From assembly GCA_020725545.1 (NCBI GenBank), contig DYEV01000006.1:1-41460 (forward strand): a DNA stretch of 41,460 bases. Reading direction: 5' to 3'. The notes under the pieces were generated by a model. It did no database searches, had not been told where the DNA came from, and saw only the letters and a program-made list of their open reading frames with translations. Of this stretch, positions 1-41,460 are shown in pieces. The position numbers were made by a program, and so were the translations under genes. The stretch comes from Desulfobacca sp. Its GTDB lineage: Bacteria; Desulfobacterota; Desulfobaccia; Desulfobaccales; Desulfobaccaceae. The number at the start of each line of letters is the position of its first letter. Positions within the stretch are counted from its first letter, which is position 1.

Positions 1-1
1 G

Positions 2-193
2 GATGAGCGCCAGACCGAGGTTTCCTGGCCTGACCTGAGGCGTGACCTTGGTCAGGTTCAATCTGTTCTGCTCGAATTGGATGAAAATCGTTATCAACTC
101 CGTACTGATATGGTGGGCTCAGCGCCTCACGCCTTCGCGGCCGCCGGCGTTCGCCCACCTTCCCCGGTTACCTGTCTGGGGCCATTATCGTAA
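2..193 (+). pseudogene. C-terminal end of a transposase-like protein, cut by the window edge
   Basis: An open frame enters from the left edge and reads 63 residues to a TAA at 191-193. The peptide contains LGQVQSVLLELDENRYQLRT followed by a stretch ending in AGVRPPSPVT. This style of ending (RT plus a hydrophobic or small stretch, then AGVRPP) resembles, from memory, the last residues of IS4/IS1634-type transposases. The assignment rests on that resemblance only. No terminal inverted repeat was found. Whether the gene is whole cannot be judged because its 5' part lies outside the window. The neighbour on the right is another transposase, which fits a mobile-element-rich margin. Confidence 0.45.
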
Positions 194-256
194 TCGACTC
201 CTCACCCATCCTGTAAACCTTGTAGTGCCAAACTCTTTTTTGTACTACTTAACCTG

Positions 257-1384
257 TTGTTATCGCATTACTATTTTTTTCTTACTGTCGAATATGAGTC
301 TAAATGGAGCAAGGCGATGCATCAAAAAGCCCTCAGCCTGATGCAATTTCAGAAAAAGTTTGGCACCGAGAAAGCCTGTCAAAAGCATTTGTTGCGTCTG
401 CGTTGGCCGGAGGGATTTCGGTGTCCCCGCTGCCAACATGATCAGGCTTATTTCCAGCGCACCCGCAACCTATACCATTGTAGGGCCTGCGGTTATCAAG
501 CCTCTCTGACCGCCGGCACGGTGTTTCACAAGACCAGGACCCCGTTGCACAAATGGTTCTGGATGATCTGGCTGATGGGACGCCAGAAAAGCGGCATTTC
601 CATGCTCTCCCTGCAACGGCTGCTGGACATCAAAACCTATAAAACCGTCTGGACCATGGGCCACAAGATTCGCCAAGCCCTGGCGACACGGGATGCCAAC
701 TACCAACTGGCCGGTTTGATCGAGATGGACGACACCTACTTCGGGGCTCCGAAACCCGGCAAACGTGGACGTGGCGCCGCCGGCAAGGCCAAGGTGGTGG
801 TGGCCGTGGAAACCCCGGCGGATAAGCCCAGGTTTGCCGCCATGCGCCTGGTGTCCCGGGTCAGCCGCGCAGAGATTCAACCCCTGGTCCGGGAGCGCCT
901 GACGGCCGAGGCGGTGATCAAGACCGACGGCTGGCAAGGCTATAGCTTCCTGGATGCTTCTCCCAATCTCCGTCATGAGTGGCTGGTGCCCGGCTCTGGG
1001 AAGGAAGCGCCTAAGGTCTTGCCCTGGGTCCATACCTTGATCGCCAATATCAAAGGCAACATCCGGGGCATCCACCACGGGGTCAGTCCCAAGCATCTGT
1101 CCCGCTACCTGGGGGAATTTTGCTATAGGTTCAACCGCCGCTTCTGGGAACCGCAAATGTTCAACCGGATGCTTCATGCTTGCGTCAACTCGGCAGCCAT
1201 CACGTTTTCAGAGCTAAGGGCATAATCGTTTTAAACAATTTCAGTTGGTTCTCCCTATCGGGAGGTTTGGAAATAGCTTCTAGCCAAGCCCAGGCCGCCC
1301 CGGTGGTAGGTTATGAATGTCGAATCTTTGGCAATGCCAATATCCCCACCTTGACCCTGGAAAACCTTATTTCTTTGCCCCCAT
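257..1384 (+). mobile_element. IS1595-like insertion sequence, ends not defined
   Basis: Approximate extent of the insertion sequence carrying the transposase at 317-1225. I compared the flanks and saw only a short match (CCAAAC near 225 against its complement near 1265), which is too little to call a terminal inverted repeat. The 159 bases after the transposase hold no gene. They contain a small hairpin (CTCCC/GGGAG around 1251-1264) that may act as a weak terminator. The boundaries are therefore placeholders. Confidence 0.4.
317..1225 (+). CDS. IS1595-family transposase
   Basis: 302-residue transposase expected to cut and paste its own IS element. An N-terminal zinc ribbon has CxxC pairs at C36/C39 and C55/C58, as in Zn_Tnp_IS1595. 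The DDE-type core follows, with acidic residues in IEMDDTYFG (D138) and IKTDGWQGY (D204). The third catalytic position is probably N244 in HTLIANIKG, because many IS1595 members use N rather than E. The tail GVSPKHLSRYLGEFCYRFNRR-like block (about residues 255-275) is typical of the family. The ATG at 317 is chosen because GGAG at 306-309 lies a suitable distance upstream; an earlier in-frame start at 257 has no ribosome site. The frame looks intact, so the element may be active. I could not delimit its terminal repeats. Confidence 0.85.
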   Translation: MHQKALSLMQFQKKFGTEKACQKHLLRLRWPEGFRCPRCQHDQAYFQRTRNLYHCRACGYQASLTAGTVFHKTRTPLHKWFWMIWLMGRQKSGISMLSLQRLLDIKTYKTVWTMGHKIRQALATRDANYQLAGLIEMDDTYFGAPKPGKRGRGAAGKAKVVVAVETPADKPRFAAMRLVSRVSRAEIQPLVRERLTAEAVIKTDGWQGYSFLDASPNLRHEWLVPGSGKEAPKVLPWVHTLIANIKGNIRGIHHGVSPKHLSRYLGEFCYRFNRRFWEPQMFNRMLHACVNSAAITFSELRA

Positions 1385-2335
1385 TCACCCCTCTTGGTTT
1401 GTCTCGCTGCCTTTTTCCCGGCCTTGCAGACCCAGGACTTCGTAGAGCTGGTATTCGCCGCTTTTGCCGGGAATCTGGCCCACCACTTGTTTGCCCACCA
1501 CTAATTCCTCACGGAGCAGTTCATACATCTCCTGGGAGATGAGGAAACGGGTGCCGGCGGCTTTGTTGGCCGTTTCAATGCGGCTGGCCAGGTTGACGGC
1601 GTCGCCGACGACGGTGCCCCGCTTGTAGCCGGGGTGGCCCAGTTTACCGGCCACCACCCGGCCGAAGTGAAGGCCGATGCGGATCTCAAAGCTGCGGCCA
1701 TAGAGTTCTTCCAGATAGGGGGCCATCCGGGCCACGGCGGTATGCATTTCCAAACCCGCGGCTACGGCTCGGCGGGCTCCTTCCCGGGCGTCGGTGGCCT
1801 CAAAGAGGGCCATGAAGCCGTCGCCCATGTAATTGTCGATGCGGCCGCCGTAGCGTTTGACGATCTCCCCCATCTGGGCCAGGAAGAGATTGAGGGAATA
1901 GAGGACGTCGTAGGGCAGCAGGTTTTCGGCAAAGCTGGTGAAACCCTGGATATCCGCGAAGAGGATGAAGATGTCCTTTTCTTCGCCCAGGGCCGTGAGG
2001 ACTTCCACCCCTTCAATGAAAATGGAGAAAAAATCCACATCATCAACATCTTCTACCAGGCGCCGGACTTTGACCGGGCCGGTGACGGTGGTCTGGCAGG
2101 CCAGGCGGACGTGGGGCGGCAGTTTCAGCATCTCCTGGATGGCCTGTTCATCTTTGGTGGGTGGGGAACAGTTTTCCAGGCCGGCCAGGACGATGACCCG
2201 GCAGGTGGAGCAGCGGCCGATGCCGCCACAGACGTTGATATGGGGGACGCCGGCCCGGAAGGCCCCCTCCAGGAGGGTCTCGCCGGGCTGGAGTTCCATC
2301 GAGATTTTATCCGGCAGATAATGTACAGTGGCCAA
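1385..2335 (-). CDS. [2Fe-2S] ferredoxin domain fused to class III adenylate/guanylate cyclase
   Basis: 316-residue soluble two-domain protein. Residues about 1-95 form a plant-type ferredoxin fold with cluster cysteines C36, C42, C45 and C80. Residues about 120-300 form a class III nucleotide cyclase with metal-binding aspartates D128 (LFADIQGF) and D172 (NYMGDGF), and the transition-state pair N248/R252 in GDAVNLASR. The expected product is cAMP or cGMP made under control of the cluster redox state. The usual adenine-selecting Lys is replaced by N168, and the position usually Asp/Thr before TVxGD is R239, so the substrate is uncertain. The start is TTG at 2335 with GGAGG just upstream (spacing about 4); this start is needed to keep the first beta strand. 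Ferredoxin-cyclase fusions are known in many bacteria. Confidence 0.85.
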   Translation of the reverse strand: MATVHYLPDKISMELQPGETLLEGAFRAGVPHINVCGGIGRCSTCRVIVLAGLENCSPPTKDEQAIQEMLKLPPHVRLACQTTVTGPVKVRRLVEDVDDVDFFSIFIEGVEVLTALGEEKDIFILFADIQGFTSFAENLLPYDVLYSLNLFLAQMGEIVKRYGGRIDNYMGDGFMALFEATDAREGARRAVAAGLEMHTAVARMAPYLEELYGRSFEIRIGLHFGRVVAGKLGHPGYKRGTVVGDAVNLASRIETANKAAGTRFLISQEMYELLREELVVGKQVVGQIPGKSGEYQLYEVLGLQGREKGSETNQEG

Positions 2336-2448
2336 AATTCCTCCCCTGCAGGGAATATGAGAAGATGCGGGGGCAATTTGCTTTCTTGCAATTCTCGGTC
2401 GGAACGGAGCCGAACCGGGCTGCTGAGGGGCGCGATTGCTGAACCTGT

Positions 2449-2454
2449 ATTATA
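2449..2454 (-). promoter_or_regulatory. possible -10 box upstream of the ferredoxin-cyclase gene
   Basis: On the minus strand a perfect TATAAT occurs about 115 bases ahead of the TTG start of the cyclase. No convincing -35 hexamer sits 16-18 bases further upstream, so this is only a candidate. Confidence 0.25.
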
Positions 2455-2519
2455 AATAAAAGATCGACAAGGTGCCACTGCTGGCAGCTCAAACCAGACA
2501 AAGCCGGGCAGTCTGGACG

Positions 2520-2545
2520 AAAAAAGGCAGGGCCGCAGCCCTGCC
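2520..2545 (-). terminator. rho-independent terminator after the methyltransferase gene
   Basis: Perfect 8-bp stem GGCAGGGC/GCCCTGCC (2526-2533 and 2538-2545) with a 4-base loop. On the minus strand it is followed by a run of six T. It lies about 190 bases downstream of the methyltransferase stop and upstream of the cyclase gene, so it should separate the two minus-strand transcription units. Confidence 0.8.
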
Positions 2546-2674
2546 TTGTGGAGCTTGTCTTCTCAGCTGGTTTTTCTTAATGCATTTTCATCCGGAAACT
2601 AGTTGCGGGGGATAAACCTGATATGTCCACCTGGAGCCGCAGTATGTCTAACAAGCTGAAATAATTATTTTATA

Positions 2675-2719
2675 CCCCTCACCCAAACCCTCTCCCGGCA
2701 AGCGGGGCGAGGGAGGGGA
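2675..2719. repeat. CCTCACCC-type imperfect palindrome (REP-like)
   Basis: Starts CCCCTCACCC and folds on itself: CCCTCTCCC pairs with the GGG(G)CGAGGG arm, and outer CCCCTC pairs with GAGGGG. Sequences of this type (CCCTCACCC, then CCCTCTCCC with a GC hairpin) recur in intergenic spaces of several proteobacterial genomes. Only one copy is visible here, so its status as a dispersed repeat is inferred. Confidence 0.45.
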
Positions 2720-2737
2720 AGACTTTCCGGTGGGGCA

Positions 2738-3727
2738 TTAATTGGTCGGCTTCCTGGCCTCCACCAGGCAGTCCATGCGTTCGCCGGTGCGGAGCAGCCG
2801 TACTTCGGTGAAACCGGCGGCCTGCAGCTGCTCCTGGACTTCGGCCAGGGTATAGGTATCGCCGGTGGTGGTGTTGACCAGCATATTCAGGGCGAACATG
2901 GCGCCGGCCGGTGGGTGGGTGCGGCTCTCGTCCATGATGTGGTCCCGGATGAGGACCGCCCCGCCGGGGAGCAGGGCCCGATAGATCTTTTGATAGAGAT
3001 CGACGTTCTGGGCCGGGCTGTTCTGATGAATGATGGCCGAGAGCAGGGCCAGATCGCTGCCGCCGGGCAGTTCATCCAAGTAAAAATCCCCGGCCGCCAG
3101 CTCCACCCGGTCCAGGAAGCCTTCCTGGGCCAGGCGCTCTTTGGCCAGCGTCAGGACCGGGGCAAAGTCAAAGAGCACGGCGCGCATCTGGGGGTTCTGG
3201 CGCAGAAAGGCCATGGTGTAGGTCCCCGAGGCGCCGCCGATGTCCAGGAGCCGGCGAAACGGACTGGCATCATAGGAGGCGGCGATGTCTTCGGCCAATT
3301 CCCGGCCGATGACGTGCATGGCGCCGATGAAGGCCTCCTGGACTTCGCCGCCCCAGTCGCCGATTTTCTTGAGATGATCGTTTTTCCCCTCCCGGATGAC
3401 GTCGGTGAGATTGCTCCAGTTGCGCCAGATGTGGTTCAGGTGCAGGATCATGGGGAGGATGGTGGCGGGATGGGTGGCGGCCAGGGTTTCGCTGCCTTCG
3501 GCCAGGCGATAGCGCGCCCCGTCTTTACTGAGCAAGCCCAGGGCCGTCAGGCAGTCCAGCAGGCGGGTGGTGGCCCGTTCATCCCAACCGTGGTCCCGGG
3601 CCAGCTCCGCGGCGGTGTAGTGAAACCCCGCCAGTTTGCTGAAAATGTCCAATTCCGCGGCGGTAAACAAGACCCGGCTTTTCATGAAGCACCAGGCGTC
3701 TTCCAGGATGCTTTTGGGCGTTAGCAT
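2738..3727 (-). CDS. SAM-dependent O-methyltransferase-like protein
   Basis: 329 residues. The N-terminal ~100 residues look like the winged-helix dimerisation domain of plant/bacterial small-molecule O-methyltransferases (Methyltransf_2). The C-terminal part is a class I SAM domain with glycine-rich motif I RLLDIGGASGTY, motif II VLFDF, and an ALLPGGAVLIRD block. A histidine in LLSAIIHQNS is placed near the usual catalytic base. The substrate cannot be told; bacterial relatives methylate pigments, quinone-like compounds or antibiotics. The ATG at 3727 is chosen because AAAGGAG lies 6 bases ahead. An upstream in-frame start at 3784 lacks such a site. It stands alone, with a terminator downstream at 2520-2545 and the V-ATPase operon diverging on its 5' side. 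Confidence 0.75.
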   Translation of the reverse strand: MLTPKSILEDAWCFMKSRVLFTAAELDIFSKLAGFHYTAAELARDHGWDERATTRLLDCLTALGLLSKDGARYRLAEGSETLAATHPATILPMILHLNHIWRNWSNLTDVIREGKNDHLKKIGDWGGEVQEAFIGAMHVIGRELAEDIAASYDASPFRRLLDIGGASGTYTMAFLRQNPQMRAVLFDFAPVLTLAKERLAQEGFLDRVELAAGDFYLDELPGGSDLALLSAIIHQNSPAQNVDLYQKIYRALLPGGAVLIRDHIMDESRTHPPAGAMFALNMLVNTTTGDTYTLAEVQEQLQAAGFTEVRLLRTGERMDCLVEARKPTN

Positions 3728-3924
3728 GGCTTCTCCTTTCTTAAGATCAGCATGTTCCCAGCCAGGTTGATGGCCAAGTGCCAAAGGATGGATTGAAAAT
3801 TAAAGATATCATCAGGGAGGCTCCGGGCCAAACCTTTTTCCTTGGGACAGCCCTTGGCCGGTCCCCTCCCCTGGTGTTGACCAAACCAATAAGGGGATTG
3901 GGACCCCAAAAAAACCGAAAATGG
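3728..3924. other. intergenic region between divergent methyltransferase and V-ATPase operons
   Basis: Together with the promoter and leader that follow, this forms a 373-base non-coding gap. I see no credible gene. It contains one copy of the 11-mer GTTGACCAAAC (3876-3886) that is repeated 48 bases further on at the promoter. Confidence 0.5.
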
Positions 3925-3953
3925 TTGACCAAACAGGGCCGACTTACTAAAAT
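3925..3953 (+). promoter_or_regulatory. sigma70-like promoter of the V-ATPase operon
   Basis: TTGACC at 3925-3930 and TAAAAT at 3948-3953 are separated by exactly 17 bases, five of six matches to each consensus. A start near 3960 would give a leader of about 140 bases before atpB. The -35 lies in the second copy of the GTTGACCAAAC repeat. Confidence 0.6.
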
Positions 3954-4100
3954 ACAGGGAAATACGTGCCTGTTCCAACGTCGCTTCCGCCCATCGGGGG
4001 CAGGTTGTTGTCCGCCCCCATCCAGATGTTGTCAGCCTCAATTCGTGGTCTGCGCAAGCTTGCTTCTGGCCGCGTGCAGCCTGCATGCGAGGAATAGTCT

Positions 4101-5447
4101 ATGTTTCAGGACCTCATCCGGCATACCCGCCTGGAAGAAATTGTCGGCGATACCATCCGTGTCAAGGCCGAGGGGGTGGCCTTTGGGGACGTTGCCGTCG
4201 TCGAGAACGTGGACGGCCAGTTTTCCATCGCCCGGGTGGTGGAACTGTCCGGCCATCTGGTGAGCCTCCAGGTCTTCGCCGGGGGCAAGGGCCTGTCCAC
4301 GGATGCCAGTGTCCGGTTTTTGGGGCATCCCCAGGAGGTTATCTACTCGGATAATATTCTCGGGCGCATTTTTCGGGGTTCTGGCGAGCCCATCGACGGC
4401 GGGCCGGACCTGAGCGCCGAGCCCCGCATCCGCACCGGCGGCCCCACCGTCAACCCTATGATGCGCATTCTGCCGACAAAGATGATCCAGACCAACGTCC
4501 CCATGATCGACGTCTTTAATTCGCTGGTAGAGAGCCAGAAGATCCCGATTTTTTCCATAGCCGGCGAACCATACAACGAACTTCTGGCCCGGATCGGCTT
4601 CCAGGCCGATGCCGATATCATCGTCTTCGGGGGCCTGGGGCTTATCTTTGACGATTTTCATTTTTTCCGGTCGGCTTTTGAAGAGCATGGCATTTTCCAC
4701 CGGACCGTCATGTTTGTCAACCAAGCCATTGACCCCATTGTGGAACGGATCCTCATCCCGGATATGGCCCTGGCGGTGGCGGAGCGCTTTGCGGTGGCCG
4801 AAAACAAACGGGTGTTGGTGCTCCTCACCGACATGACCGCCTATGCCGATGCTCTCAAAGAGATCAGCATCGCCCTGGAGCGGGTGCCGGCCACCCGGGG
4901 CTATACCGGCGACCTCTATACCCAGTTGGCCAAACGCTATGAAAAGGCCTGCGACTTTAAGAATGCCGGCTCGGTGACCATCCTCTCGGTCACCACCATG
5001 CCAGGGGGCGATGTCACCCATCCAGTACCGGATAATACCGGTTATATCACCGAAGGCCAGTTTTATCTCCATGACGGGGTCATTGATCCCTTCGGTTCCC
5101 TCTCCCGCCTCAAACAACGGGTGGTCGGCAAAGCCACCCGGGAGGACCATGGCCAGGTCATGAACACCATGATCCGTTTTTACGCCAATGCCCTGGAGGC
5201 CCAAAAAAAGCAGGCCATGGCCTTTGAACTGTCGCCCTTTGACGAAAAGCTCCTAAAGTTCGGTAAACTGTTCCGGGAGCGTTTCATGGATATCCGGGTC
5301 TCCCTGCCGGTCATCGAGGCCTTGGATCTCTGCTGGCAAACCTTGGCAGAGTGTTTTGAACCCCAGGAACTGCTCATGAAGGATTCCCTGATCAGAAAAT
5401 ACTTCCCTCAGATTGCGTCTCGGCTGGAGCGGCAGGCCGATGCCTAG
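4101..5447 (+). CDS. atpB: V-type ATP synthase subunit B
   Basis: 448-residue non-catalytic subunit of the V1 hexamer, located on the cytoplasmic side of the membrane. It carries the N-terminal beta-barrel, a nucleotide-fold core in which the P-loop is degenerate (FSIAGEPYNELLARIG near residue 152, with no GKT), and conserved stretches ERFAVAENKRVLVLLTDMT and GYTGDLYTQLA typical of V/A-type B subunits. Length matches the family (about 430-460). The ATG is preceded by GAGG at a spacing of 8. It is the first gene of a seven-gene plus-strand operon and overlaps atpD by 8 bases. Confidence 0.96.
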   Translation: MFQDLIRHTRLEEIVGDTIRVKAEGVAFGDVAVVENVDGQFSIARVVELSGHLVSLQVFAGGKGLSTDASVRFLGHPQEVIYSDNILGRIFRGSGEPIDGGPDLSAEPRIRTGGPTVNPMMRILPTKMIQTNVPMIDVFNSLVESQKIPIFSIAGEPYNELLARIGFQADADIIVFGGLGLIFDDFHFFRSAFEEHGIFHRTVMFVNQAIDPIVERILIPDMALAVAERFAVAENKRVLVLLTDMTAYADALKEISIALERVPATRGYTGDLYTQLAKRYEKACDFKNAGSVTILSVTTMPGGDVTHPVPDNTGYITEGQFYLHDGVIDPFGSLSRLKQRVVGKATREDHGQVMNTMIRFYANALEAQKKQAMAFELSPFDEKLLKFGKLFRERFMDIRVSLPVIEALDLCWQTLAECFEPQELLMKDSLIRKYFPQIASRLERQADA

Positions 5448-6063
5448 GTTCGCGCTGAATAAAAGCTCCCTGCAAAAAGAGCGGGAGAAACTGAAACTGC
5501 TGGAGCGACTGCTGCCGTCTCTGGACCTGAAGCGGCGCCAACTCCTTCTGGAACTGAATCGGGCTCTGGACCTGCTCAAACAAGGCCGGGAGGCGTTGGC
5601 CACCTTACAAAGTGACATCGGCCGGCAGTTGCCCATGCTGGCTGAGGAAGAAATCGACGTGGCCGGTCTGGTTCACCTGGAGGCCGTGCAAATGGGCCAG
5701 GAAAACGTCGTCGGGGTCAGACTGCCGGTGCTCCAGGACCTCAGCTTTACCATCGCCGAATATTCCTTTCTGGCCAAGCCGGCTTGGGTGGACGTGTTGG
5801 TCCAGCGCCTGCAGGAGGCGGTGGCGTTCCGGGTCAGACTGGCAGTGGCCCAGAAACGGACCGAGATTTTACAGCAGGCGGTCCGGCGCATGACCCAACG
5901 GGTGAACCTTTTTGAAAAAATCCTCATTCCCCAGACAAAGCAGAATATCAAAAAGATCCAGATCTATCTGGGTGATGCGGAGCGGGCAGCCGTGGTGCGC
6001 GCCAAACTGGCCAAAATGAAGCGCCAGCGCAGCGCCGCCGCCGGTGAGGAAATTGGTTTATGA
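5440..6063 (+). CDS. atpD: V-type ATP synthase subunit D
   Basis: 207-residue central-stalk subunit that forms the rotating coiled coil linking the A3B3 head to the membrane ring. The N-terminus (KSSLQKEREKLKLLERLLPS) and the C-terminal helix (LFEKILIPQTKQNIKKIQIY) are the two long antiparallel helices expected of subunit D. The C-terminal phrase on IPQTKxNIKxIxxxL is a family signature. The start at 5440 overlaps the atpB stop and gives the usual N-terminus; an earlier in-frame start at 5413 lies inside atpB. It overlaps atpI by ATGA at 6060-6063, indicating translational coupling. No gene for the partner subunit F is seen in the operon. Confidence 0.93.
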   Translation: MPRFALNKSSLQKEREKLKLLERLLPSLDLKRRQLLLELNRALDLLKQGREALATLQSDIGRQLPMLAEEEIDVAGLVHLEAVQMGQENVVGVRLPVLQDLSFTIAEYSFLAKPAWVDVLVQRLQEAVAFRVRLAVAQKRTEILQQAVRRMTQRVNLFEKILIPQTKQNIKKIQIYLGDAERAAVVRAKLAKMKRQRSAAAGEEIGL

Positions 6064-7832
6064 TCGTGCCGCTGCTGAAGCTCACCCTCTGCGGCCTTTT
6101 GCGGGAGAAAGCCAAGATCCTGGCGGATCTGCAGACGATGGGCTGTTTGCATCTCATCCCCCTGACGGAGTTACCGGAAACCTTGCGGGGGGCCGGTCCC
6201 TCCTCCGAATCCCAGGAAGCCTTAAAGTTCCTCCTGGAGAGCCCGCAAAAGCTGCGCCCTTTGCGGGATGGCGGGCGCTTTGATCCTTTCCGGCTGGAGA
6301 CCCAGATCTTGGAGCTGAAGGCCAGGATGCAGGAGCTGGCGGATGAACGTGATCTCCTTCTGGTCCGGCTCAGCCATCTGCAGCCCTGGGGTGATTTCAC
6401 TTTCCCCGATCTCGAAGACCTGGGCGGCCATCGCCTCTGGTTTTATGCCCTGCCCCATCACCAACTGGCTCAGGTGCCGGCCCATCTCGTGTCTGCCGTG
6501 ACCAACCGGGACAACCGCTTTGCCTATGTTGTGGTCATCTCGGTGAAAGAGCCCGCAGGGATGCCGGTTCCCCGTCTTCGGACCGGCAGATTCTCTCCCC
6601 CCGAGCTGAAAAAACGCTTGGAAGAGGTGGAGATGGAGCTGGAGGATCTCCAACTGGAGCGGACCAGCCTGACCCGCTGGCGCCTGCTCTTGGCCCAGAG
6701 TCTCAACCGCCTGGAGGACGAAACTGTCCTGAACCATGCCGCCCTGTCCAGTCTCAGTGACGATCCCCTGTTTGCCCTGCAGGCCTGGGCCCCCCGGGAA
6801 AATGTCGGCGCCATCAGAGCCTATGCCCAGGAAAAAGGGCTGGTCTGTGAGGTAAAGGAGCCGCAGCCGGCCGAGACCCCGCCGACGCTCCTGCGCAATC
6901 ATCCCAGGTTGGCCGCTGGCCAAGATCTGGTCTCCTTTTACAAGACGCCGGGCTATTGGCAATGGGATCCCTCGGTGGTTGTCCTTTTCTCTTTTGCCCT
7001 GTTCTTTGCCATGATCATCGCCGATGCCGGCTACAGTCTGCTGCTGGCAGTGGGCCTGATGGTCTGCTGGCGGCGGTGGGGAGGCAGTGAGGCCAGGCGG
7101 CGCCTTCGGGACTTCGCCGCCATCCTCACCGGCTTCTCTTTGGTCTACGGCATCCTGGTGAACAGTTACTTCGGCCTGGCCTTCCCGGCCGGCACTTGGC
7201 CCGCCCGTCTGGGCATCCTGGACCTCCATGACTTTAATACCATGATGGGCCTTACCGTGGCCATTGGCATTACGCACCTGATTGTGGCCAATGCCTGCGA
7301 TGCCTGGACCCGCCGCAGTTCTCTGGCAGTTCTGGCGCCGGTGGGGTGGATTCTGATATTTGGCGGGGCTCCAGCGTATTTCATGGCGACTCTCGGCTCT
7401 GGGCCGGGACCGTGGCTGGCGGATACCGGTTTGGCGCTGATGGCCGCAGGTGGGGTGGGGGTGTTGCTATTTACGTCGGTGCAGGGTTCCTGGTGGCAGC
7501 GCCTGTTGGGCGGTTTGCAGGGGTTGACTCGGGCCATCGCTGCCTTCGGGGATACCTTGAGCTATCTGCGCCTTTTTGCCCTGGGTTTGGCCAGCGCCTC
7601 GTTGGCAGCGAATTTTAATATGTTGGCCCAGAATACCAAGGCCGCCCTCCCCAGCCTGGGACTCTTATTTGCCTCGCTCATTGCTCTGTGCGGCCACGGC
7701 ATCAATCTGCTGCTGGCCATTGCCAGCGGCTTTATCCATGGCCTGCGTCTCAATTTTATAGAATTTTTTAACTGGGGGTTAGGCGAGGAGGGCATCCCCT
7801 TCCAAGCTTTTCGGCGAAAGGAGAGAATCTAA
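6060..7832 (+). CDS. atpI: V-type ATP synthase subunit I (a subunit)
   Basis: 590-residue membrane stator subunit that forms the ion half-channels against the proteolipid ring. About 300 N-terminal residues are cytoplasmic and partly coiled-coil; the C-terminal half has seven or eight hydrophobic segments. The essential channel arginine is R504 in SYLRLFALGLAS, matching the SYLRLWALSLA motif of eukaryotic a subunits. The length is near the bacterial norm (about 590-660). It overlaps atpD by four bases and atpK by one base (TAATG at 7830-7834). Confidence 0.95.
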   Translation: MIVPLLKLTLCGLLREKAKILADLQTMGCLHLIPLTELPETLRGAGPSSESQEALKFLLESPQKLRPLRDGGRFDPFRLETQILELKARMQELADERDLLLVRLSHLQPWGDFTFPDLEDLGGHRLWFYALPHHQLAQVPAHLVSAVTNRDNRFAYVVVISVKEPAGMPVPRLRTGRFSPPELKKRLEEVEMELEDLQLERTSLTRWRLLLAQSLNRLEDETVLNHAALSSLSDDPLFALQAWAPRENVGAIRAYAQEKGLVCEVKEPQPAETPPTLLRNHPRLAAGQDLVSFYKTPGYWQWDPSVVVLFSFALFFAMIIADAGYSLLLAVGLMVCWRRWGGSEARRRLRDFAAILTGFSLVYGILVNSYFGLAFPAGTWPARLGILDLHDFNTMMGLTVAIGITHLIVANACDAWTRRSSLAVLAPVGWILIFGGAPAYFMATLGSGPGPWLADTGLALMAAGGVGVLLFTSVQGSWWQRLLGGLQGLTRAIAAFGDTLSYLRLFALGLASASLAANFNMLAQNTKAALPSLGLLFASLIALCGHGINLLLAIASGFIHGLRLNFIEFFNWGLGEEGIPFQAFRRKERI

Positions 7833-8287
7833 TGGAACCCTTCATTCTCGGCTTGGGTTGGCTCGGTGTCTTTTCCCCCCTGGCCTTGGGTGCCGTGGGC
7901 AGTATCATCGGCTGTGCCCGGGCTGGCCAGGCGGCTTGCGGGGCCATCCTGGAGACGGAAGGAGGGTATGGCCGCTACATCGGCGTCTCGGCCATGCCGT
8001 CGTCCCAGGTTATCTATGGCATCGTGGTCATGCTCTCCTTGAACCGCCTTTTTTCCCTAGAGACCGCGCCCGGCCTCTTTGCCATCGGTTTTTTGGTAGG
8101 TTTGGCCCTGATGTTCGGCGCCGTCTATCAGGGGTATTGTTGCGCTTCGGCAATTACCGTGGCCAAAACCAAGAGCGAGGCCTTCGGCATTTCGCTGGCA
8201 CCGGCGGCCATCGTCGAGGGGTTCTGTGTCTTTGCCTTTGTTTTTGCCCTGGTTTTGGCCCGTTCTCTTCCCGGCGGCGGAGGCTGA
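7832..8287 (+). CDS. atpK: V-type ATP synthase proteolipid subunit K
   Basis: 151 residues with four transmembrane helices, the duplicated-hairpin c-ring subunit. The ion-carrying glutamate is E129 (APAAIVEGFCVF). Helix 2 has MPSSQVIYG, where S58, Q59 and Y62 correspond to T64, Q65 and Y68 of the Enterococcus hirae Na+ ring. Helix 3 has Q100 (GAVYQGY), matching E. hirae Q110. The full set suggests Na+ rather than H+ coupling; this is inference by alignment from memory. The start is fused to the atpI stop codon. Confidence 0.93.
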   Translation: MEPFILGLGWLGVFSPLALGAVGSIIGCARAGQAACGAILETEGGYGRYIGVSAMPSSQVIYGIVVMLSLNRLFSLETAPGLFAIGFLVGLALMFGAVYQGYCCASAITVAKTKSEAFGISLAPAAIVEGFCVFAFVFALVLARSLPGGGG

Positions 8288-8291
8288 AGCC

Positions 8292-8966
8292 ATGACCAGG
8301 ACAGGGCAAGACATCTCGGGAGTGCAGGAACTTATCAACCGCCTGCGGGACGACGGCATCAGGGCCGGGCGCCAGGAAGCCGACCGGCTCATCCAGGAAG
8401 CTAAAAAACAGGCGGCCCAGATCCTGGCCCAGGCCAAGGAAGAAGCAGAAACTATCCTAAATCAGGCCAAGAATCAGGCCCAGACCGAACGCCAGGCCTT
8501 TAAGGACGCCATTCAGAAGGCTTTTCGGGATACCCGCCTGGAACTGGCGGCCCAGGTGCGCAATGCCTTTACCGCCCATGTCCGCCGTTTGGTATCCATG
8601 GAGCTGGAAGACCGGGAATTTCTCCGCAACGTCCTTTTGCTGATTATTTACAATGCCACCAGTTCCCTGCCCCAGGATCAGCTCCTGGAAATCCTGGTGC
8701 CCCAAGCCCTTTTTACTCCTGGCCCCCGCGGTCCGGAGCTAACCGCGCAAGGCCAAAAGGAACTGCATCACATGGTCTTGGGCATTGCAGCCGAGACCCT
8801 CCGGGAAGGGATCATCCTGCAGCCCTCCAGCGACCTCCATAGCGGCTTGAGGATCCGCCTTTCGGGGCAGGAATTGGAAATAGACGTCAGTGATCGGGCC
8901 CTGGGCGATCTCTTGCTGAAATACCTTCTGCCCCGCTTCCAGGCCATTGTCCAGGGCGTGGACTAG
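8292..8966 (+). CDS. atpE: V-type ATP synthase subunit E
   Basis: 224-residue peripheral-stalk subunit that ties V1 to subunit I. The first ~90 residues are a charged Ala/Gln/Lys-rich heptad helix (RLIQEAKKQAAQILAQAKEE and onward), followed by a globular alpha/beta C-terminal domain (LEIDVSDRALGDLLLKYLLP). This is the normal plan for V/A-type subunit E. The ATG at 8292 is preceded by GGAGG about 9 bases upstream; an earlier in-frame start would lie inside atpK in another frame. The gap from atpK is 4 bases. Confidence 0.88.
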   Translation: MTRTGQDISGVQELINRLRDDGIRAGRQEADRLIQEAKKQAAQILAQAKEEAETILNQAKNQAQTERQAFKDAIQKAFRDTRLELAAQVRNAFTAHVRRLVSMELEDREFLRNVLLLIIYNATSSLPQDQLLEILVPQALFTPGPRGPELTAQGQKELHHMVLGIAAETLREGIILQPSSDLHSGLRIRLSGQELEIDVSDRALGDLLLKYLLPRFQAIVQGVD

Positions 8967-8977
8967 AGGCCCCGGCC

Positions 8978-9655
8978 ATGCCCCATGCGTATGTGACGCT
9001 CATCGCCAGTTTGCCCCACCTGCCGCATTTCACCAGGGCGGAACGCCTGCCCATCAGCCGCAAGCGCCTCCGGGAACGACTGGGCATGCTCCATCCCGAG
9101 GATTTCGAGCTGGTCCAGCGGGCTTCCCAATTCCTTGCCTGGCAGCGTCAGCCGGTGGCCCGGAGCGATGCCGATATGGTGGCGGCCTATCGGAAACTGC
9201 ATGTTCTCATCGAACACCCCAGTCTGTGGCCGCTCTTTGAGTTTCCCATCAACGTCCGGACCGTCATGGCGGCGTTGCGGCGTCGGCAGCGGGGTCTGCC
9301 CCGACCGCAGCGGGGGGAGCCCTGGGCAGTCGGCCCCTGGGTGGACCGCTTGCCCCGCCATTGGGAACATCCGGATTTTCACCTCACCGCGGTCTTTCCT
9401 TGGATCCCGCAGGCCCGAGAGTATCTAACCGCCGGTGCCGCCCTGGAACTGGAACGTTTTCTCATGGACCTGATCTGGCAGCACGTGGAACGGGTGGCCC
9501 CTGGGTATGAGTTCTCTTTGCAGACCGTCCTGGCCTATATCTTTAAGTGGGATATGGTCCAACTCTGGTTGGCCCGGAATGCGGCTGCGGCCAGCCAGCG
9601 GTTTGAAGAATTAGTCACAGGAGTACTGCATGACTTTGGTCCAATCTTTGCCTGA
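8978..9655 (+). CDS. DUF2764 family V-ATPase operon protein (probable subunit C equivalent)
   Basis: 225 residues starting HAYVTLIASLPHLPHF, then a helical protein with PISRKRLRERLGML and, near the C-terminus, WDMVQLWLARNAAAASQRFE. The N-terminal phrase on an S-LP-L motif and the position between subunits E and A match the DUF2764 family found in Chlamydia (CT309-type) and Bacteroidetes V-ATPase operons. There it has been proposed to replace subunit C as the socket between stalk and rotor. The function is inferred from context. The last 26 bases overlap the start of atpA, so the two are translationally coupled. Confidence 0.75.
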   Translation: MPHAYVTLIASLPHLPHFTRAERLPISRKRLRERLGMLHPEDFELVQRASQFLAWQRQPVARSDADMVAAYRKLHVLIEHPSLWPLFEFPINVRTVMAALRRRQRGLPRPQRGEPWAVGPWVDRLPRHWEHPDFHLTAVFPWIPQAREYLTAGAALELERFLMDLIWQHVERVAPGYEFSLQTVLAYIFKWDMVQLWLARNAAAASQRFEELVTGVLHDFGPIFA

Positions 9656-11447
9656 GAACCGCCCCGCGGTGGCAAGACAGGCCCGGGTGGTGGGGGTCCG
9701 GGAGAGTCTGGTCACCGTCCAGGTCGATCAGGGCGCCATCATGAAGAACGAAGTGGGCTATATCTGCGTCGGTCAGGAACGCCTTAAGGCTGAAGTGCTG
9801 CGGGTTTATGGGCGGACCGCCGATATGCAGGTCTTTGAAGACACCGATGGCGTCCGGGTGGGCGATCCAGTGGAGATGTCCGGGGAGATGCTGGCCATTG
9901 ATCTGGGCCCAGGGCTGCTGGGCCAGGTCTACGATGGCCTGGGCAATCCCCTGGCCGAATTGGCCCGGGAATACGGCTTTTTCCTGCCCCGGGGGGTGAA
10001 TCTCTCCTCCCTCAATGCCAAGAAAAAATGGCAGTTCACCCCGACGGCCGCCATCGGCGACAAAATGCTGGCCGGCCAGACTCTGGGCACCGTGCCCGAA
10101 GGCGTTTTCCTGCATAAGATTATGGTGCCCTTCAACGAACCGGGGGAAGTGAAAGTAACCTGGATCCGGGACGGCTCCTTTACCGTGAATGAACCCATCG
10201 TCCGCCTCCAGACTGCCGCCGGCGAGGAGAAAACCTTGACCATGCGCCAGCGCTGGCCGGTGAAACGGCCTCTCCCCGAGGGGATGCTGCGGCGGCGCCT
10301 GGCCGAACGCCTTTTCCCCACAGAGCCGCTGACCACCACGATTCGCAGCATCGACACCTTTTTTCCCATTGCCCGGGGGGGTACCGCCTGTATCCCCGGG
10401 CCCTTTGGCGCCGGCAAGACGATCTTGCAGAGCCTCATCGCCCGCTACGCCACCATTGACATCGCCATTATCGTCGCCTGTGGCGAGCGCGCCGGCGAAG
10501 TGGTGGAAACCATAACGGAATATCCTGAGACCCGTGATCCCCGCACCGGCGGCTCCCTTATGGATCGGACCATCATCGTCTGCAACACCTCGTCCATGCC
10601 TGTAGCGGCCCGGGAGGCATCCATCTATACCGGCATTACTCTGGGGGAATATTTTCGCCAGATGGGATATAACGTCCTCATGATTGCCGACTCCACCTCC
10701 CGTTGGGCCCAGGCCATGCGGGAGACCAGCGGCCGGATGGAAGAGATTCCCGGGGAAGAGGCCTTCCCGGCCTATCTGGATTCGGCCATCAAGACCATTT
10801 ACGAGCGGGCGGGACTGATCCGTTGCCCCGACGGCAGCATCGGCAGCCTCACCCTGATCGGCACCGTCTCCCCAGCCGGCGGCAACTTCGAAGAACCGGT
10901 CACCCAAGCCACGCTGGGCACCGTCAAGACCTTTCTGGGTCTGTCTTCCGACCGGGCCTACCGCCGTTTTTATCCGGCCATTGATCCGCTCCTGTCCTGG
11001 TCCCGGTATTTGGACCAGCTCAAGGCCTGGTACAGCGAATATCTGGGGCCGTCGTGGGTGGAGGATGTCAAGGCCATGCGCGCCCTGCTCCATCAGGGCG
11101 ATCTCATCCACCAGATGATGCAGGTCACCGGTGAAGAGGGCATTACGTTGGAGGATTTTGTCACCTACCAGAAGGCCACCATGGTGGATATGGTTTACCT
11201 GCAACAGGACGCCTTTGACCCGGTGGACATCTCCATGCCCCGGGAACGCCAGGTGGAGAGTTTTACCCTTTTGAAAAAACTCATCCAGCAGGAATATTCC
11301 TTCGCAGACCGGGATGCGGCCCGGGATTTCTTCATCCGCCTCAGCGGCTTGTATAAGAACTACAACTACAGCGCCCCGGAAACACCGGAATACACCAGAT
11401 TTAGAAAAGAAATTGAAGAGTTGGCCTCACACTACGTGGTGGCCTGA
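9630..11447 (+). CDS. atpA: V-type ATP synthase catalytic subunit A
   Basis: 605-residue catalytic subunit that hydrolyses or makes ATP in the V1 head. The Walker A GPFGAGKT is at residues 257-264, and the catalytic glutamate is E286 in CGERAGEVVE. The DSTSRWAQAMRE block and EAFPAYL loop follow. The non-homologous insert of about 90 residues characteristic of A subunits is present before the P-loop (around residues 120-190). Length matches the family (580-610). AGGAG lies 7 bases before the ATG. It is the last gene of the operon; no obvious terminator precedes the next gene at 11532. Confidence 0.97.
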   Translation: MTLVQSLPENRPAVARQARVVGVRESLVTVQVDQGAIMKNEVGYICVGQERLKAEVLRVYGRTADMQVFEDTDGVRVGDPVEMSGEMLAIDLGPGLLGQVYDGLGNPLAELAREYGFFLPRGVNLSSLNAKKKWQFTPTAAIGDKMLAGQTLGTVPEGVFLHKIMVPFNEPGEVKVTWIRDGSFTVNEPIVRLQTAAGEEKTLTMRQRWPVKRPLPEGMLRRRLAERLFPTEPLTTTIRSIDTFFPIARGGTACIPGPFGAGKTILQSLIARYATIDIAIIVACGERAGEVVETITEYPETRDPRTGGSLMDRTIIVCNTSSMPVAAREASIYTGITLGEYFRQMGYNVLMIADSTSRWAQAMRETSGRMEEIPGEEAFPAYLDSAIKTIYERAGLIRCPDGSIGSLTLIGTVSPAGGNFEEPVTQATLGTVKTFLGLSSDRAYRRFYPAIDPLLSWSRYLDQLKAWYSEYLGPSWVEDVKAMRALLHQGDLIHQMMQVTGEEGITLEDFVTYQKATMVDMVYLQQDAFDPVDISMPRERQVESFTLLKKLIQQEYSFADRDAARDFFIRLSGLYKNYNYSAPETPEYTRFRKEIEELASHYVVA

Positions 11448-11531
11448 GGGTGCAGCTTCCCGGTTGGGAAAAATTCAAAGCGGTGAGCAGTGCAAGAACG
11501 GCGGCAAAAGGGACGATCAGGGAGTTTGGCC

Positions 11532-13184
11532 ATGTTAAGGCAAAGGAAATTCCACAAGATGAGGATCATCTCAGGAACTCTGTTGCTCACCAGCCTGTTG
11601 TTTTGGCAGTTGCTGCAGCCCTGGCCGGTTTTGGGCCTCATGCCAGAAGATCTCCTCATAATCTACAACCTGAATCTGCCGGAAAGCCAGGCTGTGGCCC
11701 GCTACTATGCGGAGAAGCGCCGGGTGCCGTTGGCAAATCTCATCGGGGTCAATGCGCCAACCACGGAAAATATGAGTCGGGATGACTATGAGTTGGTCCT
11801 GGCGGAGCCGCTGCGGCAAAGGGTGCAGCAGTTCCAGAGCCAGGGTCGGCAACCGGCTCTCCTCTTAGTCTATGGCATCCCGCTGCGGGTGGACGACCCA
11901 CTTTTTTCCCATTGGTTTAACCTGGATCAAGAATTTCTCAACCTGGCCCAGGGCAGGGTACAGGAGTTGACCGAGCTGTGCTGGCGGCTGACAAGGCAGT
12001 TGACAGGGCTTTTGGAGGGAAATCCCCCGGCCGCAACCGAGACGCCGTCCACCCAGGAGGTCATCACGCGGACCAAAGGCACGGTTACCCAAGCGGTGGC
12101 CTTTCTGCAGAAAAAGCCTGCAGGTCAGAGTTTTGATGCCAAGCGGCATGCCATCCTGAGTCAGATTATTAAGCTGGCCGGGTCGGAACCGGAGTTTGAG
12201 GCCTTTAAAGAGCAGGTGCAAAGTCGCGGATCCGGTCCGGTGCCGCCGCTGCCGCCGCAATTGCAGCAGTTCGCCCTCTTGCGGACCGGTCAGGAAGAGG
12301 CGGCTTTTCGGGGCATCCTGCCTGAGACCGCGCTGGAGTTGGCGCCGTCCATTCGCCATACCAACGGCTTGGTGGGGGAACTGCAGTTCTGGCAGCGGGC
12401 GGCGCAGATTTATCAGAACCCCCAGACCAAGGCGGCCGTGGACAGCGAACTGACCATGCTAGCGGCCGGACCCTATCAGAAGGCCCAATGGCTGCCCAAC
12501 CCCTTTCTGGCCCGCTTTGACCGGCTGCCCTTTATTCAGGGGCTGCGCCAGACCACCCTGATGGTGGGCCGGCTGGACGGCCCCACCCCGGAGATTGCCA
12601 AACGCCTGGTGGACGATGCCCTAGCGGCCGAAACCGAGGGCCTGACCGGTACCTTTTATATCGATGCCCGGGGGTTGCTTGATGATACCGGGACCGACCT
12701 CTATGCGCGATTTGACGACCAACTCCGGCGACTTTACGAGATTATCCGCACTCGGACAAGCTTTCCGGTGGTCCTGGATAATCAGCCGGAGCTCTTCCCG
12801 GCCGGCGCCGGCCTCAAGGCGGCCCTCTATGTGGGCTGGTATTCCCTGGCCAATTATGTGGATGCCTTTATCTGGCAGCGGGGTGCGGTGGCTTATCATG
12901 TGGCCAGCGCCGAATGCCTGACCCTGCGCCAGAAGAGTGCCGACGTTTGGTGCAAACGTCTGTTGGAAAAGGGCGTGGCCGCCACCCTGGGGCCGGTAGG
13001 CGAACCTTATCTGCATGCCTTTCCTGCCCCTGAGGAATTCTTTCCCCTGCTCCTCAGCGGCAAACTGCCTCTGTTGGAAGTCTATTTCCGGACCATCCCC
13101 CAGGTCTCCTGGCGGCAGATCCTCATCGGCGATCCCTTGTACAATCCTTTCCGGGAGCGGCCGCAGATTAACCTGGGGCCTTAG
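11532..13184 (+). CDS. TIGR03790 family exported protein
   Basis: 550 residues. A basic start and hydrophobic run (about residues 10-35) followed by WPVLGLMPEDLLIIYN suggests a signal peptide. The mature part opens with DLLIIYNLNLPESQAVARYY, and later has LLLVYGIPLRVDD and AALYVGWYSLANYVD, recognised as the TIGR03790 pattern found in Geobacter, Desulfobacterota and planctomycetes. Its function is unknown. The ATG at 11532 is chosen because GGGAG lies 8 bases ahead and it puts the signal sequence near the N-terminus; a GTG at 11490 would add 14 polar residues. It lies 84 bases after atpA on the same strand and may be co-transcribed. Confidence 0.75.
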   Translation: MLRQRKFHKMRIISGTLLLTSLLFWQLLQPWPVLGLMPEDLLIIYNLNLPESQAVARYYAEKRRVPLANLIGVNAPTTENMSRDDYELVLAEPLRQRVQQFQSQGRQPALLLVYGIPLRVDDPLFSHWFNLDQEFLNLAQGRVQELTELCWRLTRQLTGLLEGNPPAATETPSTQEVITRTKGTVTQAVAFLQKKPAGQSFDAKRHAILSQIIKLAGSEPEFEAFKEQVQSRGSGPVPPLPPQLQQFALLRTGQEEAAFRGILPETALELAPSIRHTNGLVGELQFWQRAAQIYQNPQTKAAVDSELTMLAAGPYQKAQWLPNPFLARFDRLPFIQGLRQTTLMVGRLDGPTPEIAKRLVDDALAAETEGLTGTFYIDARGLLDDTGTDLYARFDDQLRRLYEIIRTRTSFPVVLDNQPELFPAGAGLKAALYVGWYSLANYVDAFIWQRGAVAYHVASAECLTLRQKSADVWCKRLLEKGVAATLGPVGEPYLHAFPAPEEFFPLLLSGKLPLLEVYFRTIPQVSWRQILIGDPLYNPFRERPQINLGP

Positions 13185-13258
13185 GAGAAGGATCTGCCTA
13201 AATCAGCCGGCGGCGATGCTTTGCGGTGGACAGCATGACAAAAAATGCCGACAGAAAA

Positions 13259-13705
13259 CTATGCCAGCAATTTTGCTTCGGCCGCGGCCAGCTCCTGGCG
13301 GGCCTGGAGCAGGGCTTTATATTTGCGGGCCGCTTTGTCAAAATTCCCCGCGGCCATGGCATGCAGCAAATCGCCCTCCAGTTCGGCCACTTCCAGGCGG
13401 CGATAATAATCCATGGTCTCTTTGAGGTGGGCCAGGACGATTTTACCGGTGAGGATGGGGTGGTTATTGGTGACGTTGGCGTCCTGAAACCGGGTGCCGT
13501 GCTCCAGTTCCACCTCTAAACCGGCAATAAAGTCCTGGATGGGGATGGGCATGCCCTCCACATTGACCACCTGCAGGATTTTTTTGGCCTCTTCTTCACT
13601 TACCGTCGGGGGGTCGGGGAGTTGAGTCCAATCCCGCAGGCCCAACTCCCGACAGACCCGTTGTACTTCTGCCACAGAAATGTAATCGGGTAGCTGCATG
13701 AACAA
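13259..13705 (-). CDS. DUF5661-like small soluble protein
   Basis: 148 residues (or 146 from the ATG at 13699). The core LEVELEHGTRFQDANVTNNHP, then TGKIVLAHLKETMDYYRRLE, matches my memory of DUF5661, whose members share an E-HG, TNVT, AHL-E-DYY pattern of possible metal-binding residues. There is no signal or membrane segment. The C-terminal ~35 residues are an Ala/Lys-rich helix. TTG at 13705 lies 5 bases after GAGG; ATG at 13699 lies 11 bases after it. Either could start the protein. It runs convergent to the TIGR03790 gene. Confidence 0.65.
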   Translation of the reverse strand: MFMQLPDYISVAEVQRVCRELGLRDWTQLPDPPTVSEEEAKKILQVVNVEGMPIPIQDFIAGLEVELEHGTRFQDANVTNNHPILTGKIVLAHLKETMDYYRRLEVAELEGDLLHAMAAGNFDKAARKYKALLQARQELAAAEAKLLA

Positions 13706-13720
13706 GTATACCTCGCAATC

Positions 13721-14338
13721 TTAAGATTGGCGTCCCGAAATCCTGTTTTTGCCAAGCAGGAGAGCCAGACCCAGGGCGAAGAGGCTCAGGGCCCCGGGCA
13801 GGGGGACAACGCTCAGAGAGGGTGTGTAGGTTCCGCTGATGAGGCCCCGATCCACAACAATCTCCCGACCTGTTTCCGGATCAATGATGGTTCTGATATC
13901 GTACGCTTCCCAGGTGCCCGGTGAGGTCGGCAGGAAGAAAAAGAGGTCAGGATGGGCGGGATTATAGGGGGTGATCTCTCCAGCCAGGCCTTTGACGCTG
14001 CCGTCACCGAAGAGAAGGGTGAAAATGAGAGGCTGGCCTGCCGGCTTCATGGTCTCATCCCACGCAGTATCGCCGATCTTGAGGAAAAAAGTTGTTACTT
14101 CGACACAGGCCCGACCGTCTGAGGGGAAAACCGAGCCGTCGCAGGATATGGCCGCCAACGCAGCCCGAAAGGTCTGACCCACAGCATCACCAATACCGAA
14201 AGCCCCGGGAGTGGCTCTGAGGGCCTGGAGTTGCACATCACCCTGCACGGCCGGTAAAGCTTGGGCCGGCGGCGCCACGGCCACGATGAACCCCAAAGTG
14301 GTCAGAGCTATCATACCAATGAGTAGTCTTGTTTGCAT
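13721..14338 (-). CDS. exported protein with VPLP-type C-terminal sorting signal
   Basis: 205 residues. The N-terminus MQTRLLIGMIALTTLGFIVA with AQA near residue 27 is a signal peptide. The C-terminus has VVPLPGALSLFALGLALLLG followed by KNRISGR: a VPLP motif, a transmembrane stretch and a basic end, as in the VPLPA-CTERM/PEP-CTERM sorting systems where exosortase removes the tail. A pair of cysteines (ISCDGSV, RACVEV) may form a disulfide. The middle is unrecognised. The ATG at 14338 is preceded by GGAGTCAGGAA. No exosortase gene is in the window. Surface or exopolysaccharide association is inferred. Confidence 0.7.
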   Translation of the reverse strand: MQTRLLIGMIALTTLGFIVAVAPPAQALPAVQGDVQLQALRATPGAFGIGDAVGQTFRAALAAISCDGSVFPSDGRACVEVTTFFLKIGDTAWDETMKPAGQPLIFTLLFGDGSVKGLAGEITPYNPAHPDLFFFLPTSPGTWEAYDIRTIIDPETGREIVVDRGLISGTYTPSLSVVPLPGALSLFALGLALLLGKNRISGRQS

Positions 14339-14470
14339 TTCCTGACTCCTTCCATTTTTGCTCAAAATCCTAAAGTGGCTAAAATATAACCACAGAAATT
14401 GGAAGTGCAAGATGCCGGAACCTTGGTGGAGAAAACCTGAGGCAGTGGCAGAGGGTTGCCATGGGGGCAG

Positions 14471-14556
14471 TTAATGCGGTTCCCAACCCCCCCGAGGGCT
14501 TTATAGAGCCGGACCAGGTTGAGGAGTTGGTCCCGTTGGACGTTGGCTAGCTCCAG
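14471..14556 (-). pseudogene. C-terminal scrap of an RND outer-membrane factor (NodT/OprM type)
   Basis: On the minus strand the frame reads LELANVQRDQLLNLVRLYKA then LGG, the typical end of TolC/OprM-like outer-membrane factors. The expected ending LGGGWEPH-stop is recovered if one G is added to the run of seven G (the C7 run at 14488-14494 on the plus strand), so there is also a one-base deletion. About 95 percent of the gene is absent. It joins directly to the truncated pump gene at about 14547-14560, so one deletion probably removed the end of the pump gene and the start of this one. Confidence 0.7.
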
Positions 14557-16995
14557 TGGATGAGAGTGGGAGCAGTCTGCGACCCCACCTGCACCAGCGT
14601 GCTCAATGGTACCATCTGACCGGTGGCATCCCGGCCATAAATGCCGCCGATGTCCTCCGGGCTGCGGCGAAAATCCGCTTCGGCCTGGGCCATGACCCGG
14701 AAGACCCTGCCAAATTTATTGAATTCATTGACCATGTAGCCGCCTAAAAACAGCTGCAGGCCGTCAAAGACACTGCGCAGGGGAATACCCAGGGTCTGGA
14801 CTTTGTCCTGGTCCACCTCCAGTTTCACCTGGGGGACGTTGGCCTGAAAGGTGTTGAAAATGCCGGCGATGGCGGGTTCCCGGCGGGCGGCCGTGGCCAA
14901 TTCCTGGGCGGCCCGGAAGAGGTCCTCCGGCGTGCGGGCGGCCCGGTCTTGGAGCATATACTGGAAACCGCTGACGTTGCCCATGCCGGGGATGGAAGGC
15001 AAGGTATAGACAAAGCTGCGGGCCTCGGGATAGGAAGCAAATTCCCGGCGCAGCCGCTGCATGATGGCGTCCAGCTGCATTGCCGGGGAAGTGCGCTTTT
15101 CCCAGGGTTGCAGAGTAAAGACCAGGGTGCCGGCATCGGAGGCGAAGGTATTGGACATGAGGTTAAAGCCGCCCCAATTCAGGATGGTCTCCAACCCCGC
15201 CACTTTTTTGGCAAAGTTCTCCCCCCGGCTCAGCACCGCGGCCGTTCGGTCCAAGGAGGCGCCGGGAGGCAGGGTGAAGGTAGCAAAGACCACGCCCTGA
15301 TCCTCATCCGGCACCAACCCGCCGGGCAGGGTGCGCAGGAGGGTGCCGGCCCCCAGGTACACAACCGCCAGCAAGAGCAGGGCTAAGCCCAGGCGGCGCA
15401 TGAGGAACTGGACCCCGCCGATATAGCCCTTGCTGGTGCCCTCAAAAAGGCGGTCAAAACCGCGGTTGAAAGCTGCCAACATCCCGCCGCCAGCCTTGAC
15501 AGGGCGTAAAATCAGGACACATAAAGACGGGGTTAGGGTCAGGGCCAGAAGAATGGAGAGCACGGCGGCAAAGGCCAGGGTGAGGGCAAACTGTCGGTAG
15601 AGCTGACCAACGATGCCGCCCAGGAAGAGGATCGGCACATACACCGACAGCAGGGCACAGACCACCCCGAGCATGGGCCGGGTCACTTCGTCCATGGCCT
15701 TTTCCGTAGCCTCCCGGGGATTGAGGCCTTCCTTCATTTTGGCTTTAACCGCTTCCACCACGACGATGGCGTCGTCCACCACGGAGCCGATGGCCAGGAC
15801 CAGGCCGAACAGGGCCAGGGTATTGATGGATAACCCTAACGCCACAAACCCGGCAAAAGTGCCCACCATGGGTATGGGCACGACTAGGCAGGGGATTAAG
15901 GTGGCCCGGAAGTTGCCCAGGAAGATGAAGACCACCAACATGACCAGAGCCAGGGCCTTGAAGAGAGTAAAGACCACTTCGGTGAGGGCTGCCTTGACAA
16001 ACAGGGTATTGTCATACGAGACCTCAAAGTCCAAACCCGGCGGAAAGCTTCTTTGGGCCTGGGCCATAAAAGTCTGGATATTTTTGGCCACCTCCAGGGC
16101 ATTGGCTCCGGGGAGCTGGTAGATCACCATGGTGGTGGAGGGCTTACCGAAGCGCCGGGAAAAGGAGTTGTACATCTGGGCCCCCAGCTCAATGCGGGCC
16201 ACATCCCGGATTCTGAGGACCGAGCCGTCCGGCAGGGCGCGGATGACGATATTCTCGAACTCCTCCGGTTCGGTCAAGCGCCCCTTGACGTCGACGCTGT
16301 ACTGGAAACTGACGTCAGGGCCGGCTGGCGGCTGACCCACCTGACCGGCTGGCGCTTGCACATACTGATCTCGAACCGCGCGCGCGATATCCCGGGGTTC
16401 CAGACCCAGTCGGGTCAGGCGGTCGGGCCTGACCCAGAGGCGCATGGCATATTCCCGCTCCCCGACGATGACGATGTTGCCCACCCCGTAAATCCGGGCA
16501 ATGGGATCAAAGAGGTTGAGGCGGGCATAATTGCTGAGGAAAAGATCGTCATAGCGGTTGTCCGGCGAAAAGAGGGACAAGACGATGAGCATATCCGGGG
16601 AGGCCTTGCGGACCTGGATGCCGAAATTTTTCACCTCCTGGGGCAGGGAGGGTCGGCCCGGCTCACCCGATTCTGCACATCCACTTGGGCGATATCCAGG
16701 TCGGTGCCGACGGCAAAATACAGGTGAGGAAATAGCGGCCGTCGCTGGTGCTGGTGGAGGACATGTAGAGCATATTTTCAGCACCATTTACCTCCTGTTC
16801 AATGGGGATAGCCACGTTTTCTTCCACCACCCGGGCACTGGCCCCCACAAATACTGTTTCCACCGTCACCGTGGGTGGACTGATGGGTGGAAACTGGGCT
16901 ATGGGCAGACTGAAGATGGACACCAGCCCGGCGATCAGGATAATCAGGCCGAGGACGATGGCAAAGATCGGCCGCTGGATGAAGAATTTTGACAT
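14547..16995 (-). pseudogene. RND (HAE1/AcrB-type) efflux pump, frameshifted and 3'-truncated
   Basis: Inner-membrane proton-driven drug/solvent pump gene, no longer intact. The start MSKFFIQRPIFAIVLGLIIL at 16995 is preceded by GGAG. Reading is lost near 16715-16722, where after GRYFLT the expected FAVGTDLDIAQVDVQNRVSR continues in another frame. It is lost again near 16650-16653, before PSLPQEVKNFGIQV. Each is a one-base deletion. The rest reads through the transmembrane block with VVDDAIVVVEAV and stops at PTLIHWS-stop, about position 830 of a normal ~1050-residue pump. The missing last ~220 residues include five membrane helices, so no functional pump is expected. The adaptor gene lies 21 bases upstream. 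Confidence 0.88.
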
Positions 16996-17016
16996 GAGGC
17001 TGCCGCTCCTTTGCCC

Positions 17017-18168
17017 TTATGGACCGTGCTGGACTGGGGTGGGGGTCACCAATTGCCCCGGCAGAACATTTTGCAAGCCTTCCACCACGACCAATTCACC
17101 TGCCTGTAATCCCGCCTTGACGATGAAGGCATCCTGGAGCCGCTCGCCGAGGGTCACGGTTCTGGGAGTTGCCCTCTTATCGGGTCCTACTACCAGGACC
17201 GACTCCACCTCCTGGAGGCGCTGCACCGCCCGCTGGGGGATGAGCAGGGCACCGGCACGCTCTTCCACAGGGAAGCGGATCCGGCCAAACATACCTGGTT
17301 TCAGGATATTTTCGGGGTTGGGGAAATCCACAAAGATGCGCAACGTGCCAGTGGTCAGATCCAAGGTCCGGTCCACAAAGCTGAGCCGGCCTTTGAAGGG
17401 GTAGCCAGAGCCATCCGCCAGGATGAGCTCAAAAATCGCCTCCCGTCCCGAGGCGGCGGGACTCCGGATACCAGGAAACCTCTGGGTCATCTGCAGATAG
17501 TCGCCTTCGCTGATGGCGAAGACGGCCCGCATGGGTTCCCAGGAGGAGATGGTGGTGAGGAGGGTTCGGTCCCGGGCCACCAGGTTGCCCACGGTCACTT
17601 CCTCCCGGCCGATGATACCGTTGATGGGAGAGCGGATTTCGGTAAATTTCAGGTCCAGTTCGGCTCTGGCAATGGCCGCCTTGGCCTTGGCAATGGAGGC
17701 GGTGCTGAATTCGGCCTCAGACTCGGCCCGGTCCAGGTCCTGTTTGGGTGCGGCTTTCGCTGCCACTAAGGGGCGCAGACGCTCCACATCTTTCTTAGCC
17801 CGGCCATAGGCCGCCTGGGCTTGGGCCAACTGACCTCTGGTGTCTTGCTGCGCGGCTTTGTAGGGCCGTTGATCAATGACAAAAAGCAGCTGTCCGGCCT
17901 TAACCTGACTACCCTCTTGGAAGAGTACTTTCTCCAGGAACCCTTCCACCCGGGATCGGACTTCCACGGTCTCCCGGGCCTCGAGGCGGGCGGCGTGCTC
18001 CCGAAAAATGGTGACGTTTTCCTGCCGCACCGGCGCCACCACCACCGGTGGTGGCGGGGGCCCGCTGGTGGTTTTTTTCTCTCGGGGGCGCTCACAGCCA
18101 CCCAGGAGGGCGAGAAGGACGAGGTTCCCGAGCAACCACCTCTGCCAGTTCCAGACGGTTTTTCTCAT
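17017..18168 (-). CDS. RND efflux periplasmic adaptor (membrane fusion protein)
   Basis: 383 residues, AcrA/MexA type. It bridges inner-membrane pump and outer-membrane channel. The N-terminus ends in lipobox LALLGGC (acylated C25 predicted). It is followed by a proline-rich linker, a barrel-sandwich half motif (EVRSRVEGFLEKVLFQEGSQ), a coiled-coil hairpin (about residues 110-175), the second lipoyl half (LDLKFTEIRSPINGIIG), and beta-barrel and membrane-proximal domains. The start has AGGAAA upstream. This gene looks intact although the pump and channel genes downstream are wrecked, so it is probably an orphan unless it serves another pump. Confidence 0.9.
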   Translation of the reverse strand: MRKTVWNWQRWLLGNLVLLALLGGCERPREKKTTSGPPPPPVVVAPVRQENVTIFREHAARLEARETVEVRSRVEGFLEKVLFQEGSQVKAGQLLFVIDQRPYKAAQQDTRGQLAQAQAAYGRAKKDVERLRPLVAAKAAPKQDLDRAESEAEFSTASIAKAKAAIARAELDLKFTEIRSPINGIIGREEVTVGNLVARDRTLLTTISSWEPMRAVFAISEGDYLQMTQRFPGIRSPAASGREAIFELILADGSGYPFKGRLSFVDRTLDLTTGTLRIFVDFPNPENILKPGMFGRIRFPVEERAGALLIPQRAVQRLQEVESVLVVGPDKRATPRTVTLGERLQDAFIVKAGLQAGELVVVEGLQNVLPGQLVTPTPVQHGP

Positions 18169-18289
18169 TATGGTTTCCTGAAAAGGTTGGCGTTTCCAGC
18201 CAGATTACAAAAATGGATGCGAGTTCATGGTTAGGGCTTGCCTGATGTGGTTACTCGCCGGCTGCCCCGCCTCGGCCGGGCATATTGTT

Positions 18290-18371
18290 GCAAAAGTGCT
18301 TTTGGGAGAGGGGGCCAGGGGGCTCAGCCCTCCCCCAACCCTTTTGCGGCCTTTTGGCTGTGCCAAAAGGC
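18290..18371. repeat. double inverted repeat (REP/terminator-like)
   Basis: The first unit has outer arms GCAAAAG (18290-18296) and CTTTTGC (18341-18347), and inner arms TTGGGAGAGGG (18302-18312) and CCCTCCCCCAA (18328-18338, one mismatch). Immediately after is a perfect 10-bp hairpin, GCCTTTTGGC (18349-18358) and GCCAAAAGGC (18362-18371), with a 3-base loop. No T run follows, so a plain terminator is less likely. It lies in the 447-base gap between the divergent adaptor and AcsE-like genes, which otherwise shows no gene. Confidence 0.6.
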
Positions 18372-18615
18372 TAAAGCTTGCACTGACGCCTGCCGTTATT
18401 CTCTGCCCCATTCCCCAAGATTACTGCTGAGCATTTTTTAAGGGGATACTTTACCTGCTAAACCTTCTTATGCCAGGTATCTTTCTCGTTAAGGAAGCAT
18501 AACTTGTTTGGCAAACTTCAGCTTTGCCCTTGATGAGGGCCATTTTTGGCAACAGACCTGATTCTGTTGTCAATGAGCGGCTGCCATGATAAGGTATGCT
18601 TACGAAGAGGAATAA

Positions 18616-19407
18616 GTGGGGAGGGTGGCGCCGAGTTGTAAGATGCTGATTGCTGCCGATAATATTCACGCCCTTAATCCGGTGGTGGCCGCGGCCTTGC
18701 GGGAACTGGCCAAAAAGCCCATCCAGGAGCTGGTACGCCGGTTGGATCAGGCCGGCGTGGATCTCATTGATCTGAATCCCGGGTATCTCACGCCCCAGCA
18801 GGAAGACCGCATGGCCTTCCTGGTGGAGGCGGTGCAGGAGGTGAGCACCACCCGCCTCATTCTGGACAGCCCCAAGGCCCGGGTGTTGGCCAAGGGGTTG
18901 GCGGTCTGTCAGCAGGCGCCCATCCTCAATGCCCTCACTCTGGAACCGGCAAAACTGGCGGAACTGCTGCCGCTGGCAGCGCAGGCCCAAACCGATCTGG
19001 TGCTGCTGCTGTTGGATGAGCGGTCCATGCCGGCTCCCACCCTGGAAGAAAAATTAACCTTGGCCGGCCGCCTCCGGGAAGAGGCAATAGCCGCCGGTAT
19101 CACCGATGATCGTCTGATTTTTGATCCCGTGCTGCCCAACCTCAGTTGGCCGGATGCCTATTACCAGACCAGTGCGGATGTCAAGACCATCCGCCTGCTG
19201 GCCTCGGGGGCGGTCTTTGGTGAACCGGCCCGGACCATGATCGGCCTGTCCAATCTGCGCAGCGGCCAACGCCAGTTGTACCCCTTGGACCTGGAGGCCA
19301 CCTGCCTGGGGCTGCTGGCCGGGGCCGGCGTTGAGATAGTGTTGCTGGACATCTTCCAGCCCGATTTGCTGGCCCACATCCACCGGGTGCAGCAATTGCT
19401 GCGGTAG
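18616..19407 (+). CDS. pterin-binding methyltransferase-like protein (AcsE/MtrH-type)
   Basis: 263 residues. The start MLIAADNIHALNPVV and the blocks DLIDLNPGYL, TRLILDSP, LIFDPVLPN and TMIGLSNLRSG follow the TIM-barrel plan of the methyltetrahydrofolate:corrinoid/iron-sulfur protein methyltransferase and dihydropteroate synthase superfamily. In acetyl-CoA pathway organisms AcsE moves a methyl group between tetrahydrofolate and a corrinoid protein; a similar role is inferred. GTG at 18616 has AGAGG 5 bases ahead. ATG at 18643 would match the usual family N-terminus better but has no close ribosome site. No CODH/ACS gene is adjacent. Confidence 0.75.
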   Translation: MGRVAPSCKMLIAADNIHALNPVVAAALRELAKKPIQELVRRLDQAGVDLIDLNPGYLTPQQEDRMAFLVEAVQEVSTTRLILDSPKARVLAKGLAVCQQAPILNALTLEPAKLAELLPLAAQAQTDLVLLLLDERSMPAPTLEEKLTLAGRLREEAIAAGITDDRLIFDPVLPNLSWPDAYYQTSADVKTIRLLASGAVFGEPARTMIGLSNLRSGQRQLYPLDLEATCLGLLAGAGVEIVLLDIFQPDLLAHIHRVQQLLR

Positions 19408-19419
19408 GGAGACAAGATC

Positions 19420-19521
19420 ATGGGTCGTGAGACGAAACCATTCCCAGCCAAGCCCCGAGCGTCAGCGAGGGGGTCAATAGCCAAGCGGCAAAAGAACGGC
19501 AGCCGGGAACCGAAAAAATAA
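19420..19521 (+). CDS. possible 33-residue basic peptide
   Basis: ATG at 19420 with GGGAG 8-9 bases upstream opens a 33-codon frame ending at TAA 19519-19521. The peptide is rich in Lys, Arg, Pro and Ala (starts MGRETKPFPAKPRASARG). It resembles no family I know. It sits 12 bases after the AcsE-like gene in a 192-base gap before the nitroreductase. It may be chance. Confidence 0.2.
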   Translation: MGRETKPFPAKPRASARGSIAKRQKNGSREPKK

Positions 19522-19599
19522 TTTAACAGGAAAAAACTGACCGCTGACCACTAACAACCCTGTGGCTTAGTTGTAGCCATCACGCCGAGGAGGAAGGCT

Positions 19600-20169
19600 A
19601 TGGATCTGTACAACGCCATCAAGAACCGGCGCAGCCATCGCTTTTATAAGCCTGAGCCTGTGCCCCGGGCAGTCCTGGAGAGGATCGTGGAGGCCGCGTT
19701 GTGGGCGCCGTCGGGGACCAATCAGCAGCCTTGGGACCTGACGATCTTGACGGGCCAGCCCCGGGATGAGTTTGTGACCATCGCTTCCCAGGCCATCGAG
19801 GCACTGGAGCCGCGCCTCCGGCAGCTTTTTGACGAACAGCGGGTGGCTTTAGTCAGTCAATTCTTTAAAAATCTGGGGGGGGCGCCGGTGGTCATTGCGG
19901 TGACGGTCTGGAAAGATCCCGATCCTTTCGGCCAAGAGGCCCATATCCAAAGCGGCGCGGCCCTGATGCAGAACCTGTTGTTGGCTGCCGAAGCCGAGGG
20001 CTTGGGCACCTGTTGGATGACCGGCATCAAGAGCCGGGAAAAAGAATTGCTGGCCTATCTGGGTCTGCCGGACCGACATCTGCTGGCCATTACGCCGGTG
20101 GGCTACTCGGCTAAAACCCCGCCGGTGGTGCCCCGCAAAGAGCGGCCGGTGCGCTGGTTGGGCTTCTAA
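19600..20169 (+). CDS. nitroreductase-family FMN oxidoreductase
   Basis: 189 residues, flavin-dependent NAD(P)H oxidoreductase fold. The N-terminal NRRSHRFYKPEPV and LWAPSGTNQQPWDL are the FMN phosphate and ring-binding signatures, and EAEGLGTCWMTG is the usual C-terminal FMN-contact loop. The substrate is not predictable (nitroaromatics, quinones or flavins). The ATG is preceded by GAGGAGGAA. Only 25 bases separate it from tyrS, so the two are likely co-transcribed. Confidence 0.88.
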   Translation: MDLYNAIKNRRSHRFYKPEPVPRAVLERIVEAALWAPSGTNQQPWDLTILTGQPRDEFVTIASQAIEALEPRLRQLFDEQRVALVSQFFKNLGGAPVVIAVTVWKDPDPFGQEAHIQSGAALMQNLLLAAEAEGLGTCWMTGIKSREKELLAYLGLPDRHLLAITPVGYSAKTPPVVPRKERPVRWLGF

Positions 20170-20194
20170 GAGGTAAAAGGAGAATATTCTTATT

Positions 20195-21403
20195 ATGACT
20201 GTTGCAGAACAGCTCGCTTTGATCCGCCGGGGCGCCGTGGAAATACTCCTGGAAGAGGAGCTGGCCGCCAAGATCAAGCGTTCTTTGGAAACCGGCCAAC
20301 CCCTGCGCATCAAGGCGGGGTTTGACCCCACCGCCCCGGACTTGCATCTGGGCCATACGGTTTTAATTCAGAAACTAAAGCATTTTCAGGACTTGGGTCA
20401 TCAGGTGATTTTCCTCATCGGCGATTTCACCGGCATGATCGGCGATCCCACCGGCAAAAGCGAAACCCGCAAGGCGCTGACCGAAGCCGAGGTAGCCGAG
20501 AACGCCAGGACCTACGAACGGCAGATCTTTAAAATCCTTGACCCCGAAAGGACCAGCGTCGATTTCAACAGCCGGTGGCTGAAGCCCATGACCGCCCAGG
20601 AACTCATCGAACTGGCGGCCAAACATACGGTGGCCCGCATGTTGGAACGGGAGGATTTTCATCAGCGTTTCGTTAACCACGCCCCCATCAGCATCCATGA
20701 ATTCCTCTATCCTTTGATACAGGGGTATGATTCGGTGGCCTTGCGGGCTGACGTGGAGTTGGGCGGCACCGACCAGAAGTTCAATCTCCTGGTGGGCCGG
20801 GAGCTGCAGCGGGAGTACGGCCAAGAGCCCCAGGTGGTGCTTACCATGCCTCTGTTGGAGGGGCTGGACGGCGTCAATAAGATGAGCAAATCTTTGGGCA
20901 ATTACGTGGGGATCGACGAGCCGCCCCAGGAGATGTTCGGGAAGATCATGTCCATCTCCGATGAGCTCATGCTCCGGTATTATGAACTGCTCAGCGACCT
21001 GTCGGTGGCGGAGCTGGAAAGCCTGAAAAGCGATCTGGCCAGCGGGGTCCTCCATCCGCGTTCCGCCAAAGAGAATCTGGCCAAAGAGATCGTGGCCCGC
21101 TACCACAGTCCGGCGGCGGCCGAGGAGGCGGCCAGGCAATTTGCCGCCATCTTCCGGGAAGGGGCCCTGCCCGAGGAGATTGAGGAAGTGCATCTAACGA
21201 TAAGCGAAGCGGCTGTTTGGCTTCCCAAAGTCCTGCAGCAGGCCGGCCTGACCGGCAGCACTTCCGAGGGGCGGCGCCTGATCCAGCAAGGCGGCGTCCA
21301 GGTGGACGGGGTCAAGGTGAGTGATGTGGACCTGGCCTTGGCCGCCGGTAAGGATTATCTGCTGCGGGTGGGGAAGCGCAAGTTCAAGCGGGTCCATCTG
21401 TAA
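20195..21403 (+). CDS. tyrS: tyrosyl-tRNA synthetase
   Basis: 402 residues, class I synthetase charging tRNA-Tyr in the cytoplasm. It has the HIGH motif as HLGH at residues 51-54, tyrosine pocket residues around [12 protein letters not shown], the KMSKS loop at residues 229-233, and a C-terminal S4 RNA-binding domain ([19 protein letters not shown]). The HLGH form and length place it in the TyrZ-like branch. AAAGGAG lies 12 bases upstream of the ATG. No T-box or other leader structure was recognised in front of it. Confidence 0.97.
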
Positions 21404-21615
21404 GCCGATTTAGCCTCTCAAGAGACCGATTTCCATTGCCCGGCCGCCGGAAAGTAGTTAAAATAGACCATATAACGAATGCATCTGCTCCGTTCTCTGA
21501 TGATCCCGTAATGTTCTATGGCGTATTTATTATCATACCAGCGACGGCTATTTTTATGTAGTAAGCCCATTGTTAGGAAGGATCTTACGAGTTCATCACC
21601 GCAAAAGGAGTGTTT
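21404..21615. other. intergenic region after tyrS
   Basis: 212 bases, more AT-rich than the flanking genes in its central part. I see no hairpin with a T run and no clear promoter. Confidence 0.4.
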
Positions 21616-22659
21616 ATGAAACTGAGGAAAAACGGTGTGATAGCCTGTCTTGGGCTGTTGTGCACCGCCTTCTGGCTGGTCATGGTGACCGTGGATTTGG
21701 CAGAGGCCCGTGCCGGGGGTGGCCGGTCCAGCGGCTTCCGGGGGTCCCGGTCCTCGGCGCCGCCCCGGCAGATGACCACGCCACCGGCCTATAAACCAAC
21801 ACCGGCACCAACTCCGGCCCCCGTTACTCCCGGTCAGCAGCAACCCCGGCCGGGCATGGCCACCCCTACCGGACCGACGCCCGCCCCGGCCTCCTCGGGT
21901 TGGGGCACCTTTGGCCGTGGCTTGGCCGGCGGTCTGGCCGGCGGCCTTATCGGCGGCATGATCGGCAACATGTTGTTCGGCGGCAGTCACGGGGCTGGGG
22001 CGGCGGCGACACCGGCGGCTGGCGGCAGCGGCTGCGCCAATTTTGGCCTCTTCGACCTTATCCTCGTCGGCGGGCTATTGTATGTAGGCTACCGCCTGCT
22101 GAACCGCCGTCGGCAGGAAGGCCTGCAGGCGGCCCAAGCCGGGGGTGCGCCGGTGAGTATTCCTGCCTCCTGGCAGGAAGCTCCGCCAGCGGCTCTGTCA
22201 GCGCAAGAATTGGCCAACGAACTGGAAGCTATCCGGCGCACGGATCCAGCTTTTGACGAGGCTGCCTTTAAGGATTGGGCCCAGGACGTCTTTTTCAAAC
22301 TCCAGGGCGCCTGGATGCGCCAGGATGCTTCTCTCATCAGGGATCTGGTCACCCCCGAGCTCTATGAGATTTTGGACCATGATCTCCAGGACCTGAAGGC
22401 GCAGGGCAAGATCAATAAATTGGAGAATATTGCCGTCCGGCTGGTGGAGATCACCGAAGCCTGGCAGGAGCAGGGTCTGGACTACATCACGGTGGGCTTT
22501 TTTGCCAACCTCCTGGATTACACCGTGGACGCCAAGACCAACGCAGTGCTGGCCGGGAGCAACACCGAACCGGTGAAGTTCGAGGAATACTGGACCTTTG
22601 TCCGTCCCAGCGGCAGCGGTCCCTGGAAGCTTTCGGCCATTACCCAACCGGAGGGTTAA
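21616..22659 (+). CDS. Tim44-like domain membrane protein
   Basis: 347 residues. A signal-anchor or signal peptide (LRKNGVIACLGLLCTAFWLV) is followed by a low-complexity Gly/Ser/Pro/Thr-rich region. Next come a Gly-rich hydrophobic segment (GGLAGGLIGGMIGNMLFGG), a second membrane helix (LFDLILVGGLLYVGYRLL) and a C-terminal ~150-residue Tim44/calcium-channel-type alpha+beta domain (FKDWAQDVFFKLQGAWMRQD through EEYWTFVR). Such proteins are common in bacteria; their role is unclear. ATG 21616 has AAGGAG 5 bases ahead. It ends at a strong terminator. Confidence 0.8.
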   Translation: MKLRKNGVIACLGLLCTAFWLVMVTVDLAEARAGGGRSSGFRGSRSSAPPRQMTTPPAYKPTPAPTPAPVTPGQQQPRPGMATPTGPTPAPASSGWGTFGRGLAGGLAGGLIGGMIGNMLFGGSHGAGAAATPAAGGSGCANFGLFDLILVGGLLYVGYRLLNRRRQEGLQAAQAGGAPVSIPASWQEAPPAALSAQELANELEAIRRTDPAFDEAAFKDWAQDVFFKLQGAWMRQDASLIRDLVTPELYEILDHDLQDLKAQGKINKLENIAVRLVEITEAWQEQGLDYITVGFFANLLDYTVDAKTNAVLAGSNTEPVKFEEYWTFVRPSGSGPWKLSAITQPEG

Positions 22660-22692
22660 GACCTCCGGATTGAGATATCCCTACCCACGACA

Positions 22693-22721
22693 CCGGGGTC
22701 TGCAGAGGCCCCGGTTTTTTT
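22693..22721 (+). terminator. rho-independent terminator after the Tim44-like gene
   Basis: Arms CCGGGG (22693-22698) and CCCCGG (22709-22714) with a partly pairing loop, followed by seven T. Confidence 0.85.
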
Positions 22722-22761
22722 ATTCGCGCAGATGGTGATCGCGAAAGAATCTCTTGTGAAT

Positions 22762-22789
22762 GGACCGGCGCGGGGATGGCGGCCGGTCC
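22762..22789 (-). terminator. hairpin, possible weak terminator for the minus-strand glycosyltransferase pair
   Basis: Perfect 8-bp arms GGACCGGC (22762-22769) and GCCGGTCC (22782-22789), 15 bases beyond the minus-strand stop at 22804. No T run follows on that strand, so intrinsic termination is doubtful. Confidence 0.35.
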
Positions 22790-22803
22790 CAGGAAAAATA
22801 GGG

Positions 22804-23511
22804 TTATTTTCTGGCAGCTTGGCGGCCCTGGCGATAGAGGCGGGCCAGTGTGTGGGGATTGATCCCAAGGGCAAAGCCCAGAAGCATGAGCTGATTGATG
22901 GCAGTAGTGCGCAGGGGGCCGAGCTGTTGCCAGCGGCGGCCGGAGGTCCGGACGGTTTGGGGCAGGGTAACGATGCGGCCGCGACGGCGGAGGCGGCGAA
23001 CCAGGACCACGTCTTCCATGATGGGGAGATCGGGAAAGCCGCCGATAGTGTGGAAAAGGGCGGCTGACAGGAATAAGCCCTGATCGCCGTAGGGGAGCTG
23101 GAGCCAGTGGGAGCGGCAATTGGCCAGAGTGCTAATGAGGTTGAGGCTCGGCTGCGAACCGGCGATGCTCAGGGAGAAGGCGCCGGCGGCGACGCCGGGG
23201 GTGCGGAGGGCCTGGCGAATAAGGGAAGCATAGTCGGGAGGCGCCACGGTGTCGGCGTGGAGGAAAAAGAGGAGGTTTCCCGAGGCGGCGGCGGCCCCGA
23301 AATTTTGCTGGCGGGCTCGGCCGGGGGAGCAAGAGAGGACGGCGGCGCCGTGGTTCCGGGCCACAGCTGCGGTATGGTCCCGGCTGCCGCCGTCCACCAC
23401 GATGATGTCGACGTTCTGGGCCGGCCTGAGGCTGGCCAAGGTGGCGGCAATATGCCGGGCTTCGTTCAGAGCCGGGATGATGATGGAGATGGTTTCGGGC
23501 AAGGGGCTCAT
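22804..23511 (-). CDS. TIGR04283-type family 2 glycosyltransferase
   Basis: 235 residues, GT-A fold. It has ETISIIIPALNEARHI at the N-terminus, DIIVVDGGSRDHT for the nucleotide-sugar site, FFLHADT in the DXD position, and YGDQGLFLSAALF in the acceptor region. This matches the TIGR04283 proteins annotated in arsenosugar biosynthesis, although most members lie in organisms without proven arsenosugars. It lies 4 bases after its partner TIGR04282 gene, forming a two-gene operon. Confidence 0.85.
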   Translation of the reverse strand: MSPLPETISIIIPALNEARHIAATLASLRPAQNVDIIVVDGGSRDHTAAVARNHGAAVLSCSPGRARQQNFGAAAASGNLLFFLHADTVAPPDYASLIRQALRTPGVAAGAFSLSIAGSQPSLNLISTLANCRSHWLQLPYGDQGLFLSAALFHTIGGFPDLPIMEDVVLVRRLRRRGRIVTLPQTVRTSGRRWQQLGPLRTTAINQLMLLGFALGINPHTLARLYRQGRQAARK

Positions 23512-23515
23512 CGGA

Positions 23516-24133
23516 CTATTGGACCAGCGAGGGGGGCAGGGAGGGTAGATCCTCCGGGCGGTCGATATCCCGGAGGGGCGGCAGGAGGACGGTGTGCAGT
23601 CCTAACTGGTCGGCTCGCTGGAGAGTAAGGGCCAGGACCATCTCGGTGCCCCAGGGAATCTGCTGGAAGAGTGCGGCGTGCCGGTCTTGGAGGCCGATGA
23701 GATAGTAGCCGCCGTCGAGGGCCGGGCCGAGGACCAGGTCGTGGTCCTGCAATCGGGCAAAGGCCTCGAACAGGATGGCCTCGGAGAGGTCGGGGCAATC
23801 GCTGCCGATGATAACTACTGGTTGGCAGTGGGCAGCCAGGGCTTCGGTCAGGGCGGCGAGGAGGCGGGTGCCCAGGTCGCCGTTTGCCTGGGGACGATAA
23901 CAAAGGTGCTGGCCGAACAGACCTTGCATTTGCAGGGTGCTGCCACCGTCATAGTAGACCACCAGGGAAATATCCTGGAGGGCGGCAAAGGCCTGGGCTC
24001 GTTGCAGGGTGTGGGCGGTGAGGCGCCGCATCAGGTCGGCGGCGCCAGCGGGGCCGAGGGCCGGTATGAGCCTGGTCTTTACCTGGCCGGGAGTGGGATA
24101 TCTGGTAAAAATAAGGAGTGTGCCGGTCTGCAT
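23516..24133 (-). CDS. TIGR04282-type (DUF2064) nucleotidyl/glycosyltransferase
   Basis: 205 residues. It has LLIFTRYPTPGQVKTRLIPAL near the N-terminus (the Lys/Arg phosphate-binding loop of CofC/MobA-like nucleotidyltransferases), VVIIGSDCPDL as the metal site, and LGPALDGGYYLIGL. These are hallmarks of DUF2064/TIGR04282. It is regularly paired with TIGR04283 proteins, as here. The exact sugar or nucleotide substrate is unknown. Confidence 0.85.
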   Translation of the reverse strand: MQTGTLLIFTRYPTPGQVKTRLIPALGPAGAADLMRRLTAHTLQRAQAFAALQDISLVVYYDGGSTLQMQGLFGQHLCYRPQANGDLGTRLLAALTEALAAHCQPVVIIGSDCPDLSEAILFEAFARLQDHDLVLGPALDGGYYLIGLQDRHAALFQQIPWGTEMVLALTLQRADQLGLHTVLLPPLRDIDRPEDLPSLPPSLVQ

Positions 24134-24266
24134 GAAAAGACGACTGCCGCGCCTGTGAACTTGATTCTTGGTGTTAAACTGACTACTGTATAAATGTATT
24201 GAGCAGGTATTATCTTATCCTGAGGCTTACGGCCAAAGCACCACAAAAATCAAAGGAGATATGATT

Positions 24267-24446
24267 ATGAGCACCCCGACGACCCCTCAATCCATCTGGA
24301 AGTGCGGCGAATGTGGCTATACTTTGACGGCGCCGATACCACCGAAAGTCTGTCCGCAGTGTAAAAAAGAATGTGAATTTAAAGATGTGGGTTGCTACAC
24401 GCCGGACTGCGGCGGGCCGGGCAATATAGATCCGCGCTTGAAATAA
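24267..24446 (+). CDS. rubredoxin-like small zinc/iron protein with extra C-terminal cysteines
   Basis: 59 residues. Two knuckles, WKCGECGY and KVCPQCKK, form a rubredoxin-type metal site but with a short spacing of about 17 residues between pairs, as in the rubrerythrin tail. A further motif, GCYTPDCGGPGNIDPRL, adds two cysteines; this ending resembles small Fe-S subunits described as benzylsuccinate-synthase-beta-like, from memory. Electron transfer is inferred. ATG 24267 is preferred because GGAG (24255-24258) is 8 bases ahead; the ATG at 24261 is too close. Confidence 0.7.
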   Translation: MSTPTTPQSIWKCGECGYTLTAPIPPKVCPQCKKECEFKDVGCYTPDCGGPGNIDPRLK

Positions 24447-24782
24447 CGGCTTTTTGGCCCGCAGATTGTTGGCAAGGGCCCTGAGGGGGGCCAGGGACCT
24501 CGTCCTCTGCCCCTCCCTTCGCCTCCTCCGCCGAGGGGGCTGGTTTTTCCCTCAACCGAGTGGAAGGCATAGACCTTTCGGTTCGGGCCTCCAGGATATC
24601 GACCTGGAGATCGGCGTTGCTTCTCGTCCAGCAGTGGGTCATGCTCAGCCCCTGGGGAGAGTTTTAAAAAAATTGCTCTCAGTTGGTTGCAAATTGATGG
24701 GTAAGGCTTCATGCCGCCGAGGGAGGCATGCTTTCACAAAGAAAGGCCATGGGGCCTGGAAAGGCACGACAACGGTTGACCT
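24447..24782. other. 336-base gap with GC-rich hairpin material, no gene recognised
   Basis: Includes short self-complementary GC tracts (for example CCCTG/CAGGG around 24480-24497) but no clean terminator with a T run, and no credible coding frame with a ribosome site. Confidence 0.4.
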
Positions 24783-25910
24783 ATGGGTAAGCACCTGGTA
24801 TTAGTAGGCGGGGGCCATGCGCACCTGACCTGCTTGAAAAAGTTGAAGGATTTTGTCGAGCGCGGGCATACGGTGACCGTCATTGGACCGGCGCCGCATC
24901 ATTATTATTCGGGGATGGGGCCGGGGATGCTGGCGGGCACCTATCGTCCCCAGGAGATCCGCTTTAATATCCAGAAAATGGCCGAGGCTGGCGGGGCGCG
25001 TTTTCTGCAAGGCGTGGTGGTCAGGATCGAGGCGGCAGCGAAGCGCCTGGTCTTGGCCACAGGTGAGCAGGTGAGCTATGATGTGGTCTCTTTTAACACG
25101 GGCAGCGGCATTCCGCTGCAGAGCCTGCGGATTGCGCCGGAAGCCAAGGTGTTCACGGTTAAACCCATCGAGCAGTTGTTGACGGCCCAGGCGTTGATCA
25201 AAGAGCGTCTGAAGAAGCAGGAGCTGCATATGGTGGTGGCCGGAGGTGGTCCGGCCGGTTTGGAAATAACGGCCAATCTTTGGCGGTTGGTGGTCCGGTT
25301 GGGGGGTGAGGCCAACCTGACTCTGGTGGCGGGCCGGCGCCTGATGGGGGATTTTCCTGAGAGAGTCAGATCATTGGCTCAGGCCTCTTTGACGGCGCGG
25401 GGGGTGGAAATTGTGGAGGGGGCCCATCTGCAGGAGGTGCAGACCAATCTGGTGGTCCTGCGAGATGGCCGCATGCTGCCCTTTAATCTGCTCTTCTTGG
25501 CCTTGGGGGTGCGGCCGTCGCCGTTGTTTCAGGATTCGGGGCTACCCACGGGACCGGATGGCGGATTGTTGGTAAATGACCATTTGCAATCGGTGCGCTA
25601 TCCTGAGATGTTCGGCGGTGGCGATTGCATTTATCTGCAATCCCGGCCTTTGGACAAAGTGGGGGTTTATGCCGTGCGGGAGAATCCCATTTTATACCAT
25701 AATCTGCTGGCAGCCCTGGAGAATAAGATGTTGCGGCGTTTTCAGCCCGGAGGCGCCTATCTGTTGATCTTCAATATGGGCAATGATCGGGCCATTTTTT
25801 GGAAGAAGCAGTTCGTTTTTGAGGGCAAGCTGGCTTTTTGGCTAAAAGACTATATTGACCGGCGTTTCATGCGGAAATTCCAGGTATCCGGAGAGCTGAC
25901 CGAGGCCTGA
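24783..25910 (+). CDS. FAD-dependent pyridine nucleotide-disulfide oxidoreductase (TIGR03169-like)
   Basis: 375 residues. The FAD dinucleotide fold is at the extreme N-terminus (LVLVGGGHAHLTCLKKL), a second GxGxxG lies at HMVVAGGGPAGLE, and the FAD-closing motif is MFGGGDCIYL. The GGGHAHL start resembles the oxidoreductase domain often fused or adjacent to selenophosphate synthetase (TIGR03169), and NDH-2/sulfide:quinone reductase relatives. The cysteine set needed by sulfide:quinone reductase is not present, and no selD is in the window. The substrate is unknown. It is followed after 16 bases by the rhodanese-ferritin fusion, and the two likely form an operon. Confidence 0.82.
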   Translation: MGKHLVLVGGGHAHLTCLKKLKDFVERGHTVTVIGPAPHHYYSGMGPGMLAGTYRPQEIRFNIQKMAEAGGARFLQGVVVRIEAAAKRLVLATGEQVSYDVVSFNTGSGIPLQSLRIAPEAKVFTVKPIEQLLTAQALIKERLKKQELHMVVAGGGPAGLEITANLWRLVVRLGGEANLTLVAGRRLMGDFPERVRSLAQASLTARGVEIVEGAHLQEVQTNLVVLRDGRMLPFNLLFLALGVRPSPLFQDSGLPTGPDGGLLVNDHLQSVRYPEMFGGGDCIYLQSRPLDKVGVYAVRENPILYHNLLAALENKMLRRFQPGGAYLLIFNMGNDRAIFWKKQFVFEGKLAFWLKDYIDRRFMRKFQVSGELTEA

Positions 25911-25926
25911 GCAAGGGGAGGGAAGT

Positions 25927-26778
25927 ATGGTGCAGTTGCGCAAGATGTTTAGTCTGGCCGAGAATCTGGATGTGGAGCAGGCCAGGAAATTCATGGCCGC
26001 GCATCCCGAAGGAAGCTACACTCTTTTGGACGTACGGCAGCCCTCGGAATACGAAGAGGAACACTTGCCCGGCGCCAAACTGATGCCGTTGGGCCAGTTG
26101 GGGGACGCAGTGGCGGCTCTGGACAAGCATAAACCAGTCATCACCTATTGTGCCATCGGCGGCCGTAGCCGGGTGGCGGCCCAGCTGCTGCAGGGTTATG
26201 GGTTCCAGGAAGTCTATAACCTGAAGGGTGGCATCAAGGCCTGGCAGGGGTATAAGGCCAGCGGGCCGGTGGGGCTAAATCTGGACCTGGTGCGAGGGGA
26301 TGAGACGCCGGTGGAGATTGCCGCGCTGGCCATCGGCATGGAAGAGAGCCTGAAGCAGTTTTACCAGACCCTCTTGGCCACGGCGACGGATGCGGAGGTC
26401 AAGGCCCTGTTCAGCAAAATGGTGGAGGTCTCTGACCTGCACAAACAGAAATTTCTTGAATTTTATCGGCAGCTGGAGCCTGGCAAGGATGTGGCCGCCC
26501 TGGAGGCGAGGGTACAGACCGATGTTATGGAAGGCGGTTATCACATGCCGGAGTTTTTAGAGAAAAACAAGGCACATATGCAAACCCTTATGGGTGCCCT
26601 GGACATCGCCATGATGTTGGAGACCCAGGCCCTGGATCTCTATCGGCGGTTTGGGGACAAGGCGGCAGTACCCGCCACCAAGGACTTTTTGCTGCAGGTG
26701 GCCCAGGAAGAAAAAGTCCACCTGAATATGTTGGGGGATCTCCTGGAAGAAAAGGTGAAGGCCGGGGCGGTGGGATAG
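25927..26778 (+). CDS. rhodanese domain fused to ferritin-like (rubrerythrin-type) domain
   Basis: 283 residues. Residues about 10-110 form a single rhodanese domain with catalytic C75 in YCAIGGRSR and LLDVRQPSEYEEEHLPGA, which would carry a persulfide. Residues about 125-275 form a four-helix ferritin-like domain with E139/E140, H172, E232 and the E262-xx-H265 pair. The first metal motif reads EVSDLH rather than ExxH, so one iron site may be altered. Such fusions are reported in anaerobic Deltaproteobacteria. A role in persulfide or peroxide handling is inferred. It ends at a strong terminator. Confidence 0.88.
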   Translation: MVQLRKMFSLAENLDVEQARKFMAAHPEGSYTLLDVRQPSEYEEEHLPGAKLMPLGQLGDAVAALDKHKPVITYCAIGGRSRVAAQLLQGYGFQEVYNLKGGIKAWQGYKASGPVGLNLDLVRGDETPVEIAALAIGMEESLKQFYQTLLATATDAEVKALFSKMVEVSDLHKQKFLEFYRQLEPGKDVAALEARVQTDVMEGGYHMPEFLEKNKAHMQTLMGALDIAMMLETQALDLYRRFGDKAAVPATKDFLLQVAQEEKVHLNMLGDLLEEKVKAGAVG

Positions 26779-26868
26779 GGAAAAGGGAAGAGAAAAAGGG
26801 AAAAGACATCATAATATTACTGGTATAAGGCTGGAAAGTCGGGGAGGATGGCTGGACTTCAGGATTTA

Positions 26869-26898
26869 CGGCGGGGTGGCGAGCCCCGCCGTTTTTTT
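26869..26898 (+). terminator. rho-independent terminator after the redox operon
   Basis: Perfect 8-bp arms CGGCGGGG (26869-26876) and CCCCGCCG (26884-26891), 7-base loop, then seven T. It separates the plus-strand redox genes from the convergent cdaR. Confidence 0.9.
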
Positions 26899-26908
26899 AT
26901 GGCCAAGG

Positions 26909-27826
26909 TTAGCGTAGGATTTTGACTTTGATTTTCTCTGGGGTGACGGCGACGACTTCCAGGCCGGCGGGCACTTCGACGGCGATCTTGGCTTCATAAC
27001 TGCCGGGTTTCAGGTTTTTCAGGTTGATGCGGGGGGTAATCTCTTCGGGGCGGAGCAGTTCCAGATTGGTGGCCGGACCCCGAACGGTGACCGCGACTTT
27101 GGCTGGCTCGAGCTGGAGGGGGTTGCTGGCTCCATAAGGAACCACCACGATATTGGTAAACACTTTAGTCTGCAGTTTGGGACGGATAGTGATTTTGGCG
27201 ACGATGGGTTGGCTGTCCAACGAGGTCAGGGGCAGGTTCTGAAAATCCAGTTCCACCTCCCGGGTGACGGAGGAGCTGAGTTTGCTGATATCGATGGGGA
27301 TAGTGTTGATTTGCTTAAGTTGCTGAACGGCGTTTTGGGGGCCGCGCACCAGTGTTTCTTTGGGGGTGAGGGTAATGTCGCCGACCTCGAAGCCGGGGGC
27401 GGGAGAGCCTTTGATAACGGGCAGGACTTCCAGGCGGCGGGTAACGGCCTGATCCAATTCGATGGACAGGGCATTGGGGCGGATGCGGCTGATGACGACG
27501 CCGCGGGGAAAATTGAGGGCGCTGGGGGTGATCAATTCGTTGCGGGTGCCAGGTTTGCTGCCGGCCAGATCAATACGCAGCTGACGTTTGTCATCGGCGA
27601 GTTCGCGGATGACGCTGCGGGGGCCCTGGACGCGCACCTCGATCTGGGAGGGAATTTCGTTGGTAACCATGAGCTGCTTGGGGATATTGGTGAGCTCCAA
27701 GGCCATCTGCAGGGTGGTTTCGGTGCGTTCCTCGGAGCCGACCGCGAACCAGGCGGCCAGGGCTAAAATAAAGGCGAAGAGTTTAAGGCCCTTATTTTTT
27801 TTCAAAGAGGCGATATAATTTTTCAA
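26909..27826 (-). CDS. cdaR: YbbR-domain protein, CdaA regulator
   Basis: 305 residues. An N-terminal membrane anchor (LKLFAFILALAAWFAVG) is followed by repeated YbbR domains, with TNIPKQLMV-like strands near residue 45 and repeating near 130, 200 and 270. YbbR proteins sit outside the membrane and modulate the diadenylate cyclase CdaA. The start is TTG at 27826, with GGAGG 5 bases ahead. It overlaps cdaA by 35 bases, so the two are tightly coupled. In many bacteria glmM follows; here the gene is followed by a convergent terminator instead. Confidence 0.87.
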   Translation of the reverse strand: MKNYIASLKKNKGLKLFAFILALAAWFAVGSEERTETTLQMALELTNIPKQLMVTNEIPSQIEVRVQGPRSVIRELADDKRQLRIDLAGSKPGTRNELITPSALNFPRGVVISRIRPNALSIELDQAVTRRLEVLPVIKGSPAPGFEVGDITLTPKETLVRGPQNAVQQLKQINTIPIDISKLSSSVTREVELDFQNLPLTSLDSQPIVAKITIRPKLQTKVFTNIVVVPYGASNPLQLEPAKVAVTVRGPATNLELLRPEEITPRINLKNLKPGSYEAKIAVEVPAGLEVVAVTPEKIKVKILR

Positions 27827-28595
27827 GCCAGCCTCCGGTGGCGTTGCCTGTGTCGGTGAAAATTTCGTTCAGGGCATGCAGGAGTTGGGTGCGGCTCAGG
27901 TCAGTGGTCAACTTGCCTTCGCGGGCCAGCGAGATCCGGCCTTTTTCTTCGGAGATGATGATAGCCACGGCGTCGGAGTGTTCGGTGACGCCGATACCAG
28001 CCCGGTGCCGGGTGCCCAGGGATTTATCCAAGCCGGCTTGTTGGGTGAGGGGCAGGACGCAGCCGGCGGCCACGATCTGATCTCCGGAAATGATGACGGC
28101 GCCGTCATGAGTTGGGCTTTTGGGCCAGAAGAGTGTGACCAAGAGTTCTCGGGTGACCGAGGCGGCCAGGGGGATGCCGCTTTCCAGGTAATCCCGCAAT
28201 TTGCCGTGGCGACGCAAAACGAATAAGGCGCCGATTTTTTGGCTGGCCAAGGAATCGGCGGCCGCAGCGATTTCTTCCAATACTTGCGGTTCGCTGTAGC
28301 CATAACGGAAGACGGCCTGCCGGCCGACCCGACTGAGCATGCGGCGGATATCGGCCTGGAAGAGGATGATAATGATAAGCACCAGGCTTTTCACAAAACT
28401 TTCCAGGAACCATTCCAGGGTAAAGAGGTCCAGGCGCCGGGCACCCCAATAGGCCAGGAGTAGGATGAGGATGCCGGCTAATATCTGAATGCCTTGAGAG
28501 CCCCGCAATAGGAGCAGGAGCTGATAGATCAGGACGGCGGTCAGGAGAATATCAAGGGCATCCTGCCAGCGCAGGGGAAAAAATTCCATCACCAT
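27792..28595 (-). CDS. cdaA: diadenylate cyclase CdaA
   Basis: 267 residues, makes c-di-AMP from two ATP. Three N-terminal membrane helices (about residues 12-80) precede a DAC domain with the catalytic DGA motif at 164-166 (THDGAVII) and RHR at 196-198 (GTRHRAGIG). Length matches the CdaA class (about 270). c-di-AMP controls potassium and osmotic balance and cell-wall synthesis. It lies 30 bases after folP and overlaps cdaR. Confidence 0.95.
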   Translation of the reverse strand: MVMEFFPLRWQDALDILLTAVLIYQLLLLLRGSQGIQILAGILILLLAYWGARRLDLFTLEWFLESFVKSLVLIIIILFQADIRRMLSRVGRQAVFRYGYSEPQVLEEIAAAADSLASQKIGALFVLRRHGKLRDYLESGIPLAASVTRELLVTLFWPKSPTHDGAVIISGDQIVAAGCVLPLTQQAGLDKSLGTRHRAGIGVTEHSDAVAIIISEEKGRISLAREGKLTTDLSRTQLLHALNEIFTDTGNATGGWLEKLYRLFEKK

Positions 28596-28625
28596 GGGAA
28601 GTTGAGGACCGGCCGGGGTTGGGGT

Positions 28626-29519
28626 TTAGGTTGCCGCGCCGTGGAGCACGGCGGCCATGACCGCGGTCAGTTGTTTAGCCAAACCGATGTTATGGGTCCG
28701 GATAATTTGGGCCCCGTGGACGAGGCCGACGGCGATGGCGCCCAAGGTACCGATGTCGCGTTCGGTAACGGGGGCGTTCAGGAGATTGCCGATAAAGGCC
28801 TTGCGGGAGACCCCCAGCAAAAGAGGGCAACCCAGGTCGTGAAATTCGTTTAGGCGCCGGAGGAGTTCCAGATTGTGGGCCAGGTTTTTGCCGAAGCCGA
28901 TGCCCACGTCTAGGATAATATTCGTGGGAGAGATGCCCTGAGCCAGGGCAAAGTCACGGCGTTCGGTCAGGAAGGCCTTGACCTCGGCCACAACGTTGTC
29001 ATAATGCGGCGCCAGCTGCATGGTGCGGGGTTGACCTTGCATGTGCATGAGGACGACGGGGACGCCGGCGCTGGCGGCCACGTGGACCATCTGTGAGTCA
29101 AAACGCAAGGCACTGATATCATTGATGAGGTTCGCCCCGGCGTCGAGGGCGGCCTGGGCCACGGCGGCTTTGTAGGTATCGATGGAGATGGGAATATCGC
29201 TGTGCCGACGGATGGCCTGAATGAGGGGGATGACCCGCTGCAATTCTTCCTGGACGGAAACAGGATCGGCAAACGGGCGGGTAGATTCGCCGCCGATATC
29301 GAGGATATCAGCGCCGGCGGCGGCCAGTTGCAGGGCCTGGTCCAGGGCGGCTTGAGGCTCGAAAAAGAGGCCGCCGTCCGAAAAGGAATCGGGGGTGACA
29401 TTGACAATGCCCATGAGGATGGGGCTGCGGGTCAGCTCAAAGGTCCGGGGGCCAACAACCAGCGGTGCCAATGGAGGGGATGGGGTCATGAGGTTTCTGG
29501 TGTTCTTGGCGGTCGGCAT
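28626..29519 (-). CDS. folP: dihydropteroate synthase
   Basis: 297 residues; condenses p-aminobenzoate with hydroxymethyl-dihydropterin diphosphate in folate synthesis. Motifs are GIVNVTPDSFSDGG (diphosphate loop), DIGGESTRP, SIDTYKAAVA, LINDISAL and DVGIGFGK (pterin pocket). ATG 29519 follows the ftsH stop by 13 bases. The alternative ATG at 29489 would give 287 residues; neither has a clear ribosome site, which suggests translational coupling to ftsH. Confidence 0.95.
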   Translation of the reverse strand: MPTAKNTRNLMTPSPPLAPLVVGPRTFELTRSPILMGIVNVTPDSFSDGGLFFEPQAALDQALQLAAAGADILDIGGESTRPFADPVSVQEELQRVIPLIQAIRRHSDIPISIDTYKAAVAQAALDAGANLINDISALRFDSQMVHVAASAGVPVVLMHMQGQPRTMQLAPHYDNVVAEVKAFLTERRDFALAQGISPTNIILDVGIGFGKNLAHNLELLRRLNEFHDLGCPLLLGVSRKAFIGNLLNAPVTERDIGTLGAIAVGLVHGAQIIRTHNIGLAKQLTAVMAAVLHGAAT

Positions 29520-29532
29520 ACGGTACAGTGGC

Positions 29533-31407
<1,875 letters not shown>

Positions 31408-31438
31408 TGGTGCCTTATAGAGATAGGTCTAGTGAATG

Positions 31439-31444
31439 ATTATA
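31439..31444 (-). promoter_or_regulatory. possible -10 box upstream of ftsH
   Basis: Perfect TATAAT on the minus strand, 32 bases ahead of the ftsH ATG, in an AT-rich stretch. The -35 match is poor, so the assignment is tentative. Confidence 0.35.
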
Positions 31445-31616
31445 CTTTTATCATATTGTAAGACAGTTTGCAATAAAAGCAAGATTGGGGCAGAAAAACC
31501 AGGAATCTTGATAGTGATATCGTCTGGGGAGGGGAAAAACATGAGCCGGGAGCATTGGTTAACAGAGGTCAGAGGTGAGTGCTGATGGGTGCGTGGGGGG
31601 GCGGCAAAGGGCGGTC

Positions 31617-32534
31617 ATGAGCGGCGAACGGGAGAGGAAGATTTCCCGGGTGGTGATTTCCACGGCTTTGGGGTCGGGGGGGAAGGGGATTTTTCCGTAT
31701 ACTTTGCTGCCGTCGTACCATAGCCTGTTGAGAGTGGTGCGGGAAACTGGGACGACGGTATTGACCAAGTCGGCCACCCGTTGGCCGCGGCGGGGTAATT
31801 TTGTAGCTCACAATCCTTTGACGTGGCGATACATCCGGCGGCTGTCGGGGCAGGGCATGCTCAATGCCTATGGGTTAACCAATGCCGGAGTGGCCGCGTG
31901 TGCGAGGGAGATCAAGGAGAGCCTGGGGTTAGGCTTGCAGGTGATTCCCAATTTTTACCCGGAATTTGCCAAGGGGACGGAGGTGGCGATCCGGGAGACG
32001 CTGGAAAGTCTGAAAATTTATCAACAGACGCTGGGGGAGGATTTTTGGGCCGTGGAACTGAATTTTTCCTGTCCCAACTCCCGGGAGGCTATAGACCAAA
32101 ACGTGGCCCAGGGGATTGCCTGTGTGCGGCGGCTGCGCCGGGAGTTCCCGGGACTTTGGCTGATCGCCAAGCTCAGTTTAGTCCACCCCTATGAATTTGC
32201 CCAGGAGCTGGAGCAGTTGGGCATACAGGCGATTCATGGCGTAAACACCATTCCCTATGGGCTGGTGTTTCCTCCGGAGCGGTTTCCGCCGTCACCGTTG
32301 GTGGATGTGGGGGGAGGTGGGGTGTCAGGAGGTCCGGCCTGGCAAGCGGCCAGGAACTATAATGCCGGATTGCGGCAGGCAGTGCGGGTTTTTTTGATCA
32401 TGGGCTGCGGCATCAGCAGCGCCACAGATGTGCAGCACTATCTGGATTTGGGTGCAGATGCCGTCAGTGTGTGTACCATGGTCCTGCGGCAGCCGCGGGT
32501 GGCGGCCCAGGTGCTGGCTGCTCACAACCGGTGA
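31617..32534 (+). CDS. dihydroorotate dehydrogenase-like flavoprotein
   Basis: 305 residues, TIM-barrel FMN enzyme of the PyrD family. It has LTKSATRWPRRGNF (FMN-phosphate side Lys, as in KT-T-PR-GN), NAYGLTNAG and NFSCPNS (orotate-binding Asn; Cys in the base position as in class 1 enzymes), GVNTIPYG and the C-terminal FMN phosphate loop MGCGISSATD. These support oxidation of dihydroorotate in pyrimidine synthesis, but divergence from standard PyrD leaves another substrate possible. ATG 31617 has AAGGGCGG just ahead; a GTG at 31575 would add 14 residues of poor quality. It diverges from ftsH and ends at a strong terminator. Confidence 0.78.
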   Translation: MSGERERKISRVVISTALGSGGKGIFPYTLLPSYHSLLRVVRETGTTVLTKSATRWPRRGNFVAHNPLTWRYIRRLSGQGMLNAYGLTNAGVAACAREIKESLGLGLQVIPNFYPEFAKGTEVAIRETLESLKIYQQTLGEDFWAVELNFSCPNSREAIDQNVAQGIACVRRLRREFPGLWLIAKLSLVHPYEFAQELEQLGIQAIHGVNTIPYGLVFPPERFPPSPLVDVGGGGVSGGPAWQAARNYNAGLRQAVRVFLIMGCGISSATDVQHYLDLGADAVSVCTMVLRQPRVAAQVLAAHNR

Positions 32535-32559
32535 GGAAAAAGACGAGTGGCGTAGAGCG

Positions 32560-32590
32560 GCGGGCAGCGCCAAGGCTGCCCGCTTTTTTT
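32560..32590 (+). terminator. rho-independent terminator after the PyrD-like gene
   Basis: Perfect 9-bp arms GCGGGCAGC (32560-32568) and GCTGCCCGC (32575-32583), 6-base loop, then seven T. It reaches the last codons of the convergent small HTH gene. Confidence 0.92.
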
Positions 32591-32798
32591 AGGAGTCGTA
32601 ATCGCTTGGTAAATCAGCAAGTTGGAAAAGATTGACGATTGCTTCCCGGGGAACGCGCCAAGGTCTTTGGGCGAGGTCAACGCCGTCCAAACGGCCGTCT
32701 CGGATCATGCGGTAGACGGTGCGTTTGGTGATGAGCAAGAAGTCGGCCACCTCGTCGGGGCGGAAGAAGCGCTTATTGGGGAGGAATTCTATTGGCAT
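32589..32798 (-). CDS. small helix-turn-helix (excisionase/AlpA-type) DNA-binding protein
   Basis: 69 residues. The pattern RFFRPDEVADFLLITKRTVY followed by RMIRDGRLDGVDL is the HTH_17/excisionase fold: helix-turn-helix then a short beta wing. The ATG at 32798 is chosen because GGAGG lies 8 bases upstream and the protein then begins directly before the HTH. It is homologous to the two small HTH genes at 33374 and 33711 on the other strand. It may act as a regulator or directionality factor of the adjoining element, but the target is unknown. Confidence 0.72.
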   Translation of the reverse strand: MPIEFLPNKRFFRPDEVADFLLITKRTVYRMIRDGRLDGVDLAQRPWRVPREAIVNLFQLADLPSDYDS

Positions 32799-33136
32799 GA
32801 GCTTGCCCTCCTGATCTGCTTGGTTGTTTGCCAAGTGTTTAAAGCAAAAAGGGGACCAGCTGGCGCAGAGACGCCATGATAAGGGCGAGGTTTCTTCTGG
32901 GGATGCCTGGGAAGAGGTCCGAGAAGTACATATCATATAGAAATAAATCATCAATTAACTGAAGAAAGCGAAGCCAGGGGGGCGGGCGAAGCAGCTTGGC
33001 CCTTTTTTTTTGTGGGGGAGCGTGGGGTGGTTGGACTGCCGCGGCGGCGCCACGGGAAATCTTTCTAGAGATATTTAGGGGCCAGACGAAAAAAAATCTA
33101 GGGGAGAAGAAAAACTCTAGAACCGTTTATTTTGAG

Positions 33137-33170
33137 AAAGCCACGGAGCGAGACGTGGCTTTTGTTTTTT
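33137..33170 (+). terminator. hairpin terminator ahead of the phage module
   Basis: Arms AAAGCCACG (33137-33145) and CGTGGCTTT (33154-33162), perfect over 9 bp, 8-base loop, followed by TTGTTTTTT-like sequence. What transcript it ends is not clear, since no plus-strand gene lies just before it. Confidence 0.7.
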
Positions 33171-33223
33171 GGGGGACGGGGCCTAGCTTGGACCCCGCCG
33201 CCCCTCAGATTACCAAACAATAT

Positions 33224-33253
33224 AACATATTGATATTTCTATATTAATATGTT
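33224..33253. promoter_or_regulatory. AT-rich inverted repeat, operator- or att-like
   Basis: Arms AACATATTGATAT (33224-33236) and ATATTAATATGTT (33241-33253) are inverted copies with one mismatch around a 4-base centre. It lies 120 bases ahead of the first plus-strand HTH gene. It could bind one of the three small HTH proteins. Confidence 0.5.
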
Positions 33254-33373
33254 GAGCGCCCAGCGCCGGCCTTTGATTTGCCAATGTTTATGAGGCATCA
33301 GGGGGAGTTCAAAGGGGTTTTGGAACGGGATTTGAAATGGCCAAGGGGCAAAAGGTTCAAGGAGGACAAGATC

Positions 33374-33547
33374 ATGTTGGCAGAAAAATTGGTACGGCCT
33401 CGAGAAGTAGCCCGGCAGTTGGCGGTGTCCCGCTCCACCATTTACCGCTGGTTTTGGGAAGGGAAGCTGCGGGGGGTGAGGTTGAAGACCGGCAGTCTCA
33501 GGATTTTGGCCAGTTCGGTGGAGGAGATGGTGGGCGAGGTTTGGTAG
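33374..33547 (+). CDS. small helix-turn-helix protein, paralog 1
   Basis: 57 residues. LVRPREVARQLAVSRSTIYR, then WFWEGKLRGVRL, is an excisionase/HTH_17 domain occupying nearly the whole protein. ATG 33374 follows GGAGG by 8 bases; longer starts add an unlikely basic extension. It shares the rare phrase STxYRWFWEGKLxG with the gene at 33711, so the pair arose by duplication. The role is likely regulatory. Confidence 0.75.
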   Translation: MLAEKLVRPREVARQLAVSRSTIYRWFWEGKLRGVRLKTGSLRILASSVEEMVGEVW

Positions 33548-33710
33548 CCAGGTCGGAGAAGAGAGCTGCCTCCGAGGAAGAGGTAATGCCTGACCTAAAC
33601 AACTGGTTTGGCGTCAGTGGGGTTTGCAAGTGACAGATGGTGCAGGTGTTCTGGGAAAAAAGGGCCGGAAAAACTATATGAAAACAGCAAGAAGGGGAGG
33701 ATGGCATGGA

Positions 33711-33935
33711 ATGTCAAGCGGTAATGATGGAATGGCAGAGAGTGAAAGGGGGCAGGAGGCCATGCTGCAGAGAAGATTTGTGCGGCCCAGTGAAGTGGCG
33801 CAACTTTTGGGAGTATCCCGCTCAACGGTCTATCGGTGGTTCTGGGAGGGTAAACTCAAAGGGATCAAGTTTGGGGAAAAAAATATTAGAATTGCTGTAG
33901 ATTCGCTAGAAAAAATCATCTCGGAGTGCTGGTAA
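33711..33935 (+). CDS. small helix-turn-helix protein, paralog 2
   Basis: 74 residues from ATG 33711 (GGGGAGG 10 bases ahead), or 57 from ATG 33762. FVRPSEVAQLLGVSRSTVYR, then WFWEGKLKGIKF, is the same HTH fold as the preceding gene, with about half the residues identical by eye over the domain. From 33762 it would be the same length as paralog 1, which favours that start, although its Shine-Dalgarno is too close. Confidence 0.72.
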   Translation: MSSGNDGMAESERGQEAMLQRRFVRPSEVAQLLGVSRSTVYRWFWEGKLKGIKFGEKNIRIAVDSLEKIISECW

Positions 33936-33970
33936 TGCGATGGCTATTGTGACAATTGTAGCATGTGTGT

Positions 33971-33999
33971 TTGTAAAAAAAAAGCCATTAATATATGAA
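33971..33999 (+). promoter_or_regulatory. possible promoter ahead of the small terminase gene
   Basis: TTGTAA then 17 bases then TATGAA (four of six matches to each consensus), in the 137-base AT-rich gap before the gene at 34073. The gap itself holds no other gene. Confidence 0.35.
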
Positions 34000-34072
34000 T
34001 TATTAAAAATAAGAAAGTAAATCAATCGGATATTTCAAGGGAGAAACATTCAACTTATGCGAGCTCATTTAC

Positions 34073-34543
34073 ATGGACAAGGAAATTAGCAATAAGAAAA
34101 AGAGCAAGCGAGATTTATACTACGAAGAGGCGCAATCACTTTATGTCACAGGCATGAACTTATCGCAAATAGTCAAGATTCTGCCCGTAACGCGTCAGAC
34201 TCTGAGTAGTTGGAAGAGGCTTGGTCATTGGCAGAGGAAAAGGGAGCTGGTTACAGAGCACCCCCGGTTGATGAGTGAAGCATTGCGAGGGCTGGTGAAG
34301 CAGAAAGTGAAGGTCCTGTTGGACAACCAGGAGGACATAAGCCTCAGCACGGTGGATGAGCTCAATAAAATTATCAGTTTGATTGATCGATTGCAGGAAC
34401 AGTGCTGGGATGAGCGGGCAGCCATTGTCGAAGTGATGAGCCGGTTCGGCGATTTTGCCCGAAGGCAGGTGGGGGAAAAGAAGGAGCTGCAGTTATTGGC
34501 CCGATTGATGGAGAAGTTTTTTGAAGAAATGGAGGAGCCATAA
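34073..34543 (+). CDS. phage terminase small subunit-like protein (DUF1804/gp27-like)
   Basis: 156 residues. An N-terminal helix-turn-helix (EAQSLYVTGMNLSQIVKILP then VTRQTLSSWKRLGHWQRKR) resembles small terminase and DUF1804 proteins that recognise packaging sites. The rest is helical, with a charged C-terminus. The position directly before the large terminase supports the call. No clear ribosome site is present; GAG about 10 bases upstream is weak. Confidence 0.6.
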   Translation: MDKEISNKKKSKRDLYYEEAQSLYVTGMNLSQIVKILPVTRQTLSSWKRLGHWQRKRELVTEHPRLMSEALRGLVKQKVKVLLDNQEDISLSTVDELNKIISLIDRLQEQCWDERAAIVEVMSRFGDFARRQVGEKKELQLLARLMEKFFEEMEEP

Positions 34544-34759
34544 GGGCTGGTGGTCGTGCATCTTAAATTGGCCACGATGGTGCGAGAGGGTGGGATTGGC
34601 TGAGGCGGCTCATGTTGCCAGGCAAACCTGAGGGCACATGTTGTGAAGTTGGTATGTCACCTTCATTCTCTTGTCCTTGGAGCATTTTGGTAAAGCTTGG
34701 GACGGGAGCTCATGGCGGCAGAAGGTCAGAAAGTCGTGGGGAGCCGAGGGGGCTTGGTG
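34544..34759. other. 216-base spacer before the large terminase gene
   Basis: No gene or strong structure seen. In-frame starts for the terminase at 34697 (TTG) exist but lack a good ribosome site. Confidence 0.35.
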
Positions 34760-36325
34760 ATGAACATCCAGAGGAAAATGACCAAAAAAGATTTCCGCAG
34801 GAAGGCTGATGCGGTCCTGATAAATCTCAATATGGAGGTTTTGCCATTTGTTGATGACCAGGAAGGGAGTCAGACCGAGCGGCTGCGGCGGGCGGAAACG
34901 GATCCCTTATATTTTTGTCGGGTGTATCTGCCCCATTATTTCAATTTTCCTCCGGCTAGATTTCATCGGGAATTAATCCAACTCTTGGAGCGGAGGCCGG
35001 TGGGGACGGAGCCGGTGGGCAAAAGCACTCCGCAGAAGGATTGGGAAGCAGTGAAGCCGGTGGTGGTGGCGGCGCCCCGGGAGTTTGCCAAGACCACAGT
35101 CTGTACCTTCGGTTATGTGTTGCATCAGATCTGTTTCGGGAAGCGGCATTTTATTATTATTGGCAGCGATACGGAGGACTTAGCTAGTGATGTTACTGGC
35201 TATGTTTTTTTGGAATTGCTCTATAACGATCGTCTTCGCCAGGATTTTGGGGCATTGGTGAAAGGGACGAAGGCGGTTGATGATTTTGTGACCACCAATG
35301 ATGTGCGGGTTAAGGCCCGGGGGCGGGGACAGCGGCTGCGGGGTCTGAAGCATCGGCAGTGGCGTCCGGACTTAGTTATTCTGGATGATTTGGAAAATGA
35401 TCTCAACGTCCGGAACCCTGAAATTGTCCGGCAGATTTTGGAGTGGATCACCTCGGCGGTCTATCCGGCCATGGAGGCGAGTGGCAATCTTTTTATTATT
35501 GGGACAATTTTGCGTCGACGGAGCGCCCTGGATGTCATGTTGACGTCAGAGGAGGAGCCGTATTGTCATTTTACGCGGCGCATCTATCGGGCGATTACTC
35601 CGGAAGGCAGGTCTTTATGGGAGGCGAAGCATCCGGTGGCCAGGTTATTACGGCAGAAGCAGTTAATGGGCACGGTGGCGTTTAATTGCGAGAAGATGAA
35701 CGAGCCCGTGCAGGAATCGGGGATCTTTCGGCAGGAATGGATCCATTATTATCATCCGGACACGCTGAAGGACAAAGATTTAAGGGTGGCGGTCTTTTTT
35801 GATCCCTCCCTGGAGAGCGGCGCCACCGCGGATTACAAGGCGGTGGTAACGGTGGGGTTGGCGCCGCAGGAGATGGTTTTTTATGTGTTGGATGCCTTTA
35901 TTCAGAAGACCACTTTGGAAAAGGCGTTGTTGACCGTCTGCAACCGTTTTCGGGAGTACCGGCCGCAGATCATTGGGGTCGAGGACAATTTTTTCCAGCG
36001 CCTGCTTTTGAATGAATTTGAACGGATGGGCCGGGACCAAGGGGTGGCCTTGCCCATTAAAGGGGTGACGCATCGGGTGTCCAAGGAGGCCAGGATAAGC
36101 GCCTTGTCGCCGTTGCTGGAACGGGCCAAGATTCGATTCATCCGAGGTCATTCCGATCAGGAGTTGCTCATTGAGCAGATGCTGTATTTTCCCTCCCGGA
36201 CCATTCATGATGATGGCCCGGATGCCTTGGAGGGGGCCATTCGTTTGTTGCAAGCCATGAGCCGGATGGAGGTGGAATACCATTCGACCCAAGGTCGGCG
36301 TTTTGAAGGGAAAGGGGCGTATTGA
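34760..36325 (+). CDS. phage terminase large subunit
   Basis: 521 residues. The ATPase half has a deviant Walker A, VVVAAPREFAKTT, as in many Mu gp28-like terminases, and Walker B LVILDDLEND. The C-terminal RNase H-like nuclease has VFFDPSLE for the first acidic residue, IGVEDNFFQ and a final DDGPDALEG for the last. It packages DNA into the prohead. ATG 34760 has GAGGGGG 8 bases ahead; ATG 34775 is an alternative. It is separated by 18 bases from the next gene. Confidence 0.87.
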   Translation: MNIQRKMTKKDFRRKADAVLINLNMEVLPFVDDQEGSQTERLRRAETDPLYFCRVYLPHYFNFPPARFHRELIQLLERRPVGTEPVGKSTPQKDWEAVKPVVVAAPREFAKTTVCTFGYVLHQICFGKRHFIIIGSDTEDLASDVTGYVFLELLYNDRLRQDFGALVKGTKAVDDFVTTNDVRVKARGRGQRLRGLKHRQWRPDLVILDDLENDLNVRNPEIVRQILEWITSAVYPAMEASGNLFIIGTILRRRSALDVMLTSEEEPYCHFTRRIYRAITPEGRSLWEAKHPVARLLRQKQLMGTVAFNCEKMNEPVQESGIFRQEWIHYYHPDTLKDKDLRVAVFFDPSLESGATADYKAVVTVGLAPQEMVFYVLDAFIQKTTLEKALLTVCNRFREYRPQIIGVEDNFFQRLLLNEFERMGRDQGVALPIKGVTHRVSKEARISALSPLLERAKIRFIRGHSDQELLIEQMLYFPSRTIHDDGPDALEGAIRLLQAMSRMEVEYHSTQGRRFEGKGAY

Positions 36326-36343
36326 AAGAGAGAGGTGACGACA

Positions 36344-36925
36344 ATGTATGGCTGTCCAGAGGAAATATGGGCCGAGTTGGCTGAATTGCCGGGCGGTGCC
36401 CAAAGGATATGGCGGCGGGCGTTTTGGCGGGCTTGGCCGCAGGCGGGGGGCGATTGTGAACGGGCTGCAGCTTTGGCGTGGCAGGCTTTTGCGCTGGAGG
36501 CAAAAGGAGGTGGGGCAGATTCCTGGTTGATTAAGCAGGAGCGAACCGGCAATTTTCGGTTTGGCAAGGCCATTGGCGCCATATTGGCAAAGGTCACGAT
36601 TGGTTGGGGAGTTGTCAGAGCAGTCCTGGGGTTGAGGAGACGCCGGCAACGGGTTGCTGATGGCGGCGGTGCGACAGATACCGCCAAGGAAGGGCAGAAA
36701 GCTAACGGACGGGGGAGAATAGGGGTTTGTCAGGGGGATCTGGAGACGGTTTTCGCCGAGGCTGTAGCCAGAGGTTGGTTGAAACCGGAACAGCGGCCCT
36801 GGGCCGAGGCTTTGGCGAGGCGGGATGGGCAGTCCCTTCAGGAATTTTGTAATCTGGCCGCGGGGGCTGCGGAGTACCAGACAAGGCGGAATGCTTGGCG
36901 GCGCCAACGGGATGACATGACATGA
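36344..36925 (+). CDS. phage-encoded protein with ChaB-like N-terminal domain
   Basis: 193 residues. Residues about 12-55, LPGGAQRIWRRAFWRAWPQA then an AAALAWQAF helix, follow the ChaB pattern (LP-AQ-IY-AAF-NAW, then A-AWAA). The C-terminal third (VARGWLKPEQRPWAEALARR then DGQSLQEF) resembles the repeat-like tail of Mu gpI proteases. Function is unknown; ChaB-like proteins are found in some phages. GAGAGG is 8 bases before ATG 36344. It ends in ATGACATGA overlapping the portal start by four bases. Confidence 0.6.
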   Translation: MYGCPEEIWAELAELPGGAQRIWRRAFWRAWPQAGGDCERAAALAWQAFALEAKGGGADSWLIKQERTGNFRFGKAIGAILAKVTIGWGVVRAVLGLRRRRQRVADGGGATDTAKEGQKANGRGRIGVCQGDLETVFAEAVARGWLKPEQRPWAEALARRDGQSLQEFCNLAAGAAEYQTRRNAWRRQRDDMT

Positions 36926-38133
36926 CGAGCCCAGAATGGAACCGGATTGAACCGCAATGGGGGCGTCTTTACCCGGGTTCGGACCGGGAGCGCCACAGCA
37001 GCTATCCGAGTGCCGGGTTGACCCCGGGGAGATTGGCAGCGATTTTTCGGGCGGCGGATCAAGGGGATATTCGTGAGCAGATGGAGTTGTATGAAGAAAT
37101 GGAGGAAAAAGACGCCCATCTGGCTGCCATTCTGCAGACCCGCAAGGTTGCGGTCCAGGGTTTGGAATATCGTATTGTGCCGGCGGCCGCAACCGGGGAG
37201 GACAGAAGGATCGCAGATTTTGTCAGCGCGGTCCTCGCCCGGTTGGATTTCGATCAAATTATTATGAATATTTTGGACGCTTTGGGAAAGGGGTTTTCAG
37301 TCAATGAAATCATTTGGGGGGTGAGAGACAACCGGGTGGTGGTGGAGGCGGTGGAATGGATTAATCCCAAGCGGGTGAGTTTTATCCACGGGGAACAGCC
37401 GCAATTGATCAATCCGGATGGCTATACAGTGCTGACGCCGCCTCCCTGGAAACTGATCTTCCATCGCTGCCTTTTACGGTCGGGTGCGGTGGTCAGGGCA
37501 GGACTGCTGCGGGCGGTGGCTTGGGTGTATTTGTTCAAGAATTACGCATTAAAAGATTGGAATGTTTTCAATGAAGTTTTTGGCATGCCGCTGCGCTTGG
37601 GAAAATTTGACGCGGCAGCGACGCCGGAGGACCGGGAGATTTTGAGTCGGGCCATCCAATCGTTGGGATCGGATGCGGCGGCGATTATTTCGAAAAATAC
37701 GGAAATTGAGTTTGTGGAGGCGCCCGGCCGCGGCGGCCAGGAGAATCCATTCATGGCGATGGCTGAATTTTGCAACCGGGAGATGAGCAAGGCGATTCTG
37801 GGGCAGACGTTGACCACGGATGTGTATCGGGCCACCGGGACTTACAGCGCGGCGCGGGTCCATCACGAGGTCCGCCGGGATATTGTGCAATCGGATGCAG
37901 ATAGTCTGGCGGCAACGCTGCAAGGGCAATTGTTGCGGCCATTAGTGGGGTTTAATTTCGGCTGGGACCGCAGCCTGCCGGTTTTCCAGTTTTATGCAGA
38001 AGAGGATGTGAATTTGCGGGAAATGGCAGAGACGTATGAAAAGTTAATGGCCATGGGGGTTCGGATTCCGCCGGACCATATTGCGGAGGTCTTTCATCTC
38101 CCGCGGGTGAAGGGTACGGAGCAGGATACATGA
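36922..38133 (+). CDS. phage portal protein, DUF935 (Mu gp29-type)
   Basis: 403 residues, shorter than Mu gp29 (about 510). It carries the DUF935 marks LYEEMEEKDAHLAAILQTRK near residues 55-75, then VAVQGLEYRI, ALGKGFSVNEIIW, KDWNVFNEVFGMPLRLGKF and a late RRDIVQSDADSLAATLQ. It forms the ring through which DNA enters the head. It overlaps the preceding gene and the protease gene (ATGA at 38130-38133), so three genes are translationally coupled. Confidence 0.92.
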   Translation: MTSPEWNRIEPQWGRLYPGSDRERHSSYPSAGLTPGRLAAIFRAADQGDIREQMELYEEMEEKDAHLAAILQTRKVAVQGLEYRIVPAAATGEDRRIADFVSAVLARLDFDQIIMNILDALGKGFSVNEIIWGVRDNRVVVEAVEWINPKRVSFIHGEQPQLINPDGYTVLTPPPWKLIFHRCLLRSGAVVRAGLLRAVAWVYLFKNYALKDWNVFNEVFGMPLRLGKFDAAATPEDREILSRAIQSLGSDAAAIISKNTEIEFVEAPGRGGQENPFMAMAEFCNREMSKAILGQTLTTDVYRATGTYSAARVHHEVRRDIVQSDADSLAATLQGQLLRPLVGFNFGWDRSLPVFQFYAEEDVNLREMAETYEKLMAMGVRIPPDHIAEVFHLPRVKGTEQDT

Positions 38134-39209
38134 AGGGGGTGTTGTATTGCCAATTGGGTGAACAGGTACCGGAGGTTATTCGCCTGTTGCCCTTGGGAGA
38201 GGTGGCGTTGGCGGATGGCCGCCAACCTTTTCAGGTGACCCAGGAGTCTTTGGAGCAGATTCTGGCTTCCTGGCGGCGTCGGGGCCACGATTTGGTGATT
38301 GATTATGAACACCAGAGTCTGAGCGGCCGAGAGGCGCCGGCGGCCGGGTGGATCAAGGAGTTGTGGGTCGGTGGGGATGGCTTATATGCCCGGGTGGCCT
38401 GGACGGAGCGGGCCAGGAGCTATATTGCCAAGAAGGAATATCGTTATTTTTCACCAGTGGTGCAGTTAAATGAGGGTAGAGAGGTTACGGATCTTTTGCA
38501 GGTGGCCTTGACGAATTGTCCGGCCATGAGTCAATTGGAGCCGCTGGTGTTGCAACAGCGTTGGCCGGAGGAGGAAGGCACCAACGGCGGGCAAGGATTG
38601 CCGGGCGGCATGGCCGCGGGCGGGCTGAATGGACGTCGGAAAGGGGAAACGAATGGCACGGGAGGGCAAATGATCGAGAGGTTGCGGACGATTTTTGGCC
38701 TGGAAGAGGAAGCCGGGGAAGCCGAAATCTTGGCGAGGGCCATTGCTCTGATGCAGCGCCAGGAGGAAGGGAGATGGGAGGCGCCGGAGGAAATTCTTAC
38801 GATGCTGGGTTTGGAGCAGGGTTATGCGGGCCGAGAGTTGGTCGAGAAGGTGACGGCGCTCCAAAGCGAAGCTGAGACTTTGCGGCAAGAGCTGGCAGTT
38901 CTGCGGGAAGAGCACGCGGCGGAGAAGGCGGAACGTTTGATCCAGGAAGCCCTGATCATGAAGAAGACGACGCCGGCGGAGCTGGATCAGGGAGACGGCC
39001 GCTTGCGGCGTTTGGCCAAGGATGATCCGGAATTTTTCCGGGCGCTGATTCTGAGTCGGCGGGAGAACTGGGCGGTACCGGGGAGGTTGTTTCAGGCCGA
39101 AGCGTCCGGTCCGGCTCTTGGTCCTGAGGAGTTGAAGATGTGTGAGGCCTTTGGCCTGTCATCGGAGGCATTTTTACAAAAACGGCGACAATTAGAGCAA
39201 GGGGAGTAA
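38130..39209 (+). CDS. phage prohead protease/scaffold (Mu gpI-type)
   Basis: 359 residues. The N-terminal protease part has VIDYEHQSLSGREAPAAGWI and EYRYFSPVVQLN, typical of the gpI family in which DYEH and SP residues lie at the active site. The C-terminal half is a helical scaffold (VEKVTALQSEAETLRQELAV then AVLREEHAAEKAERL), rich in charged heptads. It is expected to shape and then process the capsid shell. It starts in ATGA overlap with the portal and ends 2 bases before the next gene. Confidence 0.88.
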   Translation: MKGVLYCQLGEQVPEVIRLLPLGEVALADGRQPFQVTQESLEQILASWRRRGHDLVIDYEHQSLSGREAPAAGWIKELWVGGDGLYARVAWTERARSYIAKKEYRYFSPVVQLNEGREVTDLLQVALTNCPAMSQLEPLVLQQRWPEEEGTNGGQGLPGGMAAGGLNGRRKGETNGTGGQMIERLRTIFGLEEEAGEAEILARAIALMQRQEEGRWEAPEEILTMLGLEQGYAGRELVEKVTALQSEAETLRQELAVLREEHAAEKAERLIQEALIMKKTTPAELDQGDGRLRRLAKDDPEFFRALILSRRENWAVPGRLFQAEASGPALGPEELKMCEAFGLSSEAFLQKRRQLEQGE

Positions 39210-39211
39210 CG

Positions 39212-39610
39212 ATGGCAGCATGTACGACGGATCGCAATACACCATATCGGGAAGGGATTGAACTGGATTTTCCGGTGAAGGGGAGTACCCGCATTTTTGC
39301 CGGCGCCATGGTGGCGGTGGATGGCAGCGGCTATGCGGTGCCGGCTGGCAATACGGCCGGGCACCGGTTTGTGGGGGTGGCCATGGAACGGGTGGATAAC
39401 ACGGCGGGAACGGATGGCGCCGCCCTGGTGCGGGTGAGGACCTCTGGAGTGTTTGAATTCGGCGCCACCTCCATTGCCCAGGCCAATGTGGGCGCAGAGA
39501 TGTATGTGGTGGACGACCAGACGTTCGATGATGTCAATCCCGGGCAGGGGATCAAATGTGGCAGACTGGTGAAATACGTTTCGGCAACCAAGGGTTGGAT
39601 CAAAATTTAG
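39212..39610 (+). CDS. phage head decoration-type protein (DUF2190-like)
   Basis: 132 residues, mostly beta. IFAGAMVAVDGSGYAVPAGN, FVGVAMERVDNTAG and YVVDDQTFDDVNPGQGIKCG give the strand-turn pattern of DUF2190 and capsid decoration proteins found beside capsid genes. AAGGGGAG lies ahead of the ATG. The short distance on both sides (2 and 14 bases) supports one transcript. The assignment is by position and fold style. Confidence 0.68.
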   Translation: MAACTTDRNTPYREGIELDFPVKGSTRIFAGAMVAVDGSGYAVPAGNTAGHRFVGVAMERVDNTAGTDGAALVRVRTSGVFEFGATSIAQANVGAEMYVVDDQTFDDVNPGQGIKCGRLVKYVSATKGWIKI

Positions 39611-39624
39611 GGGAGTAGACAGGA

Positions 39625-40521
39625 ATGATCATTAATCAGGCAAATCTCGCAAACATGTATGTGGCTTTAAATACTATTTTTAATGCGGCCTTTGAGGGGG
39701 CGCCCAGTTTCCATGAACAGATCGCCATGGTGGTGCCAAGTAGCGGTCGGGCCAATGATTATACCTTCATGCTCCAATTTCCCATGCTGCAGGAATGGAT
39801 CGGAGATCGGCAGATCAAGAATCTGGCGGCTTCCAGCTTTCAGATTGTCAACAAGGACTACGAGGCCACGGTGGAAGTGGACCGGAATGATATTGAGGAT
39901 GACCAGTTGGGCATTTACAACCCGATCGTTGCGGAATTGGGGCGAGCGGCGAAACAGCATCCTGACCTTCTGGTGGCTAAACTTTTAGCGGATGGGTTCA
40001 CCAATACCTGTTACGACGGCAAGCCGTTTTTTGCGGTGGATCATCCGGTAGGAGCGGGGGTGCAAAGCAATTTTGGCGGTGGCAGCGCTACGGCCTGGTA
40101 TCTGTTGGACACCACCCGGGCTATTCGGCCGTTCATTTTCCAGCGGCGTTCCAAACCGCAATTGGTCCGGCAGGATCGTCCTGATGAGGAACAGGTGTTT
40201 ATGCGCCGGAAGTTTCGGTATGGCGTAGATTATCGGGGGGCGGCCGGATACGGCCTGTGGCAGCTGTCCTATGCCAGCAAACAAACGTTGAATGCGGCAA
40301 ATTACGCGGCGGCGCGGACGGCGATGATGGCCTTGAAGAATGAAGCGGGCGTGCCCTTGGGGATTCGACCTTCGGTATTGGTGGTGCCGCCTTCTCTGGA
40401 GACCCAGGCCAAAGAAATCTTGCAGGCCGAAATGGTGTTGGCAGACCCCGTCAGTGGGGGGACAAAGACGAACATTTGGCGGGGGACGGCGGATCTCTTG
40501 GTGGTGCCGTGGCTGGAATAG
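39625..40521 (+). CDS. phage major head protein (Mu gpT-type)
   Basis: 298 residues with the Mup T features: an LNTIFNAAFEGAPSF N-terminus, MLQEWIGDRQIKNLAASSFQ, IVNKDYEATVEVDRNDIEDD, GKPFFAVDHPV in the middle, and VVPPSLETQAKEIL near the C-terminus. It forms the HK97-like shell. GGGGAG lies 9-10 bases before the ATG. Confidence 0.93.
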   Translation: MIINQANLANMYVALNTIFNAAFEGAPSFHEQIAMVVPSSGRANDYTFMLQFPMLQEWIGDRQIKNLAASSFQIVNKDYEATVEVDRNDIEDDQLGIYNPIVAELGRAAKQHPDLLVAKLLADGFTNTCYDGKPFFAVDHPVGAGVQSNFGGGSATAWYLLDTTRAIRPFIFQRRSKPQLVRQDRPDEEQVFMRRKFRYGVDYRGAAGYGLWQLSYASKQTLNAANYAAARTAMMALKNEAGVPLGIRPSVLVVPPSLETQAKEILQAEMVLADPVSGGTKTNIWRGTADLLVVPWLE

Positions 40522-40658
40522 TTGAGACGCATTGAACAACGGGCCGTGAGAGGTAAGACGAGGGTGGCGGGTGGGAATGGTCGGTTGCCGAGCCGTGAGC
40601 GTCAGTGCTTAGGATGGTCACGCTTTTGGCAGCACAATGAGAAAGGGGGTGAGGCGAG

Positions 40659-40862
40659 ATGCTGGCATTTCTCAACGGCAAAAGGACATATTTGGTCGCC
40701 GCAGTGATGATCGTGGTGGCAGTTCTTAAAGCGATGGGTGTTATTGAAGCGTCGACCTATGAGGCGGTGATGGGGCTGTTGGCGGCGCTGGGGTTTGGAG
40801 CCCTGCGGGCTGGTGTGGAGAGAGCCGCAGGTGAAATACAAGGGGCGACCAAGAAGCTCTGA
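40659..40862 (+). CDS. small membrane protein, holin-like
   Basis: 67 residues with one clear transmembrane helix (YLVAAVMIVVAVLKAMGVI) and a second amphipathic or membrane segment (GLLAALGFGALRAGVERA), plus a basic C-terminus. It lies just before an endolysin, so a holin role is inferred. GGGGGTGAGG precedes the ATG. The 137 bases before it contain no credible gene. Confidence 0.65.
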   Translation: MLAFLNGKRTYLVAAVMIVVAVLKAMGVIEASTYEAVMGLLAALGFGALRAGVERAAGEIQGATKKL

Positions 40863-40978
40863 GAGTCGACTCGTGAATCAGAAGAGGGATGAGTTGGTGG
40901 GAGAGAAGTGGGAGAGCGGTAAGAGGGCATTGGTCAGAGTTGAGAAATGCTGGATCCAGAGTTGGAGGTGAGAGCAGT

Positions 40979-41460
40979 ATGTATCAGATCAAGAATCATC
41001 TTCTGTATAAGAATGGCCAGAGAGTATCTTATAAACTTTCTCCAAATCATGGCAAGGTTATTAGACCGGAGATAATCGTTCTGCATTACACCGGCAGTAA
41101 TAGTCTGCAAGGGGCATTGAATTGGCTCTGTAACCCTGGGTCACAGGTTAGTGCTCATTTAGTTATTGCCAAGACCGGTCAGGTCTGGCAGCTCATGCCA
41201 TTTAATCTCCGGGCCTGGCATGCGGGAAAAAGTGAATATGACGGCCGCCCGGATGTGAACAGCTTCAGTATTGGCATTGAGAATGTGGGTTTGGGGGATG
41301 AATGGCCCGAGGCCCAGATCGAGGCGAACCGGCTGATCATTGCGGCCCTGTATGACGCCTATGATATCCAGGATACGGTGGGCCACAGTGATATCTGTGT
41401 CCCGGTGGGGCGCAAAGCTGATCCGGGGCCGAAATACCCTTGGGAAAGGGTCTTAAAAGA
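40979..41460 (+). CDS. N-acetylmuramoyl-L-alanine amidase (endolysin), truncated by window edge
   Basis: 160 residues visible; the frame runs off the right edge. Amidase_2 fold with zinc ligands H36 (VLHYTGS), H136 (VGHSDI) and D148 (KADPGP), and the catalytic-region glutamate E101 (SIGIENVG). NPGSQVSAHLVIAKTGQVWQ and FNLRAWHAG match phage-type peptidoglycan amidases. It would cut the bond between muramic acid and the stem peptide in lysis. GGAGG lies 10 bases before the ATG. It has a lower GC start than its neighbours. Confidence 0.9.
   Translation, partial: MYQIKNHLLYKNGQRVSYKLSPNHGKVIRPEIIVLHYTGSNSLQGALNWLCNPGSQVSAHLVIAKTGQVWQLMPFNLRAWHAGKSEYDGRPDVNSFSIGIENVGLGDEWPEAQIEANRLIIAALYDAYDIQDTVGHSDICVPVGRKADPGPKYPWERVLK

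Follow-up and report, generated by a model that had tools for sequence, protein, structure and literature searches.

A Mu-type head module in Desulfobacca probably belongs to an immobile, vertically inherited, tail-reduced element resembling a gene transfer agent

What kind of element places Mu-type head genes, with lysis genes directly behind the capsid gene, beside host genes in Desulfobacca? The initial annotation had described a reduced Mu-type head module and proposed either a new branch of Mu-like phages or a domesticated particle resembling a gene transfer agent (GTA). The window, that is, the whole stretch of DNA analysed, is the entire contig C28 of the source genome (G000; 41,460 b). 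The proposed gene order and identities, from the small terminase to the amidase, hold by Pfam and PHROG matches, and no internal stops, the sign named beforehand as speaking against the proposal, were found in the head genes. The word "reduced" can be kept only in part: the nine genes are present as ordered, but the contig end falls within the last codons of the amidase gene, so that the reduction is partly a cut-off and the lack of a tail cannot be read from the window. The features are listed below.

26909..31407, minus strand: left host flank ybbR, cdaA, folP and ftsH, adjoining the element in both families of the order
31575..32534, plus strand: host gene resembling dihydroorotate dehydrogenase, lying between ftsH and the element in G000 and G003; 62% identity to D. 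acetoxidans, same place
32589..32954, minus strand: HTH1, a small MerR/excisionase-like regulator oriented divergently to the element and retained even where the element is deleted
33278..33547, plus strand: small HTH (excisionase-like) protein; 88% identity over 57 aa to the G003 homologue
33624..33935, plus strand: second small HTH_17 (excisionase-like) protein (PF12728, 1e-12); in the G013 scar its homologue is joined to what is left of the hub
34073..34543, plus strand: probable small terminase (TerS-like) with N-terminal HTH (phrog_4151, 6e-13); homologues in 18 loci
34697..36325, plus strand: large terminase TerL (phrog_38, 1.7e-91); ATPase and nuclease motifs retained
36335..36925, plus strand: ChaB-like protein (PF06150, 7.8e-5, under the cut-off)
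36922..38133, plus strand: Mu-type portal, DUF935 (PF06074, 5e-105)
38130..39209, plus strand: gpI-type head maturation protease/scaffold (PF10123, 1e-68)
39212..39610, plus strand: head decoration protein (phrog_1731, 1e-34)
39625..40521, plus strand: gpT major capsid (PF10124, 4e-120)
40659..40862, plus strand: small membrane protein resembling a holin, within the variable slot that follows the capsid (weak phrog_1299, 0.07); similar small proteins in the same slot of G002, G008, G010 and G017
40889..41460, plus strand: N-acetylmuramoyl-L-alanine amidase, cut by the contig end (PF01510, 2e-31); 64% to the G002 amidase, same place

Within the TerS family, 5 of 9 members matched PF10668 (Phage_terminase; best 1e-5), and the N-terminal HTH-like segment gave weak but repeated matches. 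The TerL motifs PREFAK, LDD and DDGPDAL are invariant across 18 species. No tRNA or Rfam features were found at the site, and a scan for promoters and terminators returned counts about equal to those of shuffled sequences. No other contig end of the assembly contains the final 160 bases of the window, and neither tail genes nor the D. acetoxidans right-flank genes were found in the G000 contig ends that were read (all but the far ends of C21 and C22). A search of all G000 contigs detected neither the tail tube nor the hub described below, and p560 gave only a 33-residue match at chance level; the three are missing from G000 either by loss or through an assembly gap.

The remainder of the element was sought in 29 genomes of Desulfobaccales, representing 29 species, 11 genera and 2 families and including Desulfobacca acetoxidans. 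The module, a fragment of it or a deletion scar was present in all 29, and the window capsid has relatives in most genomes of the order and in few outside it. The D. acetoxidans genome (G003), of the same genus as the window genome, is complete in a single contig of 3,282,536 bases and carries the module at the same place, right of the dihydroorotate dehydrogenase gene and ftsH. Rightward, before host genes resume, it encodes a spike-like protein, gp36, a gp37-like protein and proteins of 560 aa, 1392 aa (LamG) and 393 aa. In genera other than Desulfobacca there is a full caudoviricete-type complement for head, packaging and tail. It begins with TerS, TerL, portal, protease, decoration and capsid, continues with a small protein, gp36, gp37, a probable tail tube (431 aa), a pair of small proteins at the tail-chaperone position, the tape measure (246-280 aa) and gp37b (121 aa), and ends with p560, p1392 and, usually, p393. 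Neck and tip proteins are among the products of complete copies; of particle-related genes, the window has those for head and lysis only. Orphan protease-capsid pairs also occur in this order.

The 431-aa tube protein is single-copy in 22 of the 29 genomes; outside the order, a search of about 376 genomes of the phylum found it in one. It had no match in 50,697 phage records and matched one short contig in IMG/VR. The IMG/VR matches to TerL (L268-L270) are other phages, in which different genes come next. A tube homologue in G187, a genome from outside the order, does not lie on the ftsH contig of that genome, and G187 has no p560.

The assignment as tail tube comes from its place in the gene order and from a PHROG match that is weak (4e-5); the tube profile showed no homology to phage RS1, no tube homology with phage Fc22 was detected, and no solved structure matching the profile was found. 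The tape measure of the element is much shorter than the 1007-1231 aa of those in related phages. Desulfobacca departs further: no tube protein was found in any of the four Desulfobacca genomes examined, the complete G003 among them and G000 and G002 likewise, so that a normal tail cannot form, at least in G003. In G003, and in G002 up to the contig end, gp37 and the 121-aa gp37b form a single open frame, gp37 as its N-terminal and gp37b as its C-terminal part. In other genera these two genes lie on either side of a block made up of the tube, the two small genes and the tape measure. An in-frame deletion would be the simplest account of this fusion.

Comparison of the insertion site across strains had been suggested as a check, a shared site favouring a GTA; run across an order rather than strains, it did reveal one. 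The element adjoins ftsH in 11 genomes from both families (G000, G003, G004, G006, G007, G008, G012, G016, G017, G026 and G028), with folP and cdaA as the following genes in most of them. Homologues of the ybbR/cdaA/folP/ftsH flank adjoin it in G003, G004, G006, G007, G008, G012, G017 and G028, while in G016 and G026 ftsH alone was seen. In G002, G010 and G015 the module lies away from ftsH; G022 has kept nothing of the flank but the adjacent response-regulator gene. This response regulator is conserved between ftsH and HTH1 and lies left of HTH1 in nine genomes; together with the small HTH genes, it is a candidate regulator of the element. Two genomes of one genus (G009 and G013) have only scars at the ftsH site, consisting of the 3' end of p1392 and bordered by the same left-flank homologues. 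In the G013 scar, an in-frame fusion links the C-terminal end of the hub protein to the HTH gene found elsewhere left of the terminase; the undeleted sister G008 has a right-flank gene of 93% identity. These scars are internal deletions, not excisions of a mobile element. Flanking repeats were absent from four of the five loci tested, the fifth having a 25-base repeat of low complexity.

Descent with the host was examined by comparing a host tree (FtsH+FolP) with an element tree (TerL+portal+decoration+capsid). The two have 14 of 19 splits in common, and most conflicts are weakly supported; the better-supported ones concern G019 with G020 and G028 (host support 97), G000 with G002 (host support 96) and a G008 group (element support 96). 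For 11 gene families of the element, the correlation of distances with those of FtsH is r 0.70-0.93, lowest for TerL, and none of 2000 shuffles was as high. For close pairs in the larger family, f2, element dS is near that of ftsH and folP. For example, between G012 and G014 the host values are 0.44 (FtsH) and 0.42 (FolP), and those of the element are 0.38 (TerL), 0.38 (portal), 0.44 (capsid), 0.42 (tube), 0.48 (p1392) and 0.46 (p393). Omega is mostly 0.05-0.33 in element genes, indicating purifying selection. In Desulfobacca, head-gene dS exceeds host dS, with two capsid comparisons saturated, so that phage recombination, replacement or faster change took place there; in the capsid tree, the two genera of family f1 are not grouped. 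Vertical transmission, a criterion for viriforms, is thus seen in the shared locus and in the agreement of trees and distances, with dS agreeing in f2 but not in Desulfobacca.

The gap noted between portal and protease, where Mu has a MuF gene, is genuine: MuF (PF04233) was detected nowhere in the G000 genome, nor on any contig carrying the locus in the genomes of the order. It is a trait of this lineage: in G027:C264, a true prophage relative within the order, MuF is still found between portal and protease. Likewise, the impression that no transposase or integrase is visible was borne out, as no transposase, integrase or replication gene was recognised among the genes scanned at the locus. 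PF09299, the C-domain of the Mu transposase, has no match anywhere in G000; two of the 29 genomes have it, in both cases away from the contigs of the element. Among Mu-like traits, the element thus has the DUF935 portal, gpI protease and gpT capsid, and has neither a MuA-type transposase nor MuF. The placement of lysis genes after the capsid was confirmed, but it is not fixed: what lies between capsid and gp36 varies, and this slot is filled by a holin-like gene and an amidase in G000 and G002, by a holin-like gene in G008, G010 and G017, by fibre-like genes in G012, G014, G022 and G028, and by a spike-like gene in G003.

Three other explanations were weighed against these data. Slow decay of a non-functional prophage remnant on its way out, which we consider unlikely, would fit the deletions in G009 and G013, the loss of the tube in G003 and, judging by the fused gene, in G002, and the broken hub gene of a second, phage-like copy in G028. 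Structural genes across the order nevertheless keep open frames and low omega, the terminase motifs are conserved, and the element is present in all species examined. Quite unlikely is repeated infection of the order by ordinary Mu-like prophages at one favoured site, the vertical signal then reflecting host range. True prophage relatives do exist in the order, namely G027:C264 with its MuF and G028:C3 with a 1007-aa tape measure; the three loci away from ftsH and the stronger divergence of head genes than of host genes in Desulfobacca also point that way. On the other side stand the host-like dS in f2 and the many common splits, a locus devoid of transposase and MuF in an order where only two genomes have the transposase, the want of clear att repeats, and scars that are not precise excisions. 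Repeated infection is already largely refuted in f2.

The third alternative, to which we give little credence, is domestication for a use other than transfer, such as self-lysis, kin killing or protein delivery. Variable fibre and lysis genes sharing a single slot, a tube-less Desulfobacca form that would inject DNA poorly, and the orphan protease-capsid pairs, which suggest re-use of capsid parts in the order, are all compatible with it. However, the packaging genes TerL and portal are retained under purifying selection, and tailocins are not known to have heads.

We therefore return to the element as probably GTA-like, immobile and inherited vertically, derived from a siphophage of Mu type and tail-reduced in Desulfobacca. 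Directly observed are the shared locus, the agreement of trees and of f2 dS, purifying selection, the scars, the missing mobility genes and the fusion. Of the two options offered by the initial annotation, a new branch of Mu-like phages survives as ancestry only, the locus behaving like a fixed part of the host chromosome and carrying no recognised mobility genes. The domesticated, GTA-like particle is supported by the shared site and by the host-like tree and dS, and we infer particle production, host-DNA packaging and transfer from the genes retained. More tentatively, and as a proposal that may well need revision, this could be a new, independently domesticated, order-wide GTA lineage of Mu-like siphophage ancestry, whose short-tailed particle became tube-less in Desulfobacca through deletion of the tube-to-tape-measure block and gp37 fusion.

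In the proposed history, a prophage of the Mu-like siphophage type would have been captured beside ftsH before the two families of the order split, immobilised and thereafter inherited with the chromosome. Intact copies retain the genes to build a DNA-packaging tailed particle, and the keeping of particle genes with no recognised mobility gene and no MuF makes a GTA-like particle the likely job of the element. DNA packaging is likely, given the invariant TerL motifs and the selection on packaging genes; the absence of mobility genes suggests that the packaged DNA would be mainly host DNA, as in GTAs. A small fraction of cells would express the element, package chromosomal DNA into heads and set the particles free by lysis, so cells may make virus-like particles that move DNA between them. 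In Desulfobacca, the tail tube, the chaperone-position genes and the tape measure are lost and gp37 is joined to a distal tail protein; a particle there would lack its tube or be on its way to disappearing. If true, the stepwise record, from full-length tape measures in phages to a short one in the element, none in Desulfobacca and whole-module scars in one genus, would offer a rare view of a domesticated phage shortening and losing its tail.

A literature search found no paper describing this locus. The word "phage" is absent from the 2011 D. acetoxidans genome paper (PMC3156406), and a 2021 survey of prophages in sulfate reducers lists the D. acetoxidans strain as poly-lysogenic and never mentions GTAs. 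With an order-wide element and a sequenced type strain, particle production and host-DNA content become testable in sulfate reducers.

The closest phages are the Mu-like siphophages Rhodovulum RS1, Rhodobacter RC1 and Pseudomonas Fc22, with capsids of 44-48% identity to that of the element and a shared order of gpI, decoration, gpT, neck genes, tube position, two small genes and tape measure. By coordinates, the tape measures of RS1 and Fc22 are about 1231 and 1210 aa, far longer than that of the element. Fc22 has a transposase and a repressor, whereas the element has neither; in Fc22 the lysis genes lie upstream of the head genes rather than in a lysis/fibre slot after the capsid. The prophage G027:C264 has homologues of the portal, protease, decoration-like and capsid genes, but differs by its MuF and by a decoration protein of 345 aa.

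Among GTAs, RcGTA has a short tape measure, and a short tail is common to it and the element. RcGTA-type GTAs (Rhodogtaviriformidae) are likewise a vertical head-tail cluster without integration or replication genes that evolves with its host (PMC9662315, PMC11841831); the element differs in its Mu-type DUF935 portal, gpI protease and gpT capsid (by Pfam family), in its host phylum and in the possible HTH of its TerS. A small terminase without a DNA-binding domain is a common trait of known GTAs, not a formal criterion (PMC11841831); the TerS of the element departs from it, so packaging may be less random. Finally, one paper counts five genetically distinct GTA types, and Dd1 of Desulfovibrio desulfuricans is a GTA of another sulfate reducer, from the former Deltaproteobacteria (PMC11409702), its likeness to the element being the sulfate-reducing host.

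The protease/scaffold gene gpI and the major capsid gene gpT were also found as orphan pairs in several genomes, including the complete genome of Desulfobacca acetoxidans (G003):

G008:C12:40407-41288 (loci L084/L085), orphan pair
G013:C15 (L256:2-2212), orphan pair
G017:C12 (L255:7727-10308), orphan pair
G018:C91 (L188), orphan pair
G020:C238 (L261:2224-4514), orphan pair
G003:C1:2455438-2456325 (L080), orphan pair with only the scaffold part of the protease/scaffold

No terminase, portal or tail genes accompany these pairs, which lie close to polysaccharide genes, among them glycosyltransferase or exosortase-like ones. A single clade (support 100) unites five of the capsids, and capsid omega inside it is 0.13-0.41. 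The pairs possibly represent a capsid-based compartment.

A CheY-like response regulator sits left of HTH1, the small MerR/excisionase-like regulator, in nine genomes spanning both families (L181, L183, L082, L258, L092, L257, L165, L191 and L168), with ~45-60% identity across families. In the window and G003, a dihydroorotate dehydrogenase gene occupies that position.

Assemblies commonly end within the element (window:41458-41460 and contigs of G002, G004, G005, G006, G015, G016, G018, G022 and G023), frequently near gp37 or inside the p1392 gene, a pattern that strain variation or tail-gene repeats would cause.

Among 395 genomes sampled from the phylum, the sole homologue of the probable tail tube found outside the order was G187:C52:13044-14315, which lies on a contig other than the ftsH contig; p560, the element's 560-aa protein, was not found with it. 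A second, phage-like relative was located at G028:C3:60001-78833 (L086). Its tape measure is 1007 aa long and a stop breaks its p1392 gene; this copy is apparently decaying, and is useful for comparison.
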